From Anaerolineae bacterium (GTDB lineage Bacteria > Chloroflexota > Anaerolineae > 4572-78 > J111), in contig JAKLJP010000035.1 of assembly GCA_023151115.1 (NCBI GenBank), positions 1 to 64,000 on the forward strand: a DNA stretch of 64,000 nt, in the 5' to 3' direction. The notes under the pieces are model-generated. The model saw only the letters and a list, made by a program, of their open reading frames with translations. It was not told the origin of the DNA and searched no databases. Position numbers and translations under genes: made by a program. Positions 1-64,000 of the stretch are shown here, one piece after another. The number at the start of each line of letters is the position of its first letter. Within the stretch, counting starts at the first letter, position 1.

Positions 1-305
1 TTTTGAGTTGATAGTCCTTCAACTTACCCTTATTCAATTATTTTGTAAAGTCCCATCTCATGGACCCAGTGCCAACGAGTGACCCGAACATAAAAATTCA
101 GTGGGGTGAGCACCTGAAACAACAAATCATCTGACATAAGTAGTATTTTAGCTTTTTTAGCCAAATCTACAACTTATCTGATGACTTACTCCTCCAGGTG
201 GCTGCCGGTGCGTTTAATTTATCAATGAGTGCCCAATTTTATACCCTTCCCAAACCCGTCGAGCCATCGGCGGATTTCGCGACCTGGCTGATCGGGGCAC
301 TGGTC
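1..305. other. Left-edge region without a recognised gene
   Basis: This stretch lies downstream of the minus-strand glycosyltransferase and is AT-rich in its first 180 bases. No open frame here has a ribosome-binding site or a recognisable product. An open frame from about 198 running to 605 is antisense to the glycosyltransferase and is treated as a shadow. No convincing terminator hairpin was seen. Confidence 0.5.
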
Positions 306-1238
306 TTACCGGCGGTCATGGTTTGTTGGCGGTTTGCTGCGGAAAGTCAACATGGACCCCAGCGACTCCTTCAAATTCTCGAACTGCTCCTTGAGATTCG
401 CCAGCCGCTCGGCCGGGATACTGGTCAGTGCTTGTCTCCCGCCCAGGCCGGAGAGCAACATCGAGTAGCTTTGGGAGAGCTTATCCAGCAGTTTCTGGCT
501 CTCCTGGAGCCTGGTTTCGACCGTGCCCAGTTCGGCGTCGGGGAAGTTGCCAAACTCATACTCAAAGATTTCGTTCTTGATTTCCCCCAGGAAGGCCCGG
601 TGTAATTCGACGGCCAGATACTTGTTGATTAACTTGACCCGGCCCTCCTTGGCCAGCCGTCTGACGCTGACCGTAATGTGCGTTGAGTTGAGGACGCGCA
701 AGGGTCGAAATTGGCTGGCCCGTTTAACAAAATCGTGATCCTCGGCCATTTTGAGGCTTTCATCAAAGCCGCCCACCCGCCGAAACAGCCTGCGCGAGAC
801 CAGGATGCAAAAACCCGGCGCATGCGGGTCCAGGAACTGCCCAAGCTGGATGGCCAGATTGGCAAAATCGTGCAATAACTTGTCAACCGGGTCCTCAGAC
901 AGCGGTATCACTTCACAGGTGGCCAGATCAAGGTAACGTTCTTCAATTTCGGCATAGGCATCGTGGAGAAAAGCCGGCGGCACTCTCACATCGGCATCCA
1001 GGAAGAACAGAAACTCTCCCTGGGCCACCCTGGCCCCGTTATTCCGGCCGGCAGCCGGCAGTCCACCGGGCACGACTGTGGCCCCATAGTCGCGCGCTAT
1101 TTCCTGCGTCCGGTCAGACGAGCCGGCGTCGGCCACGATAATCTCATAATCGTCAAAGGTCTGTTGGCGCAGGTCGCCCAGCAATTTGGGGAGGAGGATG
1201 GCCTCGTTGAGGGTGGGAATGATGACGCTTATTTTCAT
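306..1238 (-). CDS. Family 2 glycosyltransferase
   Basis: Predicted cytoplasmic or membrane-associated inverting glycosyltransferase of 310 residues with a GT-A fold, transferring a sugar from a nucleotide-sugar donor to an unknown acceptor. The N-terminus reads MKISVIIPTLNE, followed by a DAGSSDRT nucleotide-binding segment near residue 36 and FFLDADVRVP near residue 80, which carries the DxD-type metal-binding acids. The C-terminal 80 residues are charged and helical and could be an acceptor or partner region. The ATG at 1238 follows an AGGAG about 11 bases upstream. It stands alone on the minus strand with no neighbouring polysaccharide genes, so the product cannot be named. The family call is secure; the substrate is unknown. 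Confidence 0.85.
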   Translation of the reverse strand: MKISVIIPTLNEAILLPKLLGDLRQQTFDDYEIIVADAGSSDRTQEIARDYGATVVPGGLPAAGRNNGARVAQGEFLFFLDADVRVPPAFLHDAYAEIEERYLDLATCEVIPLSEDPVDKLLHDFANLAIQLGQFLDPHAPGFCILVSRRLFRRVGGFDESLKMAEDHDFVKRASQFRPLRVLNSTHITVSVRRLAKEGRVKLINKYLAVELHRAFLGEIKNEIFEYEFGNFPDAELGTVETRLQESQKLLDKLSQSYSMLLSGLGGRQALTSIPAERLANLKEQFENLKESLGSMLTFRSKPPTNHDRR

Positions 1239-1420
1239 ACAGCTTGCGCTCCTGTAGTCGTCGTATAATCTGTTTTATCAGGCATCCCCATCATACCACA
1301 CTTCCCTGGTAGAATCCAGGGTTATCATAAAAGATTGGCTTTTTGGCCTCAGGGCGTGGTATACTTAGCCCCTGTGTTTTCTATAGATGTCCATAAAAGT
1401 TTTTTCCCGTAATCAGGTAG

Positions 1421-1465
1421 CAAAGTAGCAAATAGCAGGTTGCTACATGTTACCTTGCTACTTTG
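1421..1465. repeat. Intergenic word-hairpin (TAGCAA word)
   Basis: An 11-base inverted repeat, CAAAGTAGCAA at 1421-1431 and TTGCTACTTTG at 1455-1465, encloses further partial copies of the TAGCAA word. It sits in the 291-base gap between the glycosyltransferase and the methyltransferase starts. It is not followed by a T-run, so it is not an obvious terminator. It belongs to the class of low-complexity hairpins seen in most gaps of this window. The rest of the gap holds no gene. Confidence 0.6.
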
Positions 1466-1529
1466 CCCCTGGCGAAAACTTTTCTGGAGGACTATACCTT
1501 TAAACTGACCGTGCCTTTAAGGAGAATTT

Positions 1530-2084
1530 GTGGAACAAGAACTATTCGACACCCTGGCCGAACTGGAAATGAAAGCGGCCAAACAATCCCTCATGGACCC
1601 GGACTCGGCCAAATTTTTATCAATTCTGGCTGTTACCAACAAGGCCAAAATCATCGTCGAAGTGGGCAGCGGCGTGGGCTACTCGACCCTGTGGCTGGCT
1701 TATGCTGCTTCAGTGACGGGCGGCAAGGTGATTAGCTGTGAAATTGACCCAGCCAAAGCCGAAGAAACCCGCGCCAATCTGGCTAAAGCCAATCTGACGA
1801 ATTTTGTAGAAATTTTAGTTGGAGATGCGCGGACCACCCTGCGTCAACGGGCTGAGCCGGTGGATTTGCTCTTTATTGACGGCGATTATGGCCAATACGA
1901 AACCTATTTTGATGTCGTTTACAAGCGGATGAATATCGGCTCGACGGTGGTGGCTGATAAAGTGGTGGCCCACGAAAATGATCTGGCCGATTACACCACC
2001 TACGTCCAAAACCACCCCAACCTTGAAAGCGTGACCATTCCTTTGGGGCAGGGGTTGGAGGTTACAGTTAAAATCTCCGATTAG
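1530..2084 (+). CDS. Class I SAM-dependent O-methyltransferase
   Basis: A 184-residue cytoplasmic methyltransferase resembling the catechol/caffeoyl-CoA O-methyltransferase family. The SAM-binding motif I is visible as VEVGSGVGYSTL near residue 49, followed by the acidic ribose-binding strand ISCEIDP and a motif IV-like segment LLFIDGDYGQY, where the acidic residues would bind the metal in catechol-type enzymes. The chosen start is GTG at 1530 because AAGGAG lies at 1519-1524 with a 5-base spacer. The length is shorter than typical caffeoyl-CoA enzymes (about 220) but fits small bacterial members. The acceptor substrate is unknown, and neither neighbour suggests a pathway. Confidence 0.85.
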   Translation: MEQELFDTLAELEMKAAKQSLMDPDSAKFLSILAVTNKAKIIVEVGSGVGYSTLWLAYAASVTGGKVISCEIDPAKAEETRANLAKANLTNFVEILVGDARTTLRQRAEPVDLLFIDGDYGQYETYFDVVYKRMNIGSTVVADKVVAHENDLADYTTYVQNHPNLESVTIPLGQGLEVTVKISD

Positions 2085-2092
2085 CAGCGGCG

Positions 2093-2153
2093 AGGGAACT
2101 AAAGGAACTGAGGGAACTTAATTTCATCAGTTCCTTTAGTTCCTTCAGTTCCC
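2093..2153. repeat. Intergenic word-hairpin (GGAACT word)
   Basis: The left arm carries three tandem copies of a GGAACT-type word (2093-2118) and the right arm (2128-2153) carries the complementary AGTTCC word three times. The two roughly 25-base arms pair almost throughout, with a few G:T mismatches and a short loop. It fills the 87-base gap between the O-methyltransferase and the next gene. It could end transcription, but lacks a clear T-tail. Confidence 0.65.
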
Positions 2154-2171
2154 TTTATCTTCGGTCAGCGA

Positions 2172-3089
2172 ATGTCCAAACGCGTGATTATCCTTTTTCT
2201 TGATGGGGTTGGCCTCGGGGAAGCGGATCCCGAGGCCAATCCATTTATGCACGCCGAACTGCCGGCCGTGCAATCGCTGCTGGGTGTGCCACATCTCACC
2301 CGCGAAGCCGCCGGTACGGTCACAAATCAGGCGGCTTTGTTGGGGCTGGATGCCCGGTTGGGCGTTCCCGGTTTGCCTCAATCGGCCACAGGGCAGACGA
2401 CCATTCTGACCGGGCGCAACGCTCCGGCAGCGCTGGGCGAACACTCTGGCCCCTACCCCAACCCCATGCTGCGCGAACTGCTAGCCCAGGAAAGCATCTT
2501 CAAAACGCTGCTCCGAGCCGGACAGCCGGTGGCTTACGCTAACGCTTACCCCGTTCGTTTTTTGGACCGGGTGCAGCGCGGCAAGGGCCGGCTGAGCGCC
2601 AACACCCAGGCCGCGTTCATGGCCGGCTTGAAATTACGCAGCGGCGAGGACCTGCGGCGGGGCCGGGCCGTAGCAGCCCTGTTCAGCAACGATTTTTGGC
2701 CGGAAGCGGATTTTGCCCTGCCGCCGCTCGATGCCCGCCAGGCCGGGGCGCAGCTCGCCGCCCTGGCTGAGGATCATACCCTGACCTACTTTGAATTTTG
2801 GTACTCTGATTTTTTGGGGCACAAAATGGAGCGCGCGGAGTCGCTGAAGGTATTGGGCATGCTCGACGATTTTCTGGCCGGGATTCTGGAGCGACTGGAC
2901 CTATCGAACTCGCTGCTGCTGGTGGTCAGCGATCACGGCAACTTTGAGGATTGGACCACCCCCAAACATACTCTCAATCCCGCGCTAACCCTGCTGGCCG
3001 GAGCCAGTTTTGAGGCCCTGGTTCCGCGCCTGCACTCGCTGGCGGATATTAAACCGGCGGTTTTGGCTTACCTGGGCGTCCAACAATAA
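2172..3089 (+). CDS. Alkaline-phosphatase-superfamily metalloenzyme
   Basis: A 305-residue enzyme of the superfamily that includes phosphopentomutase and cofactor-independent phosphoglycerate mutase. Visible landmarks are the N-terminal metal-binding FLDGVGLGEADP, the nucleophile-region PQSATGQTTILTG near residue 75, and the C-terminal metal-binding SDHGNFED near residue 255. Superfamily members transfer or hydrolyse phosphate using two metal ions. The protein is shorter than phosphopentomutase (about 390) and phosphoglycerate mutase (about 510), and appears to lack a large inserted cap domain. The reaction is therefore not assigned. The ATG at 2172 has only a weak upstream purine stretch. 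It may be cotranscribed with the preceding methyltransferase across an 87-base hairpin-bearing gap. Confidence 0.8.
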   Translation: MSKRVIILFLDGVGLGEADPEANPFMHAELPAVQSLLGVPHLTREAAGTVTNQAALLGLDARLGVPGLPQSATGQTTILTGRNAPAALGEHSGPYPNPMLRELLAQESIFKTLLRAGQPVAYANAYPVRFLDRVQRGKGRLSANTQAAFMAGLKLRSGEDLRRGRAVAALFSNDFWPEADFALPPLDARQAGAQLAALAEDHTLTYFEFWYSDFLGHKMERAESLKVLGMLDDFLAGILERLDLSNSLLLVVSDHGNFEDWTTPKHTLNPALTLLAGASFEALVPRLHSLADIKPAVLAYLGVQQ

Positions 3090-3100
3090 GATAAACTGGA

Positions 3101-3226
3101 AAACTGCACCCTGAGTAGCGCGGAACGAAGTGGAGCGCATATCGAAGGGTGCAGTTTAGCGACGACCAGGTGAAAAGGCAGCATCCTTCGATACGGTTCG
3201 CTTCGCTCACCTACTCAGGATGCTGC
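3101..3226. repeat. Two opposed REP-like hairpins
   Basis: The gap between convergent genes contains two inverted repeats. The first pairs AAACTGCACCCT (3101-3112) with AGGGTGCAGTTT (3146-3157). The second pairs GCAGCATCCT (3178-3187) with AGGATGCTGC (3217-3226). Their interiors carry the same CTGAGTAG...ATCGAAGG unit in opposite orientations, suggesting two copies of one mobile or amplified element. Either could act as a terminator for the gene ending at 3089. Confidence 0.65.
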
Positions 3227-3261
3227 TTAACTTCATGATCTTGGGTGAACAATCTCCAATC

Positions 3262-4419
3262 TCAATACAGGAACATCGGCTTCTGATTGACCCGGCGCAC
3301 TTTGGGCCGGTAGGCGTCAACGTCGTAGAGTTCATCCACATCCACCCGCTTGACCCCTTCAGACAGGATGTTGGCCGGCACATTGGTATACTTGCCGTCC
3401 TTCAAGGCCACCATCCGGCCAAAGGTTTTCTCCTGGATCAGGTCCATGGCCATGTGGGCGTAATTGAACCCGACCATCAAATCAACCGCGTCGGGGGCGC
3501 CGGAGCGCATCAAATAGGCCACTTGCTGGTAGATGGTATTCTGGCCGGTAATCTTTTTGATGGCGTCGCCCGTGATGGCCCCAATGCCGCCCAGTTTTTT
3601 ATGGCCGTAGGCGTCGGCCTGACCGTACTCGATGATTTTACCGCCGATCATCGAGGCCCCTTCGGAGATGGTCATAATGGCATAGTTGCTGGGGTTGTTA
3701 TTTTTATCCTGGAGGAGCTGCGCCGCCAGCTTTTCCGGGTCAAACGGCACTTCGGAAATAATCGCCCGGTCCACGTCGGCCAGATAGGCCGAAATCAGCG
3801 ACGTTTCGCCGGAGTTCCGGCCAAACAGTTCAATAATCCCAATCCGCTCGTGCGACCCGACCGAGGTGCGCAAGCTGTGGATAAAGTTGACGCTGCGGGT
3901 CACTGCCGTTGAAAAGCCGATACAGTAATCGGTGCCGTACACATCATTATCCATCGTTTTGGGGACCGCCACGACCGGCACCCCTTCCACGTGCAGGCGA
4001 TGGCCGTAGCTCAGCGTGTCGTCGCCGCCGATGGGGATCAATACATCAATGCTCAGATGCTCAAGATTTTTGAGGACGTGGGGGGTAAAATCACGAAGAT
4101 CACTTGCATCGGGCTGCCAATCCGGCTCGCGCAAAAATTCGGGGATATCGCTGGCTTTGACCTTGCCGGGATTGGTGCGGGAAGTGTGCAGAAACGTGCC
4201 GCCGGTGCGGTCAACGGTGCGGACGGCCTGCCTGTCCAGGGGGATTAACCATTTTTTGGCGCTGGTTTCGTCAGCCGGGTTGTAATTGAGCAAACCGCCC
4301 CAACCCCGGCGAATCCCAATCACGCTGTGGCCTTCGTCTACTGCGCGATTGACCACAGCTTTAATACAAGGATTCAAACCCGGCACATCGCCGCCGCCGG
4401 TTAAAATACCGATTTTCAT
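3262..4419 (-). CDS. pfp: 6-phosphofructokinase, PPi-type active site
   Basis: A 385-residue phosphofructokinase phosphorylating fructose 6-phosphate in glycolysis. [17 protein letters not shown] opens the phosphate-binding loop, [10 protein letters not shown] carries the key Asp134, and PKTMDND carries Lys154. In E. coli PfkA numbering these match positions 104 and 124, where Gly/Gly marks ATP enzymes and Asp/Lys marks pyrophosphate-dependent enzymes. This enzyme probably uses pyrophosphate and would run reversibly. ATG 4419 is chosen because AAGGAG lies about 8 bases upstream (4428-4433); an in-frame ATG at 4452 lies inside the dnaE end. It follows dnaE by 20 bases and is probably cotranscribed. 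The family call is firm; the phosphoryl donor is inferred from two residues. Confidence 0.9.
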
Positions 4420-4439
4420 TTTTCTCACTCCTTGCCCGG

Positions 4440-7400
4440 CTATTCTACCCAAACATCGGTGACATTAATCCGGGCCAGTAATTCTTTCAAATACTGGGTT
4501 GCCTGTGTGGTTTGATTGGGGAAATCAATCCGAATTTTTTTCGACCCCTCTGGAATGTAGAAGCTAAAACGGTCATTCCCTGGCCGCTCAGTCAGCAGAA
4601 CAAACACCTGGCGCAGCCGGTGTTTATCCTGAACCAAGTTGTTGGTGCGCGGGATAGTGATGTGCAGCCAGCGCGACACCGCCGGTGGAGCGACAGGCGG
4701 TTCTTCTAGCGGTGGTGGGGGTGGTGGTGCAGCTTGATAAGCAGCCGTTTGCTCAGCGATGTGGCCGTTGGTTTTGCCGTTGCCATTGGCTCCGGGCAAG
4801 GCCGGCGGCAGTGCATCGGCGGCGGCGTGATAGCTGGTCAGCTCGCTGGTGATGCTGTCGGCCAGAATCTTGGGGGGACGGCCTTCTTGGGCGTCCACTT
4901 TGCCTCGGACCATGATCAAGCGGCCTTCGGCCAGCAGTTCCTTGTGGGCAGCATAAGGGCGCGGAAAAACCACAATTTCGCGGCTGGTCTGGGTGTCTTC
5001 GATTTCCACAAAGGCCATCGGCTCGCCTTTTTTGCTCTGGTGCAGCCGCACCGAGATGACCACCCCGGCCACGTTGACCTGCTTGCCGTGCATCGTTTCA
5101 TCCAACTCGCTCAGCAGGGTGGAGTTGGCGGCTTTGATTTCGCTCAAATATTTTTGCATGGGATGATCAGATAAGTAAGTACCGACCAACTCCTTTTCCC
5201 AGGCCAGAATCTCCTTCTGGCTTATCTCCGGCGCTTCCGGCAGCGGGTAGAGAATCGAGCCGGTCTGTGGCGCATCGAAGCTGCCCATATCGAACATGCT
5301 GATCTGGCCCACCGAAGCGGCTTTATGGGTCGAACTGGACAGATTAATCATGCGGTCCACCAGGGCCAATAATTGGCTGCGCTTCACCCCAAAGCTGTCC
5401 AGCGCCCCCACCTTGATCAAGCCTTCCAGCGCCCGGCGGCCAATGTGCCGCAGGTCAATCCGGTTGCAAAAGTCGTCAATATCGGCAAACGGCCCGTCCT
5501 GGTCGCGCACGGTCAGGATTTCGCCAATAGGGCCTTCGCCCACGTTCTTGATGGCGCTCATGCTAAAACGAATGGCCGGGCCGGTGTCTCGATCCTCGAT
5601 GGTAAAGTCAATCCGGCTGCGGTTGATGTCGGGCGGCAGCACCGGGATGCCCATCGCCCGGCACTCGCCGACCAGCAGGCCGATTTTGTCGGTGTTGTTC
5701 CGCTCGACGGTGAGCAGGGCGGCCATGTACTCCACCGGGTAGTGGGCTTTGAGATAGGCCGTCTGGCATGTGACCAGGGCATAGTCGGCGGCGTGGGCTT
5801 TGTTGAAGCCGTAGCGGGCAAAGAACTCGATATCGCTGTAAATGGCTTCGGCCACCTCTTTTTCGATGCCGTTGGCGACCGCCCCGGCGACAAACATCGA
5901 GCGGTGCTCGTCAATTTTGGCCTTGATTTTCTTGCCCACAGCCTTGCGAATCTGGTCGGCCTCGCCGGGGGCGTAGCCGGCCAACTGCGAGGCAATCTGG
6001 ATAATCTGCTCCTGGTAAACGATGATGCCGTACGTTTCGCTCAGGATGGACTCCAGCCGGGGGTGCTTGTACTCAACCGGCTCTTTGCCGTGCATGCGGG
6101 CAATGTAGGTGGGAATGTATTCCATTGGGCCGGGACGGAACAGCGAGATGGCGGCGACAATGTGCTCGAATTTGGTCGGCTTCATCTCGGTCAACACCCG
6201 GCGCATGCCTGTGCCTTCCACCTGGAAGACGCCGGTCACATCACCCTTGGCCAGCAGTTCAAAGGCTTTTTCGGGCGGGGGATAGTGGGGCAGGTTTTTA
6301 AACGCCTCCGGCTGATCCATCGGAATATTGGTCAGGTCGAAATCCAGACCGTGCCGTTCCTTAATCAGTTCGGCGGCTTTACGCATGATGGTCAGGGTGG
6401 ACAGGCCCAAAAAGTCAACCTTGAGCAGGCCGATGGACTCGCAGATGGGAAATTCAAATTGGGTCACCGTTTCGGTAATCACCGAACCCTGCGCCCGCAT
6501 AACCGGCACATATTCGGTCAGCGGCTTGTCGGTGATGATGACGGCGGCGGCGTGAACGGAGGAATGGCGGGCCACGCCTTCCAGGGTGCGGGCAAAGTCA
6601 ACCAATTCCTGCACGTGCTCGGCCTGCTCGTACTGGCCCTTAAGTTCGGCGCTGTAAAATTCGTGTTCCGGGTTGAGGGCGTCGTCAATGGTGCAGGGTT
6701 TGCCGGGGATGGCGGTGATGTGCTTGGCCAGCACGTCCACTTCGCTCAGCGGGACATCCATAGCCCGGCCCACATCGCGGATGGCGGCGCGGGCTTTCAT
6801 CCGGCCAAAGGAAACAATCTGGGCCACCCGGTCGGGGCCGTAACGCTCGATGGTGTAGCGAATCATCTCTTCGCGCTGGTCATCGGGGTAATCCAGGTCA
6901 AAATCGGGCATAGAGATGCGGCCGGGGTTGAGAAACCGCTCAAAAATGAGGGCGTGACGCAGCGGGTCAATCAAGGTGATGCCGGTGGCGTAGGCCACAA
7001 TCGAGCCGGCCCCGGAGCCGCGCACATTCCACCAGATGTTGCGCTCGCGGGCGTAGCGGCACAAATCCCAGACAATCAGGTAGTAGATGGCAAAGCCCAT
7101 GCTGTTGATGATGTTGAGTTCGTGTTCCATCCTGGCCTGGATTTCGGGCGAATGGGCGTGGTCGCCGTATCTTTCCACCAGCCCCTTTTCGGTCAGGTAG
7201 CGCAGAAAGCCGGGGTAATCTTTGCTTTCCTTGAAGCGGCGCGGCATCACCTCGTCGGGCAGGTGCTCGGTGGGCAGCTCGGGCAGGTGAAAGCTGCTGT
7301 CTTCCAAATCTACGGCGCACATCTCGGCAATTTTGAGCGAGTTGGTAAAGGCGCTGTCCGGCAGGTCAACCAGGGGCCGGAAAATGGCTTTTAATTCCTC

Positions 7401-8162
7401 CAAACTTTTGAGGTAGTAGCTGCCGTCGGACATTTTCATGCGGTTGGGCTGTTTAATCAGCGAGCCGGTCTGGATGCACAAGAGGGTATCGTGGGCCTTG
7501 GCCTCGGCCTCGGTTACGTAATGGACATCATTGGTGACAAGCAGCGGGATTTCGTGCCGTCCGGCCCAATCAAACAAAGTTTTGTTGATGCGGGTCAGTT
7601 CGGGGATGCTGTGTTCTTGCAGTTCCACGTAAAAACGGTCGCGGCCAAACACGTCCAGATACCAGCGCAGCCGCTCCAGCGCTTTTTCCTCCTGCGGCGG
7701 GCGGCCGTCGCTGACCAGCAGCGATGGGATTTCGGCGGCCATGCAGCCGGTGGTGCAGATCAGGCCCTCGGCGTGAGCGGCCAGGTAGTCGGCGTCAATG
7801 CGGGGGCGGTAGTAAAAGCCCTGCATCTGGGCGTCGCTGCAAATTTGGAGCAGGTTTTTGTAGCCGGTCATGTTCTGGGCCAGCAGTAGCAGGTGATGGC
7901 GGACGTTGTCTTTCTGCGGGTCGCGGTCGCGCATACTGCGGCCTTGCGGGGTCAGGTAGGCTTCCACACCGATAATCGGCTTGACGTTCTGCTTTTTGCA
8001 GTTGCGGAAAAATTCAATTGCCCCGTGCATCACCCCGTGGTCGGTCAGGGCCAGGGCCGACTGGCCCAATCGAGCCGCTTCCTTGGCCAGTTGGTCGGTC
8101 CGGCCCAGCCCGTCGAGCAGGGAGTATTCGCTGTGTACGTGCAGGTGAACAAAGTCGCCCAT
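4440..8162 (-). CDS. dnaE: DNA polymerase III subunit alpha
   Basis: The 1240-residue replicative polymerase catalytic subunit. It begins with a PHP domain whose metal-binding pattern looks intact ([38 protein letters not shown]), so an intrinsic proofreading nuclease is plausible. The palm has the [10 protein letters not shown] segment and the catalytic [10 protein letters not shown] near residue 418. A helix-hairpin-helix region and an OB fold ([20 protein letters not shown]) follow near residue 1020. After the OB fold comes a proline-rich linker with a run of prolines and a separate C-terminal domain of about 78 residues. The adjacent phosphofructokinase 20 bases downstream suggests cotranscription. 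Length and motif order are typical of DnaE1 apart from the tail. Confidence 0.97.
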
Positions 8163-8181
8163 AAGTTAAGCCTCGATTCTG

Positions 8182-8259
8182 AACGTAAAGCGTAAAACGT
8201 GAAACGTAAAACGTATGATTTATATAACGCTGCTCTTAGCCTTGAACGTTTTACTTTTT
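8182..8259. repeat. Intergenic word-hairpin (GTAAAACGT word)
   Basis: GTAAAACGT occurs at 8192-8200 and 8206-8214 within a run of related AACGTAAA words, and its complement ACGTTTTAC lies at 8245-8253. The element stands upstream of dnaE in the 343-base gap before the toxin-antitoxin pair. Nothing else in 8260-8440 was recognised apart from AT-rich sequence. Confidence 0.5.
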
Positions 8260-8446
8260 AGATAATATCGGAAGAAGGATACCACTAAATGTGGTACTTT
8301 TCCAGGTGGAAATTCTATATCTTGTGGAGTTACACGGAAAATGACAGAACAAATGTTTTAATTGACCCTTTCTATTATACCACAGCTTGAAACTTTTAGG
8401 ATAATTATTACCGGCTTTATTTGGCTAACACCGCAAATTTTAAGGT

Positions 8447-8474
8447 GTTCAAGCAGGCTGATTTATGTTATAAT
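8447..8474 (+). promoter_or_regulatory. Possible promoter of the antitoxin gene
   Basis: A perfect -10 hexamer TATAAT lies at 8469-8474, with a weak -35 candidate GTTCAA at 8447-8452 (16-base spacer). The ATG of the antitoxin is 31 bases further on, preceded by AAGGGG. Only the -10 box is strong. Confidence 0.4.
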
Positions 8475-8505
8475 CAAACTATGCAAATCAATAAGGGGTA
8501 TAAAA

Positions 8506-8727
8506 ATGATAGCGACAAAGACCTCATCTTTGCAGACAGCCATAGAGATGGTTGAACAATTATCCCCAGAAGACCAGGCCGAGCTTTTGAAGATTATCTA
8601 TCGCCGCCTGGTTGAACAACGCCGAGAGCAGTTGGTGGAAGAAGTAGCGGAAACTCGCCAGGCTTATCAAACGGGCCAGGTACGCCGGGGCACAGTGGAT
8701 GAGCTGATGGCAGAGTTGGATGAATGA
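8506..8727 (+). CDS. Antitoxin-like protein of a type II toxin-antitoxin pair
   Basis: A 73-residue acidic helical protein. The segment LSPEDQAELLKIIYRRLVEQRREQLVEEVAETRQAYQ resembles the small antitoxins that partner RelE/YafQ-type toxins, with a helical core and a C-terminal tail (VDELMAELDE) likely to wrap the toxin. ATG 8506 is chosen because AAGGGG lies about 9 bases upstream; a longer frame opens at 8362 but has no ribosome site. Its stop overlaps the start of the next gene (ATGA, 8724-8727), the usual translational coupling of such pairs. No DNA-binding motif is obvious, so its own promoter control is uncertain. Confidence 0.6.
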   Translation: MIATKTSSLQTAIEMVEQLSPEDQAELLKIIYRRLVEQRREQLVEEVAETRQAYQTGQVRRGTVDELMAELDE

Positions 8728-8918
8728 CTCCGCTGGTTTTGAAGCAAAAAATTCGCCGCAATCCAGAACTGCGAGAGCAGGTGGAACGCACTCTGCGCCA
8801 ACTAACCGGAGACCCTTTTCATCCCTCGCTGCACAGTCATAAACTAAAAGGATCGCTGGCTGGAACTTGGGCTAGCGTAGCTTATGATCAGAAGTTATTT
8901 CTCTTAACCAATCTGTAA
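8724..8918 (+). CDS. RelE/YafQ-like toxin, C-terminally shortened
   Basis: A 64-residue protein matching the N-terminal two thirds of RelE/YafQ-type mRNA interferases: PELREQVERTLRQLTGDPFHPSL followed by HKLKGSLAGTWASVAYD, the typical strand-helix core. Full-length relatives run to about 85-95 residues, and after the Tyr-Asp the family normally continues with an RIVF-type strand and a final segment bearing a catalytic His. Here the frame ends at TAA after FLLTNL, so those residues are missing and the toxin is probably inactive or only a partner remnant. It overlaps the antitoxin by 4 bases. The truncation could be a natural decay or a sequence error near 8900. Confidence 0.6.
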   Translation: MTPLVLKQKIRRNPELREQVERTLRQLTGDPFHPSLHSHKLKGSLAGTWASVAYDQKLFLLTNL

Positions 8919-8994
8919 TCACCAATCGAGCCATTTTGTGCTATTATCTAAGTGCGTACAAAGATCGCGCGGATAGTAGGACTTAAAAACCCCC

Positions 8995-10398
8995 ATGGCT
9001 CGTCATCTGCCCCACCAAAATCGTCAATGGCTGTCCTTGCCCCAGCTTAGCACCGGCTGGGAAATCAGGCGGCTGGTTCTGATTTGGGGTGGTTTTGCTC
9101 TGGCGCTGGTTTTCACCTACATCACCATTTTTTCCCTCATTCATTGGTTTGCCAGCCTGCTGCTGCAAGAAGTTAACCGCAGCCTGGCTGTTTTTATGAC
9201 TACCTTACTAACGCTGCTGCTGCTGCGCCTCCTTTACAATGGGACGCAGCAAGTGATTGACCGGTTGTTTTTTCCCGATACAGCCAATTTTAAGGAAAAG
9301 ATTGACGCCATTTGTCACCACTTGACGGAGATTGATAACCGGGAGCGGTTGAAGCAGTTTCTCGGGCAGCAGCTTCCGGCTCGTTTGTTGGTGAAAGAAG
9401 TTTACCTGCACCCGCAGCCCCGGCTGGAAACAACCAAAACCATAACGTTGCCCCTGGAAATGGGAACGCGTTCTCTGGGCTTTTTAACCATTGGCCCCAA
9501 GCGTTCAGGGCGTTCCTTTGGCTACAGCGAACAAGTGGCCTTAAAACAGCTTCAAGAACAGGTGTCGCTGGTTTTGTCGGGTATTCAACTGGCCGAAGCC
9601 CGTGAAGCGGCTGAAAAGACCGACCAGTTGAAGCTCAATTTCCTGACCAATATCTCTCACGAACTAAGAACCCCCCTGAATACGGTCATCAATTCTACCG
9701 GCTTGGTTGCTGATGGGGCTTTGGGCGAAATTACCGAAACCCAGGCCGAATATCTCAACCGAGCGGTAGAAGGTTCGGAATATTTGCTGAATCTGCTCAA
9801 CGATATTTTGGATATTACCAAAATTGAGACCGGCCAATTGACGCTGCAGCCGGAAGTGATGAGTTTGCCGGAGGTGATCAAAGAAACACTGCCGCTGGTC
9901 AACAACCCCTTGCAAAAAAAGGCCGTGCGCCTGACCGTAGAGCTTGAGGATAACCTGCCCCCGGTGATGGCCGACCGCCTGAGAGTTCGCCAGATTTTGC
10001 TCAATTTACTCTCCAATGCCATCAAATTTACGCAAGAGGGTTCTATCTGGGTGCGAGCCAGGCTTCATGGCAATACGGTTTGGGTCAGCATCGAGGATAC
10101 GGGGATTGGCATACCGCAGGAAAGTTTGCCGCTGATTTTTGAAGATTATCGGCAGTTGGTTCACCGGCAGCAACTTCAATTTGAGCGCCGGCGTCATTTA
10201 GGCACGGGTCTGGGGCTGTCTATTACCAGAGCACTGGTAGAGCTGCACGGCGGCAAAATTTGGGTCGAGAGTGAGGGTGTGCCAGGCCGAGGCAGTACCT
10301 TTACCTTTACCTTGCCTCTCTCAACCCTAAAACCGGGCAATGGAAGCAAGGTGACGGCGAATAGAAAGCCGGTCTCCTCAGTATGGGTAAATCAGTAG
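8995..10398 (+). CDS. Membrane sensor histidine kinase
   Basis: A 467-residue kinase. Two hydrophobic segments (about residues 23-50 and 60-78) anchor it in the membrane. A short GAF-like cytoplasmic region follows (about 80-195), then a HisKA dimerisation helix with phospho-acceptor His222 in SHELRTPLN, and a HATPase_c domain with an N box (LLSNAIKFT), G1 (DTGIGIP) and G2 (GTGLGLS). There is no extracellular loop big enough for ligand binding, so sensing is probably within the membrane or cytoplasm. It precedes a second kinase with a closely similar catalytic half and a receiver gene; the three probably form one signalling unit. Confidence 0.9.
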   Translation: MARHLPHQNRQWLSLPQLSTGWEIRRLVLIWGGFALALVFTYITIFSLIHWFASLLLQEVNRSLAVFMTTLLTLLLLRLLYNGTQQVIDRLFFPDTANFKEKIDAICHHLTEIDNRERLKQFLGQQLPARLLVKEVYLHPQPRLETTKTITLPLEMGTRSLGFLTIGPKRSGRSFGYSEQVALKQLQEQVSLVLSGIQLAEAREAAEKTDQLKLNFLTNISHELRTPLNTVINSTGLVADGALGEITETQAEYLNRAVEGSEYLLNLLNDILDITKIETGQLTLQPEVMSLPEVIKETLPLVNNPLQKKAVRLTVELEDNLPPVMADRLRVRQILLNLLSNAIKFTQEGSIWVRARLHGNTVWVSIEDTGIGIPQESLPLIFEDYRQLVHRQQLQFERRRHLGTGLGLSITRALVELHGGKIWVESEGVPGRGSTFTFTLPLSTLKPGNGSKVTANRKPVSSVWVNQ

Positions 10399-10427
10399 CG
10401 GGCTAGTTTATGATGGTGAATAACCCC

Positions 10428-10479
10428 GTAGGTGTCGCATAGGGATGCGTCACCGGCTGGCATAGGGATGCCGGCCTAC
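10428..10479. repeat. Paired GCATAGGGATGC repeat element
   Basis: Two copies of the near-palindromic 12-mer GCATAGGGATGC stand at 10437-10448 and 10460-10471, bracketed by GTAGG and CCTAC as an outer inverted repeat. A third copy of the 12-mer occurs at 16532-16543 with a partial inverse copy beside it. The element sits between the two kinase genes. Confidence 0.6.
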
Positions 10480-10518
10480 TTTTTCGGATAGGCTCTTAGT
10501 AGTGGGCTAGTTTTGACG

Positions 10519-12828
10519 ATGAAGATAAATCATTCTGGTCTAGCTTTTGATAAGCTGTGGTACGGGTTCCAGATGGGCAGCCTGGGGCTGGCCCTGGCCT
10601 GGTTATTACTTAATTTTGGTCTTAGTTGGCAGTGGATTGGACAGCCTTTTACCGGGTTCTTGCATCAAAACCGGGTTATTACCGAAAGCAATTTGCCCGG
10701 CTGGGAAACCCGTGCGCCAACCATCCGCCCCCTCAAATTGGCCGAGGATGATGTGATCCTCAGTGTTAACGGTCAAACCATTTTTTCCTCCGAACAGCTG
10801 ATTAACTATATTCGGCAGCAGGAAGTCGGCTACCCGATTCACTATTATCTGAAAAGCCCTTCGGGTGAGATTGCCAAGACGGTCTTGTCGGTGGTTCGCT
10901 TTACCGGGCAAGATTTTTTACAGTTGGTGGTTATCCCGGCTTTTTTTGCCCTGCTCGGCCTGATTGCCGCTATCATTGCCTCTTACGGACAGCCAAATGC
11001 TACCCAGGTTCGCCTGTTTAGCCTGTGGAGCGTGGCTCTGGTTTACGCCCTGGTCAGTCTGCCCGATTTTGTGGGCGGCTGGCTTTTTTATGTAACTTTT
11101 TTTGGGGCATTGACCGGCAAAGTGCTGCTGCCGCCGCTGCTGCTGCATTTTTTGTTAGTCTTCCCTTATCCACGTCGAGCTTTAAAAACATGGCCTGCCC
11201 TGCTGCCGCTGTTGTACCTGCCCATCCTGCCGACCCTGGTTTATTTACCTACCTTGATTAGTCGCCCCGAATTAACCGGCTATTTTACCCAATTTCTCAA
11301 CGGTTATACCGCCGTTTATGGGGTTGCCGGGGGCGCGTTGCTGCTAAATGCCGCCTGGCAGACCGAAATGGCCGCTGACCGGCAGCAGGCTCAGGTGTTA
11401 TTGGTGGGGCTGGCGCTGCCTACCTTTCTGGCAGTAACGCTGAATTTGTTGTTAGATTTCTCGAATCGCACCCTCATTTTTGAAACCATAGAGCGCTACG
11501 GCTTGATCGGTCTGCCTGTCGCTGTTACGTGGGCTACCATTCGCTATCAGATGTTTGATCTGAAACGCAGCCAGCAGTTACACACGCTTTACCTGGGGGC
11601 CATCAGTGCTGCCCTGGTGAGTTACTTTTTGCTCTTGGCCTTGATTAACGCTACGACCGTTAATCTTGATTTTGTTCGTTATGACGATCTTACCACTATT
11701 TTCCTGACCGCGGCCGGCTTTTTTATTTTGCGCCCGGTTTATTGGAGCGTCCGCTACCGTCTTGAACAGCGGCTTTATGGCAGTATTGAGGATTTTAAGA
11801 TTGGGTTGCGCTTGTTTCAACAGGAGTTACTCAAAGTAAAATCGCGGCATGAATTGGAGGCTTTGGTAAGCTGGAATATTCCGGCTGACTTCCGGCTGCG
11901 CAGCGCCGAACTTACGCTTGAAGGGCGACTCCACAGCCCCTATTCTCTACAATTGCCGCTCAAGGTCAATAATGTCTCGCTGGGTACACTCTATCTTGGA
12001 ACCAAGATTAATGGCGAGGATTTTACGCCACGCGAGCAGTCCATTTTAATGGATTTGCAAAAACAACTGGCGCTTGCCCTGTGGAGCCTGGAACTGGACC
12101 AGGCCATCCGCGCCACCGAAGCCTTGACCCGTTTGAAAAGCAAATTTTTGGCTAATGTAACCCACGAACTGCGTGCTCCTCTTAACGGGATCATTAACTA
12201 CATCGGTTTTGTGGTGGACGGCGACACCGGCCCGCTCAACCCCGATCAAGCCACTTTGCTCGGCCAGGCGCTCCAGGGGGCGGAAAAATTACTCAAGCTA
12301 ATTAACAACATTCTGGATATGAGTAAAATAGAAGCAGGCCAGATGACCTTGCAGCTCCAACCTATCAAGTTATCCGAGCTGATTGCCGAAACCCTACCCG
12401 GTGTGGCTGAGAAGTTACAGGATAAACCGGTGCAACTGGCCGCCGATCTGGCCCCGACTCTGCCCGAAGTCATGGCCGATCGGCTGCGGCTCCGCCAGAT
12501 ATTTTCGAGTTTGCTTTCAAATGCGGCCAAATTTACCGACGCCGGGACCATCTGGTTGAAGGCTTATGCCAACAATGGGCACGTGGTCGTTGAGGTGGCC
12601 GATACGGGCCGGGGCATCAGCCCGAAGCTGCTGCCCACCATTTTTCAACAGTTCACCGGCGAAGGCTTAACCGACCGCCTTGAGCATACCGGCGTGGGTT
12701 TGAGCCTGCCCATCACCAAATCGTTGGTGGAACTGCACGGAGGCTACCTCGAGGTTGAAAGTCGGGTGGGGCAGGGGACAACCTTTACGGTAGTGCTGCC
12801 GGTTAACAAAAATTCACGAGGAGATTAG
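10519..12828 (+). CDS. Histidine kinase with PDZ-like and multi-TM sensor half
   Basis: A 769-residue kinase. After one N-terminal membrane segment it has a PDZ-like region (about residues 55-125) containing DDVILSVNGQTIFSSEQLI, then roughly eight hydrophobic segments up to about residue 400, a GAF-like linker, a HisKA helix with His549 in THELRAPLN, and a HATPase_c domain. The G2 box reads HTGVGLSLPI, slightly unlike the usual GTGLGL. The combination of PDZ-like and multi-spanning sensor suggests detection of envelope or lipid state; that is inference. ATG 10519 is preferred to an in-frame TTG at 10513. Its catalytic half closely resembles that of the preceding kinase, consistent with duplication. 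Confidence 0.85.
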   Translation: MKINHSGLAFDKLWYGFQMGSLGLALAWLLLNFGLSWQWIGQPFTGFLHQNRVITESNLPGWETRAPTIRPLKLAEDDVILSVNGQTIFSSEQLINYIRQQEVGYPIHYYLKSPSGEIAKTVLSVVRFTGQDFLQLVVIPAFFALLGLIAAIIASYGQPNATQVRLFSLWSVALVYALVSLPDFVGGWLFYVTFFGALTGKVLLPPLLLHFLLVFPYPRRALKTWPALLPLLYLPILPTLVYLPTLISRPELTGYFTQFLNGYTAVYGVAGGALLLNAAWQTEMAADRQQAQVLLVGLALPTFLAVTLNLLLDFSNRTLIFETIERYGLIGLPVAVTWATIRYQMFDLKRSQQLHTLYLGAISAALVSYFLLLALINATTVNLDFVRYDDLTTIFLTAAGFFILRPVYWSVRYRLEQRLYGSIEDFKIGLRLFQQELLKVKSRHELEALVSWNIPADFRLRSAELTLEGRLHSPYSLQLPLKVNNVSLGTLYLGTKINGEDFTPREQSILMDLQKQLALALWSLELDQAIRATEALTRLKSKFLANVTHELRAPLNGIINYIGFVVDGDTGPLNPDQATLLGQALQGAEKLLKLINNILDMSKIEAGQMTLQLQPIKLSELIAETLPGVAEKLQDKPVQLAADLAPTLPEVMADRLRLRQIFSSLLSNAAKFTDAGTIWLKAYANNGHVVVEVADTGRGISPKLLPTIFQQFTGEGLTDRLEHTGVGLSLPITKSLVELHGGYLEVESRVGQGTTFTVVLPVNKNSRGD

Positions 12829-12863
12829 AGATTCAGGCTAATAATCTCCAATCTCCAATCTCC
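12820..12863. repeat. Intergenic word-hairpin (AATCTCC word)
   Basis: GGAGATTAGAGATT at 12820-12833 faces AATCTCCAATCTCC and a third AATCTCC copy at 12843-12863. The hairpin begins inside the last codons of the kinase and fills most of the 69-base gap before the receiver gene. Confidence 0.5.
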
Positions 12864-12897
12864 CAAATGAGTCATCACAAAGTAAAGAGGGTTTTTG

Positions 12898-13311
12898 ATG
12901 AGCAGCGAAAAATTTCAAAATTATATTGCCTTGGTGGTAGAAGACGACGCCTCTGGCCTGGCGATTCTATCGGTGATGCTACGGCGGATTGGCGTGCGTA
13001 CCGTAATGGAACGTTTTGCCCGTGATGCGGTAGAGCGGGCTAAAAAGATGACCAAAGTGGATATGATCTTTTTGGATTTGGGCCTGCCCGACGGCGACGG
13101 TTACGAGGTGCTGGCCCAACTCAAACGAGAACCGGCCCTCAAAAATGTCCCTATCGTCGCCGTAACGGCCCGTGATGCCAGCACCGAAATCGCCAAGGCT
13201 CAAGCTGCCGGCTTCAACGGCTTTTTGGGCAAACCCCTCAACCGTAACCGCTTCCCCGACCAGATTCGCCGGATTATGGACGGTGAGGGCGTTTGGGAGA
13301 TCTACAACTGA
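12898..13311 (+). CDS. Single-domain response regulator (CheY-like)
   Basis: A 137-residue receiver domain with no output domain. Acidic residues VVEDDASG near residue 15, the phospho-acceptor Asp60 in IFLDLGLPDGDG, the Thr in VAVTARD and the Lys in FLGKPLN complete the active site. It follows the two kinases by 69 bases and is their likely phospho-partner, acting by protein contact instead of DNA binding. ATG 12898 is chosen over the adjacent TTG because AAAGAGG lies just upstream. Confidence 0.93.
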   Translation: MSSEKFQNYIALVVEDDASGLAILSVMLRRIGVRTVMERFARDAVERAKKMTKVDMIFLDLGLPDGDGYEVLAQLKREPALKNVPIVAVTARDASTEIAKAQAAGFNGFLGKPLNRNRFPDQIRRIMDGEGVWEIYN

Positions 13312-13331
13312 GGCGAGGAGGCGGGAAGGAC

Positions 13332-13592
13332 ATGTTGACAGAAGAAAAACCTGACTATATCTGCGCCCACAAATTCTCTAGTAACCACCGAGAAGGTGTA
13401 TTGAGGAGTACGATTTGCGGATGTTTTTATTGCCTCCATATTTTCAGGCCAGGTGAAATACTCGATTGGATTGATGGAAGTCAGACTGCCTTATGCCCCA
13501 AATGCGGGATTGACTCCGTGATAGGGAGCAATGCAGGGTTTCCCGTTACCACAGAATTTTTAGAGAAGATGCAGATGTATTGGTTCTCATAA
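13332..13592 (+). CDS. Small zinc-ribbon cytoplasmic protein
   Basis: An 86-residue protein with two Cys pairs, CGCFYC near residue 31 and CPKC near residue 56, fitting a four-Cys zinc site. It also has the conserved-looking segments GIDSVIGSNAGFPVT and the C-terminal EKMQMYWF. I recognise this as a widespread small bacterial family without an assigned role; no function is claimed. ATG 13332 is preferred to an upstream in-frame start at 13293 because AAGGA lies just before it, though the spacing is short. It is 20 bases after the receiver gene and may be cotranscribed. Confidence 0.7.
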   Translation: MLTEEKPDYICAHKFSSNHREGVLRSTICGCFYCLHIFRPGEILDWIDGSQTALCPKCGIDSVIGSNAGFPVTTEFLEKMQMYWFS

Positions 13593-13629
13593 GTTCCAAC
13601 TAATTCCCTCAGTTCCTTTTCTCCTCGCA

Positions 13630-14391
13630 TCATCTCTCCTCGCCCCCCGCCACCCATGTCACCCAAATTGCCCCGCCGATCAACACCGCCGCCAGACCCG
13701 CCCACAGCACCGCCCAGATAATCGCCGGGATAAAGGTCAGTTCGGCCATCGAGCGGGCATCATTGGCCGGGGCGTTAAAGAAATTGAGCGACAGCCCCAT
13801 GACCGTCATCAAATCAGAAAAAGCAGTCAGCCCGGCTTGAATGGCTACCAGGTGGAGCAGAAAAACAATCCAGCCGGGCCTGGCTTTCAAGGCCACCCAG
13901 ATAAAAAAGCCGCCAAACACCAGCCCGCTGACAGTGGTCAAAAGTCCACTTAGAAAATCACTTGAGATAATACTGGGCACACCGTAACGCAGCGAAAGCA
14001 GCCCCATCAGGCCGCCTATCACCGCCAGAGCCATCCGACTCCATTGCTGGCTCCGGTCCAGCCTGATCAAAATCGCGCCAAACACAGCCACGCCGACATA
14101 CCCCGCCGGCACAATCACCCAACGCCAGCCGCCGGCGGTATAAGCGAGACCTGCTCCACTGGGAAAGATCACAAAGCGAATGAACTCGCCGCCGGTTAGC
14201 AGCGCCGCCAGCCCGTGCCCCAATTCGTGGACCATAGTTAGCAACAGGCGGAACGGGTAGTTTAGCCAGTCCAGCCAGGGTATAAAAGCCATCAGCAGGG
14301 AGACCAGCCCGGCCAGGCCGATAAGGGTCAGCGTTTGGTGAGATGAAAACTCTTCTCGAACTGAAGAATCAAAGAGCGACTTTATATTCAT
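13630..14391 (-). CDS. M50-family membrane metallopeptidase-like protein
   Basis: A 253-residue protein with about six hydrophobic segments. The zinc-binding HELGH lies in MVHELGHGLAALLTGG near residue 56, inside or next to a membrane helix as in site-2 proteases, and GGEFIRFVIFPSGAG follows as in M50B relatives. No clear second metal-ligand motif (LDG/NPDG) was found, so proteolysis is likely but not proven. The gene lies 6 bases downstream of the metallophosphoesterase gene and is probably in the same operon. ATG 14391 is the only reasonable start. Confidence 0.8.
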   Translation of the reverse strand: MNIKSLFDSSVREEFSSHQTLTLIGLAGLVSLLMAFIPWLDWLNYPFRLLLTMVHELGHGLAALLTGGEFIRFVIFPSGAGLAYTAGGWRWVIVPAGYVGVAVFGAILIRLDRSQQWSRMALAVIGGLMGLLSLRYGVPSIISSDFLSGLLTTVSGLVFGGFFIWVALKARPGWIVFLLHLVAIQAGLTAFSDLMTVMGLSLNFFNAPANDARSMAELTFIPAIIWAVLWAGLAAVLIGGAIWVTWVAGGEER

Positions 14392-14397
14392 TTGAGC

Positions 14398-15255
14398 TTA
14401 TCCGTGTCCATTGGTGAATTGTCCTGATTCCAGCGTAAAAACCGTTATCTCCGGGCGGCAGTTGATCCGTATCCGCACGGAAGATTCGCCCAATCCGCGA
14501 TTTGTATACAGCCACATCTCGCCCAGCCGGTAACAGCCCAGGGGATATTTGAGGCCATACGGCGGCGCGGCCAGCGGCCCCCAAAAAGGGATAATCACCT
14601 GCCCGCCGTGGGAATGGCCGGAGAGTTGCAAATCAAAGCGGCAGGTCGCGGCGCTGAGGTCGGCAAAATCCGATTCGTGAGCCAGCAAAATGGCCGCACC
14701 CTCAGTGGGGAGTTGGGCCATTTTGCTGGCTCGATCCTCCCAAAAATCATCCACGCCGGCTATGTGCAGCAGAGTCTCGCCCCGGCGCAGGGTATAAACG
14801 GCGTTGTTCAAGTCAATCATTCCGCCTCGGCGCAGCGCCTGCCGGATGAAGGTTACATCGGTCCAATAATCGTGATTACCCAGGATGGCGACGGTTCCAT
14901 CGCGGGGAGTCAACCGGCTGAAAGCGGTCGCAACCTCCTCCAGATGGGGATGGGCCTCATAGCTGACAAAATCGCCGGTAATAGCCACCAGGTCGGGCTG
15001 CTGCCAGTTGATCAGTTCAACCACCTGGGCCAGCCGGGCTGGGGTCATGGAGATATCGCTATGTAAATCGCTGATTTGAACCAGACGATAACCGTGAAAC
15101 TCGGCGGCCAGCCGGGGCAACGCCAGGCTTATCTGTTTCACCTCTACCCAATCCGGCCCCATGCGCGGCGGCAAAAGGCGGCGATTGAGCCGGGTAAAAG
15201 CAGGCTCAATCGCCCAAACTGCCGGCATTGCATATTTCAAGAATTGTCGCAACAT
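14398..15255 (-). CDS. YkuE/YaeI-type metallophosphoesterase
   Basis: A 285-residue calcineurin-like phosphoesterase with all metal-binding motifs visible: ISDLHSD near residue 61, GDFVSYE near 95, GNHDYW near 126, AHESDF near 190 and GHSHGGQ near 213. Relatives of this subtype (YaeI, YkuE, LpxG) act on membrane lipids or cell-wall material at the inner membrane. The N-terminus is moderately hydrophobic but not a clear signal peptide. It is the first gene of a likely two-gene operon with the M50 protein. The substrate is unknown. Confidence 0.9.
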   Translation of the reverse strand: MLRQFLKYAMPAVWAIEPAFTRLNRRLLPPRMGPDWVEVKQISLALPRLAAEFHGYRLVQISDLHSDISMTPARLAQVVELINWQQPDLVAITGDFVSYEAHPHLEEVATAFSRLTPRDGTVAILGNHDYWTDVTFIRQALRRGGMIDLNNAVYTLRRGETLLHIAGVDDFWEDRASKMAQLPTEGAAILLAHESDFADLSAATCRFDLQLSGHSHGGQVIIPFWGPLAAPPYGLKYPLGCYRLGEMWLYTNRGLGESSVRIRINCRPEITVFTLESGQFTNGHG

Positions 15256-15267
15256 AAAATTAACTCA

Positions 15268-15358
15268 GTAAATCACAATTTTGAGGAGTGAGGCACGCCT
15301 ACGTGCCGAACGGAGCCGCACGTGGGCGTGCTAGCTCCTCAATTCGTAATTTACTGTA
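15268..15358. repeat. Long intergenic hairpin
   Basis: The 109-base gap between two minus-strand genes is nearly all one imperfect palindrome. GAGGAG and GGCACGCC...CGTGC on the left face GCACGTGGGCGTGC and CTCCTC on the right, and the pairing extends outward through AGTAAAT and ATTTACT. It may be a REP-type element or a terminator for the alcohol-dehydrogenase side; no T-run follows. Confidence 0.6.
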
Positions 15359-15364
15359 ACTGTT

Positions 15365-16366
15365 TCATCCTTTCAATACCAGTACTGCCGCACCGTTGAT
15401 TTGGCCCTGCTTCAACCGCAGCAGAGCTTCGTTGGCCTGCTCCAGGGGAAACAGTTCGGTTTCAGGTTTGAGCGGTATCTCTGCCGCCACCTGCAAAAAG
15501 TCCCGCACATCCTGGCGGGTGCTGTTGGCCACGCTTTGGAGCGTCCGCTCGTGCCACAGCAAATCGTAAGACATTTCGGGGATGGGGCTCATGTGAATGC
15601 CGCCCAGGGCCAGCGTGCCGCCTCGATCCAGCCGCTGCAAAGCCAGGGGGACCAGTCCGCCCGCCGGAGCAAAGATAATGCTGCTGTCCATCACCGCGCC
15701 GGGGTCATCCTCGGCCCCGCCGGCCCAAACCGCGCCCAGCGACCGGGCCAATTGGCGGTGATGTTCTTTTCGCGTAAACACAAATACTTCGCACCCCCAA
15801 TAACAGGCCACTTGCAGCACCAAATGGGCCGACGCGCCAAAGCCGTACAAGCCCAGGCGCTGTCCCGGCTGCACTCGGCTCAGCCGCAGGGAGCGGTAGC
15901 CCACCACCCCGGCGCACAGCAAAGGCGCGGCCTCGGCGTCATTAAAAACCGCCGGGATGGGATAGGCAAACTGCTCGGCTACTACCAGATACTCGGCAAA
16001 ACCGCCATTGGCGTGCAGCCCGGTAAAGTGGATTTGTTCGCACAAATTCTCCCGATTCGTCCGGCAAAAGCGGCAGCGGCCGCAGGTTTGGTACAGCCAG
16101 GGCACGCCCAGCCGGTCGCCGGGCTGATGCAGCGTGACGCCCTCACCCACCACGTCTACCACCCCCACCACCTGATGGCCGGGAACAGTCGGCAGGCGAG
16201 GCAGAGTTAAATCACCTTCGACAAGGTGCAAATCGGTGTGACAAACGCCGCAGGTCTGGATTTTCAGCCGCACTTGGCCGGGGCCGGGTTGGGGGAGATC
16301 GAGCTTGGCAGCAGCCAATGGCGCCGTTTCAACCGGGGCAGGCCGGGCAAACTGCATAGCTTTCAT
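15365..16366 (-). CDS. Zinc-dependent alcohol dehydrogenase
   Basis: A 333-residue medium-chain dehydrogenase oxidising alcohols or reducing aldehydes with NAD(P). The catalytic zinc ligands are Cys42 in CGVCHTD and His in GHQVVG. The structural zinc lobe is CGRCRFCRTNRENLC with four Cys. A nucleotide-binding GLYGFGASA follows near residue 168. It resembles the AdhA-like group of short (about 330-residue) enzymes. ATG 16366 is chosen because GAAAGGAC lies just upstream; an open frame extends 60 codons further but lacks family similarity. The gene stands alone; the substrate is not evident. Confidence 0.93.
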   Translation of the reverse strand: MKAMQFARPAPVETAPLAAAKLDLPQPGPGQVRLKIQTCGVCHTDLHLVEGDLTLPRLPTVPGHQVVGVVDVVGEGVTLHQPGDRLGVPWLYQTCGRCRFCRTNRENLCEQIHFTGLHANGGFAEYLVVAEQFAYPIPAVFNDAEAAPLLCAGVVGYRSLRLSRVQPGQRLGLYGFGASAHLVLQVACYWGCEVFVFTRKEHHRQLARSLGAVWAGGAEDDPGAVMDSSIIFAPAGGLVPLALQRLDRGGTLALGGIHMSPIPEMSYDLLWHERTLQSVANSTRQDVRDFLQVAAEIPLKPETELFPLEQANEALLRLKQGQINGAAVLVLKG

Positions 16367-16506
16367 AGGTCGTCCTTTCACCTGGATACAGTCAGAATCA
16401 AGCCTGAGGGTTTGTTGGCCTTGTGCTGGCTGGCTAAAATACCTGGGCCGTATCAAGGACAAAAAGAAAATATTATCTCGGTAGATCCAATTTTTCACCG
16501 TAGCTG

Positions 16507-16551
16507 GCGCATCCCTAGTCGTCAGCGGGCGGCATAGGGATGCCACCCTAC
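16507..16551. repeat. GCATAGGGATGC repeat element, third copy
   Basis: GCATCCCTA at 16509-16517 faces TAGGGATGC at 16535-16543. The 12-mer GCATAGGGATGC at 16532-16543 is identical to the two copies at 10437 and 10460. It lies in the 410-base gap between the divergent alcohol-dehydrogenase and cyclase genes. The remainder of the gap shows no gene; a TATGAT-like -10 candidate near 16741 is too weak to call. Confidence 0.6.
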
Positions 16552-16776
16552 GGGAAATTTGGATCCACTGAGTCTAATTGGCACTGTTTCTGTTATTTTA
16601 CCATAAGCAAGGGCAGACTACCAGGGGTAAAGTTGCCTCTGCGACAAATGCGCTTACTGTCTACTCTTAGGGCGGAAAATATGCTTGGAAAATCTGCTTC
16701 AATAGCCTGTTATTACCATTCTACTCTTAAGCTTTTTATGTTATGATGCTGGTATACCTTGGGGAGACAAAATAAT

Positions 16777-19700
16777 ATGGAGTCAAAAACCGCTTATATC
16801 CCGATGGATCGCTGCCTATCGCTGTCCACCGGTGTCAGCTTACCCGACCGTACTCAGGGCAGTGCCCTGTTTGCCGATGTTTCTGGTTTTACCCCACTGA
16901 CCGAAGCCATGCTCAAGGCCTATGGCCCTCGGCGCGGCCCGGAAGAATTGACCCGTCAATTGAACCGTATCTATGATGCCCTGGTGTCCGAAGTTCACCG
17001 TTATGGCGGCAGCGTTATTGCTCTTAGCGGCGACGCCGTTACTTGCTGGCTTGATGGTGATGATGGCCGCCGCGCCACTGCCTGCGGTTTGGATATGCAG
17101 CGAACAATGAGCCAATTTGCCGCGCTCGAAATCCCCGGCGCCGGCACAGTCTCGCTGGCGATGAAAGTGGCAGTAGCGGTTGGCCCGGTTCGCCGTTTTT
17201 TGGTTGGCGACCCGGCGATACAGTATATTGACGTGCTGGCCGGGGCAACGCTGGATCGTATGGCGGCGGGTGAACATCACGCCAACAAAGGTGAAGTGGT
17301 GGTTGACACTGAAGCCGTGACTCGTCTGGGCGGTCAACTTGAACTGTCTGAATGGCGGGATGAGCCGGAAAGCGGCGAACGTTTCGCTGTGGTCAGCCGT
17401 TTTCTGCCTGGGCTTCAGGTAGAAGCGGCCCCTTGGCCCACTTTTGCCGCCGATACTCTTTCCGAGGAGCAGCTCCGCCCCTGGCTTTTGCCGCCGGTTT
17501 ACGAGCGGCTTCAAGCGGGCAAAGGCGAGTTTCTGGCCGAACTGCGCCCGGCGGTGGTGTTATTCTTGAGTTTTGATGGAATTGATTTTGACGCGGATGA
17601 ACGAGCCGGGGCCAAACTCGATGCTTATATTTGTTGGGTGCAAACCATTCTGGCCCATTACGAGGGGTATCTCCTCCAGTTAACCGTAGGCGATAAAGGC
17701 AGTTATCTTTACACTGCCTTTGGCGCGCCCATTGCTCATGAAGACGATGCCCGGCGGGCCGCTGCCGCCGCACTGGAATTACGCAACTTACCCATCGCCC
17801 TCAATTTTATTAGCAATGTTAAAATTGGCATTAGCCAGGGCCAGATCTATACCGGGGCTTATGGTGGAACCATGCGCCGTACCTATGGCGTGATGGGTGA
17901 TGATGTAAATTTAGCGGCCCGCCTCATGCAAGCCGCCGCGCCCGGACAAATTCTGGTGAGCGCCAACGCCCGCCAACCCGTTGCCGATACCTTTAGCTGG
18001 GATAGCCTGCCGCTGCTTAAAGTCAAAGGCAAAGCCGAACCGGTCAAGGTGTTCAGTTTGAACGGGCCCAAAGAACGACAGGCCATCCATTTGCAAGAGC
18101 CAACTTATGCCCTGCCGATGGTCGGGCGAGAAGCCGAACTGGACCTGATTGGGCAGAAATTGAGCCAGGCTCTGGCCGGACACGGCCAGATCGTCGGTAT
18201 TACGGCTGAGGCCGGCATGGGTAAATCTCGCCTGGTGGCCGAGATTATCCGTTTGGCCAATGATCATCAGATGGTTGCCTATGGCGGAGAGTGCCAATCT
18301 TACGGTACCAACATCAGCTACCTGGTCTGGCATTCTATTTGGCGGGGCTTCTTCCACCTCGACTCCATCCGTGAAGCGCCAGAGCAGATTACCCAGTTGG
18401 AGCAGCAGCTCAAGTTGATTGATCCAACCCTGACCCCTCGTTTGCCCCTTTTAGGGGTAGCGTTGAATATATCTATTCCCGATAATGAACTGACTCACTC
18501 CTTTGATGCCAAGCTGCGCAAATCCTCACTGGAAGCGCTGTTGATAGATTGCCTGCGCGCTCGGGCCAGAAAAACCCCTTTGCTGCTGGTACTGGAAGAC
18601 TGTCACTGGCTTGATCCGCTGTCACATGATTTGCTGGAAGAAGTGGGGCGGGCTATCGTTGATTTGCCGGTGCTGCTGGTTATAGCTATGCGCCCGCCGG
18701 AACTACAGCGCCTGCAAGCGCCGCGGGTGAGCCAACTGCCACACTTTACCGAAATTGTCCTGGCCGATTTTACCGAGCAGCAGGCGGAACGACTTATCAC
18801 CCTCAAGCTGCATCAATTTTTTGGCGCACAGGCTGAACTGCCTCGTATTCTGGTCGAGCGGATCACATCTCGCGCCCAGGGCAATCCTTTTTACATCGAA
18901 GAATTATTAAACTTTCTCCATGATCAGGTATTGGACCCCCACGACGGTGAGGCGCTGGAACAATTTGATTTGCCCACCAGCCTGCACAGCTTGATTCTCA
19001 GCCGCATTGACCGCCTCAGCGAGAGCCAAAAGAGTATGGTCAAAGTAGCCAGTGTGATAGGTCGTCTGTTTAGAGCGGCCTGGCTGTGGGGCGTCTACCC
19101 GGAACTAGGTGAACCCCACCGCATCAAAGCTGATCTCGATGTGCTAAGCCAGCTCGATTTGATCCCCATGGACACCCCTGAACCGGAGCTAACCTATCTT
19201 TTTAAACATGTTATTACGCAAGAAGTGGCTTACGAAAGTCTACCCTACGCCACACGGGCTATCCTGCATGAACAATTGGCCTGGTTTATTGAGCGGGCTT
19301 ACAGCACAAGCATTGAGCAATTTATTGATTTATTGGCCTTTCATTATGAACGCAGCCAGAACGAAGCCAAAAAACGGGAGTACCTGCGCAAAGCCGGCGA
19401 ACTTGCCCAGGCAAACTATGCCAATGAAGCTGCGATTAGCTACTATGAGCGAGTTTTGCCCCTCTTGCCCGAACCGGAACGGGTGACGGTGATGCTCAAG
19501 CTGAGTGAGGTGCTGCAACTGGTGGGGCAGTGGAATGACGCCGGTAATTTGTTACAACAAGCGCTGCAACTGGCTGAACAACTGGGAGACCAATCGGCCC
19601 AAGCCTGGTGCCAGACTTTGACGGGCGAATTGTTTAGAAAACAGGGCTTGTATGCCGAAGCGTCGGCCTGGTTTGAGCGAGCCAAGGCCGGTTTTGAGGA

Positions 19701-20460
19701 ATTGGGTGATCGAGCCGGAGTGGCTCAAGTGTTGCATTATAATGGGCACTTGGCTGATGGACAGGGAGATTATGAAGCAGCCCGCGCTTTGTACGAAGCC
19801 AGCCTGATTATTCGGCGAGAATTAGATGATAAAACTCGTATTGCCAGTTTACTAAGCAATTTAGGGCTGGTAGCCCATCATCAGGGTGATTTTGAGTCAG
19901 CACGCCGGCTTTACGAGGAAAGCCTGGATTTGCGTTATGAATTGAAAGACAAGTGGGCTATAGGAGTTTCACTTAACAACCTGGGTTATTTGAATTTTGA
20001 TCTGGGCGATTATGAGGCGGCAGGCACCCAATTGGAAGTAGCTATAGGACTCCAACGGGAAGTTGGAGATAGACTCATGATGGCGATTGCTTTGAATAAT
20101 TTGGGAAATGTGGCCCGCGCTCAACACAACTATGCCGAAGCCCGCAGGTTATATGAAGAAAGCCTAACCATTAACAAGGAACTGGGCGATCGGGAAGGTA
20201 TTGCTTACCTGCTGCAAGATATTGGCGGTTTGGCTGTTTTGCAAGGCCGGCCTGAGCGGACGCTGCGGTTATTTGGCGCGGTCGAAGAACTGCGCCAGCA
20301 AATTGGGGCCCCGCTCCCACCAACCGAATTAGCCAATTTTGAGAAAGTGCTTGAGGCAGCGCGTCAAGATTTGGGAGAAGAAGCAGGGGCTTCCATCATC
20401 GCTGAAGGTCGGGCTATGTCACTGGAAGAGGCTATAGATTACGCCTTTCAGGTGGAGTGA
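16777..20460 (+). CDS. Double nucleotide-cyclase / AAA ATPase / TPR protein
   Basis: A 1227-residue protein. A first class III cyclase domain (about residues 20-215) has FADVSGFTPLTEAM. A second (about 250-425) has GDKGSYLYTAFGAP and YGVMGDDVNLAARLM. An AAA ATPase follows (about 455-740), with the Walker A AEAGMGKSRL and a Walker B-like LLLVLEDCHWLD. About eight TPRs occupy residues 880-1190, with repeated ARRLYEESL-type helices. This layout parallels mammalian soluble adenylyl cyclase and many bacterial relatives. Only one of the two cyclase domains appears to keep the second-metal Asp pattern (DVSGFT), so they probably work as an intramolecular heterodimer. The start is ATG 16777 with GGGGAGA upstream. 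Its signal and output are unknown; a Crp/Fnr regulator at 42.9 kb is a possible cAMP target. Confidence 0.85.
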   Translation: MESKTAYIPMDRCLSLSTGVSLPDRTQGSALFADVSGFTPLTEAMLKAYGPRRGPEELTRQLNRIYDALVSEVHRYGGSVIALSGDAVTCWLDGDDGRRATACGLDMQRTMSQFAALEIPGAGTVSLAMKVAVAVGPVRRFLVGDPAIQYIDVLAGATLDRMAAGEHHANKGEVVVDTEAVTRLGGQLELSEWRDEPESGERFAVVSRFLPGLQVEAAPWPTFAADTLSEEQLRPWLLPPVYERLQAGKGEFLAELRPAVVLFLSFDGIDFDADERAGAKLDAYICWVQTILAHYEGYLLQLTVGDKGSYLYTAFGAPIAHEDDARRAAAAALELRNLPIALNFISNVKIGISQGQIYTGAYGGTMRRTYGVMGDDVNLAARLMQAAAPGQILVSANARQPVADTFSWDSLPLLKVKGKAEPVKVFSLNGPKERQAIHLQEPTYALPMVGREAELDLIGQKLSQALAGHGQIVGITAEAGMGKSRLVAEIIRLANDHQMVAYGGECQSYGTNISYLVWHSIWRGFFHLDSIREAPEQITQLEQQLKLIDPTLTPRLPLLGVALNISIPDNELTHSFDAKLRKSSLEALLIDCLRARARKTPLLLVLEDCHWLDPLSHDLLEEVGRAIVDLPVLLVIAMRPPELQRLQAPRVSQLPHFTEIVLADFTEQQAERLITLKLHQFFGAQAELPRILVERITSRAQGNPFYIEELLNFLHDQVLDPHDGEALEQFDLPTSLHSLILSRIDRLSESQKSMVKVASVIGRLFRAAWLWGVYPELGEPHRIKADLDVLSQLDLIPMDTPEPELTYLFKHVITQEVAYESLPYATRAILHEQLAWFIERAYSTSIEQFIDLLAFHYERSQNEAKKREYLRKAGELAQANYANEAAISYYERVLPLLPEPERVTVMLKLSEVLQLVGQWNDAGNLLQQALQLAEQLGDQSAQAWCQTLTGELFRKQGLYAEASAWFERAKAGFEELGDRAGVAQVLHYNGHLADGQGDYEAARALYEASLIIRRELDDKTRIASLLSNLGLVAHHQGDFESARRLYEESLDLRYELKDKWAIGVSLNNLGYLNFDLGDYEAAGTQLEVAIGLQREVGDRLMMAIALNNLGNVARAQHNYAEARRLYEESLTINKELGDREGIAYLLQDIGGLAVLQGRPERTLRLFGAVEELRQQIGAPLPPTELANFEKVLEAARQDLGEEAGASIIAEGRAMSLEEAIDYAFQVE

Positions 20461-20492
20461 CCGCAAACCAACAGGCAAAGCCAACAATTTAG

Positions 20493-20537
20493 GCCCCCTC
20501 GCTCCCAAACTATTTGGCAGTTTGGGAACGAAGGGGC
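20493..20537. repeat. Intergenic hairpin between convergent genes
   Basis: A 19-base left arm at 20493-20511 beginning GCCCCCTCG pairs with 20519-20537 ending GAAGGGGC, with a short TTTGGC-type loop. It lies between the cyclase gene and the convergent secreted-protein gene and could slow transcription from either side. Confidence 0.55.
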
Positions 20538-20543
20538 GGGGTG

Positions 20544-20578
20544 GGGGTGAATCAATTCTCTGTTCACCCCTTATTTTT
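20544..20578 (+). terminator. Rho-independent terminator
   Basis: The stem GGGGTGAA (20544-20551) / TTCACCCC (20563-20570) is followed by a T-rich tail TTATTTTTAT. It is positioned to stop the cyclase transcript just before the end of the convergent secreted-protein gene. Confidence 0.65.
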
Positions 20579-20579
20579 A

Positions 20580-23500
20580 TTATGGGTTTGAAATATTTCC
20601 CCCGGCAAAGTCATCAATAATCGCGTTGTGAGCCTTGCGGAACCATAGACCAATCTGGCCGCCCCTGTTAGCGTAGAAGCTGCCGGCATCAGCAAGGCCC
20701 ACCAGTGTATTATTAATATACAACTCGACCTTGCCGTTGGCCAACGCTCTCGCCCCCAGGCGGTCGCCCTCTTGAACCGGTGTGGGCGGTGTGAACGAAC
20801 CTACCGCTAACCAGTCGCCATTGCTCTTGCGAACTTCAACGTCTATATTGCCACTGAGGGCGTTGTAGTTGACCAAGATAGCCCCTGGGCCATAATTGTT
20901 GAGTTTTTGCACTTTAAGCATAAGGCCATGGAAGGCGCTGCCAGGGTTGAACTTGGTGAGTTTGATACAAGCCACCTGGTTAGGTCCAAAGATGGTAGGT
21001 TTCCAATGGATCGGCCCCCCTTGGCCCACTTTTACCTGCTGGTTAACAATGCTGTATCCAGTTATGGCCCCGGCCCAGTTGGTGTTGTTCAAGCCGCCAT
21101 CCGGCTGATTAAAGGCATCAAGGGTTTGTTCACAGATGTCGGTCAGCGTCAGTCCGGTGGAGGCCGTAGCCGGATTATAGCGCGGATCGTTCAAGGTTAC
21201 CGTTGTATCATTCCCCAGCGGAATTTGACCGCCGAAGTAAACTGCGGCGTTATAACTGCCAGGAGGCAAGGGTATGTTCCCCAGCGTGGCCCGCCCCAGG
21301 AAATTGGTAATCACTGCTTCGGTATAAGTACCCCCACTCCCGGTCACTACAAAAACAACGGTTTTCTCAAACAATCGCCGGCCCAGCGCATCAGTCAGCG
21401 TAGCGATCACGAGCGAATCATCGCCAGGGAGTCCTTTCGGAGTTGCAGGTTCAAGCGTCAGGGCTGTGTCTTGCTTCTGAATCTGGAATTTAAACGTGTT
21501 TGGAGCAGCAGAGGCCGCATACGAAGGGTTGCCAGGGAAGGTAGCCCGAACATCGTATTGATTAGGCGGCGTCCCTAATAAAGGAAGCGTAGCGCTGGCC
21601 CGGCCATCACTGCCGGTAACACCAATGCCGGTCTGTGAACCCAGACCAAAAATGATGGCTTGACCTTCCAGTTCATTTCCTGCCTCATCGGTTAGAGTGG
21701 CGCTAAAGGTGGCTTCAGCTCCATAGCGGCCTGAAGTAGCAGCAGGTGGGTCAAGCGATAAGGCCGTTGCTAGTAATTCATTTTCCTCCATACCGGGAAT
21801 GTAATACCCGCCCAGGTTAGTGGCCATGCTGACCAACCCGACCCCATTGACAGCCTGGACGATGTAACGGACGTTCTCCGGCGTGTCGCCCAGGTCAAAG
21901 AGACCTTCCCATAAGGTAGAATCGGCGCTATTTTGAGTCAGGTTTAACGACTGCCAGGTGCCGTTGCAAGGAGTGTCGGATGAACAGACAGTATAAGTTA
22001 CCCAGACTTCCTGGATGCCGGCTACCGGATCGCCAATCACTCTCATCCTGAAGTTGACACCCTCTGGCCTGATGGGGGCCGATACTTGGGCAATGACCGG
22101 GGCTGCGGACAGGGCCGGTGTGCCTTCAGCGTCAAAAGATTCCGTATTGTTGCTGTAGTACAGGCGGAAGTTTATATCCGAATACTGGCGGAGGGTATTG
22201 GTTTCAGAACCGGGCGAAGTTGATTTGAATTGGGCCGGGGTTACGGCTAGGCGAGTGGTAACGCCTCCTCTTGCCAGGGCTTCCAAGTAATTCACGCTCC
22301 AGGGTTGGGTGGGGAAGAAAATGTCGGATAGGTAAGGCGTATGGACGCTACGAATTTCGGTGGTTGGTGCTCCGGTTAAGGCCCTAACATTGGGGATGTC
22401 CGTATAGACGCCGCCCCGGAAGCCTACCCCGCGCAGCACCAGGTTATCAGGCGCAGTGACATTTCGCACCATCAACGGCAAAACAGGTTCGCCTGGGTTG
22501 CTTAACACACCGCTGTCGCCAGAAAGGTAAAGCGCCTCGACCGTCTCATTGAGATTGTCTACATCCTGAAGCTCCACAGTGCTGGGATCTATATTGAGAT
22601 CATCTGGATCAAAGGTGATATCGGCAAATCTTAGATTCAGGGCAACGCCGGGGCCGTTCGGGTCTTCCAGCCCAAAATCATCAAGATCGCTATCGCTGAT
22701 GATGCTGGCATCACTCGGTGGGTCGAGGCGCGCGCCAGGCATATTGATGCTTAACATCGGCAGGCCAAAAATGGTTGCTTCTATCAAAGATTTTTCATGC
22801 AGGGCGCGCAACTGCGGCGTCTGAGCCAGATAGATTTGCTTGGCATTCACCAGTGCCTGGCCGATGGAGACCGGCCCTGAGCCGGTGCGTAATTGCCGGC
22901 TAAATTCCAGGTAAATGCGCTCGCTGTATTCCAGAAAATCGGTATCGCCATACTGATAGCCGGTGCCGCCGATGAAGGTAGCCCCTTTGCGGGCAAATGC
23001 CTGTGCCCAATCGGGTTCGGCGGTCAGGCCGGGGATACCGTGCTCATTAACAATGTTGTAGCCGGAGTGGCAGCCAATGCTGAAAATGAGCGCATTTTGC
23101 AGATTAACCGACGACGAGGTAAGGTCGGTCGAAAGCAGGCGCGTTTGATAATCGGCGGCCAAGGCGCTGCTGGCGCTAAAATGTCCACCCAAGAAGATCA
23201 GGTCATGCCGACTGTCCAGCAGTTGGTCAGCCAATTGATCGGCCGTCCAGGCGCTGGGATCTAACGGCGACACATCGCGGCCGGTGATAAGACTGGCGGC
23301 GCTGCCGGCCGGGATACCCAGACCATTCTCAAGCTGCGTTTGAATTTCTGCGGCCGCATCGGCAAAAAAGTCGTAGCCTGTCACCAGGGCCGAAGTGGGC
23401 GCGGGCGCCACGCCGTTGGAAGTTGCCAGGTAAGCATCCAGCATGCGGGTGGCGTCGGCGGCTGTTTCCACCAAACGGCCCACCGCCAAATCCGGGATAG

Positions 23501-26500
23501 GTAAGGTGCTGACCTGGACCGACAGATCAACCTGAGAGCCATACTCATCCTGGCCGAGTACATAGTCAAGCCGTAGGCTAGCCTCGGAAGTGGTGAAACC
23601 ATCCACCGGCGGTATATAATCTGACTCCGGCCCCAGCAGCGCTCGATCAGGATAGCGGAAGAAGGGGATCACATTGTCGTTGCCAACGAGGACCACATAG
23701 GCCAGGTTAGGGTTGGCGTTCCGGTAGGCGCTGATAATATCTTTGATCGCTCCGGCGACCAGGTTTTTGGCATAAGGACAGTCAAAGTTGGTGTCAGCTT
23801 GGGCATTTGCTGCCGCTACTCTGGCATCAGCGCCAACATCAACTACCGCACCGGCCACTTCGGGCCGGGCAGCAAAGGTAGTCAACCGGGCCTGAAGCGC
23901 GGCTATCTCCTCCAGTGTGCCCCCCATACGAGCCAAATCGGTCAAGATGATGGTTCTAAAGTTACCGGCCGGCGCTGTGAAGCTGGGCGGCGAGAGGGGG
24001 GCGACATCCCCACAGCCGCCGGGGACCAGGGTAACTTCAAGCCGGAAGGGGGCGGCCAGGTTAAAAGCGCCATTGCGCCCTTTCACCCGAATGTAAAAAT
24101 CGCCGGTGTTGTTCCAGGCGTTAGCAATGATGCCTTCGCTGGCTGTCCCCTCAAAAGCGGAGATACCAATCAAACTAATCGTCTGGGCGCTGGAAAAGGC
24201 TTCGGGTGAACGCGCACCACGAGCAATAGCATCATCCGAGCGTGCCCCTCGCGCTAAAGCATCAGGTGAGTAGGCATCGGGGGCAAAAGCGTCGGGCGCA
24301 AAAGATTCCGGTGAACGTGCGCCTCGGGCCAAAGCATCGGGTGAACGCGCACCACGAGCAATAGCATCGGGCGAAAAAGCGTTGGCGGCAAAAGCATCGG
24401 GTGAACGCGCACCGCGAGCAAGCGCATCGGGTGAACGCGCCCCCCGCGCAACGGCATCGCCGGCAAAACCATCGCTGGCAAATTCGGCGTTTAACTGCAC
24501 CAAATCTTGAATGTTGGGGTCGGTCAGTTCATCAAAGGCAACCCGGATATCTTTGTATAGAGTCAGATCGTAGTTCTCCGGCAACTCGGTCAGGGTGACA
24601 ATCACCTGGCTGTTGGGCTGGACACGGAATTTGTACCAGCGCGACTGGCCTTGCTGGTCAATGAATTGAGTTATCTCCGCTGTCGAGTTAAGTTCCAGGG
24701 CTGCTGGCCAGGTGTCGTTGCCGGGGCTGACCGGCACACACTTCGAGAATTCGGAAGTGCCGTCGGGGCCGGTGGCGGTGGCTGTTACAAATTGGCCGAG
24801 AGGAACGGCCACAGGGAAGGAGATGTCAGCATCGGTGAAGACGGCATCGCCGCTGTTGTCGGTAGCAACGGTTGCTGTTCCCAGCAAGCTTTGGCCTTCA
24901 CCAAAGTCGGACGGGTTGCAGGTGGGATTGACAAAAAATTCCAGGCTGAAAGTGGTATTGGCGGTGCTGTTGAGCCGGCCTTCGATCCGGGTGCTGCTGC
25001 CATCGGGGAAAGCGCCGGTTAAAACCGGGAAGTTTTGCAGGTTGTTGGCCCCTGCATCTGGATCAAAGGTGGGGGCAACGCCAACGTCGTTAGGGGTTAC
25101 GCCGTCGCCGCCGAGGTCAATGCCTAAGGTGTTGCTAAAGATACTGTTGCTAAGAATAGTAATGCTGATGCCGTTGGTTACCCGAATCCCGGCTGCACTA
25201 AAATTGCGGATTGCCAGTTTTTGGATTGTGCTGTTGCCGGTGTTAAAGTCGAAACCGTTAACCGCCACCCCGGTCTGGCTGCCATCCAGGGTGATGATCG
25301 GCGTATTGCTATAACCCGGCTGTGTGCCGCCATCAATTTTTACCGGATCGGTAATGACCGGCAAAGCGGAAAGTAACTGGATGACTTGTGGGCCGTCAGG
25401 GGGGATGTTGAAGTGAATCTCGTTGAGCGCCAGGGTATTGGGGCGAGCATTGGCCGCGTTGATAGCCTCACGCAGGGAGCAGTGGGTGGTATCGCACTGA
25501 CCATCGTCGGCGTCGGCGGCGGTGTTGACGGTGAGAATAGGATTGGCCGCTTCAAGTTCAAAGGAACCAATATCGCACTTCGTATTTTGGGGTCGCGCAA
25601 TGCCGCGCTGATCGGCAGTGAAAACACATTTTTCCGCGGGGATGGCATCAATCGCCGGACTGCCGGGCAGCAAGGCGTGGGTTTCGGTGCTGCCGCCGTT
25701 GTTCTGTAGCGGGCCAAGCAGGGGGTCGGTACTTTTGTCGGTGCTAATAGTCGGACAGCCGGTGTTGTTGCCTACCAGATTGTATCCCAGGCTGCCGGAA
25801 ACAATACCATCGCAGTCGGCGTGGGTAGCGTCTGCGTTGGCAGTATTGCCGGCAATGATACTGTTTTGGTATCTAACCTTGCCATAGGAGAGATTTGCTA
25901 CGCCTCCGCCGTGTTGAGCAGTGTTGTTACTGATGGTGCTGTGCTTAAGCGTTAGCGCGCCTTCGTTTTTGATACCGCCGCCGGCAGCTCCGGCAATGTT
26001 GCTGCTAACGGTACTGTTGTTGAGGGTCAGGATACCCCGGTTAAAAATACCGGCAGCGAGAACGGCAGTGTTACCACTGATGGTACTGTTGTTAATTGTC
26101 GCCTGGCCGTCATTCGACAGGCCGCCCCCTTGGTCACCGCCTGTAGCCTGGTTGCTGCTAAGGGTAACCCGGTTGAGGGTGAGCGTTCCCTTGTTGTAGA
26201 TACCGCCACCAAAACCGCTGCCATTCACCAGGGTTAAATCGGTCAGAGTCAGTTTACCCAAATTACCCACATGGAAGATGCGGTCAGAGAGGTTTTCGGC
26301 GTCAATAACGGTATCTCCGGCGCCACTGAGGGTTACATTACTGGTTATATCCAGATCGCCTTTGGCCGCAGCATCTTCGTTTTTGCCCGTGAGGCTCAGG
26401 CTATACACACCGCCTTCCAGGGCAATAAGGTCGGTGGTGCTGCCGGCAGGACAGGCGTCTACGGCTTTATTGGTATTGGCAGCAATAATGGCTTCACGCA

Positions 26501-27098
26501 GAGTACAGTTGCCGTTGTTGGTCCGGTCGTCAGTTTTGACGTTTACGGCGATGATAGAAGCGATAGAGGGAGCAAATTGTTCTGCCTGAACTACAACTGT
26601 GCCGGTTACAGTCGGTGTGGCGGTGAGGGCATAGGCATACGTGCCGGATTGGTCAAAGGTTTGGCTAAATGAACTGCCGGGAGGAATGTCGCCGCTTTGC
26701 CAGTTAGTCGGCACGCCCTTATTGACCGGCAATAATTCGTTGCCAACAGCGTTATTGTTCTGGCTGTTGGCATTATTAAAAATAAGTGGTAAGTAAAGAG
26801 CGAAGCCTGCTGCCGTCCCGGTCCCTTCGAGACGTTGGGTTTGGCTGGAGTGATTGGTCCAGCGGATGGTCATTCCAGGGGAGATGGTCAGGACCGGAGG
26901 AAAAATACTCTCGTCGGTAATAAAAACATCGAGGGTTGTTTCGTCGGTGGAGACAGGATCGGTCTGAAGTGGGGGTGGCTGGTTGAGCCAGGAGGCTGGC
27001 TTACTTTGATCCGGTTTGGCCCAGGCCAGCGAACTTACAAAGAAAACTAATAGCAGCAGGCTGAAACTAGATAAAAATCCCCAATATTTAGTCGTCAT
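20580..27098 (-). CDS. Giant secreted protein with LREA repeats and C25-like peptidase domain
   Basis: A 2172-residue exported protein. A Sec signal peptide (about residues 1-33, ending SLAWA) is followed by a cupredoxin-like fold (about 50-165) with degenerate copper ligands. Two LREA-type segments (CTLREAIIAANTN, CSLREAINAANAR) lead right-handed beta-helix regions. A PPC-like beta-sandwich interrupted by tandem ARGARSPDA repeats covers about 835-1020. A caspase-fold region resembling C25 (gingipain-type) peptidases has its His near 1304 (GGHFSA), Cys near 1342 (IGCHSGYN) and a GLPMLSINMPG exit strand. Then come two Ig-like domains and a C-terminal concanavalin-like domain. No sortase, LPxTG or type IX tail is visible. 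ATG 27098 is preferred to 27131 because GGGAGGG lies about 9 bases upstream. The substrate is unknown. Confidence 0.8.
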   Translation of the reverse strand: MTTKYWGFLSSFSLLLLVFFVSSLAWAKPDQSKPASWLNQPPPLQTDPVSTDETTLDVFITDESIFPPVLTISPGMTIRWTNHSSQTQRLEGTGTAAGFALYLPLIFNNANSQNNNAVGNELLPVNKGVPTNWQSGDIPPGSSFSQTFDQSGTYAYALTATPTVTGTVVVQAEQFAPSIASIIAVNVKTDDRTNNGNCTLREAIIAANTNKAVDACPAGSTTDLIALEGGVYSLSLTGKNEDAAAKGDLDITSNVTLSGAGDTVIDAENLSDRIFHVGNLGKLTLTDLTLVNGSGFGGGIYNKGTLTLNRVTLSSNQATGGDQGGGLSNDGQATINNSTISGNTAVLAAGIFNRGILTLNNSTVSSNIAGAAGGGIKNEGALTLKHSTISNNTAQHGGGVANLSYGKVRYQNSIIAGNTANADATHADCDGIVSGSLGYNLVGNNTGCPTISTDKSTDPLLGPLQNNGGSTETHALLPGSPAIDAIPAEKCVFTADQRGIARPQNTKCDIGSFELEAANPILTVNTAADADDGQCDTTHCSLREAINAANARPNTLALNEIHFNIPPDGPQVIQLLSALPVITDPVKIDGGTQPGYSNTPIITLDGSQTGVAVNGFDFNTGNSTIQKLAIRNFSAAGIRVTNGISITILSNSIFSNTLGIDLGGDGVTPNDVGVAPTFDPDAGANNLQNFPVLTGAFPDGSSTRIEGRLNSTANTTFSLEFFVNPTCNPSDFGEGQSLLGTATVATDNSGDAVFTDADISFPVAVPLGQFVTATATGPDGTSEFSKCVPVSPGNDTWPAALELNSTAEITQFIDQQGQSRWYKFRVQPNSQVIVTLTELPENYDLTLYKDIRVAFDELTDPNIQDLVQLNAEFASDGFAGDAVARGARSPDALARGARSPDAFAANAFSPDAIARGARSPDALARGARSPESFAPDAFAPDAYSPDALARGARSDDAIARGARSPEAFSSAQTISLIGISAFEGTASEGIIANAWNNTGDFYIRVKGRNGAFNLAAPFRLEVTLVPGGCGDVAPLSPPSFTAPAGNFRTIILTDLARMGGTLEEIAALQARLTTFAARPEVAGAVVDVGADARVAAANAQADTNFDCPYAKNLVAGAIKDIISAYRNANPNLAYVVLVGNDNVIPFFRYPDRALLGPESDYIPPVDGFTTSEASLRLDYVLGQDEYGSQVDLSVQVSTLPIPDLAVGRLVETAADATRMLDAYLATSNGVAPAPTSALVTGYDFFADAAAEIQTQLENGLGIPAGSAASLITGRDVSPLDPSAWTADQLADQLLDSRHDLIFLGGHFSASSALAADYQTRLLSTDLTSSSVNLQNALIFSIGCHSGYNIVNEHGIPGLTAEPDWAQAFARKGATFIGGTGYQYGDTDFLEYSERIYLEFSRQLRTGSGPVSIGQALVNAKQIYLAQTPQLRALHEKSLIEATIFGLPMLSINMPGARLDPPSDASIISDSDLDDFGLEDPNGPGVALNLRFADITFDPDDLNIDPSTVELQDVDNLNETVEALYLSGDSGVLSNPGEPVLPLMVRNVTAPDNLVLRGVGFRGGVYTDIPNVRALTGAPTTEIRSVHTPYLSDIFFPTQPWSVNYLEALARGGVTTRLAVTPAQFKSTSPGSETNTLRQYSDINFRLYYSNNTESFDAEGTPALSAAPVIAQVSAPIRPEGVNFRMRVIGDPVAGIQEVWVTYTVCSSDTPCNGTWQSLNLTQNSADSTLWEGLFDLGDTPENVRYIVQAVNGVGLVSMATNLGGYYIPGMEENELLATALSLDPPAATSGRYGAEATFSATLTDEAGNELEGQAIIFGLGSQTGIGVTGSDGRASATLPLLGTPPNQYDVRATFPGNPSYAASAAPNTFKFQIQKQDTALTLEPATPKGLPGDDSLVIATLTDALGRRLFEKTVVFVVTGSGGTYTEAVITNFLGRATLGNIPLPPGSYNAAVYFGGQIPLGNDTTVTLNDPRYNPATASTGLTLTDICEQTLDAFNQPDGGLNNTNWAGAITGYSIVNQQVKVGQGGPIHWKPTIFGPNQVACIKLTKFNPGSAFHGLMLKVQKLNNYGPGAILVNYNALSGNIDVEVRKSNGDWLAVGSFTPPTPVQEGDRLGARALANGKVELYINNTLVGLADAGSFYANRGGQIGLWFRKAHNAIIDDFAGGNISNP
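24200..24475 (-). repeat. In-gene tandem repeats encoding ARGARSPDA units
   Basis: About 90 codons encode repeats of a nine-residue unit, A(L/I)ARGARSPD, mixed with shorter FAPDA/FSPDA/YSPDA units. On the plus strand the repeats show as recurring GGTGAACGCGCACC words. The block sits inside a PPC-like domain, between its YDLTLYKD strand and its GDFYIRVKG strand, so it should form a long surface loop. Synonymous differences between units show that it is translated, not a sequencing artefact. Confidence 0.75.
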
Positions 27099-27521
27099 GG
27101 TAAAGAACCCTCCCAAGCCATCATTAGCCATTTAACTTTTTGACAACAAAGCAATAATAGAGGGTCGAGCGGCCCTCCAGGTGAGGAAATATAGAGGCTG
27201 TAACAGGTTTGTAGATTCAGTACTGTTTGGAAGTCTGTTACTGGTTAGAAAGATGGAATTGGGAAAAGGCAGTAAGGGATTGTATTTGATGACAAATCCT
27301 ACTCTAACATAGAACTTTCATAATTTCCATAAGAAAGTAGTATGAATCGGGTTAGAATCGGAGCAATTTGGCAAGTTTGGCGATCAAAAAGTTTTTAGTA
27401 AAATGCGCTGTAAGGAGTCAGAGAGTCACCTGGCAACGATACACACACTGAAAATTACTTTCTGACTACTGATTACTGACCGCTATTTTCACAGGAGTAA
27501 AATTCTTGTTGGGTGTCTGCT
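27099..27521. other. Divergent intergenic region
   Basis: Between the secreted-protein gene (minus) and a methyltransferase (plus) lie about 420 bases with no recognised gene. The middle is AT-rich and could carry divergent promoters, but no hexamer pair was clear enough to call. Its last 45 bases (27454-27498) carry a leader-like sequence with TTATTTTCA/CTATTTTCA and AGGAGT that recurs at 28605 and 60951. Confidence 0.45.
27477..27498 (+). repeat. Recurrent AGGAGT leader motif, copy 1
   Basis: TGACCGCTATTTTCACAGG at 27477-27495 runs on into AGTAA; 28605-28626 carries the same stretch with two substitutions. Similar shorter versions lie at 28701-28717 and 60951-60967. Each copy ends in an AGGAG suited to ribosome binding, but here the nearest start codons are 15 (GTG) and 24 (ATG) bases away. 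Confidence 0.5.
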
Positions 27522-28409
27522 ATGTCAACATCAAAGTCAAATCATGTCAATCAATCTCTGGCGGAAGCCCTGTGGAAAATTTATCACCGGCCTGATTTGT
27601 CCACCCCCTTGACCGAGGCCAAAAATTTGCCCTGGGATGACCCCCATTTTTCCGAGCGTATGCTCCGCGAGCATCTGGACGAGTCGCACGGGGCGGCCAC
27701 GCGTATTGCTGCTGAGCGAGCGGCGCAGCTTGACTGGCTGTGGGCGAAGCTGAGCCTGGCGGCGGGAGCGCGGGTGCTGGATGTAACCTGCGGGCCGGGC
27801 TTGTACGCGGTCGAATTGGCCCGGCGCGGCTGCGTAGTGACCGGGGTAGATTTCAGCCCGGCGGCTATCGCCTACGCCCAGGATTTAGCCCGGAGCGAGG
27901 GCCTGACTGCTCGCTGCGCTTTTATCAAGCAGGATGTGCGTCGGATGGATTTGGCCGGAACAGGATTCGATGCGGCGCTCTTTTTATATGGGCAACTGGC
28001 CGTATTCACCAAAGCCGAAGCGCAGGCGTTGTTGGACCACCTGGCTCAGACATTGAGGCCCGGTGGAAAACTGTGCCTCGAGCTGCTCAATCAAGATCGG
28101 GTGGACAAAACGCGCAGCGAGTGGTGGTTTACCGATAACACCGGCCTATGGGGCGACCGGCCCTTTCTGCACTTGGGCGAGCGAACCTGGTACGAAGAGG
28201 AGGAAATGTCGCTGGAACGGTTCTATATTGTCCATCTGGAGACCGGCCGGTTGACTGAAATCTCCCTCAGCGACCAGACCTATTCGGTGGAGACCATGAC
28301 CCGCATGCTGCGCCAGGCCGGTTTTACTGAGGTGGAGGTTTACCCCGCCTGGGATCATCTACCCTTGTATGATGCCGATGAGTGGCTGGTTTATATCGCT
28401 CAAAAATAA
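27522..28409 (+). CDS. SAM-dependent methyltransferase
   Basis: A 295-residue class I methyltransferase. Motif I is VLDVTCGPGLYAVEL near residue 86, followed by VTGVDFSPAAI (ribose-binding acid) and CAFIKQDVRRMDL. The N-terminal 60 residues (LWKIYHRPDLSTPL) and a C-terminal beta-rich lid follow the pattern of small-molecule methyltransferases. ATG 27522 is used; an in-frame GTG at 27513 is an alternative and neither has ideal ribosome-site spacing. The acceptor is unknown, and neighbours give no clue. Confidence 0.82.
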   Translation: MSTSKSNHVNQSLAEALWKIYHRPDLSTPLTEAKNLPWDDPHFSERMLREHLDESHGAATRIAAERAAQLDWLWAKLSLAAGARVLDVTCGPGLYAVELARRGCVVTGVDFSPAAIAYAQDLARSEGLTARCAFIKQDVRRMDLAGTGFDAALFLYGQLAVFTKAEAQALLDHLAQTLRPGGKLCLELLNQDRVDKTRSEWWFTDNTGLWGDRPFLHLGERTWYEEEEMSLERFYIVHLETGRLTEISLSDQTYSVETMTRMLRQAGFTEVEVYPAWDHLPLYDADEWLVYIAQK

Positions 28410-28440
28410 AAAATCGTTCACCTTTTGTCTTCAAGAAGAT

Positions 28441-28473
28441 AGACCTCATGGGTTTTCAAAACCTATGAGGTCT
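28441..28473. repeat. Intergenic hairpin (AGACCTCAT family)
   Basis: AGACCTCATGGGTTTT (28441-28456) is followed directly by its near-perfect inverse ending ATGAGGTCT (28473), with one mismatch. It lies 31 bases after the methyltransferase stop and may act as its terminator, although the tail is not T-rich. Confidence 0.6.
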
Positions 28474-28525
28474 GCTTAACTTCCCTTTGGTCCAATCTTC
28501 AGGTAGAATCTCGTTCCATTATAAC

Positions 28526-28600
28526 AATGTCATTGCGAGGCCATAGGCCGAAGCAATCGCCGCATTGCGGATTGGAGGCTGCTTCGCTAACGCTTGCAGG
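28526..28600. repeat. REP-like GTCATTGCGAGG element
   Basis: GTCATTGCGAGGC...CGAAGCAATCGC...GCGGATTGGAGGCTGCTTCGC has the look of the widespread REP-type element built around GTCATTGCGAGG and GAAGCAATC, with internal inverted segments (GAAGCAATC facing GATTG...GCTTC). It fills the middle of the 313-base gap before the next gene. No gene is present in this gap. Confidence 0.5.
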
Positions 28601-28604
28601 GATA

Positions 28605-28626
28605 TGACCGTTATTTTCAGAGGAGT
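28605..28626 (+). repeat. Recurrent AGGAGT leader motif, copy 2
   Basis: This copy differs at two positions from the motif at 27477-27498. It carries an AGGAGT but no start codon of a recognised gene follows within ribosome-binding distance; the lipoprotein start is about 100 bases downstream behind its own AAGGAG. It may be a repeat remnant. Confidence 0.45.
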
Positions 28627-28722
28627 GTTCACGAGCAGCCTGCACACCACTGAGAATGAAAATTCGGAGTGCAAAAGCTTAGCTTTTGCACTCCGAAAAA
28701 TCTATTTTCAAAGGAGCGAGCT

Positions 28723-31371
28723 ATGCCGCAAGGCCAAACGATTTGGAGAAAACTTTTTGAGCTGGTCTGGGCAGGAGTGCTGACCGCATTCCTGCTCGGC
28801 TGCGCAGGTCCACCCCCGGCAGCTACGCCCACCGCCACCCCTGTACCACCCACCCCCATTGTTCAGGCGGTTGAAGTTCAACCAACCGCCACCCCTCAAA
28901 GTACATTATCTCCTTCTCCCACCCTAACTCCCGTCTCTCCTTCTACCCAGGAAGTAACACCTGCCCCAACCACAGAACCTTCACCTACCCCCACAACTGT
29001 GGTAGCAGTTTTCGAGCCAACATTGCAAGAATATCCTGTTCCCCCCGGCTCCCACCCCCACGACGTGGCCCCCGCGCTAGATGGGGGCGTCTGGTATACG
29101 GCTCAAGCCCCGGGTGAGATAGGCCGGCTGGACCCGCAAACCGGCGAAACCCGGCATATTCCCTTGGGTCAAGGGTCAGCGCCGCATGGGGTGATTGTTG
29201 GGCCTGACGGCGCACCCTGGATTACCGACAGCGGCCTCAACGCCATCGTGCGGGTAGACCCAGCCACCGAGGAGGTCGAGCTTTTCCCCCTGCCCGCCGA
29301 TACCGGCTACGCCAATCTCAATACGGCCACCTTCGACAACCAGGGCGTACTCTGGTTCACCGGGCAGAGCGGCTTTTATGGCCGGCTCGACCCGGCCAGC
29401 GGTGAAATGCAGGTCTTCACTGCCCCGCGTGGACGCGGCCCTTACGGCATTGACGCCACGCCGGGTGGAGAAGTTTATTATGCCTCGCTGGCCGGCAGCC
29501 ATATTGCCCACATTGACCGGGCAACCGGCGCGGCTACGCCCCTTGACCCACCGACTCCCGGCCAGGGCGCGCGGCGAGTCTGGTCCGACTCGCAGGGGCG
29601 GCTTTGGGTCAGTGAGTGGGAGGCGGGGCAGGTGGCGATGTACGATCCGGCGGGCGGCGGGTGGCGCGAGTGGCCCCTCCCCGGTGAGCAGTCACTGCCC
29701 TACGCCGTTTACGTGGACGAGCAGGACATGGTCTGGCTGAGCGACTTCGCCGCCAATGCCCTGGTGCGTTTCGACCCGGCGACCGAAACGTTTGAGACTT
29801 TCCCCATCCCCAGCCCCACTGCCAATGTGCGCCAGATTTTGGGCCGGCCCGGCGAGGTGTGGGGCGCGGAGTCGGGTACGGACAAGCTGGTGGTCATCCG
29901 TACTGCCGCCACCGGCGGTGAAGCACCCGCCCCGGCCGAGGAAGAAGGATCGCTTCCTACCCCTTCTCTTTTTGAAGCAGCCTGGGCCGACCGCTCGCCT
30001 TTTCGATCCGGCTTGATCCCCAGCGAGCAGGCGGTGCTGGACGACTTGCGCGGGGCGACCGTTTATCACCTTGACATGCAATTGAGTGCTGATTTGGTCA
30101 ACCTGCAGGGCCGGGAGGAAGTTCATTACACCAATCGCGAAGATGAACCGTTGGCCGAGGTCTATTTTCGGCTGTTTCCCAACCTGGCCGATGGTTCTGC
30201 CATCGTCTCCTCCATAAAAGTGAATGGGCTGCCGGTCGAGCCGGAATACAAATTGCAGCAAAGCGCCATGCATGTGCCGCTTTCGCCGCCGCTGCCGCCA
30301 GGTGAGTCGCTGGTTTTTCAACTGGAGTTTGCCGTGCAAGTACCCGCCGAAGAGGGCGGCAATTACGGCACGTTTGCTTTCAAAGACCGGGTGCTGGCCC
30401 TGGCCCATTTCTACCCATTGATTGCCGTTTACGATGACGAGGGCTGGAACGTTGAGATTGCCCCCTACATTGGCGATGTGATTTACGCCGACGCCGGCTT
30501 TTACCTGGCCCGCGTCACTGCGCCTATTAGCCAAACCCTGGTCGCTTCGGGCAGTGAAATCAACCGGGAGCAAAGCGATGCGCAGCAGACGGTCACCTTT
30601 GCCGCCGGCCCGGTGCGCGATTTTTACCTCGTCGCCAGCGACCGCTATACCGTAACCAGCCGGACGGTGGGCGAAACCATCGTCAATAGCTACGCCCCCA
30701 CCGAACTGGCTGCGGGGGCCGAAATTGCGCTCGATCAGGCTGAAGCGGCCCTGCAAAGCTTTAACGCCCGTTTTGGCCCCTATCCCTTCACCGAATTTGA
30801 CCTGGTCAGCACTACCAATTTTGCCCTCGGCGTCGAATATCCAGGTATTGTGGCCCTGTTGATTGATCTGTACGACCCGGAAGGACAGGTCAGAGGTTCT
30901 GCCACTACGCCCTTGCTTGAAGGTGTAGTGGCCCATGAGGTCGCGCATCAATGGTTTTACAGCCAGGTGGGCAACGATCAGGTGGATGAACCCTGGCTGG
31001 ACGAAGCCCTGGCCCAGTACGCCACCATTTTGTACTATCAGGATGTTTACGGGGATGAGGGGGCGGCCGGTTTCCGCCGCTCGCTGGAACGGCGCTGGCA
31101 GCGGGTCAATCGGGCCGATATTCCCATCGGCCTACCGGTGGCTCGTTACGACGAGAGCAGCTACGGCGCGGTTGTCTACGGGCGCGGGCCGCTGTTTATC
31201 GAGCAGTTAGCCGCAACGATGGGCCAGGACACCTTTGCCGCTTTTCTGCACGATTATTACCAAAGCCATAAATGGGGCATCGCCACCGGCGACGACTTCA
31301 AGCAACTGGCCGAGCAGCACTGCTCTTGCGATTTGACCCCGCTGTTTGAGGAATGGGTGTGGGATCAATAA
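28723..31371 (+). CDS. Lipoprotein fusing a Vgb-type propeller to an M1 peptidase
   Basis: An 882-residue exported lipoprotein. The signal peptide ends in a lipobox (FLLGC, Cys about residue 26), then a Pro/Thr-rich linker to about residue 100. Residues 105-410 form a beta-propeller of streptogramin B lyase (Vgb) type with repeats such as GGVWYTAQAPGEIGRLDP and VWLSDFAANALVRFDP. Residues 430-880 resemble an M1 (gluzincin) aminopeptidase with HEVAH at 738-742 and the third zinc ligand Glu761, giving HExxH-x18-E. It should act outside the cytoplasmic membrane. Whether the propeller keeps a lyase site is unclear; it may only bind substrate. ATG 28723 follows AAGGAG at 28711-28716. Confidence 0.85.
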   Translation: MPQGQTIWRKLFELVWAGVLTAFLLGCAGPPPAATPTATPVPPTPIVQAVEVQPTATPQSTLSPSPTLTPVSPSTQEVTPAPTTEPSPTPTTVVAVFEPTLQEYPVPPGSHPHDVAPALDGGVWYTAQAPGEIGRLDPQTGETRHIPLGQGSAPHGVIVGPDGAPWITDSGLNAIVRVDPATEEVELFPLPADTGYANLNTATFDNQGVLWFTGQSGFYGRLDPASGEMQVFTAPRGRGPYGIDATPGGEVYYASLAGSHIAHIDRATGAATPLDPPTPGQGARRVWSDSQGRLWVSEWEAGQVAMYDPAGGGWREWPLPGEQSLPYAVYVDEQDMVWLSDFAANALVRFDPATETFETFPIPSPTANVRQILGRPGEVWGAESGTDKLVVIRTAATGGEAPAPAEEEGSLPTPSLFEAAWADRSPFRSGLIPSEQAVLDDLRGATVYHLDMQLSADLVNLQGREEVHYTNREDEPLAEVYFRLFPNLADGSAIVSSIKVNGLPVEPEYKLQQSAMHVPLSPPLPPGESLVFQLEFAVQVPAEEGGNYGTFAFKDRVLALAHFYPLIAVYDDEGWNVEIAPYIGDVIYADAGFYLARVTAPISQTLVASGSEINREQSDAQQTVTFAAGPVRDFYLVASDRYTVTSRTVGETIVNSYAPTELAAGAEIALDQAEAALQSFNARFGPYPFTEFDLVSTTNFALGVEYPGIVALLIDLYDPEGQVRGSATTPLLEGVVAHEVAHQWFYSQVGNDQVDEPWLDEALAQYATILYYQDVYGDEGAAGFRRSLERRWQRVNRADIPIGLPVARYDESSYGAVVYGRGPLFIEQLAATMGQDTFAAFLHDYYQSHKWGIATGDDFKQLAEQHCSCDLTPLFEEWVWDQ

Positions 31372-31385
31372 GACCGAAGTACAAC

Positions 31386-31414
31386 TTGACGTAATGTTAC
31401 ACCTATGATAATAT
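31386..31414 (+). promoter_or_regulatory. Sigma-70-type promoter of the LysM lipoprotein gene
   Basis: TTGACG at 31386-31391 and TAATAT at 31409-31414 are separated by 17 bases, close to the housekeeping consensus. Transcription would begin near 31421, leaving a leader of about 60 bases before the ATG at 31480. Confidence 0.7.
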
Positions 31415-31479
31415 TATGTAACGTTATATAGAGTTATGTCGAATTGCTGATGTTATCCACTCGGCAGAAGGAGACTTTT

Positions 31480-32979
31480 ATGAGAAGCTGGCCCAAACTT
31501 TATTATTTGCTGCTTGCGCTGGCCCTAATTTCTATATTGACCGGCTGTGAATTGGCGCGAGACAGCAGCGAAGTCTCGGACATGAATCCCGTAGAAGCAT
31601 TGCCCCCCACCCTGGCCCCGCTGGGATCAGAAGAGACTATTTTGGCGAGCGAAGCGACACCCGTGCCTACTGTGCTTAGCGTTCAGGCCACCGCTACCCC
31701 GGCGGCTGCGGCCAGCTCAGCCGAGACGACTCCCATCGAGTTGGCGGCTCCGCCCGCCCAGCCGGTTGAAGCTTCAGGGGAAGGGGGGCCGGTGGCTGAA
31801 GATAGCGCCGTAGCCGAAGCCCCTGCCGCCGAAGAGAGTGCTCCGGCAGCCGAAGCCGAAGCCCCCGCTCAATCCATTGTGGTAGATGCCGCCGCCCCGG
31901 AAGCCTTGCCCGAAGGCGGTCCCATTGCCGCCAATCCTCCTTTCAGCGACACCAATCCGGTGATTCCGGCGGCCAGCGCTGGCGGTAATTATATTGTTCA
32001 GGCCGGCGATACGCTGTTCAGCATCAGCCAGCGGTATGGCACCTCGGTTGAGGCCATTGTTGCCGCCAACGGCTTGACTTCCGACATCGTGCAAATTGGT
32101 CAAACGTTGAACATTCCTGCGGGTGATCCCTATGCTGTCCCCGACGACAGCGGCTATGCGCCGGAACCTATGCCGTATGCACCCGGTGGACCGGCTGGTA
32201 CTTACATTGTCACCCCCAGCGATACCCTCTTCAGCATTGCCATGCGCTACGGTACTTCGGTTGAGGCCATTGCCAGCGCCAACAATATTGCTTATCCGTA
32301 TATTATTTACGAAGGCCAGCCGCTGATTATTCCCGGTTACGATGGCGCGATGCCGGCTCCTGGTTATAATCCCAACCAGGGTTATCCCCAACAGCCGCCG
32401 ACTGATGGCTACTACCAGCAACCGCCGGTAGAGGGTTACTATCAACAGCCTGGCCAGGGCTATCCGCAGCAGCCGTCACAGGATGGCTACTACCAGCAGC
32501 CTGGCCAGGGGTATACCCAACCGCCGACCGATGGCTACTACCAGCAACCGCCGGTAGAGGGTTACTATCAACAGCCCGGCCAGGGTTATCCGCAGCAGCC
32601 GCCACAGGATGGCTACTACCAGCAGCCTGGCCAGGGGTATACCCAACCGCCGACCGATGGCTACTACCAGCAACCGCCGGTAGAGGGTTACTATCAACAG
32701 CCCGGCCAGGGTTATCCGCAGCAGCCGTCACAGGATGGTTACTACCAACAGCCCGGTCAAGGGTATTCTCAGCCTGGGCAAGATGGCAACGCCTACCCAT
32801 CGCCCGGCTATGGTGTACCGATGCAGCCCGGTGGGGCCGGAACCCATACCGTTGCCGCCGGAGAAACGCTTTACTCGATTGCCCGGCGTTATGGCGTCCC
32901 TGCAGAAGCTATTGCTGCCGCCAATGGGTTGAGCAATCCTAACCAGCTTTTTGTCGGCCAGGTTCTCTACCTGCCCTAA
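31480..32979 (+). CDS. LysM-domain lipoprotein with QP-rich repeats
   Basis: A 499-residue lipoprotein. The signal peptide ends in ISILTGC (lipobox Cys about residue 24). An Ala/Pro/Glu-rich linker precedes three LysM domains, each starting Y/H-x-V and containing [18 protein letters not shown] or close variants (about residues 168-210, 242-285 and 452-499). The latter two are separated by a Gly/Tyr/Gln/Pro-rich region of three 42-residue repeats. LysM domains bind N-acetylglucosamine polymers, so the protein should attach to peptidoglycan or a glycan sheath. ATG 31480 follows GAAGGAGA. A consensus-like promoter lies upstream and a terminator downstream, so it is a single-gene unit. Confidence 0.9.
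32401..32778 (+). repeat. Three 126-base tandem repeats in the LysM gene
   Basis: Copies begin at 32401, 32527 and 32653, each encoding a 42-residue unit with [20 protein letters not shown] followed by a YPQQP and YTQPP part. The copies are nearly identical in DNA as well as protein, which points to recent duplication or homogenisation. Copy number may vary between strains, and assembly could have collapsed further copies. Confidence 0.85.
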
Positions 32980-33003
32980 CTTATTCTTCCTGCTGCCAAT
33001 CTA

Positions 33004-33044
33004 ACAAAATCCTGCCCGCCTTTGTGGGCAGGATTTTGTTGTTT
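33004..33044 (+). terminator. Rho-independent terminator after the LysM gene
   Basis: A perfect 14-base stem, ACAAAATCCTGCCC (33004-33017) with GGGCAGGATTTTGT (33026-33039), encloses an 8-base loop and runs into TGTTTTT. It ends the LysM transcript 25 bases after its stop. Confidence 0.85.
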
Positions 33045-33136
33045 TTAACCGGGTGACTGCTTCATCCATTTGGCGATTAATTGGATTGAGGCTATAGTTT
33101 AGGAGTAAATTCCACCGGAAAGAGAAACTATACGCT

Positions 33137-33877
33137 ATGCGATTTTGGCTCTGGCCCTGGCTAAGTTCCATCCTATTCATTGTTGCCGCTTGCGGAAGTA
33201 CGGCTACAGAGGTCTCTACCGTAGTGTCTACGCCGACCCCCCTGGCAAATTCCACCCCAACTGCCCCTATCGCGGTAGAGGCGACGACAGAGACCGCCAG
33301 CAAAGGTACACCGCCCCCGGAAGCAGTTGATTGGCTCACCGTCGAGGGCAAAACTGCCGACAACCTGTTCTACCTGGGCAACCCCGACGCGCCTGTGACC
33401 ATCATTGATTACTCTGACTTTTTGTGAGGGACGTGTCGTTCCTACGTGTTAGGAACCGAACCGCAGCTTGAGCAAAACTATGTTAAAAGCGGCCAGGTCA
33501 AGCTGGTTTTTAACCCCATGATAGACCTGGGCGAAGGCTCGCGGCAGGCGCACCAGGCGGCGGCCTGCGCCGGAGAACAGGGTAAGTTCTGGGCCATGCA
33601 CGATCTTTTGTTTGAAAACCAGGGCGCGCTCTACAGCGGCGATGTGCGCCAGGTGAGCAAGGATCTGGCGGCTCAACTGCCGCTTGATACTGCCCAGTTT
33701 AATGCTTGCCTTGACGAGCAGCGCACGGCTGAATTGGTCCAAAGTCAGGATGACCGCCGCCGCCAGCTTGGGATTCGCACCCGGCCCACCTTTGATGTGA
33801 ACGGCCAGTTGATTGTTGGCGGCCAGCCGTTTGAGGTTTTTCAGGCCGCGATTGAGCCGCTGCTTGAGTCGAAATGA
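33137..33877 (+). CDS. DsbA-like lipoprotein with probable selenocysteine at residue 97
   Basis: Read through one in-frame TGA (33425-33427), this is a 246-residue thioredoxin-fold oxidoreductase of the DsbA/Thioredoxin_4 type. A lipoprotein signal ends FIVAACG (Cys about residue 19), then a Thr/Pro linker, then NPDAPVTIIDYSDFL, TGA, GTCRSYV, and an uninterrupted fold continuing with LVFNPMIDLG, CAGEQGKFWAMHDLLFE and the cis-Pro region RTRPTFDVNG. Homologues carry CxxC at this position; the TGA falls exactly on the first Cys, giving U-G-T-C. A stable hairpin whose loop begins 17 bases after the TGA fits a bacterial SECIS element. The gene overlaps the next by ATGA. It would act at the outer face of the membrane in thiol-disulfide exchange. 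A nonsense mutation is the alternative. Confidence 0.75.
33436..33459 (+). promoter_or_regulatory. Candidate SECIS element
   Basis: GTTCCTA (33438-33444) and TAGGAAC (33450-33456) form a perfect 7-base stem closing the 5-base loop CGTGT. The stem extends by TC (33436-33437) with GA (33458-33459) across one bulged C. The distance from the TGA to the loop is 17 bases, within the range known for bacterial SECIS elements, and the loop has a G in its first two positions as SelB recognition usually needs. It lies entirely in coding sequence, as bacterial SECIS elements do. Confidence 0.65.
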
Positions 33878-34422
33878 TTTTTAAGCAACAACTGGCCGGC
33901 TGGCTGCGCCGTTTTCGGCTGCTGCGCTGGCTGCTGGCGGTAGCAGTGCGCCTGGTGACGCCTCGCCATTATGTGGGTGCGGTGGGGGCTATTTTTAATG
34001 AGGCGGGCCAGGTGTTGGTGATGGAGCATGTTTTCCGGCCGCATTTCCCCTGGGGGCTGCCCGGCGGCTGGGTGGAACGAGGCGAAGACCCGGCGGAAAC
34101 CGTCCGGCGGGAGGTTGCGGAGGAATTGGCCTTGGCCATCGAGGTCAAACAGTTGGTGCTGTGCATGCAGCAAGGTGGCCCCATGCTCAAAAATACAACC
34201 CCTTCCGGTCTGGGCCTGGTTTACTACTGCCGTTTGGTAGGTAACAGCCACGCCGTATCTGAAATCCTGACTCAGGCTACCCAAAACCACGAAATCCTCT
34301 CTATCCAGTGGGTGGATCCTACCGCTATGACTTATCGGTTGTCCCCCCTTGAACAAAACGGAGTTCTTCTGGCCCGGCAGATGTTTGAGCAGGAGCAGGT
34401 AAGTCAGAGAAAAATGGGGTGA
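33874..34422 (+). CDS. Nudix hydrolase
   Basis: A 182-residue protein with a Nudix box, GWVERGEDPAETVRREVAEE, near residue 67, fitting the GX5EX7REUXEEXGU pattern except that the final Gly is Ala. Nudix enzymes hydrolyse nucleoside diphosphates linked to other groups; the substrate here is not predictable. An N-terminal stretch of about 30 residues is basic and hydrophobic (LRRFRLLRWLLAVAVRLV) and could touch the membrane. The start overlaps the preceding stop (ATGA, 33874-33877), so translation is coupled to the DsbA-like gene; this coupling argues that ribosomes do reach the end of that gene. Confidence 0.85.
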   Translation: MIFKQQLAGWLRRFRLLRWLLAVAVRLVTPRHYVGAVGAIFNEAGQVLVMEHVFRPHFPWGLPGGWVERGEDPAETVRREVAEELALAIEVKQLVLCMQQGGPMLKNTTPSGLGLVYYCRLVGNSHAVSEILTQATQNHEILSIQWVDPTAMTYRLSPLEQNGVLLARQMFEQEQVSQRKMG

Positions 34423-34434
34423 TCAACAACGCAG

Positions 34435-34462
34435 TTGCCCCGGTCAAAAGATGCGTTATAAT
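34435..34462 (+). promoter_or_regulatory. Promoter of the first restriction-modification locus
   Basis: TTGCCC at 34435-34440 and a perfect TATAAT at 34457-34462 are 16 bases apart. Transcription would start near 34469, about 20 bases before the GTG start of the methyltransferase. Confidence 0.6.
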
Positions 34463-34488
34463 TCATCCAATTGGGGGCAGACATCATT

Positions 34489-36138
34489 GTGAAAGTTCCA
34501 GCTACAACCCAAAAGTTGCGGGGTGGATATTATACTCCAGAACCTATTGCCTCTTTTCTGGCAGATTGGGCTATTCAAGACTCAAATACCCGAATTCTGG
34601 AACCAAGCTGCGGCGATGGTAATATTCTTGATGCAGCCGTTGAAACTCTTTTAAAGCTTGGTGTTTCAAAGACAGCCGTATCTCAACTTATCCAAGGCGT
34701 TGAGATTGACAAGGATGAAGCAAACAAAGTTATCTCGCGGTTTGCCAACAAAGATATCTGCTTGTCCGGACAAATCCACGTTGGGGATTTCTTTAACTTC
34801 TGTCGAGAACAGTTGCTTCTGCAATCTAAATTTGATGTTGTTATAGGTAATCCTCCCTTTATTCGTTACCAAAATTTTCAAGAAGAGCATAGATGGATTG
34901 CTTTTCAAATTATGGAGCACGCCGGTTTACGCCCTACTCGCTTGACAAACGCCTGGGTACCTTTTGTAGTTGCGTCTACGCTTTTGGTGAAAGAAAATGG
35001 CGGTCGGATTGCCATGGTTATTCCGGCAGAGTTGTTACAAGTTAATTATGCTGCTGAATTACGGCAATTCCTGGCCGATTTTTACGCTCGAATTACCCTT
35101 ATTACCTTTAAAAAGCTCGTATTTGAAAGTATTCAGCAGGAAGTCGTTTTACTTCTCGGAGAGCGTAACGGTAATGAGCATACCGGGATACGCACCATTG
35201 AACTAAATAGCATAGACGAACTGCGTCATCATGAACATCCAGATTTCTCGTTGAGTCATCTAAAGCCTATGGATCACTCACGAGAGAAATGGACCCAGTA
35301 TTTTTTGGAAAGTAATGAAATTCATCTTCTACGGCAGTTGCGAGCGGATAAACGATTAACGAAGGCTAAACAAGTTATTGATGTTGACGTCGGTATTGTC
35401 ACTGGTTTGAATGAATTTTTCGTTCTGACTTCTCAACAAGCTAAAGATAAGGGCCTTACGTCCTTTACCCAGCCTATAGTGACTTGGTCGGGGCATCTTC
35501 AAGGGATTGCCTTTACTTATGCAGATTTATTGGCTAATACAGATAGGCAGTTTCCCTCTCGTATTTTAACTGCTCCAAACGTACCGGTTGAAAATCTACC
35601 CGAGGCTTTAAAGCAATATGTTGCCTACGGCGAAAGTAGAGATTTTCATAAAGGATATAAATGCCGTATTCGGCCTAAGTGGTACGTAGTCCCTTCTGTC
35701 TGGACTCCTGATGCTTTTATGCTCCGCCAGGTTCATCATTATCCCAAACTTATCTTGAACGAAACTAAAGCTACCTGCACCGATACGATTCACCGGGTAA
35801 GATTTGTGGCAAAGTTGCCGCCAAAATCGGTGGTGGCAGCCTTTCACAACTCTCTAACCTTTGCCTTTGCCGAAGTTACGGGGAGGAGCTACGGCGGTGG
35901 GGTTCTGGAGCTAGAACCCAATGAAGCAGAGACACTCCCCTTGCCTCTGGAGAATGTCGAGAAATTGGACTTTGATCTTATTAATCAGTTGGTGATTGAA
36001 GGCAACATTCAGGAGGCATTAAACATTACAGACAAAATTCTTTTAATAGATGGACTGGGTTTGAGTCAGCGAGAGGTGGCGCTGTTACGCAATGTCTGGT
36101 GCAAGCTTCGTGACCGCCGTATCAACAGGAAACATTAA
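34489..36138 (+). CDS. Type II N6-adenine DNA methyltransferase
   Basis: A 549-residue DNA methyltransferase of the TaqI/Eco57I-like gamma class. The start RGGYYTPEPIASFLADWAI is typical, motif I (SAM binding) is ILEPSCGDGNIL, and catalytic motif IV is GNPPFIRY near residue 120. The C-terminal half (about 280-549) is a target-recognition region containing GIVTGLNEFFVL. Methylation protects host DNA from the partner nuclease. GTG 34489 is chosen because GGGGG lies about 10 bases upstream; TTG at 34471 is possible. Base use is more AT-rich than its neighbours, suggesting transfer. Next come a C-type regulator and a frameshifted nuclease gene. Confidence 0.88.
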   Translation: MKVPATTQKLRGGYYTPEPIASFLADWAIQDSNTRILEPSCGDGNILDAAVETLLKLGVSKTAVSQLIQGVEIDKDEANKVISRFANKDICLSGQIHVGDFFNFCREQLLLQSKFDVVIGNPPFIRYQNFQEEHRWIAFQIMEHAGLRPTRLTNAWVPFVVASTLLVKENGGRIAMVIPAELLQVNYAAELRQFLADFYARITLITFKKLVFESIQQEVVLLLGERNGNEHTGIRTIELNSIDELRHHEHPDFSLSHLKPMDHSREKWTQYFLESNEIHLLRQLRADKRLTKAKQVIDVDVGIVTGLNEFFVLTSQQAKDKGLTSFTQPIVTWSGHLQGIAFTYADLLANTDRQFPSRILTAPNVPVENLPEALKQYVAYGESRDFHKGYKCRIRPKWYVVPSVWTPDAFMLRQVHHYPKLILNETKATCTDTIHRVRFVAKLPPKSVVAAFHNSLTFAFAEVTGRSYGGGVLELEPNEAETLPLPLENVEKLDFDLINQLVIEGNIQEALNITDKILLIDGLGLSQREVALLRNVWCKLRDRRINRKH

Positions 36139-36200
36139 CCAAACCCATAAATTTTAGAGCCAATCAATGGTTATAAAGTCCAACTATTTGTCTAGTTTTC

Positions 36201-36235
36201 AAAAAGCCCTGGCTACCTAATAGCTAGGGCTTTTT
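36201..36235 (+). terminator. Terminator between methyltransferase and regulator genes
   Basis: A 15-base stem, 36201-36215 (AAAAAGCCCTGGCTA) with 36221-36235 (TAGCTAGGGCTTTTT), has one G:T pair and a 5-base loop CCTAA. With A-runs on one side and T-runs on the other it can terminate in both directions. It separates methyltransferase transcription from the regulator-nuclease unit. Confidence 0.8.
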
Positions 36236-36251
36236 GGTACTCATCAGTACC
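36236..36251. promoter_or_regulatory. Palindromic operator candidate (C-box-like)
   Basis: GGTACTCATCAGTACC is a perfect 6-base inverted repeat around CATC, ending 5 bases before the regulator's ATG. Restriction controller proteins bind symmetrical boxes just upstream of their own gene, so this is the natural binding site for the protein encoded next. No ribosome site separates it from the ATG, suggesting a leaderless or operator-overlapping start. Confidence 0.55.
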
Positions 36252-36256
36252 ATATC

Positions 36257-36487
36257 ATGTCCATAGAATTACAAAAACTATTTGGCCGTAATGTCCGCCG
36301 TTTGAGAGAAAAACAAGGTTTAACACAGAATGAACTTGCTTTAAAAGCAAGCATCAATCGCTCCTACTTGGGTGGAGTCGAAAGAGGACAAAGGCGAATC
36401 TGTATAGAGAATATTGCCAAAATAGCCAACGCGCTTGCCGTTAGTCCCGATGTGCTTTTCAAAACAGAACAAACTGAAGACGATTAA
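36257..36487 (+). CDS. XRE-family controller (C) protein
   Basis: A 76-residue helix-turn-helix protein: FGRNVRRLREKQGLTQNELALKASINRSYLGGVERGQRR is a complete HTH_3 domain with the Q-x3-A...S-x-L-x2-V-E-R-G recognition pattern. Size, sequence and position between methyltransferase and nuclease genes match the C proteins that delay and balance restriction-endonuclease expression. The ATG at 36257 lies directly after a palindrome likely to be its operator. The nuclease reading frame begins 25 bases after its stop, as expected for a C-R operon. Confidence 0.85.
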   Translation: MSIELQKLFGRNVRRLREKQGLTQNELALKASINRSYLGGVERGQRRICIENIAKIANALAVSPDVLFKTEQTEDD

Positions 36488-36511
36488 AGTACCAGCCAAA
36501 GAGGATAAGTT

Positions 36512-37155
36512 ATGGCCCAACTCTCACCCATGCCAGCAATAGCAATTGATAAGGTTCAATTGGCGTTATTCGGTCAAACTTGGAATGATAATGCCGGCGC
36601 ATTAAGCAGGACTCCACCTTATTCCTCTGGCGATTTGTGCCAAATGCTAACGATCTGATACCGCAACAAGCTGATTGTGTGGAATTAGGTCCGGTCAGAG
36701 TGATTGGCGGAGTGCGGCCCCAAAATTTTGATGTAGGTTATCGGCCCGACGGATTACGGTTTGCCTTTGATAGCAAAACCCTTAATGACGCCAAAAGTGT
36801 AGGCAAAAATTGGCAAAATATGGTCAACGACCTTGCGACCGAAGCGACAACTGTCCATACTCGCTTTCCCCATGCCGTTGTGTCTTTTATGGTTATTATT
36901 CCTCTACCTTGCCTGATTGGTTCAACGCGAGCGGCTATGATCGGTACACTTGAGAGATTAGGCCGGCGAGCTGGGATTGATGGGCCGCATCACATGGCTG
37001 AAGCAATTTCACTGGTGCTTTGGGATCCGACCAATGGCGAAATTGATCTCAACCTTCCTCCCGACTCTTCACCCCTCCGGCTTGAGAAATTTTCCGCACA
37101 AATAGAAACTTCCTACACTAATCGCTATAAAGGTCTCCCACCTCACGCGGCTTGA
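36512..37155 (+). pseudogene. Frameshifted restriction endonuclease (PD-(D/E)XK type)
   Basis: ATG 36512, preceded by GAGG, opens a frame starting MAQLSPMPAIAIDKVQLALF that runs to a stop near 36657. The natural continuation, IKQDSTLFLWRFVPNANDLI, is in another frame from about 36601 and runs to 37155. The switch falls near 36598-36603 and is repaired by adding one base. The joined protein would be about 214 residues. The second part has FDVGYRPDGLRFAFDSK, a D...DxK arrangement typical of PD-(D/E)XK nucleases. Position after a C protein and methyltransferase supports a restriction endonuclease. It is either an inactivated enzyme, a programmed shift, or a sequence error. Confidence 0.65.
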
Positions 37156-37287
37156 GATTGTCTAAACTCCAATGTTTACTTGTTAAGTGGACTCGAAAAC
37201 TTGCGAGAATTGGTTATAGGTTAACCTAAATTCTTGTGCTTTAATGGGTAAGTTTAGTCACTCTATATTCAAAACAAGGAGACTCTG

Positions 37288-38178
37288 ATGCCAACTTACC
37301 CCTTTATGCAAGTAGACGCTTTTACCGACCGGCCTCTGGGCGGCAACCCCTGCGCCATCCTGTTCGAGACGGATGATATGGACGAGGCCACCATGCAGGC
37401 CATTACCAGGGAAATGAACCTATCCGAAACGGCCTTTGTGCGCCGCTCTGCCGTGGCCGATTTTGGGGTGCGCTACTTCACCCCTGCCGAGGAAATTCCG
37501 CTGGCCGGGCACCCGACTATTGCTACCGTTTTTGCTCTGGTGGATACCGGCCGGCTGATGCTGACCGGCAACATCACCCGCCTGACCCTGGAATTGCAGG
37601 TTGGGCCGATTCCGGTGGAAATTTTCGCCAGCGGGGGAAAAGTGCAGCGCATTGTGATGACCCAAAAAAAGCCAGTCTTTTTGCAAACCTATGATCCCGC
37701 CGAAATCCTGCCCGTGTTCAACCTGACCCCGGAAGACGCGCTGCCAGATGTGCCGATCCAGACGGTCAGCACCGGCACACCCCAGTTGATGGTTGCCCTG
37801 CGTAACCACGACGCTCTGCGCCGCGCCCGGCTCGAAATGCCTGCCTATGCCGAACTGCGCGCCCGCGCCGATTTTTTCTGTCCGCATCTTTTTTGCCTGG
37901 GTGGAGTCACGGAGAATGGGCAGACCTTTGCCCGCGACTTTGGCCTGCCGCCCGACGCTATGGAGGACCCGTTTACCGGCTCAGCTACGGGTGGGATGGC
38001 GGCTTTTCTGTGGCGCTATGGCTTGCTTGAAAAGCCCAACTTTATCGCTGAACAGGGGCACTGGCTGGGGCGGCCCGGCCAGGCAACGGTCGAAGTGGTC
38101 GGCCCGCGTGGCGATATTGAAACGGTCAAAGTTGGCGGTGGAGCGGTTACAATTGTGCGCGGCGAATTGACCTTGTAA
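37288..38178 (+). CDS. PhzF-family isomerase
   Basis: A 296-residue PhzF/diaminopimelate-epimerase-fold protein. The N-terminus QVDAFTDRPLGGNPCAI is diagnostic, the catalytic-acid region NLSETAFV follows with Glu near residue 47, then EIPLAGHPTIAT and the second-half DPFTGSATGGMAAFL. Family members isomerise small carboxylic substrates; the true role outside phenazine producers is mostly unknown, and no phenazine genes are here. ATG 37288 follows CAAGGAGA. The gene lies after the restriction locus with its own 130-base upstream gap and normal GC content. Confidence 0.9.
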   Translation: MPTYPFMQVDAFTDRPLGGNPCAILFETDDMDEATMQAITREMNLSETAFVRRSAVADFGVRYFTPAEEIPLAGHPTIATVFALVDTGRLMLTGNITRLTLELQVGPIPVEIFASGGKVQRIVMTQKKPVFLQTYDPAEILPVFNLTPEDALPDVPIQTVSTGTPQLMVALRNHDALRRARLEMPAYAELRARADFFCPHLFCLGGVTENGQTFARDFGLPPDAMEDPFTGSATGGMAAFLWRYGLLEKPNFIAEQGHWLGRPGQATVEVVGPRGDIETVKVGGGAVTIVRGELTL

Positions 38179-38223
38179 CCTGTAGGCAGTTCCAAGATTA
38201 AAATCATCCCATTATTCTCACCT

Positions 38224-38276
38224 GCGTGATGCGTGATGCGTAAGAAATCTTGTCTGGAAACCATCACGCATCACGC
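38224..38276. repeat. Intergenic word-hairpin (GTGATGC word)
   Basis: GCGTGATGCGTGATG (38224-38238) pairs perfectly over 15 bases with CATCACGCATCACGC (38262-38276), and further ATTACG/TATCACGG words follow. It lies between convergent genes. The remaining 180 bases before the kinase stop show nothing else recognisable. Confidence 0.7.
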
Positions 38277-38460
38277 ATTACGTATCACGGACTTTGGATA
38301 ATTATTAGACATTATACCGATTAGATTTATGTCACCCGGAAAGAGCAGGATTATCTGAATGATAGGATCAAAATCCTTTAATTCTGGAAATCCTGCTCTA
38401 AACGGGGCTACAAAACGCACCCCAATTAAAGCGATATAATGTCTATTTTCTTGAGTTGTC

Positions 38461-40179
38461 TTACACCTGCTCCCTCGTCTCTTCCATGTCTAATATATCG
38501 CGCACCTTGCGAATGAGCCTTTGGGCAGAAAAAGGTTTCTGTAGAAATGAAATTCCTAACTCCGGCAAACCATAACGAATGATCTTACTGTCAGTATAAC
38601 CCGACATGAACACGACCTTGAGGTGGGGACGAGCCGCCTTGAGCCGATCGGCCAACTCCGTCCCCCCCATCTTGGGCATAATCATATCCGTTACCAACAA
38701 ATGGATTTCTTTTTCAAGCTGGGCCAGGCGGAGAGCTTCCTGGCCGGTGGCGGCTTCCAGGACTGTGTAACCTTGTTGGCGCAAGGCGCGAGCCGCCAGA
38801 TCGCGTACTGCGCCCTCATCTTCGGCTAACAGGATGGTTTCGCTGCCTTGCGCCAGCAGGTCGAGGGGTTCAGATTTGGGTAATTGGCTGGCTACTCCGC
38901 CAACACGGGGCAGGTAAATTTTGAAGGTCGTCCCTTCTCCTAACTCGCTGTAGGCCCGGATATGTCCACCGCTCTGTTTGACGATGCCAAAACAGGTAGC
39001 CAACCCTAAACCAGTGCCTTTGCCTACTTCTTTAGTCGTGAAGAAGGGTTCGAACAGACGCGCCTTGACCTCCTCGGTCATACCAGTGCCCGTATCCGTA
39101 ACCGCTAAAAGAATGTATTCACCTGGCGTAACTTCAAGGTGACGGCGGGCATAGTGATGGTCGAGGGTTACGTTAGCTGTCTCAATGATTAATTCCCCGC
39201 CATTGGGCATGGCGTCACGCGCATTGACCGCCAGGTTGACCAAAACCTGCTCCAATTGACCGGGGTCGGCTTTGATTGGGGCTAAGTCTGGGGCCAGGGT
39301 GGTGGTTAGTTTGATGTCTTCACCAATGAGGCGGGTCAACATATTATTGATGTTGAACACAATGTCATTCAAGTTGACGATCTGCGGGTTTATGATTTGC
39401 CTTCGGGCGAAGGCTAACAATTGCCGGGTCAGGTTGGCGGCGCGCTGGACTGTATTTTGAATGCCTTGAATATCGCTCCCGGCGGGATGATCGGCGGGTA
39501 AGGCGGCCAGGGCCATTCCGGCATAACCCAAAATGGCCGTTAATAAGTTGTTAAAATCATGGGCAACGCCGCCGGCCAACTGGCCCACAGCTTCTAGCTT
39601 TTGCAAATGGAGCAGTTGCTGCTCTAGTTGGGTCCTGATCTCCTCCGCTCGTTTGCGCTCGGTAATTTCTGCCCGAAGTTCCTGGGCATAAATAACAGCT
39701 TGCCGGTAGGCGGTTTTGACCTGCTTCTGGGCGGTGATGTCCCGAATAACCGATACCGTGACCATCCGCCCCCGGTAGGGAATGGGTCTACTCCTAATTT
39801 CAAGAGGAAAAGTCATCCCCCCTTTCCTCAAGCCTATCGCTTCATAAGCGTCTGGATATTCTGTGACGATGTTCTTTAGCACGAGATCACGCGACTTGGG
39901 TGCGATCAAATCCAGGATGTTTTGCCCAATAAATTCCGAAAGTTCATAACCAAATGCCTCGGCCATTTTGAGGTTAGCCTCTAAAATTTGACGCCGATCA
40001 TGAATCGCAACCCCTTCAAAAGTGGCTTCGGACCATTGGCGAAACCGTTCTTCACTCTCTCGTAGGGCTGCCTCCAGCCGTTGCTGGTTGGCTGCCAGCT
40101 CTTCTAAATTGGCGACTTTTTGGCGCAATTTGGCCAGTTCATGGATCAAGTGAGCTTTGGTCTGGTGGTCTTCATTCAT
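38461..40179 (-). CDS. PAS-domain hybrid histidine kinase
   Basis: A 572-residue soluble hybrid kinase. An N-terminal coiled coil is followed by one PAS domain (about 50-170; [20 protein letters not shown]), a HisKA domain with the acceptor His in [11 protein letters not shown] near residue 207, a HATPase_c domain with DTGTGM and GTGLGLA boxes, and a C-terminal receiver (about 445-565) with [11 protein letters not shown] and phospho-Asp in [11 protein letters not shown]. There is no membrane segment, so it senses a cytoplasmic signal. The PAS region has no visible cofactor motif. It stands alone with no response-regulator partner next to it. Confidence 0.92.
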
Positions 40180-40537
40180 CTGGGTCCTCGTTAGTGGTGG
40201 TCATTTTCGGTTGTTCAAAGAGCAGCATGGAGAATCCTCACGGGTATGAAGTAAAATTCTCCGCTGGCTGATGGGTTGAGGATGAAGAATGATGTTGAGG
40301 TCAAGTTGGTCTTAACGCTCGCGTCGGGGATGGTGAGATGAAGGGGGTAGTTTCATTATAACTTGTTCCCGTGTAAAAACTAGCCTAACTTTTTTCCTAC
40401 GAGACTCAGGAGGATGATGTCTGGCTACAACAATTGAGCCAGGAGTTAAAAAAAGACTGAAAGAGTGATATAATCAAGCGAAAGAAGGACTTCGTTCACG
40501 TTTGCATGACGTGTGCCGCAGTGGAGGTAATTGCAGC
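40180..40537. other. Divergent intergenic region
   Basis: 358 bases between the hybrid kinase (minus) and a small hypothetical gene (plus). A TATAAT at 40469-40474 with TTAAAA at 40446-40451 (17-base spacer) may be the promoter of the small gene. No open frame with a ribosome site and no clear hairpin was seen in the rest. Confidence 0.4.
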
Positions 40538-40813
40538 ATGGAACAACCCGAATTTACGGCTTTGCAGATTACGGTTTTTGTCAGAACCCGGCCCGGCGCA
40601 TCGCTGCCGGTGCAGGAGTTTCTCAATTCGGTACCTTTTGAGGCGCAGATGCAGGAAGCGGTGAGCCGGTGGATTGAGCAGCAGTTAAAGGAGGCAGGTC
40701 TGACATTTGAAGAGATTATCATTGACCTGCACACCCCCGCCGCCAAAGCCAAAGCGACTGAGTCAACAGACAAAAAATCTTCACCGCTGGCCCGGTTATT
40801 TGGGAAAAAGTAG
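40538..40813 (+). CDS. Small hypothetical protein
   Basis: A 91-residue cytoplasmic protein of no family I recognise. It has an alternating hydrophobic strand ALQITVFVRTRPGASL, an amphipathic helix with MQEAVSRWIEQQLKEAGL, a second strand EEIIIDLHTP, then a Lys/Ala/Ser-rich tail ending ARLFGKK. The helix-between-strands layout suggests a small alpha/beta fold. ATG 40538 follows GGAGG by about 10 bases. The gene is 31 bases upstream of the GH99-like gene and may be cotranscribed with it. Confidence 0.6.
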   Translation: MEQPEFTALQITVFVRTRPGASLPVQEFLNSVPFEAQMQEAVSRWIEQQLKEAGLTFEEIIIDLHTPAAKAKATESTDKKSSPLARLFGKK

Positions 40814-40844
40814 AGGAACGAGGATTGAGGATAGAAGATAGTGG

Positions 40845-42167
40845 ATGGAAGATAGTAAGGGCTGGCGGGTCTCTATTATCATTTTCCTAGCACTGGCGAG
40901 TCTCAGTGTTGTAGGCGGGCTGGTTGTCTGGAGTCAGGGAGCGGCCGGGATCGCTCAAATCCTCCAAACATCCACGCCGACAGCCACTGCTACCCTGCCT
41001 CCTCCGGCTACCGCCACCCCTATTCCACTGCCCACAGCCAACCAAACCCCGCCGACGCCTTTCATTCCCACCCCAACCAGCACTCGGGTGGTTAAGCAGG
41101 AACTTGACCCGGCGGCAGCGACTCAAGCGGCTCAACGAGCCACCGCCCGCGCCGAGGAGTCGGCGACAGCTTTGGCTCAAATCCAAACGCTGCTGGCCGC
41201 TCGACCCACACCGAAAGCCTCCCGCACTGTCTTTCATAGCCGTGACTCGCGGCTGGCGCTGGCCCAGTATTTTGCCTGGTTCGATGGCGACGGTTGGAAC
41301 GACTGCAATATCAGCGCCGGTGACAAACCACTCCACCCCTATAACTCCGACGACCCAGCGACTATCACTCGCCACATTCAAATGGCTGCTGAGGTGGGCC
41401 TGGATGGATTTTTACTGCATTGGTTCGGCCCCGGCGACCGGACTGACCGCAATTTTGAAACCCTGCTGAACAAGTCGCAGTGGAGCAACTTTACCTCCAC
41501 CATTGTCTTTTCTTACCACATCTGGCATGCCGCTCCAACCCTCAACCAACAAAATATTGCCGCAACTATTCGCTACGTGCTGGATCACTACAGCGGTCAC
41601 CCCAATTTTCTCTATCTCGACGGTAAGCCGGTGCTCTTCTTTATTGACGTGTATCGCACCCCTGCCACCGGCCAGACGCCGCAGCAGTTCTGGGCCGCCG
41701 TGCGGGATGAGGTTGACCCACAGCGTCAGGCCTGGTGGATTGCCGAAGGGCTGGACGCTTCCTACCTGGCCGTGTTTGATGGTCTGTTTGTCTTTAAAAT
41801 TACCCACGCCGATTACCCCAACGATTACCTCAAAGCCTCACGCTGGGCCGGGCGAGTGGAGCAGTGGGAGCAGCAAACGGGCCAGCCCAAACTCTGGCTG
41901 GGCACCATCAGCCCCGGCTGGGACGACCTGCGGGCCAATTGCCGGGCTGACGTGCGCGTTCCGAATACCCCCCACCGTCGTGACCGCGAGGATGGAGCGT
42001 TGTTCCGGGCCACCTTTGATGCTGCCCTGGCCAGCAACCCGGATTGGCTGCTGCTGAGTAGTTTTAACGAGTGGGTGGAAGGGACCTACGTCGAGCCAAG
42101 CGTCCAGTACGGGGACAAATACCTGGAGTTGACGAAGGAACTTGTAACTACCTTTAAAACCAGATAG
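40845..42167 (+). CDS. Membrane-anchored GH99/GH71-like glycoside hydrolase
   Basis: A 440-residue protein with an N-terminal membrane segment (about residues 8-30), a Thr/Pro-rich linker (TPTATATLPPPATATPIP region) and an extracellular catalytic-like domain from about 125. LALAQYFAWFDGDGWNDCNI, HIQMAAEVGLDGFLLHWFGPG and LLLSSFNEWVEGTYVEPS resemble the GH99/GH71/WbsX group, whose members cleave alpha-linked mannans or glucans or are linked to polysaccharide processing. The acids in the FNEWVEG loop are candidates for catalysis. The exact activity is unknown. ATG 40845 is the first in frame. Confidence 0.75.
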   Translation: MEDSKGWRVSIIIFLALASLSVVGGLVVWSQGAAGIAQILQTSTPTATATLPPPATATPIPLPTANQTPPTPFIPTPTSTRVVKQELDPAAATQAAQRATARAEESATALAQIQTLLAARPTPKASRTVFHSRDSRLALAQYFAWFDGDGWNDCNISAGDKPLHPYNSDDPATITRHIQMAAEVGLDGFLLHWFGPGDRTDRNFETLLNKSQWSNFTSTIVFSYHIWHAAPTLNQQNIAATIRYVLDHYSGHPNFLYLDGKPVLFFIDVYRTPATGQTPQQFWAAVRDEVDPQRQAWWIAEGLDASYLAVFDGLFVFKITHADYPNDYLKASRWAGRVEQWEQQTGQPKLWLGTISPGWDDLRANCRADVRVPNTPHRRDREDGALFRATFDAALASNPDWLLLSSFNEWVEGTYVEPSVQYGDKYLELTKELVTTFKTR

Positions 42168-42208
42168 CCTCTGGTGAAACATTGGGGGATATTTTTAGCT
42201 ACGAATGA

Positions 42209-42262
42209 CACGAATTTTCACGAAAGGATGTAAAAAATTGGCGTTAATTCGTGAAATTCGTG
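42209..42262. repeat. Intergenic word-hairpin (CACGAATT word)
   Basis: CACGAATTTTCACGAA (42209-42224) faces TTCGTGAAATTCGTG (42248-42262), pairing with one bulge. It lies between the convergent GH99-like and DUF3307 genes and is followed by GGCTGTTTTT on the plus strand, so it may also terminate the GH99-like transcript. Confidence 0.6.
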
Positions 42263-42303
42263 GCTGTTTTTACCTCGACTAAACGGTCAACCCATCAGAA
42301 GGG

Positions 42304-42675
42304 CTACCATCGCACCAGCGGAAAAAGGGTCAGCAGGCCCAACATGAGCAGATGTAAGGTCTGGTCAACCATAATCCGCATCAGCTCGCGGTCGCTTTGG
42401 CCGTAAAAGCGCATCCAGCCCTGGACTAAATTCGTAGCATCTATCAACCAGTGCGACACAAAAACAATGCCCCCCACGGCCACAGCCAGGCCCAAGTTCA
42501 ACGAGCGCTGGTTATAGAGCCAGACCATGATTAAAATTATGATCGTGTAGGTGATAAAATGAGCCATCCCGGCCAGGGTGATCAAGCCCTGCCGTTTACC
42601 CCGCGCCATCCAATCATTTTGTAATAACCAATCCCCCAATAGATGGCCGAGCAGCAACCAGCTAAACATATCCAT
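42304..42675 (-). CDS. DUF3307 membrane protein
   Basis: A 123-residue protein with about four hydrophobic segments. The start FSWLLLGHLLGDWLLQNDWMA matches the DUF3307 pattern of His and Asp residues in the first helix (HLLGDWLLQ), and a second conserved-looking pair HWLIDATN lies in the third helix. Function is unknown; family members occur beside SatD-type phage-defence or antibiotic-response genes in some bacteria, but no such neighbour is here. ATG 42675 is used; 42669 is possible, and a longer frame from 42735 lacks the family pattern. Confidence 0.7.
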   Translation of the reverse strand: MDMFSWLLLGHLLGDWLLQNDWMARGKRQGLITLAGMAHFITYTIIILIMVWLYNQRSLNLGLAVAVGGIVFVSHWLIDATNLVQGWMRFYGQSDRELMRIMVDQTLHLLMLGLLTLFPLVRW

Positions 42676-42867
42676 GCGAGCCTGCCTTACAGAATTATGG
42701 TAAAACCCCTTGCCAAACCTGCTAAAACCACTCATAATAGGGATAAGGGTTGGCTGTTTTTAGGCAAGGAAAACCGGATACATTATACCCCCAATTTTCA
42801 AGGGGGACTGTCTTCTACCAGACAGCGGCCTGTCATTTAATGGATACGCCCGGTGAAAGGAGCTACC

Positions 42868-43602
42868 ATGCCTGCGCCTCCTGCCGAAATCCTGGCACAC
42901 CATCTGACCTTTTTACGTGGGGTGCCTCTTTTTGCAACGTTGAGTGAAGAAAATCTGAGGGCGCTGGCCCATGATTTCCGGGCCAGGGAATATCGGCCTG
43001 GTGAAATTATTTTTCATCAGGGGGATCAAAGCCAGGATTTGTACCTGGTACTGCGGGGCAAAATTCGTGTTTTTCTGCTCAGCCCCCGCGGCGACGAAAC
43101 GACAATTGTCCTGCTTTTCCGTCGCCACCTGTTGGGCGAGTTTGCCATTATAGACGGCCAGCCCCGCTCGGCCACGGCCAAGGCTATTAGCGCCTGTACT
43201 CTGTTAGCCATATCTCAGGCTAAATTTTTGCGTCACCTGGAACAGACCCCCGGCCTGGCCCTGGCGATGTGCAAGCAACTGGTCGGCAAAGCCCGCTGGA
43301 CTAGCATGTACGCGCAAACCATTGCCCAACTCGACGCGGCAGGCCGGCTACTGCACTTGTTACTGCTCTACAATGACGAGTTCGGCCAGATCGAAGAAGA
43401 AGGCCGGCGCTCTATATTGGACCTGGGCCTCAACCAGACCGACCTGGCCTCGCTGGTTGGGGCGCGTCGGGGCTGGATCAACAGTATCTTACAAGACTGG
43501 CGCAAACGCGGTCTGGTTGAGTATGATTCCGGCGTCATCACCCTGCTTGACCTGCCACGTATCCAGCAGGAGCGCGACCGGCGGATTGCCGCTCAGGAAT
43601 AG
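42868..43602 (+). CDS. Crp/Fnr-family transcription regulator
   Basis: A 244-residue regulator. Residues 10-135 form a cyclic-nucleotide-binding domain (EIIFHQGDQSQDLYLVLRGKIRVFL, and FAIIDGQPRSATAKA where the phosphate-binding Arg-Ser-Ala is kept). A long dimer helix and a C-terminal winged helix follow (LNQTDLASLVGARRGWINSILQDWRKRGLVEY). The RSA motif suggests true cAMP or cGMP binding, which would fit the cyclase at 16.8 kb; this link is inference. No Cys cluster for an iron-sulfur centre is present. ATG 42868 follows AAAGGAG. Confidence 0.9.
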   Translation: MPAPPAEILAHHLTFLRGVPLFATLSEENLRALAHDFRAREYRPGEIIFHQGDQSQDLYLVLRGKIRVFLLSPRGDETTIVLLFRRHLLGEFAIIDGQPRSATAKAISACTLLAISQAKFLRHLEQTPGLALAMCKQLVGKARWTSMYAQTIAQLDAAGRLLHLLLLYNDEFGQIEEEGRRSILDLGLNQTDLASLVGARRGWINSILQDWRKRGLVEYDSGVITLLDLPRIQQERDRRIAAQE

Positions 43603-43710
43603 GGTTGGGGAACCTGAGCGATTGGCCGGTCAGGGAATTATTCGTAGAATCAGGTATTCTGTGCTACAATAGTTGGCAAATCATTAGAAGCGGGTGTGAG
43701 GTAAGCAAAT

Positions 43711-44481
43711 ATGGAAAAGACAATTGAGCTTGCCAGGCCGGCGCCCGCCGCTGCGGTTATTCACTATCCTGAATCGGACGGACAACCCATCGGAGAGACT
43801 GATTTTCACATCACAGTTATTCTCTATTTGCGCCAGGCGCTGCGCTATGTTTTTCGTCAGGCTGAACAAATCTATGTTGCCGCTAATATGCTCTTTTATT
43901 TTGAAGAGGGCAACCCGGCCGCATTTAGATCGCCCGACGTTTTTGTGGTCAAAGGGATTCCCCGGCATAATCGGCGAGTCTACAAACTGTGGGAGGAAAA
44001 GGTAGCGCCCTGCGCCATCTTTGAGATCACCTCGCGCAGCACCCGCCTGGAAGACTTGGGCACGAAGCGCGCCCTGTACGAAATGCTGGGCGTCCAGGAA
44101 TATATTCTTTTTGATCCGCTGGATGAATACCTTTCACCCCGTTTCCAGGCTTTCTCGTTAAGAGGGGAGTATTATCAACCCATGGCTCTTCTGCCGGATG
44201 GGACGCTGCGCAGCCAGGAATTAGATGTAATCCTACAGCCCGAAGGGAATTTTCTGCGGGTGATTGACCCAACCACCGGCGAGGCTGTTCCAACCCTGGA
44301 TGAAGCCGTTGATCTGGCCTATATGGAAGCAGAACGCGCTCGAATGGAAGCAGAACGCGCTCAAGCGGAAGCAGAACGCGCTCAAGCCGAAGCTCACCGA
44401 GCCGATGCCGCCGAAGCCGAGGTGGCCCGGCTACGGGCAGAACTGGCCCGACTGCAAGGAAAAAATTTAGATCAAGAATAA
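43711..44481 (+). CDS. Uma2-family (DUF820) nuclease-like protein with charged tail
   Basis: A 256-residue protein. Residues 1-185 are a Uma2 domain with a PD-(D/E)XK-like core: FRSPDVFVVKG supplies the Asp, and CAIFEITSRSTRLED supplies the Glu with a Ser in place of the usual Lys-spaced residue, followed by KRALYEMLGVQEYILFDP. Such domains are very abundant in Chloroflexota and cyanobacteria and their role is unsettled. The last 55 residues are repeats of MEAERAQAEAE forming a coiled coil. ATG 43711 has a weak GTGAGG ribosome site. A strong terminator follows. Confidence 0.82.
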   Translation: MEKTIELARPAPAAAVIHYPESDGQPIGETDFHITVILYLRQALRYVFRQAEQIYVAANMLFYFEEGNPAAFRSPDVFVVKGIPRHNRRVYKLWEEKVAPCAIFEITSRSTRLEDLGTKRALYEMLGVQEYILFDPLDEYLSPRFQAFSLRGEYYQPMALLPDGTLRSQELDVILQPEGNFLRVIDPTTGEAVPTLDEAVDLAYMEAERARMEAERAQAEAERAQAEAHRADAAEAEVARLRAELARLQGKNLDQE

Positions 44482-44491
44482 GGGTTTATGT

Positions 44492-44539
44492 AAACAAAAA
44501 CAGCCTGTTGAAATTCATTTCAACAGGCTGTTTTTGTTT
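44492..44539. terminator. Bidirectional terminator
   Basis: Two 23-base arms, 44492-44514 and 44517-44539, are exact complements; the core reads ACAGCCTGTTGAAAT and ATTTCAACAGGCTGT with A-runs before and T-runs after. It separates the Uma2 gene (plus) from the convergent aldehyde dehydrogenase gene (minus) and serves both. Confidence 0.9.
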
Positions 44540-44559
44540 TATCTGTCCGGTTTCGACGT

Positions 44560-46026
44560 CTATTCTCGCCCGTAGGGAAACCAGAACGGCTTTGGCTCGT
44601 CGCTAAAATCCCAGTGGACGTGCTTGGTTTCCAAAAAGCTCTCCAGCCCCTCTTCGCCCAACTCGCGGGCATTGCCGCTCATTTTCATCCCGCCGAAAGG
44701 CCCGGCATAGTTATCGGTCAGCGGATCGTTGATCCAGACAGTTCCGGCGCGGACTTCTTCAAAAAAGCGCTTAGCTAAACGAGGATCATTGGTGCGGATG
44801 ACCGCCCCCAGGCCATAGTCGCTGTCGTTGGCTAACTCGATGGCTTCATCAAAAGTGCGGTAGGTCATAATCGGGATGGTCGGGCCAAAGGTTTCCTCGC
44901 GCATAATCTTCATCGAGTGGTTGACATTGACCAAGACTGTCGGCTCGTAAAACCAGCCTCGCGCCAACTTTTCCGGCGCTTGGCCGCCGGTCAAGACTTT
45001 GGCCCCTTTGGCTACGGCGTCGGCTACGTGGCCCGCTACCTTTTCCCGATAGGCCGGCGCAGCCAGCGGCCCCATATCGGTCTGGCGGTCGAGACCCGGC
45101 CCCAGACGCAGCCCGGCTACAAAGTCGCTTATGGCCCCGGCAAAGGTTTCGCCCATTTCCTGCGGCACATAGACTCGCTCGGTAGAGGTGCAGACCTGCC
45201 CGGCGTTAATCAGCGCAGCATAGGCCACCGCCTCTACCGCCGTTTCGATGTCGGCGTCGGGGGCGATGACAAAAGGATCTTTGCCGCCCAGTTCCAGGTG
45301 CAGCCGCTTGATGCGTTTGCTGGCCAGCCCGGCAATCCGCTGCCCGATGGCCGTCGAGCCGGTGAAGGCAATGACCGGCACATCGGGGTGTTCGACCAGT
45401 ACATCGCCCACCCGCTCGCCGCGCCCGGTGAGGACATTAATCACGCCCGGCGGGAAGTGGTCAAAAACAATTTCGGCCAGGCGCAGGGTTGACAGGGGGG
45501 TATGGTCCGACGGTTTGATGATAACTGTATTGCCGGCGGCCACAGCCGGGGCGACCTTCCAGATCATCAGCAGCAGCGGGAAGTTGAAAGGCACAATACA
45601 GGCGACCACGCCGTAGGGTTCCTTGATAATAAAGTTGAACTGCGACCGCTCGGCCGGCGGCAGCACCCGCCCGCGCTGGTTGCGGATCATCCCGGCGTAA
45701 TATTCCAGCGTGCCGATGGTCCACTCGACCTCTTCCTCATTTTCGCAGATGGCCTTGCCTTCTTCCAGGGTCAGCAGTTCCACCACTTCGTCAAAGCGCT
45801 CGCGCAGCTTGCGGGCAGCCTCTTGCAGCATTTCGCTCCGTTCCAGGGCCGAGGTCCAGCGCCATTGGCTGAAGGCGTGTTTGGCCGCCGCAATGGCTTT
45901 GAGCGTGTCTGCGGCGCTGCCGTTGGGCACATGGTCAATGATTTCTTCGGTGGCCGGGTTGAAGACCGCAATCGTTTCACCGTCGCCGGCTTCGACCCAT
46001 TTGCCGTTAAGGTACATGGGTTTCAT
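44560..46026 (-). CDS. NAD(P)-dependent aldehyde dehydrogenase
   Basis: A 488-residue aldehyde dehydrogenase converting an aldehyde to the acid. Landmarks are the cofactor-binding FTGSTAIGQRI, the general-base Glu in LELGGKDPF near residue 255, the catalytic Cys in NAGQVCTSTERVYV near 289, and the C-terminal PFGGMKMSG. Length and motifs match the succinate-semialdehyde/betaine/gamma-aminobutyraldehyde group; a role in polyamine breakdown would fit the polyamine transporter at 57.7 kb, but they are 11 kb apart, so this is only a suggestion. ATG 46026 follows a GGAGT-containing stretch. Confidence 0.93.
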   Translation of the reverse strand: MKPMYLNGKWVEAGDGETIAVFNPATEEIIDHVPNGSAADTLKAIAAAKHAFSQWRWTSALERSEMLQEAARKLRERFDEVVELLTLEEGKAICENEEEVEWTIGTLEYYAGMIRNQRGRVLPPAERSQFNFIIKEPYGVVACIVPFNFPLLLMIWKVAPAVAAGNTVIIKPSDHTPLSTLRLAEIVFDHFPPGVINVLTGRGERVGDVLVEHPDVPVIAFTGSTAIGQRIAGLASKRIKRLHLELGGKDPFVIAPDADIETAVEAVAYAALINAGQVCTSTERVYVPQEMGETFAGAISDFVAGLRLGPGLDRQTDMGPLAAPAYREKVAGHVADAVAKGAKVLTGGQAPEKLARGWFYEPTVLVNVNHSMKIMREETFGPTIPIMTYRTFDEAIELANDSDYGLGAVIRTNDPRLAKRFFEEVRAGTVWINDPLTDNYAGPFGGMKMSGNARELGEEGLESFLETKHVHWDFSDEPKPFWFPYGRE

Positions 46027-46065
46027 GAAAGGTGACTCCTTGGGAAATAAAGATGCGATGATGCG

Positions 46066-46122
46066 TGAGGCGAGGAGGCGAGGAAGTTTTTCGCCTCCTC
46101 GTGCCCTCGCCTCCTCGCCTCA
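46066..46122. repeat. Intergenic word-hairpin (GAGGCGAGG word)
   Basis: TGAGGCGAGGAGGCGAGG (46066-46083) is the exact inverse of 46105-46122, an 18-base perfect stem around a loop that itself contains CGCCTCCTCG. It lies between two minus-strand genes. A similar GAGGCGAGGAGGCGGG word appears at 13311-13326 without a partner. Confidence 0.75.
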
Positions 46123-46187
46123 TTTTCGTTTTCGTTCTTAACCGTTGTTAGGATCATGTCTTACCTCTTTTTTAGCTTCTATGCTGC

Positions 46188-47759
46188 TTAATCTTTTGAA
46201 TATAGGCTCAGGGTATGTAAGTTATCTTGTATTTCTCTGTTTCTTTCTTCTATTAACCTCAATAAGTCTCCCAGGCTTCGGGTGTCTTGATAGATTTGAA
46301 AATTTGGATTGACTGCTTTGAGGTCATAACCATTTTCTTCAATTTGGTTGCGAGTTACAGACCAACTTCTTTCACTTTCTGCAAATTGGGGGAGTAGTTG
46401 GAAAAATTCGCGGAAATGCTCGAAAGTTAGTGGAGTATTTTTGCCTATCTTAACGTCGGATAGATCATAATACCAAATTTTTTTTGTAGGCTGCCCTTTG
46501 GTAAAAAAGAGAATATTAGTTTTTATAGAAGCGCCGGCATTGGTAAAAGTTCCTATGGGCAAGCTCACAATACACCAGAGATTGCAGGTTTCCAGTAGCT
46601 TTCGTTTGGTTTGCCCAAAGGCTGTGTCATTGGTGCGAAACAAAATCCCCTCATCAACGACTATACCACAACGCCCCTGAGGCTTTAAACTATCAATGAC
46701 GTGTTGTAGAAAAAGCAGTTGGGTTGAACTGGATTTATAAGAGAATTGCGCTTGTGCCTGTTTGCTTTCTTTTCCTCCAAAGGGCGGATTCGTCAGAATC
46801 ACATCAAACTGTGAAGGAGCATCTTGGAATAAGCCCCCATAAAACTCTTGCCCTGTCAAGGTATTGCCATGCCATAAATGGGGCTCATCAAGGCCGTGCA
46901 AAATCAAATTTGCCAGAGCGATAGGATAAACGAGATTTTCTTTTTCACGACCATAAAAACTGCAATTTTTACTGGAGTATTCGGGGGCTGAATGTGAAGC
47001 ACAAGTTTCTGGATCCTGATGGATGTGTTCATAAGCCTGGGCTAAAAAACCGCCTGTGCCGCAACAAGGATCATAAATAGTTTCTCCGGGTTTAGGGTCA
47101 ATCACATTGACCATCACCCGAACAATTTCGCGTGGGGTAAAAAATTGGCCTCCATCATTGGATTTTTGCCCCATCCGTAGCAATAAACCTTCATAAAGTT
47201 GAGATAGAGGAAAAATATGAGTAGGGTCTATATTTCTCAAACTGATTTGATGAACTTGATTGAGGACATCCAGTAAATTATATTCTGTATCAATTCGCGT
47301 AAGCCCAATATTAGCAATGATTTCACTAATTACTTTTTGTCTTGGAGTTGCGTCGCCGTGTGCGCCGAGGCTTTTTAGATAAGGAAAAAGCTCACTGTTA
47401 ATAAAATCCAAAAGAGCGCCTTCACCCTTATCTTCCAATTCGCGCCGTTTCCAGCCCTGCGGTTTGTGAAAATAGGGGTCATGAAATAGAGATATTTCGT
47501 AAGGAGCAGCCCAATCTTGCCAGCGATAAGGAGGCTCAATCGAGAAGGAAAAAATTTTGTCCAAGCTTCTATTTTCTGCTTCTAGCGTTTCCTGCTCATC
47601 GAGAATACGGAGAAACAACATCCACGTAAGTTCAGGGATATATTGCATGGCTCCGGCACAATTTGAGCGGCGTAATACGTCACAAATGTTCTTGATGGCC
47701 CGATTTAAAGATTGTTGAGTTAGAAAGACTTTGCCTTTAGCCTGTTTATTCTGTCTCAT
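46188..47759 (-). CDS. hsdM: HsdM-like N6-adenine DNA methyltransferase
   Basis: A 523-residue type I-style modification subunit. The helical N-terminus (MLFLRILDEQE) is typical of HsdM, GQFFTPREIVRVMV leads into motif I DPCCGTGGFLAQAY, and catalytic motif IV is ILTNPPFGG near residue 310. It needs a specificity subunit for DNA recognition; that gene is two positions upstream. It overlaps the upstream nuclease gene by 14 bases, so the two are translated together. No HsdR motor gene is present before the aldehyde dehydrogenase. The whole three-gene block is more AT-rich than its surroundings. Confidence 0.92.
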   Translation of the reverse strand: MRQNKQAKGKVFLTQQSLNRAIKNICDVLRRSNCAGAMQYIPELTWMLFLRILDEQETLEAENRSLDKIFSFSIEPPYRWQDWAAPYEISLFHDPYFHKPQGWKRRELEDKGEGALLDFINSELFPYLKSLGAHGDATPRQKVISEIIANIGLTRIDTEYNLLDVLNQVHQISLRNIDPTHIFPLSQLYEGLLLRMGQKSNDGGQFFTPREIVRVMVNVIDPKPGETIYDPCCGTGGFLAQAYEHIHQDPETCASHSAPEYSSKNCSFYGREKENLVYPIALANLILHGLDEPHLWHGNTLTGQEFYGGLFQDAPSQFDVILTNPPFGGKESKQAQAQFSYKSSSTQLLFLQHVIDSLKPQGRCGIVVDEGILFRTNDTAFGQTKRKLLETCNLWCIVSLPIGTFTNAGASIKTNILFFTKGQPTKKIWYYDLSDVKIGKNTPLTFEHFREFFQLLPQFAESERSWSVTRNQIEENGYDLKAVNPNFQIYQDTRSLGDLLRLIEERNREIQDNLHTLSLYSKD

Positions 47760-48609
47760 CTGACTTGAGGATACTATTCGTTTGATTGGCTTGTTTAGTC
47801 CTATTTTTTAACCTTTGTTTCTTGGCCCGACTTGAAACCGACTCGACAAATTGCAAATACGCCTGAATATGGGCAGATAACTTAAACAAATCAACTTTAC
47901 GCGATTGATGAACCAGTCGCAAGATTTTTCCCGCATTATGCGGGTCTGGGGTGAGTTCGCCCGGTTGTTTCTTGCTCGGGACAAAAATACCATTTTCATC
48001 AACTCGCCCACCCCGTAAAACAACGCTGGTATCCCGTTCTTGGGCCAATTCAATGGCCGGAACAACTACGTAAGAGAAAATCTCTGGATACTCGTAAGGA
48101 GTACCGTTATCAAGAACATTGTTCCGCCAGGCCCAACCCACCAAAACCACTAAATCTTCTTCGGCGTTGATAAGACTACTAAGCACTTCAAAACGGGCTG
48201 ACTGTTCATCAGAGTCGGCGTCTACTGCCTTCATCTCAATTTGGACTCGTTTCCCAAGTACCGCATCTCGAACAAAAAAGTCAGGATATTCATGAGCTAC
48301 GGCAAAGGTCAATCTCAGATCAATACCAAACATTTTTAGAATCAGATCGTCCATATGCTTGCTTAGCGCATATTCAAGCATCGTTCCGATTCTGGTTCGA
48401 TATGACGAAAGTTGCCGTTTGCCGGTGGGAAGTGGTTCAATAGTTCTATCGCGTTTTGCCAATTGACGCGGCGCAAACAACGAGTTGACTTTGTTTACGG
48501 CTTCAGGTAAAAGCGAATTTATGAACAGGGTAATCTCGTCAATCGAAGCTTCGCCTTGAGCGATTTTATGCCCCACTTCGTAAATGTTTATAGTTTCGCT
48601 CATGTGCAT
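47746..48609 (-). CDS. PD-(D/E)XK nuclease of an S-nuclease-M system
   Basis: A 287-residue protein I do not recognise as a named family. The catalytic pattern is visible: YPDFFVRDAVLGKRVQIEMK gives Pro109-Asp110 and Glu125-x-Lys127, with a preceding helix RIGTMLEYAL carrying Glu79, as in many restriction nucleases. A C-terminal basic tail (SSRAKKQRLKNRTKQ) may contact DNA or the methyltransferase. It sits between the specificity and methyltransferase genes and overlaps the latter by 14 bases, so it is the likely cleavage subunit, replacing HsdR. Starts at 48609 and 48603 are equally possible. Confidence 0.7.
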   Translation of the reverse strand: MHMSETINIYEVGHKIAQGEASIDEITLFINSLLPEAVNKVNSLFAPRQLAKRDRTIEPLPTGKRQLSSYRTRIGTMLEYALSKHMDDLILKMFGIDLRLTFAVAHEYPDFFVRDAVLGKRVQIEMKAVDADSDEQSARFEVLSSLINAEEDLVVLVGWAWRNNVLDNGTPYEYPEIFSYVVVPAIELAQERDTSVVLRGGRVDENGIFVPSKKQPGELTPDPHNAGKILRLVHQSRKVDLFKLSAHIQAYLQFVESVSSRAKKQRLKNRTKQANQTNSILKSDETE

Positions 48610-48632
48610 TCAATTAATCGGCAATAAGATTT

Positions 48633-49214
48633 TCAGAGTAAATGAGGAAATTCGGTTAAGGCTTTCTGGGTGTAAATATCTAAAAGTTCCAACTGCTCTT
48701 GACAGGCCTGCTTTGTTTTAATGATTAAATTCATGCGTTCAGTCATTTCATCGGCTAAGCGTTGTTGTTCTTCAAAAGAGTCTGGAACTAAAACCGGCTG
48801 CGCTAAAATATGCCTCATATTGGCTCGCGGCATCCGCGCTCCGGTTTGTTCTTGCATGGCTGCTTGAACAGTTTGCGGCCTTCTGAGCAGCCAGGCCAGA
48901 AAATCTCGTGAAATCCCACTTTTCGGCAGCAAAGGGATGAGTTCTGTGGTGCAGCGGCCTCTAAAATCAGGTAAGGCCACTTTGTTTAAATAGGGGCGAA
49001 GTTTACTGTAAAGCACATGGCGAGGATCAAACAGAAAAGATGTGCCGTTGCCTTCGTTTGAATAAGATACACTTTCCCGGAGTATTCTACCCGTGACGCT
49101 TTCGATATGCTCCAAACCTAAAAACGGTAAACCTTGAGCGAGAGGTGAGTCGGGTGTGACTATGGTGCGATCTTGAATACACAACTCTCCGATAGTTTGC
49201 CATTTATATGCCAT
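48633..49214 (-). CDS. hsdS: Half-size HsdS-like specificity subunit
   Basis: A 193-residue protein with one target-recognition domain followed by one long conserved helix. KWQTIGELC, GLPFLGLEHIES, HVLYSKLRPYLNKVAL and the helix DSFEEQQRLADEMTERMNLIIKTKQACQEQLELL are typical of type I specificity subunits, but normal HsdS has two such halves (about 400 residues). A single half should dimerise and recognise a symmetric bipartite site. It is the first gene of the S-nuclease-M block, 23 bases before the nuclease gene. Confidence 0.85.
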   Translation of the reverse strand: MAYKWQTIGELCIQDRTIVTPDSPLAQGLPFLGLEHIESVTGRILRESVSYSNEGNGTSFLFDPRHVLYSKLRPYLNKVALPDFRGRCTTELIPLLPKSGISRDFLAWLLRRPQTVQAAMQEQTGARMPRANMRHILAQPVLVPDSFEEQQRLADEMTERMNLIIKTKQACQEQLELLDIYTQKALTEFPHLL

Positions 49215-49250
49215 AATGATATTGGATTGCGATTCTAACTGCTATCACCT

Positions 49251-49283
49251 CCACACAGGTTGTGTTGCTAACAACCTGTGTGG
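49251..49283. repeat. Intergenic hairpin
   Basis: CCACACAGGTTGT (49251-49263) and ACAACCTGTGTGG (49271-49283) form a perfect 13-base stem with a 7-base loop. It lies downstream of the oxidoreductase gene and upstream of the specificity gene on the minus strand; without a T-run it is more likely a REP-type element than a simple terminator. Confidence 0.65.
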
Positions 49284-49300
49284 AAAATTGGTAGGGGATA

Positions 49301-51241
49301 TCACACTCTGAGTTGATCCGCCACCCAGCCCAGTTCCAATGCTTCCAGCTTGTGGCGGGTGGGTGCGCCGGTTTCAACATCCCAGTCGTTCTGGCGATAA
49401 TATTCGTCCAGGGCGGCTTCGAATTGGGCGCGGTCTACGGCGATGCCGTCGCTGGGGCCGCCTTTGAGGGCCTTTTTGAACATCTTTTCGGCCAGCTTGT
49501 CGTGCTCCCGGTCAATGCCTTCGCGGGCGTTGAAGGCCCGCAGCATGTTCAGCCGCCGCTCGCCCACCTCTTGCAGCTCCTCCATGGTCACATCCCAGCC
49601 GGTCACGGCCTGAATCATTTGCAGCAAATCTTCTGGGCCGTAAAGCTGCCAGGCCGGGCCGTAGACAAACTGGCAGACATTGACGCTGTCCATCAGGCTG
49701 TAGAAATATTGGGTTTCGCGGGCAAAACGAACCTTTTCCGGGGTCAGCGAGCGCACCGGCTGCGCTTCGGTCAGGCCCAATGCGCCCAACCGCTCCGGGT
49801 AGGCCACTTTTTCCTCGTAGACTGGGTCGTGCTCGCTGCTCTGGTGGTCTGCGCCAAAGGGGTTGACAGCGTAAATCAAAGCCAGGCTGCGCTTCATTTG
49901 CGGCATATGGGCCGGGGCTTCCTGGCCTTTGCTGGTGATGAGAAACTCCTCCGTGCCACGGCCAATCGCTTTGGCCGCCGCCGCCGACCCCATCCCCAAG
50001 ATTTGACCAAAACCTTCACCTTTGGCGATCATCTCGGTCATTTTGACCATCGCCTCGGCGTTGCCAAATTTTAGCTCGATGCCGCCGGTATCTTCAGGGG
50101 TGATGAGGCCGTTTTCAAAACATTCCATGGCCCAGGCGATGGTTGCCCCGCAAGAGATGGTATCCATGCCGTACTGGTTGCAAATCTGGTTGGCGTAAGA
50201 GATGGCCGCCAAATCGTCAATGCCGCAGTAGTTGCCAAAAGTAGAGGTGGTTTCGTACTCCGGCCCGCCGTAATGGGGGTCAACCTTGTAAGGGCCTTCG
50301 GTAATCTCGACCACTCGTTTGCAGCGAATGGTGCAACTGTAGCAGGTGTCGCGGCCCTTCAAATCCTGCTTGTCCTCGTTGGCCCCCAGCAGAATGGTGT
50401 CGTACATGGTTGGGCCGTCAATCTTTTCCCAGTTGTCGAAGACGCCGCTGTTGAAGTTGTACGAGGGCAGCATGCCCACCGACTGCTGCGCCCCGGTGGT
50501 TTCGGCGGTACCGTATTTGCCCAGGCCGGCCACATCGGAGGTGGGGAACATTTTTGCGCCCAGGCGGGCCAGGTCATTGAGTCCCTTCTTGTTGGCTACG
50601 GTAAATTTCTTTTTGCCTTCTTTGCCGCGGACGACGACCGCTTTGAGATTTTTGCTGCCCATAACCGCGCCCATGCCGGTGCGGCCGTTGGCCCGGTTGC
50701 TCATATTGATAATGGAAGCGAAGCGCACGCCCTGCTCGCCCGCCGGGCCTACCTGGGCTACTTCGATATCTTTGTCGCCCAACTCTTTTTTCAGTATCGC
50801 TTCGACTTCGCCGGTGATTTTGCCCCACAAGTGGCTGGCGTCACGCAGTTCATAGTGGCCGTCGTTGACCCACAGGTAAACCGGCTTAGCGGCTTTGCCT
50901 TTGATGATAAAAGCATCAAACCCGGCAAATTTCATTTCCGCCGGAAAGAAGCCGCCGCATTGGGCGTCGCCAATGGCCCCGGTCAGCGGACTTTTGGCCG
51001 TAGCGGTCATGCGGCTCTGGCCCGATACCGCCGCGCCGGTGGTTACGCCCACCGACAGGGCCAGAATATTGTCCGGTCCCAGCGGGTCGGCTCCGGCAGG
51101 CATCTCTTTGAGCAAATAGTGCATGTTGAGCGCGCTGCCGCCCATGTATTTGCGGTAAAAGCTCTCCGGCGGCTCCTCGACGGTCAACTCCCCTGTGGTC
51201 AGATTAACATGCAAAATCTTTCCGTTGTATCCAGTTGGCAT
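49301..51241 (-). CDS. aor: Aldehyde:ferredoxin oxidoreductase
   Basis: A 646-residue enzyme of the tungsten/molybdenum bis-pterin AOR family, oxidising aldehydes with ferredoxin as acceptor, or the reverse. The N-terminal domain begins GYNGKILHVNLTTGELTVEE. NRANGRTGMGAVMGSKNLKA carries pterin-contact residues, and the iron-sulfur ligands appear as CYSCTIRC near residue 310 with a distal Cys in SVNVCQFVYGP. The enzyme is oxygen-sensitive in known relatives, implying anaerobic or microaerobic life. ATG 51241 follows AAAGGAG; a longer frame to 51349 overlaps the MoaD-like gene and is rejected. It forms an operon with the MoaD-like gene. Confidence 0.93.
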   Translation of the reverse strand: MPTGYNGKILHVNLTTGELTVEEPPESFYRKYMGGSALNMHYLLKEMPAGADPLGPDNILALSVGVTTGAAVSGQSRMTATAKSPLTGAIGDAQCGGFFPAEMKFAGFDAFIIKGKAAKPVYLWVNDGHYELRDASHLWGKITGEVEAILKKELGDKDIEVAQVGPAGEQGVRFASIINMSNRANGRTGMGAVMGSKNLKAVVVRGKEGKKKFTVANKKGLNDLARLGAKMFPTSDVAGLGKYGTAETTGAQQSVGMLPSYNFNSGVFDNWEKIDGPTMYDTILLGANEDKQDLKGRDTCYSCTIRCKRVVEITEGPYKVDPHYGGPEYETTSTFGNYCGIDDLAAISYANQICNQYGMDTISCGATIAWAMECFENGLITPEDTGGIELKFGNAEAMVKMTEMIAKGEGFGQILGMGSAAAAKAIGRGTEEFLITSKGQEAPAHMPQMKRSLALIYAVNPFGADHQSSEHDPVYEEKVAYPERLGALGLTEAQPVRSLTPEKVRFARETQYFYSLMDSVNVCQFVYGPAWQLYGPEDLLQMIQAVTGWDVTMEELQEVGERRLNMLRAFNAREGIDREHDKLAEKMFKKALKGGPSDGIAVDRAQFEAALDEYYRQNDWDVETGAPTRHKLEALELGWVADQLRV

Positions 51242-51291
51242 AACATTTCTCCTTTGAAAATACGTAAATTCCAACAAAACGTAATGACTGT

Positions 51292-51334
51292 ACGTGGTAC
51301 GTGGTGCGTAAAATAAACGCACCACGCACCACGT
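51292..51334. repeat. Hairpin between moaD-like and aor genes
   Basis: ACGTGGTACGTGGTGCGT (51292-51309) and ACGCACCACGCACCACGT (51317-51334) pair with a single mismatch. It lies inside the likely moaD-aor operon, directly after the first stop codon, and could cut or slow transcription so that less aor message than moaD message is made, or protect an mRNA end. Confidence 0.7.
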
Positions 51335-51335
51335 C

Positions 51336-51575
51336 TCATCCCCCCCCAATCATGCGAAACATCTGCACCTCGTCGCCGTCTTGCAACACGTGGTTGTTTT
51401 CTACCTGAACGCCGCCCACCGCCGCCGAGACAGTCTGTTTGATCTTGAGCTGTTCGCAGACATCTTCAATCGTAGCGCCGTCCGGCAAGGTGAGCGTAGT
51501 TTTGCCTTTGGCCGGGCGCGGCAGGTAATCTCTGAGAATCCCGTGCAGGGTCAAATGGATTTCCAAGAACCTCAA
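51336..51575 (-). CDS. MoaD/ThiS-family sulfur-carrier-like protein
   Basis: A 79-residue beta-grasp protein ending in Gly-Gly-Gly (RMIGGG), the tail that is adenylated and thiocarboxylated in MoaD and ThiS. LHGILRDYL, TLTLPDGATIEDVCEQL and VQVENNHVLQDGDEVQMF follow the family outline. Positioned directly before aor, it probably supplies sulfur for the pterin cofactor of that enzyme; small MoaD-like genes are common beside AOR genes. The activating MoeB-type enzyme is not in this window. Confidence 0.85.
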   Translation of the reverse strand: MRFLEIHLTLHGILRDYLPRPAKGKTTLTLPDGATIEDVCEQLKIKQTVSAAVGGVQVENNHVLQDGDEVQMFRMIGGG

Positions 51576-51727
51576 CCTCGAAATAGAAACAGCATTGGAG
51601 GCGTTTATTTTAGCCGATTTTATCCAAGTTGTAAATAGTTTTACCTTGACAAAGTATCCATAAACCGTTAAAGTAATTTTATAGAGAGCGCGGGCCTACT
51701 TTTGGGCGTTAACCGATGGAGGTTGCC

Positions 51728-54118
51728 ATGAACGACCGCCCACCTTTCTTTGAGTCTGTTCCTCAAGATCGAAATGCCATCAAAATTGCTGGATTGTACC
51801 TGCTCCTGGGCAGCCTGTGGATTTTATTCTCCGATCAATTACTGCTGCTATTAACCCGCGATCCGGTGCTGCTCAGCCGGATCAGCCTCTTTAAAGGGTG
51901 GGGCTTTATTATTATCACGGCCCTGCTTTTGTACTGGCTGATTCGGCGGCGCAATGCCGGGCTGCGTGAAAGTGAGGCCCGCTACCGCAGCCTGTTCCAA
52001 AACAATCATTCGGTGATGCTCCTTATTGAGCCGGAGACCGGGGCGATTGTTGACGCCAACCTGGCTGCCTGCGCCTTTTATGGCTACACCTACCCCGAAA
52101 TAACCCGTCTAAAAATTACCGATATTAACCAACTCACGCCCGAGCAAGCCTTTGCCGAAATGGAACGGGCCAGGCAGGAACAGCGCCGCCAATTTTTCTT
52201 CCCCCATCGCCTGGCCAACGGCGAAGTGCGCCAGGTGGAAGTTTACAGCGGCCCGATCCAGTTTCAGGGTAAAACGCTCTTGTATTCTATTATTCATGAT
52301 GTTACCGAGCGCAAGCAAGCAAAACAAGAAATTCAATCCCTGGCTCGTTTTCCTGCCGAGAACCCCAACCCCGTTTTGCGGGTCAGGCTGGACGGCCGGC
52401 TGCTTTACGCCAATGCTGCCAGCGCCCCCCTGCTAGAATCATGGCGTTGCCAACCGGGCGAGCGCCTTCCCCCGGATTGGCAGGATCATATTGCCACAGC
52501 CGCGGCTACTCAGACTCGGCGTGCCGTAGAGGTGACCTGCGGTGAATGGGTCTATTCAATTTTAATTGCGCCTATTCAGTCCGATGATTATGTTAACCTT
52601 TATGGCCGGGATATTAGTGAATACAAACGCACTGAAGAAGCCTTGCGTGAAAATGAGGAACGCCTGGCCTTTGCCTTGGAAGTCAGCCAGATGGGGTCAT
52701 GGGAGTTCAATCTGACAGATCATACTGCCTATCGTTCATTGCAGCATGCCCGCATCTTTGGTTATCAGCCGCCGCTACCAGACTGGACCTTTGAGAAGTT
52801 TCTGAGCCATGTTATCCCCGAAGACCGGGCCAAGGTGGAGCGCGCCATCGGCCAGGCCATTGCTGCCAAAAGCGATTGGAGTATCGAGTGCCGTATTCGC
52901 CGCTGCGACGGCGAGATGCGCTGGATTTGGGTGGCCGGGCGTTTTCGGAACCACCTCAACGGAGATTCGCGCCAAATAGCCGGGGGAATTGTGCTCGACA
53001 TCACCGAGCGCAAACAGGCCGATGAAAAACTGCGCGAGTCTCAAGAACTATTTCAGATGTTGTTCGATTTAAGCCCGGTGGCCTATTCCCTGGCAAAATT
53101 AGCGGAAAAGATTGTAGATATTAACCCGGCGTGTGAAAAACTTTTTGGCTACCCCAAAACAGAAATTGTTGGAAAGCGTGCAGCCGATATTGATTTTTGG
53201 GCAGACCCAAGTGAACGTCAAAAGGCTTTTGAAAAGTTTTCAAGCGAGGGCCGGCTGGACAATTTTGAATTTGCCTACAAAACAAAATCAGGGGCCGTCG
53301 GTTGGGCCATCGTTTACGCGAATATCATTGAACAGGGTGGAGAAAAATATGTTCTCTCGGAGTTTGTGGATATCACCGAACGCAAACGGGCCGAAGCAGA
53401 CTTGGTTCGGACGATGGAAGAACTGAAACGCTCCAACGCCGACCTGGAGCAGTTTGCTTACATCGCCTCGCACGATTTGCAGGAGCCGCTGCGGGCGGTG
53501 GCCGGCGCCGTGCAGCTTTTACAAAAGCGCTATGGCGGCCAGCTCGACGAACGGGCCGACGAGTTCATCCGCCATGCCGTCGAAGGAGCGACCCGCATGC
53601 AAACCCTGATCAACGATCTGCTGGCCTATTCCAGGGTGGGGACTCGCGGCCAGCCCTTCCAGCCGGTTGACAGCACTGCCGCGTTGGCCGATGCCCTGGC
53701 TAATCTGACCGTCGCCATCCGGGAAAGTGGCGCTGTGATTACCCACGACCACCTGCCCACTGTGGTGGCCGACCGGACCCAACTGACCCAACTGTTCCAG
53801 AACTTGATCGCCAACGCGATCAAATTTCGGGGCGAGCAGACCCCGGAAATTCGGATCAAAGCAGAGCAGCAAAAAGGTCAATGGCTCTTTGCCGTGGCCG
53901 ATAACGGCATTGGGCTGGAAGCGGAATATTATGAGCGTATTTTTGGCGTTTTTCAACGGCTGCACACCCGCCGCGAGTACCCCGGCACCGGCATCGGCCT
54001 AGCTCTGTGCAAAAAAATTGTCGAGCGCCACGGCGGGCGTATTTGGGTAGAGTCGGAACCCGGCCGGGGGTCTACCTTCTACTTTACGCTGCCTGAGCGG
54101 GGGAGCAATCAGCAGTAA
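51728..54118 (+). CDS. Multi-PAS membrane histidine kinase
   Basis: A 796-residue kinase with two membrane helices (about 20-75), then about four PAS domains: around 80-195 (YRSLFQNNHSVMLLIEPETG), 200-300, 305-435 (WEFNLTDHTAYRSLQHARIF, PAS_3 type) and 440-560. A phytochrome-type HisKA follows with His582 in IASHDLQEPLRAV, then HATPase_c with DNGIGLE and GTGIGLALCKKIVERHGG. ATG 51728 is chosen because GGAGGT precedes it; 51716 has no ribosome site. It heads a three-gene signalling cluster with a CheY-like protein and a hybrid kinase. Confidence 0.92.
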   Translation: MNDRPPFFESVPQDRNAIKIAGLYLLLGSLWILFSDQLLLLLTRDPVLLSRISLFKGWGFIIITALLLYWLIRRRNAGLRESEARYRSLFQNNHSVMLLIEPETGAIVDANLAACAFYGYTYPEITRLKITDINQLTPEQAFAEMERARQEQRRQFFFPHRLANGEVRQVEVYSGPIQFQGKTLLYSIIHDVTERKQAKQEIQSLARFPAENPNPVLRVRLDGRLLYANAASAPLLESWRCQPGERLPPDWQDHIATAAATQTRRAVEVTCGEWVYSILIAPIQSDDYVNLYGRDISEYKRTEEALRENEERLAFALEVSQMGSWEFNLTDHTAYRSLQHARIFGYQPPLPDWTFEKFLSHVIPEDRAKVERAIGQAIAAKSDWSIECRIRRCDGEMRWIWVAGRFRNHLNGDSRQIAGGIVLDITERKQADEKLRESQELFQMLFDLSPVAYSLAKLAEKIVDINPACEKLFGYPKTEIVGKRAADIDFWADPSERQKAFEKFSSEGRLDNFEFAYKTKSGAVGWAIVYANIIEQGGEKYVLSEFVDITERKRAEADLVRTMEELKRSNADLEQFAYIASHDLQEPLRAVAGAVQLLQKRYGGQLDERADEFIRHAVEGATRMQTLINDLLAYSRVGTRGQPFQPVDSTAALADALANLTVAIRESGAVITHDHLPTVVADRTQLTQLFQNLIANAIKFRGEQTPEIRIKAEQQKGQWLFAVADNGIGLEAEYYERIFGVFQRLHTRREYPGTGIGLALCKKIVERHGGRIWVESEPGRGSTFYFTLPERGSNQQ

Positions 54119-54156
54119 TCAGAAGTCAGTGTGCTATTTTCCAGAAAGGTAATCCA

Positions 54157-54609
54157 ATGAGAGAAACAGAACTAAAACCCATTGAAATCTTGCTGGTCGA
54201 AGATAGCCCGACCGATATCCTGATTACCCAGGAAGCCTTTGAGCAGGCCAGGCTGCTGAACAAACTTCATGTAGTTGAGGACGGAGTAGCGGCCCTGGCC
54301 TTTTTGCGGCGGCAGGAACCGTATACCCAGACGCCCCGGCCCGATTTGATTCTGCTGGATTTGAACCTGCCCAAAAAAAGCGGGCGCGAAGTGCTGGCCG
54401 AATTAAAAAGTGATGAGGCGTTGAAATTTATTCCGGTGGTGGTTTTGACCACCTCTCAGGCCGAAGAGGATGTGCTCAAATCCTATGATTTGCACGCCAA
54501 CTGCTATATCACCAAGCCGGTAGATTTTACCAAATTTGTCGAGGTGGTTCACTCGATTGAACATTTTTGGTTCAGCGTAGTCACCTTGCCGTTGAGGACA
54601 GGAAAATGA
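54157..54609 (+). CDS. Rcp1-type response regulator
   Basis: A 150-residue single receiver domain with ILLVEDSPTD at its start, phospho-Asp68 in ILLDLNLPKKSG, VVLTTSQAEED and the Lys in CYITKPVDF. The LPKKSGREVL and AEEDVLKSYDL pattern matches regulators that partner phytochrome-like kinases, such as the one directly upstream. ATG 54157 follows AAAGG. Its stop overlaps the next start (ATGA, 54606-54609), so it is coupled to the hybrid kinase. Confidence 0.94.
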   Translation: MRETELKPIEILLVEDSPTDILITQEAFEQARLLNKLHVVEDGVAALAFLRRQEPYTQTPRPDLILLDLNLPKKSGREVLAELKSDEALKFIPVVVLTTSQAEEDVLKSYDLHANCYITKPVDFTKFVEVVHSIEHFWFSVVTLPLRTGK

Positions 54610-57407
54610 CAACTCCATCCATTCGCGTGTTGTTGGTCGAAGATAACCCGACCGACGTGCTGCTGCTGAGAGAGGCCCTGGCCGAGGTTCGGCTGGCCTC
54701 TTTTCAGTTAAGCGATGTGGCCCAACTGGCCGGCGCCAGGCCCTATTTGAGCCAGGAAAAGGTTGATGTTATTTTGTTAGACCTGGGCCTACCCGACAGC
54801 CAGGGTTTGGATACCCTGGTTAAGCTGCGCCAGCAGGCGCCCCAAATACCTATCGTGGTCTTGACCGGCCTGGCCGATGAGGAACTGGGCTTGAAAGCCT
54901 TGCAGGCCGGGGCGCAGGATTACCTGGTCAAAGGGCAGGTTGAGGGGAACGGGTTGGCCCGCGCCATCCGCTACGCTATCGAGCGCAAGCGGGCCAAGGC
55001 CGCTCTGTGGGAAAGCGCCGAATATTTCCGGGCTACCTTCGACCAGGCTTTTGTGGGCATGGCCCATGTTGCCCCCGACGGGCGCTGGCTGCGGGTCAAT
55101 CAAAAACTGAGCGATATTGTGGGCTACAGCCCTCAAGAATTATTGCAAGGTACTGTTCAGCAGATTACCCATCCCGATGACCATGCCGGCGACCTCGATT
55201 ACATCAACCGGGCGCTGGCGGGTGAACTGCAAACTTATTCGCGGGAGAAGCGTTATCTGCACAAAGAGGGCCGGGTTATCTGGGTTAACCTGACCGCTTC
55301 GCTGGTGCGCGACGCAGCCGGCGAACCGCAATATTTCATTGCGATTGTTCAGGATATTACCGCCCGCCGCCAGGCTCAGGCCGAAATTCAGCAGCGCAAT
55401 CGCGAACTGGCGCTGCTCAATCAGGTTATTGCCGCCTCGGCCTTGAACGGGGAGCCGGAGATTTTTCTCGAAGTCGTCTGCCGAGAACTGGTCCAGGCGT
55501 TCGATCTGCCCCGGGTGAATGCCATGCTGTTTGAGCGAGAGAATGCTGAGGCTGTGATCGTCGCTGAAGCTACAGCCGGGGCCGGGCAAAGCGCATTGAA
55601 CTGGCGCTTTCGGGTCGAACGCAACCCCCCGGTCACTTATCTGTTCAGCCATCAGGGGCCGTTTGTGGTAGCCGATATAGGACAGGACCCCCACCTGGCC
55701 CCCTTTCATGAACTGGCTCGCCAACATAGCGTAGACTCACTGCTGATTTTGCCGCTGATGGTAGACCGAAATATCATCGGCAGCTTGAATTTATGCGGCA
55801 GTCAGCCCCGGCACTTCTCGACCGAAGAAATCAACCTGGCCTGGAGCGTGGCCGACCAAGTGGCCGGGGCGCTGGCTCGCGCCCGCATGACCCAAACTCA
55901 GCAGCGTTTGAGCGCTGCCATTGAGCAGGTCGGCGAGAGCGTGATCATCACCAATACACAAGGCGTCATTCTCTATGTCAACCCTGCCTTTGAGCGCGTC
56001 ACCGGCTACAGCCGGGCCGAAGCTATGGGCCAAACCATGCGTCTGGTTAAAAGCGGCCGGCACGAACCGGCCTTTTACCAGGAGTTATGGACTACCATTA
56101 CGGCTGGGCAGGTGTGGCAGGGACGCTTTATCAACAAAAAGAAAGATGGCAGCCTGTACCCCGAGGAAGTCACTGTCACCCCGGTGCGCAACGACAGCGG
56201 GGCCATTGTCAATTATATCGGCGTTCAGCGGGATGTAACCCGCGAGCTGCAATTGGAAGAGCAGTACCGCCAGTCTCAAAAAATGGAGGCCATTGGCCGC
56301 CTGTCGGGCGGGGTGGCCCACGATTTTAACAATTTATTAGTGGTAATCAATGGTTACAGCGAACTTTTGTTGAACCGCCACCTTGACGCGGCCAGCCCGC
56401 TGCGTAAACATGTCGAGGAAATTGCCAGAGCTGGAGATCGGGCGGCCGGGCTGACCCAGCAGTTACTGGCCTTTAGCCGCAAGCAGGTCCTCCAGCCCAA
56501 AATTTTGAACCTTAACGAGGCGATCGCCCAGGCCGAAAAGATGCTGCGCCGTTTAATCGGCGAGGATATTGACCTGATTAGCCAGTTAAGGCCGGATCTG
56601 GGCGAGGTTAAGGCTGACCCCGGACAAATTGAGCAGATTATTCTAAACTTGGGGGTGAACGCCCGCGACGCCATGCCGCGCGGCGGCAAACTTATTATCG
56701 AAACGGCTAATGTGGAACTGGACGAGACCTATACCAGCCAGCACGCCGAGGTGAAACCGGGCCGGTATGTGATGCTGGCTGTCAGCGATACCGGAGTGGG
56801 TATGGATGCCGCCACCAAGGCTCGCATCTTTGAACCGTTTTTTACCACCAAAGAGCAGGGTCGGGGAACCGGGCTGGGCCTGGCTACCGTTTATGGAATT
56901 GTTAAACAAAGTGGGGGCCATATTTGGGTTTACAGTGAAGTGGAGCGGGGAACCACCTTTAAGATTTACCTGCCGCGCCTGGATAAAGCAGTACAACCGC
57001 TTGAGCAGCCCGCCGATTTGACAGCGGTTGCCGGCGGCGTTGAGACCGTATTGTTGGTGGAAGATGAAACTATAGTTCGTACCCTGGCCCGCGAGGTTCT
57101 TGAGTTGAATGGATATACTGTGTTGGAAGCGGAACATGGTCAGGCCGCACTGCGGCTGGCCCAACAGCACCGGCCGGTCCACCTGCTGTTAACCGATTTG
57201 ATTATGCCGGGTGGCCTGACCGGCCGCGAACTGGCCGAACGATTGGAGTCATTCCATCCGGGGATGAAAGTGATTTATATGTCGGGCTATACCGACGACG
57301 CCATGGTTCATCACGGCGTCTTAACCTCAGAGGTTCACTTTTTACAAAAACCTTTCACCCCGCTGGCCTTGAGCGCCAAAGTGCGCCGGGTTTTGGATGG
57401 AGCGTAA
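54606..57407 (+). CDS. Receiver-PAS-GAF-PAS hybrid histidine kinase
   Basis: A 933-residue soluble kinase with receivers at both ends. The N-terminal receiver (VLLVEDNPTDV, phospho-Asp59 in LLDLGLPDSQG) is followed by PAS (about 140-255), GAF (about 280-430), PAS (about 435-550), HisKA with His572 in [13 protein letters not shown], HATPase_c ([18 protein letters not shown]) and a C-terminal receiver with Asp864 in LLTDLIMPGG. The N-terminal receiver suggests that it takes phosphate or signals from the preceding kinase-regulator pair and relays onward. It starts at ATG 54606, overlapping the upstream stop. Confidence 0.93.
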   Translation: MTTPSIRVLLVEDNPTDVLLLREALAEVRLASFQLSDVAQLAGARPYLSQEKVDVILLDLGLPDSQGLDTLVKLRQQAPQIPIVVLTGLADEELGLKALQAGAQDYLVKGQVEGNGLARAIRYAIERKRAKAALWESAEYFRATFDQAFVGMAHVAPDGRWLRVNQKLSDIVGYSPQELLQGTVQQITHPDDHAGDLDYINRALAGELQTYSREKRYLHKEGRVIWVNLTASLVRDAAGEPQYFIAIVQDITARRQAQAEIQQRNRELALLNQVIAASALNGEPEIFLEVVCRELVQAFDLPRVNAMLFERENAEAVIVAEATAGAGQSALNWRFRVERNPPVTYLFSHQGPFVVADIGQDPHLAPFHELARQHSVDSLLILPLMVDRNIIGSLNLCGSQPRHFSTEEINLAWSVADQVAGALARARMTQTQQRLSAAIEQVGESVIITNTQGVILYVNPAFERVTGYSRAEAMGQTMRLVKSGRHEPAFYQELWTTITAGQVWQGRFINKKKDGSLYPEEVTVTPVRNDSGAIVNYIGVQRDVTRELQLEEQYRQSQKMEAIGRLSGGVAHDFNNLLVVINGYSELLLNRHLDAASPLRKHVEEIARAGDRAAGLTQQLLAFSRKQVLQPKILNLNEAIAQAEKMLRRLIGEDIDLISQLRPDLGEVKADPGQIEQIILNLGVNARDAMPRGGKLIIETANVELDETYTSQHAEVKPGRYVMLAVSDTGVGMDAATKARIFEPFFTTKEQGRGTGLGLATVYGIVKQSGGHIWVYSEVERGTTFKIYLPRLDKAVQPLEQPADLTAVAGGVETVLLVEDETIVRTLAREVLELNGYTVLEAEHGQAALRLAQQHRPVHLLLTDLIMPGGLTGRELAERLESFHPGMKVIYMSGYTDDAMVHHGVLTSEVHFLQKPFTPLALSAKVRRVLDGA

Positions 57408-57465
57408 AGATCAATAATTGGTGATCATGACCGGGTCCTCTTCCCTTGAAAATAACTTGTTGTAA

Positions 57466-57511
57466 TAGCGACTTCAGTCGCCGGACAGCCCGGACGACTA
57501 AAGTCGTCACT
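57466..57511. repeat. Intergenic hairpin (GACTTTAGTCGTC family)
   Basis: TAGCGACTTCAGTCG (57466-57480) faces 57494-57511 (CGACTAAAGTCGTCACTA), with CCGG on each side of the loop and TTGT/ACAA extending the base. Elements with this GACTTTAGTCGTC core look like an amplified intergenic family. Confidence 0.6.
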
Positions 57512-57576
57512 ACGAACAATTTTCACCATCAGTGGCGTGCCCCCGACTCGTGAACACTCCTGTGACTTCTGTCAAG

Positions 57577-57605
57577 TTGACGGTTTTATGGCTTTTGACT
57601 ATACT
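57577..57605 (+). promoter_or_regulatory. Sigma-70-type promoter of the polyamine transporter
   Basis: TTGACG at 57577-57582 and TATACT at 57600-57605 have a 17-base spacer. This is the best promoter match in the window and would drive potABC. Confidence 0.7.
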
Positions 57606-57725
57606 ATTCCAATCTTGTCGCCGTCATTGATCTGTGCTGCAATCAAGATGTAGACTGAAGCCTCTGCCCAAAAATATAACCTTCGCCAATTTCATATCCA
57701 TTGATCCGAAAGGAGGAACCATTTT

Positions 57726-58820
57726 GTGTCCACCATTGACGTTGAACTGGCAAATGTCACCAAAAGATTTGGTGATTTTGTAGCCGTCAATCAAGTCTCT
57801 CTTGAGATCAAGGACGGTGAATTCTTTTCACTGCTAGGCCCCAGTGGTTGCGGCAAAACTACCTGCTTACGTATGATTGCCGGGTTTGAGCTGCCCAGCG
57901 AAGGCGACGTGTTGATTCGCGGCAAGCCCATGGGCGAAACGCCCCCTTATAAACGCCCGGTCAATACCGTTTTTCAGAATTACGCCCTCTTTCCCCACAT
58001 GTCTGTAGCCGAAAATGTTTCCTTTGGTCTGGAAATGCAAAAAGTGCCCCGCCCCGAAATCAACAGCCGGGTCAAAGAAGCCCTGGAAATGGTCCGGCTG
58101 CCCCAACTGGCGGAACGTAAACCGCGCCAGCTTTCGGGCGGGCAGCAGCAGCGCATCGCCCTGGCCCGCGCCCTGGTCAACCGGCCGCAGGTGCTGCTGC
58201 TGGATGAGCCGCTCAGCGCCCTGGATTTGAAGCTGCGGAAAGCCATGCAGTTGGAATTGAAGGAGCTGCAACATCAGGTGGGGATTACCTTTATCTTTGT
58301 CACCCACGACCAGGAAGAGGCGATCACGATGTCGGATCGCATTGCGGTCATGAATGAAGGGGTGGTGCAGCAGGTGGGCACGCCGATAGAAATTTATGAG
58401 CGCCCGCGCAATCGCTTTGTGGCCGATTTTATCGGTGAAACCAACTTTATGGAAGGCCGGGTGCTGGAGGTTGATCCGGTGAAAACTACGGTGGCCCTGG
58501 ATGCCGGGGTGCATGTGTTGGCTCGCGCTGCCGAGGGTCTTAGCGCCGGTCAGACAATTACAGTTGCCGTCCGGCCCGAAAAGATTTCGCTGCATGAAAC
58601 CCCGTCCGACCAGGGAATCAGTGTCCCGGCTATCGTGGAAGAAGCGGTTTACATCGGTACCGATACCCGCTACCGCGCCCGCATTGGCGGGAAGCAAGAT
58701 GTGGTGGCCCGGGTTCAAAACGTTGGTGGTATTATGGATGGCGGCGCTCACCCCTTTCAGCGAGGCGACCGCGTTTACCTCTCCTGGCCCACCGACAGCG
58801 CCATGGTTTTGACCAGCTAA
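57726..58820 (+). CDS. potA: Spermidine/putrescine ABC transporter ATP-binding protein
   Basis: A 364-residue ABC ATPase powering polyamine import. Walker [10 protein letters not shown] lies near residue 38, Q-loop [13 protein letters not shown], signature [15 protein letters not shown], Walker [13 protein letters not shown] and switch VTHDQEEA. The C-terminal TOBE domain (about 270-360) is typical of PotA-type subunits and can regulate transport. The family-specific [10 protein letters not shown] is present. The start is GTG 57726 behind AAAGGAGGA. It heads the potA-potB-potC-potD-potD order. Confidence 0.95.
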
Positions 58821-58823
58821 CGC

Positions 58824-58887
58824 GACCGCCGACGGTAGACCGCCGACCGCCGCAATGAAACCCGGCGGCGGTCAGCGGTCGGTGGTC
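58824..58887. repeat. Word-hairpin between potA and potB (GACCGCC word)
   Basis: The left arm at 58824-58852 (GACCGCCGAC words) faces 58863-58887 (CGGCGG and GCGGTCGGTGGTC). The arms pair with a few mismatches. Located in the 85-base gap inside the operon. Confidence 0.65.
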
Positions 58888-58905
58888 ATACAGAAGGAGC
58901 TTCAA

Positions 58906-59766
58906 ATGCAAGCATCAGGCCGGCAAAGCAAAGGCATATTACCCATCCTGTTAACCCCAGGTGTTTTTTGGCTGACTGTTTTTTTTGTGATCCCCCTGTT
59001 GATCGTGTTGGTGGTCAGCTTTAGCAAGCGCTCGCTGCTGGGGGTGGTTGAACTGGAGTTCAATCTCAATAATTATGCCCGCCTCTTCAACCCCGACTCG
59101 CCCTATCTTTTTATTTTTCTGCGCTCGCTGGGATTGGCGGCGGTCAATACCGTGCTGTGTCTTCTGCTGGCCTATCCGTTTGCTTTTTATATCGCCCGTC
59201 AAACGCCCCAGCGCCAAAAAATGCTCATTTTTCTGGTAATGGTGCCGTTTTGGACCAATTTTCTGATCCGAACCTATGCCCTGATGTTTATCATCCGCGA
59301 TACGGGGCTGATTAATACCTGGCTGGTTAACCTGGGCATTATCAGTGAGCCAATTCAAATTCTCTTTACGCCCACGGCCATCAGGCTGGGTATGCTCTAC
59401 GGCTACCTGCCTTTTGCGGTTTTGCCGCTGTACGCCTCGATTGAGCAGTTGGATTTTAATTATGTGCAGGCGGCCCAGGATTTAGGCGCTGACGGTCTGC
59501 GGGTATTTTTGCGGGTTATCTTGCCGCTGACCATGCCAGGGGTGGTGGCTGCTTCGATTATCACCTTCATTCCCGCCCTGGGCGATTTTATCACGCCCGA
59601 TTTGATGGGCGGCGGCAATACTTTTTTGATTGGCAATGTGCTGCAACAACAATTTTTAACCGTGCGGGATTGGCCTTTTGGTTCAGCCATGGGGATTGGC
59701 CTGATGACCTTGGTGTTGGGTGCAACCATGATTTATTTCCGTTCTGGGGCCAGCCGATCAGCATGA
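58906..59766 (+). CDS. potB: Polyamine ABC transporter permease
   Basis: A 286-residue inner-membrane permease with six predicted helices, beginning ILPILLTPGVFWLTVFFVIPLL. The ATPase-coupling EAA-like loop is YVQAAQDLGADGLRVFLRVILPLTMPG near residue 185. It pairs with PotC to form the channel. ATG 58906 is chosen because AAGGAG lies about 8 bases upstream; an in-frame ATG at 58855 is inside the hairpin. Confidence 0.94.
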   Translation: MQASGRQSKGILPILLTPGVFWLTVFFVIPLLIVLVVSFSKRSLLGVVELEFNLNNYARLFNPDSPYLFIFLRSLGLAAVNTVLCLLLAYPFAFYIARQTPQRQKMLIFLVMVPFWTNFLIRTYALMFIIRDTGLINTWLVNLGIISEPIQILFTPTAIRLGMLYGYLPFAVLPLYASIEQLDFNYVQAAQDLGADGLRVFLRVILPLTMPGVVAASIITFIPALGDFITPDLMGGGNTFLIGNVLQQQFLTVRDWPFGSAMGIGLMTLVLGATMIYFRSGASRSA

Positions 59767-59825
59767 GAAGGCAGAAGGATGAAGGATGAAGGCGGAAAAT
59801 TTTCATCCTTCATCCTTCTGCCTTC
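59767..59825. repeat. Word-hairpin between potB and potC (GAAGGAT word)
   Basis: The 24-base left arm (59767-59790), built from GAAGGCAGAAGGATGAAGG words, is the exact inverse of 59802-59825. The loop is 11 bases with GGAAAATTT. It starts right after the potB stop codon. Confidence 0.8.
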
Positions 59826-59856
59826 ATCCTTTAATTGGGGAGGTGGTTAAAGAAAA

Positions 59857-60714
59857 ATGAGTACATCATCCGTAGCCGTACCCGCACCAACACGCAGCCG
59901 GACGACCTCGCGCCTGGCCTTGGGGCAAAAACTGCTAACGGCCAATGCGCTGCTGGTTTTTGCTTTTTTCTATACGCCTATCCTTGTCCTCATCATTTTC
60001 TCCTTTAATGCCGGCCGGAGCGGCACCATTTGGGAAGGCTTTAGCCTGCGCTGGTATGCCGAATTAGCCAACGACCCGGCCATTCTTTCGGCGTTTACCA
60101 ATACCATCATCGTTGCTTTTGTGACAACCCTGCTGTCTACCGCTATCGGCACGATGATTTCGCTGGCTATGGAGCGCCATCAGTTTCCGTTCAAGCTGCC
60201 GCTCGACGCCGTGCTGTACATGCCCATCATCATCCCAGAAATTGTCATCGCCCTGGCCACGCTGCTTTTCTTTATCATCGTTTTTAATATGGTCAAAAAT
60301 CTGTTTGGGATTACCTGGGGGCTGGGTTTGCCGACAATTATCATTGCCCACGTCGCCTTTACCATCTCTTTTGTGGCGACCATTGTCCGCGCCCGCCTGG
60401 TGGATATGGACCCCAATATGGAACAGGCCGCCCGCGACCTGTACGCCGACGAGTGGCAAACCTTTCGCCGCGTGACTTTTCCTTTGCTCATGCCGGCCAT
60501 TATCAGCGGCGCGCTGATGGGCTTTACGCTCTCCCTGGATGACTTTTTGATTACCTTTTTTGTCTCCGGCCCCGGCTCAACCACCCTGCCGGTCCTGGTT
60601 TACTCAAAGGTGAAATTTGGCGTCACCCCCGATCTAAACGCCTTGGCGACGTTGTTGCTGGTTTTCTCGATTGGGCTGGTGCTGCTGGCCCAGTTCTTGC
60701 AGCGGCGAGATTGA
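59857..60714 (+). CDS. potC: Polyamine ABC transporter permease
   Basis: A 285-residue permease with six helices starting at NALLVFAFFYTPILVLIIFSF. The EAA-like loop reads MEQAARDLYADEWQTFRRVTFPLLMPA near residue 190, and LDDFLITFFVSGPGSTTLPV is a hallmark of PotC. The 25-residue N-terminus is Ser/Thr/Arg-rich. ATG 59857 follows GGGGAGG at some distance. It completes the transporter membrane core. Confidence 0.94.
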   Translation: MSTSSVAVPAPTRSRTTSRLALGQKLLTANALLVFAFFYTPILVLIIFSFNAGRSGTIWEGFSLRWYAELANDPAILSAFTNTIIVAFVTTLLSTAIGTMISLAMERHQFPFKLPLDAVLYMPIIIPEIVIALATLLFFIIVFNMVKNLFGITWGLGLPTIIIAHVAFTISFVATIVRARLVDMDPNMEQAARDLYADEWQTFRRVTFPLLMPAIISGALMGFTLSLDDFLITFFVSGPGSTTLPVLVYSKVKFGVTPDLNALATLLLVFSIGLVLLAQFLQRRD

Positions 60715-60740
60715 TTTAAAATTCATAACCACTCCGTTAT

Positions 60741-60835
60741 GTCATTTCGAGCGACGTTAGGAGCGAGAAATCTCCAAAATTCGGGTTTGCAAACAACGAT
60801 TTTGGAGAATTCTCGGCTTTCAGCCTCGAAATGAC
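60741..60835. repeat. REP-like GTCATTTCGAG hairpin
   Basis: GTCATTTCGAG (60741-60751) and CTCGAAATGAC (60825-60835) are exact inverses, and an inner pair around GCGAGAAATCTCCAAAAT and ATTTTGGAGAATTCTCGGC continues the stem. It resembles the widespread GTCATTTCGAGCGA element and lies between potC and the first potD. Confidence 0.65.
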
Positions 60836-60950
60836 ATGGGGGTGGGCAGTTACCTATATTCTACTACAAATTGCGCCATTTTTAATTATCAAGGAGTCGG
60901 ACAGTCCCTATGGGACGACGACAATGAAAATCACTTTCTGATTACTGTCT

Positions 60951-60967
60951 ACTATTTTCAGAGGAGT
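60951..60967 (+). repeat. Recurrent AGGAGT leader motif, copy 3
   Basis: CTATTTTCAGAGGAGT here resembles 27482-27497 and 28611-28626, and the preceding 25 bases (TCACTTTCTGATTACTGT) also resemble those before the first copy. The first potD start is 55 bases downstream behind its own GGAGG. Confidence 0.5.
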
Positions 60968-61021
60968 GAGGGGACAAACTGTAGCCACAGTTGGTTGGTT
61001 TTTAACAGAAGGAGGAGATGC

Positions 61022-62263
61022 ATGAAAAGCTATCAATGGATGCTGCTGGCTCTCTTGTTGGCATTGGTTGTGCTACCCGCGTGTGGGGCAGCTACAACGA
61101 CAGGCGGTGGGGGGCAGCCTGCTACCGAGCCGGAAGAAGCGGCTGCACCCACCGAAGCACCGGCTGAATCCATCCCTCCCACCGAAGCCGCCGTTCCCGC
61201 CGAGCCCGCAGAAGAAGCCGCCGCTCCCAGCGCAGAAGGGGCTGCTGCCGGCCTGGACAAAGAGTTGAGCGTTTTCAACTGGGCTGACTACATTGACGAA
61301 CAGGTGATCAAAGATTATGAAGAAACCTATGGCGTCAAAATTATTTATGATACCTTTGCCAGCAACGAAGACCTGATCGCCAAACTTCAGGCGGGCGCTA
61401 CCGGCTACGATGTCATCTTTCCCTCCGGTCAGGGCGTAGCCCAGGTGATTGAATTGGGCCTGGTGGCCAAGCTTGACCACAATAACATCCCCAACCTCAA
61501 AAATATTGACCCGAAATTTTTAGACTCGCCCGACGATCCGGGCAGCCAATATTGCGCGCCTTACCAGTGGGGCAGCACCGGCATTGCCTATCGCAAGGAT
61601 GTTTTTGGGGACACGCCACCCGATAGCTGGGCTTACATCTTTGACCCAGAGCAGGCCAAAAAATGGCAGGAAGCTGGGGGGATCAATGTGCTCAACGATC
61701 AGCGTGAACTGATTGGCGCGGCCCTGAAATATCTGGGATATTCGGTTAACGATATGGATGAGGCGCATCTGCAAGAAGCCAAAGAAGTCATTTTGAAGGC
61801 AAAACCTTTCTTTAAATCGTTCAACAGTGAAGATTACGACGAAAGTTTGCTGGTTCCCGGCGAGGTGGTTATCTCGCATGCCTGGAATGGTGACGCGGCC
61901 CAGGCAGCTTCCAAAACAATAGACGAGGCCAGTGGCGAAAGTCCCTGGGCTTATATTATTCCCAAAGAAGGCAGCGTGATCTACCAGGATGGCATCTGCG
62001 TTACCGCCAGCAGTCCGCGCAAGGCTACCGCCGAGCACTTTATCAATCATCTGCTGGATGCAAAAAATGGGGCGGCGATTACCAATTATACCTACTACGC
62101 CAGCCCTAATGCTGCGGCCCGCGAGTTTATCTTGCCGGAAATCCTCAACGATCCCGGCATCTACCCGTCTCAAGAGGTGATAGATAAATTGGAATACTTT
62201 AAGCCTCTGGGTGAAGCCATCTTCCTATATGATCAAATTTGGACGGAAATTAAGAGTCAATAG
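61022..62263 (+). CDS. potD: Polyamine-binding lipoprotein, copy 1
   Basis: A 413-residue extracytoplasmic solute-binding lipoprotein. The signal peptide ends in LVVLPAC (lipobox), followed by a Pro/Ala/Glu linker to about residue 75. The mature part begins LSVFNWADYIDEQVIKDYEE and contains YDTFASNEDLIAKLQAG, AYRKDVFGDTPPDSWAYIFDP and a C-terminal FLYDQIWTEIKSQ. The spermidine/putrescine-binding family uses Trp, Tyr and Asp residues in such positions. ATG 61022 follows AGGAGGAG. It is about 70 percent alike by eye to the next gene. Confidence 0.92.
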   Translation: MKSYQWMLLALLLALVVLPACGAATTTGGGGQPATEPEEAAAPTEAPAESIPPTEAAVPAEPAEEAAAPSAEGAAAGLDKELSVFNWADYIDEQVIKDYEETYGVKIIYDTFASNEDLIAKLQAGATGYDVIFPSGQGVAQVIELGLVAKLDHNNIPNLKNIDPKFLDSPDDPGSQYCAPYQWGSTGIAYRKDVFGDTPPDSWAYIFDPEQAKKWQEAGGINVLNDQRELIGAALKYLGYSVNDMDEAHLQEAKEVILKAKPFFKSFNSEDYDESLLVPGEVVISHAWNGDAAQAASKTIDEASGESPWAYIIPKEGSVIYQDGICVTASSPRKATAEHFINHLLDAKNGAAITNYTYYASPNAAAREFILPEILNDPGIYPSQEVIDKLEYFKPLGEAIFLYDQIWTEIKSQ

Positions 62264-62321
62264 GCATGGATGGAGGCCAACTTAGAGTTTGGCCTCTCAA
62301 CATTAACAACCCTAAATTTGG

Positions 62322-62349
62322 TTGCCAACACCGTTGTGGCGGTTATAAT
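62322..62349 (+). promoter_or_regulatory. Promoter of the second potD gene
   Basis: TTGCCA at 62322-62327 and a perfect TATAAT at 62344-62349 have a 16-base spacer. This would let the second binding protein be made independently of the operon, which fits the excess of binding protein over membrane complex that these transporters need. Confidence 0.6.
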
Positions 62350-62385
62350 ATACCCATTCAAATTAAATTCTGTGGAGGAGAAAAC

Positions 62386-63573
62386 ATGAAAAAGTATCTA
62401 TGGGTAGTGAGTTTAGTTCTTGTATTAGGGTTGCTTTTAAGCGCCTGCGGGGGGGCAGCCGCCCCGGAACAGCAGGCCCCGGCGCCGGCTCAGGAAGAGG
62501 AAGCCGCTGCTTCGTCCGAAGGCGGTGATGAAGCGGCCACGGTGGCTGAGAGTGGTGGCACCGCCGCTCCCAAAGACGGCCTGGCCCCGGAGTTGAGTGT
62601 TTACAACTGGGCCGATTACATTGACGAGGCAATCCTGACCAATTACGAAAAAGAATACGGAGTTAAAATTGTTTATGATACCTTTGCCAGCAATGAAGAT
62701 TTGCTGGCAAAGCTGCAAGCTGGCGCTACCGGCTACGATATAATCGTGCCTTCGGATTATATGGTAGCCCAGATGATTGAGTTGGGCCTGCTTGCCGAAA
62801 TTGATTTGAATAATATCCCCAACATCAAAAATGTTGACCCGCGCAACCTCGATGCTCCTTATGATCCGGGTAATAAGCACTGCGTGCCTTATCAATGGGG
62901 CACCACCGGCATAGCCTATAGTACCGAAGTTTATAAGGACACCCCGCCCGATAGCTGGGCCTATCTTTTTGACCCCGAGAAAGCAAAAATGGGTGCTGAG
63001 GCCGGCGGGATTAACGTGCTCAACGATCAGCGCGAATTGTTGGGGGCCGTTTTAAAATATCTGGGTTACTCGCTTAACAGCAAGGATGAGGCCCAACTTC
63101 AGGAAGCGAAAGAAGTTTTGATGGCGGTCAAACCGTACATCAAAACATTTAACAGCGAGGATTATGAGCAAAGTTTACTGATTCCCGGTGAGGTGGTTAT
63201 TTCTCAATCCTGGAGTGGCAACGCCGCCAATGCCGCCGCTGAAACAGATGGTAAGTGGGCCTATGCCATCCCCAAAGAGGGTGGTATGAAGTGGCAAGAC
63301 AATATGTGCGTTACCGCCACCAGCCAGAAAAAAGCTACGGCGGAACACTTTATGAATTACATTCTGGAAGCCGAAAATGGAGCCGCTTTAACCAACGTAA
63401 CCTACTACTCCAGCCCCAACGCTGCCGCCAAAGAGTTTATCAAGCCGGAAATCCTGAACGACCCGACCATCTTCCCATCCGACGAAGTGCTCAACAAGCT
63501 GGAATGGGCTGAGCCGCTTGGCGAAACCGTTTTTCTGTACGACCAGATTTGGACGGAGATCAAGAGCCAGTAG
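62386..63573 (+). CDS. potD: Polyamine-binding lipoprotein, copy 2
   Basis: A 395-residue paralogue of the preceding gene. The signal peptide ends LGLLLSAC, the linker is shorter, and the mature region keeps ELSVYNWADYIDEAILTNYEK, YGVKIVYDTFASNEDLLAKLQ and FLYDQIWTEIKSQ. Differences cluster around VPSDYMVAQM (versus FPSGQGVAQV in copy 1) and in the middle helices, so the two may prefer different polyamines. ATG 62386 follows GGAGGAG, and a promoter lies in the 120-base gap. It closes the transporter cluster. Confidence 0.93.
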   Translation: MKKYLWVVSLVLVLGLLLSACGGAAAPEQQAPAPAQEEEAAASSEGGDEAATVAESGGTAAPKDGLAPELSVYNWADYIDEAILTNYEKEYGVKIVYDTFASNEDLLAKLQAGATGYDIIVPSDYMVAQMIELGLLAEIDLNNIPNIKNVDPRNLDAPYDPGNKHCVPYQWGTTGIAYSTEVYKDTPPDSWAYLFDPEKAKMGAEAGGINVLNDQRELLGAVLKYLGYSLNSKDEAQLQEAKEVLMAVKPYIKTFNSEDYEQSLLIPGEVVISQSWSGNAANAAAETDGKWAYAIPKEGGMKWQDNMCVTATSQKKATAEHFMNYILEAENGAALTNVTYYSSPNAAAKEFIKPEILNDPTIFPSDEVLNKLEWAEPLGETVFLYDQIWTEIKSQ

Positions 63574-63585
63574 CAGGGAGTAGGG

Positions 63586-63675
63586 GTAGAGGATTGTAGA
63601 TAGTGGATAGTAGATGGAAGATAGTTATTCTATCTTCCATCTACTATCTTCTATCCTCTATCTTCCATCCTCTAC
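63586..63675. repeat. Word-hairpin at the cluster end (TAGATGGAAGATAG word)
   Basis: TAGTAGATGGAAGATAG (63608-63624) is the exact inverse of 63630-63646, and outer GTAGAGGAT (63586-63594) matches ATCCTCTAC (63667-63675). It overlaps the last codons of the minus-strand gene at the right edge. Confidence 0.7.
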
Positions 63676-64000
63676 TCTTCATCCACGGGTTTGCCCAAAA
63701 CTGTCCGCTCGAACCAGGCCCAGGTGCGCCGGAAAGGGTTGGAGCGGGTGCGCTCGGCAAAATCTTCTACCGCTTCGCCGGCCTGCACTTCTTCACCCCC
63801 ATAATCACGTTCCAGTTTTGTCCAATGCCGCAGTACCCAGACCACCAGATCGGCTTCGGTGCGGCCCGGAAATAAAGAGAGAATCTCTTCCTCGCGGATT
63901 TTGGTAGCCAGCGGCAGATAAATATTATCGTACCAGTCGGCTACGGCCTCAAGCCAGGGGATGTCGCTGTCCATATCCCAGCTTTTCCAGTGGCGGTGGA
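63672..64000 (-). CDS. Partial hypothetical protein cut by the right edge
   Basis: At least 109 codons of a minus-strand gene whose start lies beyond the window; the frame is open to the edge and reads HRHWKSWDMDSDIPWLEAVADWYDN... in pieces, with an acidic helical C-terminus ending TVLGKPVDEE. An internal Met at 63974 is probably not the start because the upstream residues look equally coding. Trp- and Asp-rich helices suggest a soluble protein. I do not recognise the family with confidence. Confidence 0.55.
   Translation of the reverse strand, partial: HRHWKSWDMDSDIPWLEAVADWYDNIYLPLATKIREEEILSLFPGRTEADLVVWVLRHWTKLERDYGGEEVQAGEAVEDFAERTRSNPFRRTWAWFERTVLGKPVDEE

Follow-up and report, generated by a model that had tools for sequence, protein, structure and literature searches.

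The gene at positions 33137 to 33877 of the window, the 64,000-nucleotide (64 kb) stretch of DNA analysed here, almost certainly encodes a selenocysteine (Sec) protein of the NF041057 (Rcas_1661) family, predicted to be an exported lipoprotein with a U97-G-T-C100 active site. The argument is a comparative one, and the Sec reading is supported by a TGA column conserved among relatives, by homologues with Cys at that column, by a covarying SECIS hairpin, by the family assignment to NF041057, and by the presence of Sec machinery in the nearest genome and other near relatives. Standard annotation divides the gene, which very probably encodes one complete extracytoplasmic selenoprotein, with a SECIS element that rests on covariation. 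From these comparisons we infer the actual insertion of Sec in the window organism, the lipidation, the redox direction and the substrates.

Gene Layout and Predicted Product

The coordinates of the features are collected in Table 1. Both the ORF listing and the translation leave the frame with one internal stop, the TGA at codon 97, in agreement with the original prediction of two same-frame segments parted by this codon only. There are 23 sites in the window where a single TGA separates two open segments that each run to 60 codons or more; among them, the site at 33425 overlaps the 39 listed ORFs the least (1%, versus 41% for the next). The peptide around the TGA reads YSDFL-U-GTCRSYV. The downstream fold had been described as intact and the next gene as overlapping the stop by ATGA; the domain match of the read-through protein bears out the former and the start of the NUDIX gene the latter. 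The nearest relative has a 183-aa ORF downstream with the same 4-base overlap.

Table 1. Features of the selenolipoprotein gene and its surroundings in the window.
Feature	Positions	Strand	Details and basis
Rcas_1661-family selenolipoprotein gene	33137..33877	+	246 codons, TGA 97 = Sec; terminator TGA 33875-33877; profile and translation
Signal peptide and lipobox LFIVAAC (residues 13-19)	33137..33193	+	sequence, by eye; predicted lipid-carrying Cys19 codon 33191-33193
Thioredoxin_4 domain, residues 78-240	33368..33856	+	PF13462, E 6e-28, read-through protein
In-frame TGA, Sec codon 97 (U of U-G-T-C)	33425..33427	+	translation and relatives' DNA
Cys100 of UxxC motif, putatively resolving	33434..33436	+	sequence, alignment
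SECIS hairpin	33438..33456	+	stem 33438-33444 / 33450-33456; loop CGUGU 33445-33449; covariation, held-out model
Cys144	33566..33568	+	invariant in alignments A1 (28 rows) and A5 (44 rows)
Cys191	33707..33709	+	invariant in alignments A1 (28 rows) and A5 (44 rows)
Presumed cis-proline P217, Arg216 before it	33785..33787	+	alignment; R/Q there in 49/49 register-A rows
NUDIX hydrolase gene, 182 aa	33874..34422	+	PF00293; ATGA overlap with selenolipoprotein stop

Near the N-terminus, LFIVAAC is what we take to be a lipobox, its VAAC (residues 16-19) having been matched by eye. The two invariant cysteines, Cys144 and Cys191, would form a structural disulfide. The DsbA/DsbG criterion, a UxxC motif together with a cis-Pro in a thioredoxin fold, finds both of its elements here as far as the sequence can tell. 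By family and anatomy, the product would act on exported proteins as a membrane-anchored thiol-disulfide oxidoreductase, and may oxidise, reduce or isomerise them. In the mechanism we propose, SelB, guided by the hairpin, would deliver Sec-tRNA-Sec at the UGA, and the ribosome would read through to give the 246-residue protein with its U97-G-T-C100 active site. The protein would then be exported, lipidated at Cys19 and kept at the outer face of the membrane, where the U97 selenol would attack in a thiol-disulfide exchange of the DsbA/DsbG type on exported proteins, with Cys100 as the resolving residue.

A Single Conserved UGA among Relatives

A protein search returned 507 relatives. As annotated, 61 of the 120 listed homologues are only 135-154 aa long, and the 22 of this length that were aligned as proteins begin just past position 97, which is what gene callers would produce by starting anew behind a shared stop. 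The DNA-level search covered 396 genomes from the class of the nearest relative, 363 of which gave a match. Column 97 in the best 30 loci of this search holds U in 27 cases and Cys in 3. A further 50 rows flagged for a TGA all have it at column 97, and their aligned parts contain no second one; since these rows were picked for their TGA, the informative point is its single position. Among the many unflagged rows listed, 10 were fetched, and all 10 have TGC or TGT at this column. In total, at the DNA level, the TGA stands at the column in 77/77 flagged relatives and Cys in 13/13 unflagged ones, so that an in-frame UGA aligned with the Cys of homologues, the criterion for a bacterial selenoprotein, is what the relatives present. 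The original prediction had placed the TGA at the first active-site Cys of DsbA/Thioredoxin_4 proteins, had proposed to look for Cys at residue 97 in homologues, and had named stops scattered elsewhere in close relatives as the observation that would speak against it; the counts above agree with the placement, the Cys was found, and the scattered stops were not. No relative of the selenolipoprotein was found in the viral contigs searched.

The SECIS Hairpin

The perfect 7-bp stem, the CGTGT loop, and the spacings of 10 bases from TGA to stem and 17 bases to loop are all as originally described. The hairpin conforms to the bacterial SECIS model given in the Figure 2 legend of a 2026 review (PMC13188914, available text): the model calls for a loop of 3-9 nt, a stem of 4-16 bp, a G in the first two loop positions, a spacing of 16-37 nt and a minimum free energy of no more than -7.5 kcal/mol, and the window hairpin satisfies every constraint with a 5-nt loop, 7 bp, 17 nt and -9.3 / -11.8 kcal/mol. 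Its single-sequence folding energy is ordinary (z -0.46 and -0.30), and it is the comparison among relatives that carries the case.

Covariation was assessed in a gapless set of 49 distinct sequences in which U follows L, M or F, including the window and three sequences from outside its group. All 7 stem pairs show double-sided changes. Paired cells amount to 88.0%, against a shuffled mean of 63.6% and 31.5-49.9% in slid-arm controls, and cells with both sides changed number 97 against a shuffled mean of 31.4; none of 500 shuffles reached either the observed pairing or the observed double-change count. RNAalifold, unprompted, returned six of the same stem pairs. With the peptides held fixed and only synonymous codons exchanged, pairing of the inner 6 bp is expected at 0.609 ± 0.022 and was observed at 0.901. 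The Cys genes pair at the same position little above chance: 0.417 against a null of 0.386 ± 0.040 for the 12 with L, M or F before the Cys, and 0.314 against 0.307 ± 0.015 for the 70 others. Rows with identical first 45 bases or with fewer than 66 bases were left out of the synonymous-codon test. A covariance model built from 45 relatives, with the window, the nearest relative (L001) and three hairpin-less rows held out, found positions 33425-33469 of the window at 55.2 bits (E 7.7e-13), the next match in the window scoring 13.8 bits. By these sequence comparisons, the hairpin is evidently under compensatory selection.

Selenocysteine Machinery and the Genetic Code

In the window itself, tRNA and Rfam scans and a review of the proteins recognised no sel genes and no tRNA-Sec. 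The search for Sec machinery that the original prediction had proposed was made in the genomes of relatives. The nearest relative, L001 of Anaerolineales bacterium H5_CFX5 (genome G001), is 87-90% identical in protein and has the same TGA. Its genome has a tRNA-Sec(TCA), SelA at 585 bits and SelD at 368 bits, while SelB occurs in pieces that stay below the cut-off; the H5_CFX5 selB is split over several frames (L150, about 8100-10000 of G001 C4), and these broken frames are probably assembly frameshifts. Machinery was profiled in seven genomes with a U member (G001, G305, G052, G201, G397, G398 and G399). All seven have a tRNA-Sec match of at least 65 bits, also called tRNA-Sec(TCA) by ARAGORN, and SelD over its cut-off; SelA is over the cut-off in six, and SelB in three, with partial matches in G001, G397 and G201 and an unconvincing one in G305. 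Three Roseiflexus genomes, which have the Cys homologue, gave no SelA match and neither SelB nor SelD over the cut-off. Their best tRNA-Sec candidates score 44.7-51.4 bits, the highest passing the Rfam cut-off of 47, and ARAGORN calls the three tRNA-Ser, tRNA-Ser and tRNA-Leu.

On a wider scale, 73 genomes contain a TGA member; RF01852 matches at E <= 1e-10 in 60 of them, and ARAGORN calls a tRNA-Sec in one more, G031. The other 12 were searched with Infernal, ARAGORN and a motif pattern, and also for SelA, and none yielded a complete tRNA-Sec; SelA is over the cut-off in 10 of these and SelB in 11, and one (G232) has a partial tRNA-Sec at a contig end. Nine genomes (G308, G373, G049, G144, G088, G113, G178, G059 and G076) combine a TGA member with SelA and SelB and lack a tRNA-Sec by Infernal and the motif pattern. 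The missing tRNA-Sec genes are probably gaps in draft genomes, and some may be divergent. Searches with SelD active-site motifs gave nothing usable.

Alternative Explanations

The most obvious alternative is that the TGA is a plain nonsense mutation or a sequencing error. Gene callers do split the gene, and the database entry is the truncated ORF, the 143-aa downstream piece (P0003). We nevertheless regard this explanation as extremely improbable: a decaying gene would not be expected to share one TGA column with 77/77 flagged relatives, the only TGA across the aligned region in the 50 checked, nor to maintain a hairpin with the signature of compensatory selection, and H5_CFX5, a separate assembly, is identical to the window over 45 bases from the TGA on. 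A related proposal is that the UGA only terminates, and that an internal start gives a separate 143-aa protein. There is a GTG at 33446, and the many homologues annotated at 135-154 aa could be read in its favour. Such a product, however, would have neither active site nor signal peptide, and full-length Cys relatives, P0002 among them, have kept the upstream half conserved. This proposal we hold to be just as improbable as the first; partial termination at the UGA, on the other hand, is compatible with the Sec reading.

An unusual tRNA might also insert Cys or Trp at the UGA. One database protein (P0010) has Trp at this position, probably because the caller read TGA as Trp. Against such decoding, TGA is an ordinary terminator that ends 12 of 39 other ORFs in the window, so UGA is not generally reassigned in this organism, and it ends this very gene as well; a SECIS element would be needless for plain reassignment; and the relatives have SelA, SelD and tRNA-Sec. 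We consider this reading very unlikely, if by a shade less so than the other two, and reading of the UGA as Sec is kept as the explanation. Points that weigh against Sec are the ordinary folding energy of the single sequence, the window's lack of recognised sel genes and tRNA-Sec, the broken, below-cut-off SelB of G001, the 12 genomes in which a complete tRNA-Sec was not found, and the occurrence of the hairpin in one Cys relative (L030).

Family and Known Relatives

The protein scores 266.4 bits over residues 11-240 against NCBIfam NF041057, "Rcas_1661 family thioredoxin-like (seleno)lipoprotein" (cut-off 190). In its available text, the 2026 review lists NF041057 as a UxxC DsbG-like selenoprotein (PMC13188914), and a full-text search for the accession returned this article only. 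Published accounts of DsbA-like and DsbG-like selenoproteins go back to 2005-2006 (PMC1088965, PMC1794560; available text), and 45 DsbA-like selenoproteins are reported from 41 organisms in the accessible part of PMC5029168. With a curated family and Dsb-like selenoproteins in print for so long, the selenolipoprotein is a member of an already catalogued family and not the discovery of one. It shares with NF041057 the UxxC motif, the lipoprotein character (predicted for the window protein) and the occurrence of Sec and Cys forms together, with no difference in kind. The DsbA- and DsbG-like selenoproteins are its redox homologues, UxxC being present in those of PMC1088965 (available text); the window's Chloroflexota group, in contrast, is not described in the available portions of PMC1088965, PMC1794560 and PMC5029168, and we found no account of it in Chloroflexota in a literature search largely confined to work outside subscription journals. 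BdbD (3eu3) and DsbA (4pwp/4pwo) share the domain, judged by sequence (E 4e-16 to 5e-17), but they carry Cys where the window protein has Sec, and where the window protein has R216 before the proline, the aligned 4pwp has T.

The selenoprotein proposed in the original prediction is upheld by the TGA, the SECIS element and NF041057, while its remark that the GT between U and C is unusual is not: within the group GT is ordinary. As a special feature the GT of UGTC was rejected, since the dipeptide varies among the 49 register-A rows (those in the window's hairpin register), with UGAC in 11, UPTC in 6, and UGTC and UTAC in 5 each.

Possible Exchange of Sec and Cys, and a Second Hairpin Register

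A quick tree was made from 165 domains, with residues 97-110 left out and SH-aLRT as its only support measure. The window falls in a group of 55 members (support 99), 50 with U and 5 with Cys. The 83 U rows of the tree divide into 49 in the window's register, 21 in a later register and 13 that meet neither test. In the later register the 6-bp core starts 22 nt after the UGA, versus 11 nt in the window's register, and the loop lies 28 nt from the UGA in the other U proteins versus 17 nt in the window's group. The later-register rows fall in other parts of the tree, where they are interspersed with Cys rows and do not form one clade; they require 5 changes on the tree, of which the starred branches force only 1. 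The later hairpin also covaries: in 30 sequences without L, M or F before U, 81.7% of cells are paired and 45 are double-change cells, versus 15.3 after shuffling. Since the two loop distances occur in separate parts of the tree, the two SECIS elements may have independent origins.

The two sets differ in protein sequence as well. Ahead of the presumed cis-Pro, 31 of the 49 register-A rows have R and 18 have Q, and 76 of 82 Cys rows have T; the other-register U proteins have T there, mostly with UPYC or UPFC (for instance L164, L170, L172, L182, L187 and L193 in alignment A3). Eleven proteins with Q or K before U were scored against NF041057: eight reach 137-183 bits, below the cut-off (one of them, L036, after being cut at its second TGA), and three longer, tandem ones pass. 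Two proteins from outside the window's group in which L precedes U score 158 and 184 bits, below the cut-off too. A database search with L164 returned mostly full-length relatives, in which Sec and Cys are distinguishable only through their DNA. L036, on the same contig as L166, is a tandem Thioredoxin_4 gene in which a single open frame holds two TGAs, one at each UxxC site and separated by 184 codons; at its first TGA (6250) neither hairpin register is clear.

One further relative, L030 (3953-3997), deserves mention. This gene of the NF041057 group has an intact SECIS hairpin, and its codon TGC corresponds to a TGA in L054, the relative nearest to it. The third base of this codon is the sole difference between the two from -29 to +38, while 52 of 522 bases differ over a wider stretch (90% identical). 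The held-out SECIS model gives L030 38.2 bits, and its genome (G403) has tRNA-Sec, SelA, SelB and SelD over their cut-offs. We read L030 as a recent switch from Sec to Cys, a direction suggested by the leftover hairpin. The pair is a natural Sec/Cys couple with the hairpin left behind, and could shed light on what makes surface redox proteins retain selenium or give it up. In a joint reading, to which we would give even chances, the Chloroflexota Thioredoxin_4 proteins would have switched between Sec and Cys several times, with two SECIS registers that are maybe independent and L030 as a reversal caught in the act, and the window protein would perhaps be a dedicated cell-surface selenol oxidoreductase.

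Gene Neighbourhood

Crude ORF clustering of 25 loci brought out no conserved operon partner. Pfam scans of nine proteins around the gene gave NUDIX, a two-stretch Thioredoxin_4 protein, VWA, SDR, UbiE, FtsK and a DNA polymerase III subunit, with two proteins left without a family. A longer DsbA-like gene lies directly upstream of the Sec gene in four genomes (L279:3349-4899, L281, L286 and L288), and the single one of these proteins that was scanned has two Thioredoxin_4 stretches. In G305 (C65:5648-7630; L265, L274), a selD gene flagged with a TGA of its own divergently adjoins the Sec-DsbA gene, an arrangement found by coordinates in this genome alone among 11.

Two other ORFs of the window are repetitive. 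The middle part of a 2183-aa ORF on the reverse strand (20580-27131) contains serial repeats, ARGARSPDA being an example. On the forward strand, the ORF at 31444-32979, presumably a lipoprotein, carries tandem repeats (22 protein letters, not shown) at 32300-32800, between segments which we take, by eye, to be LysM-like.
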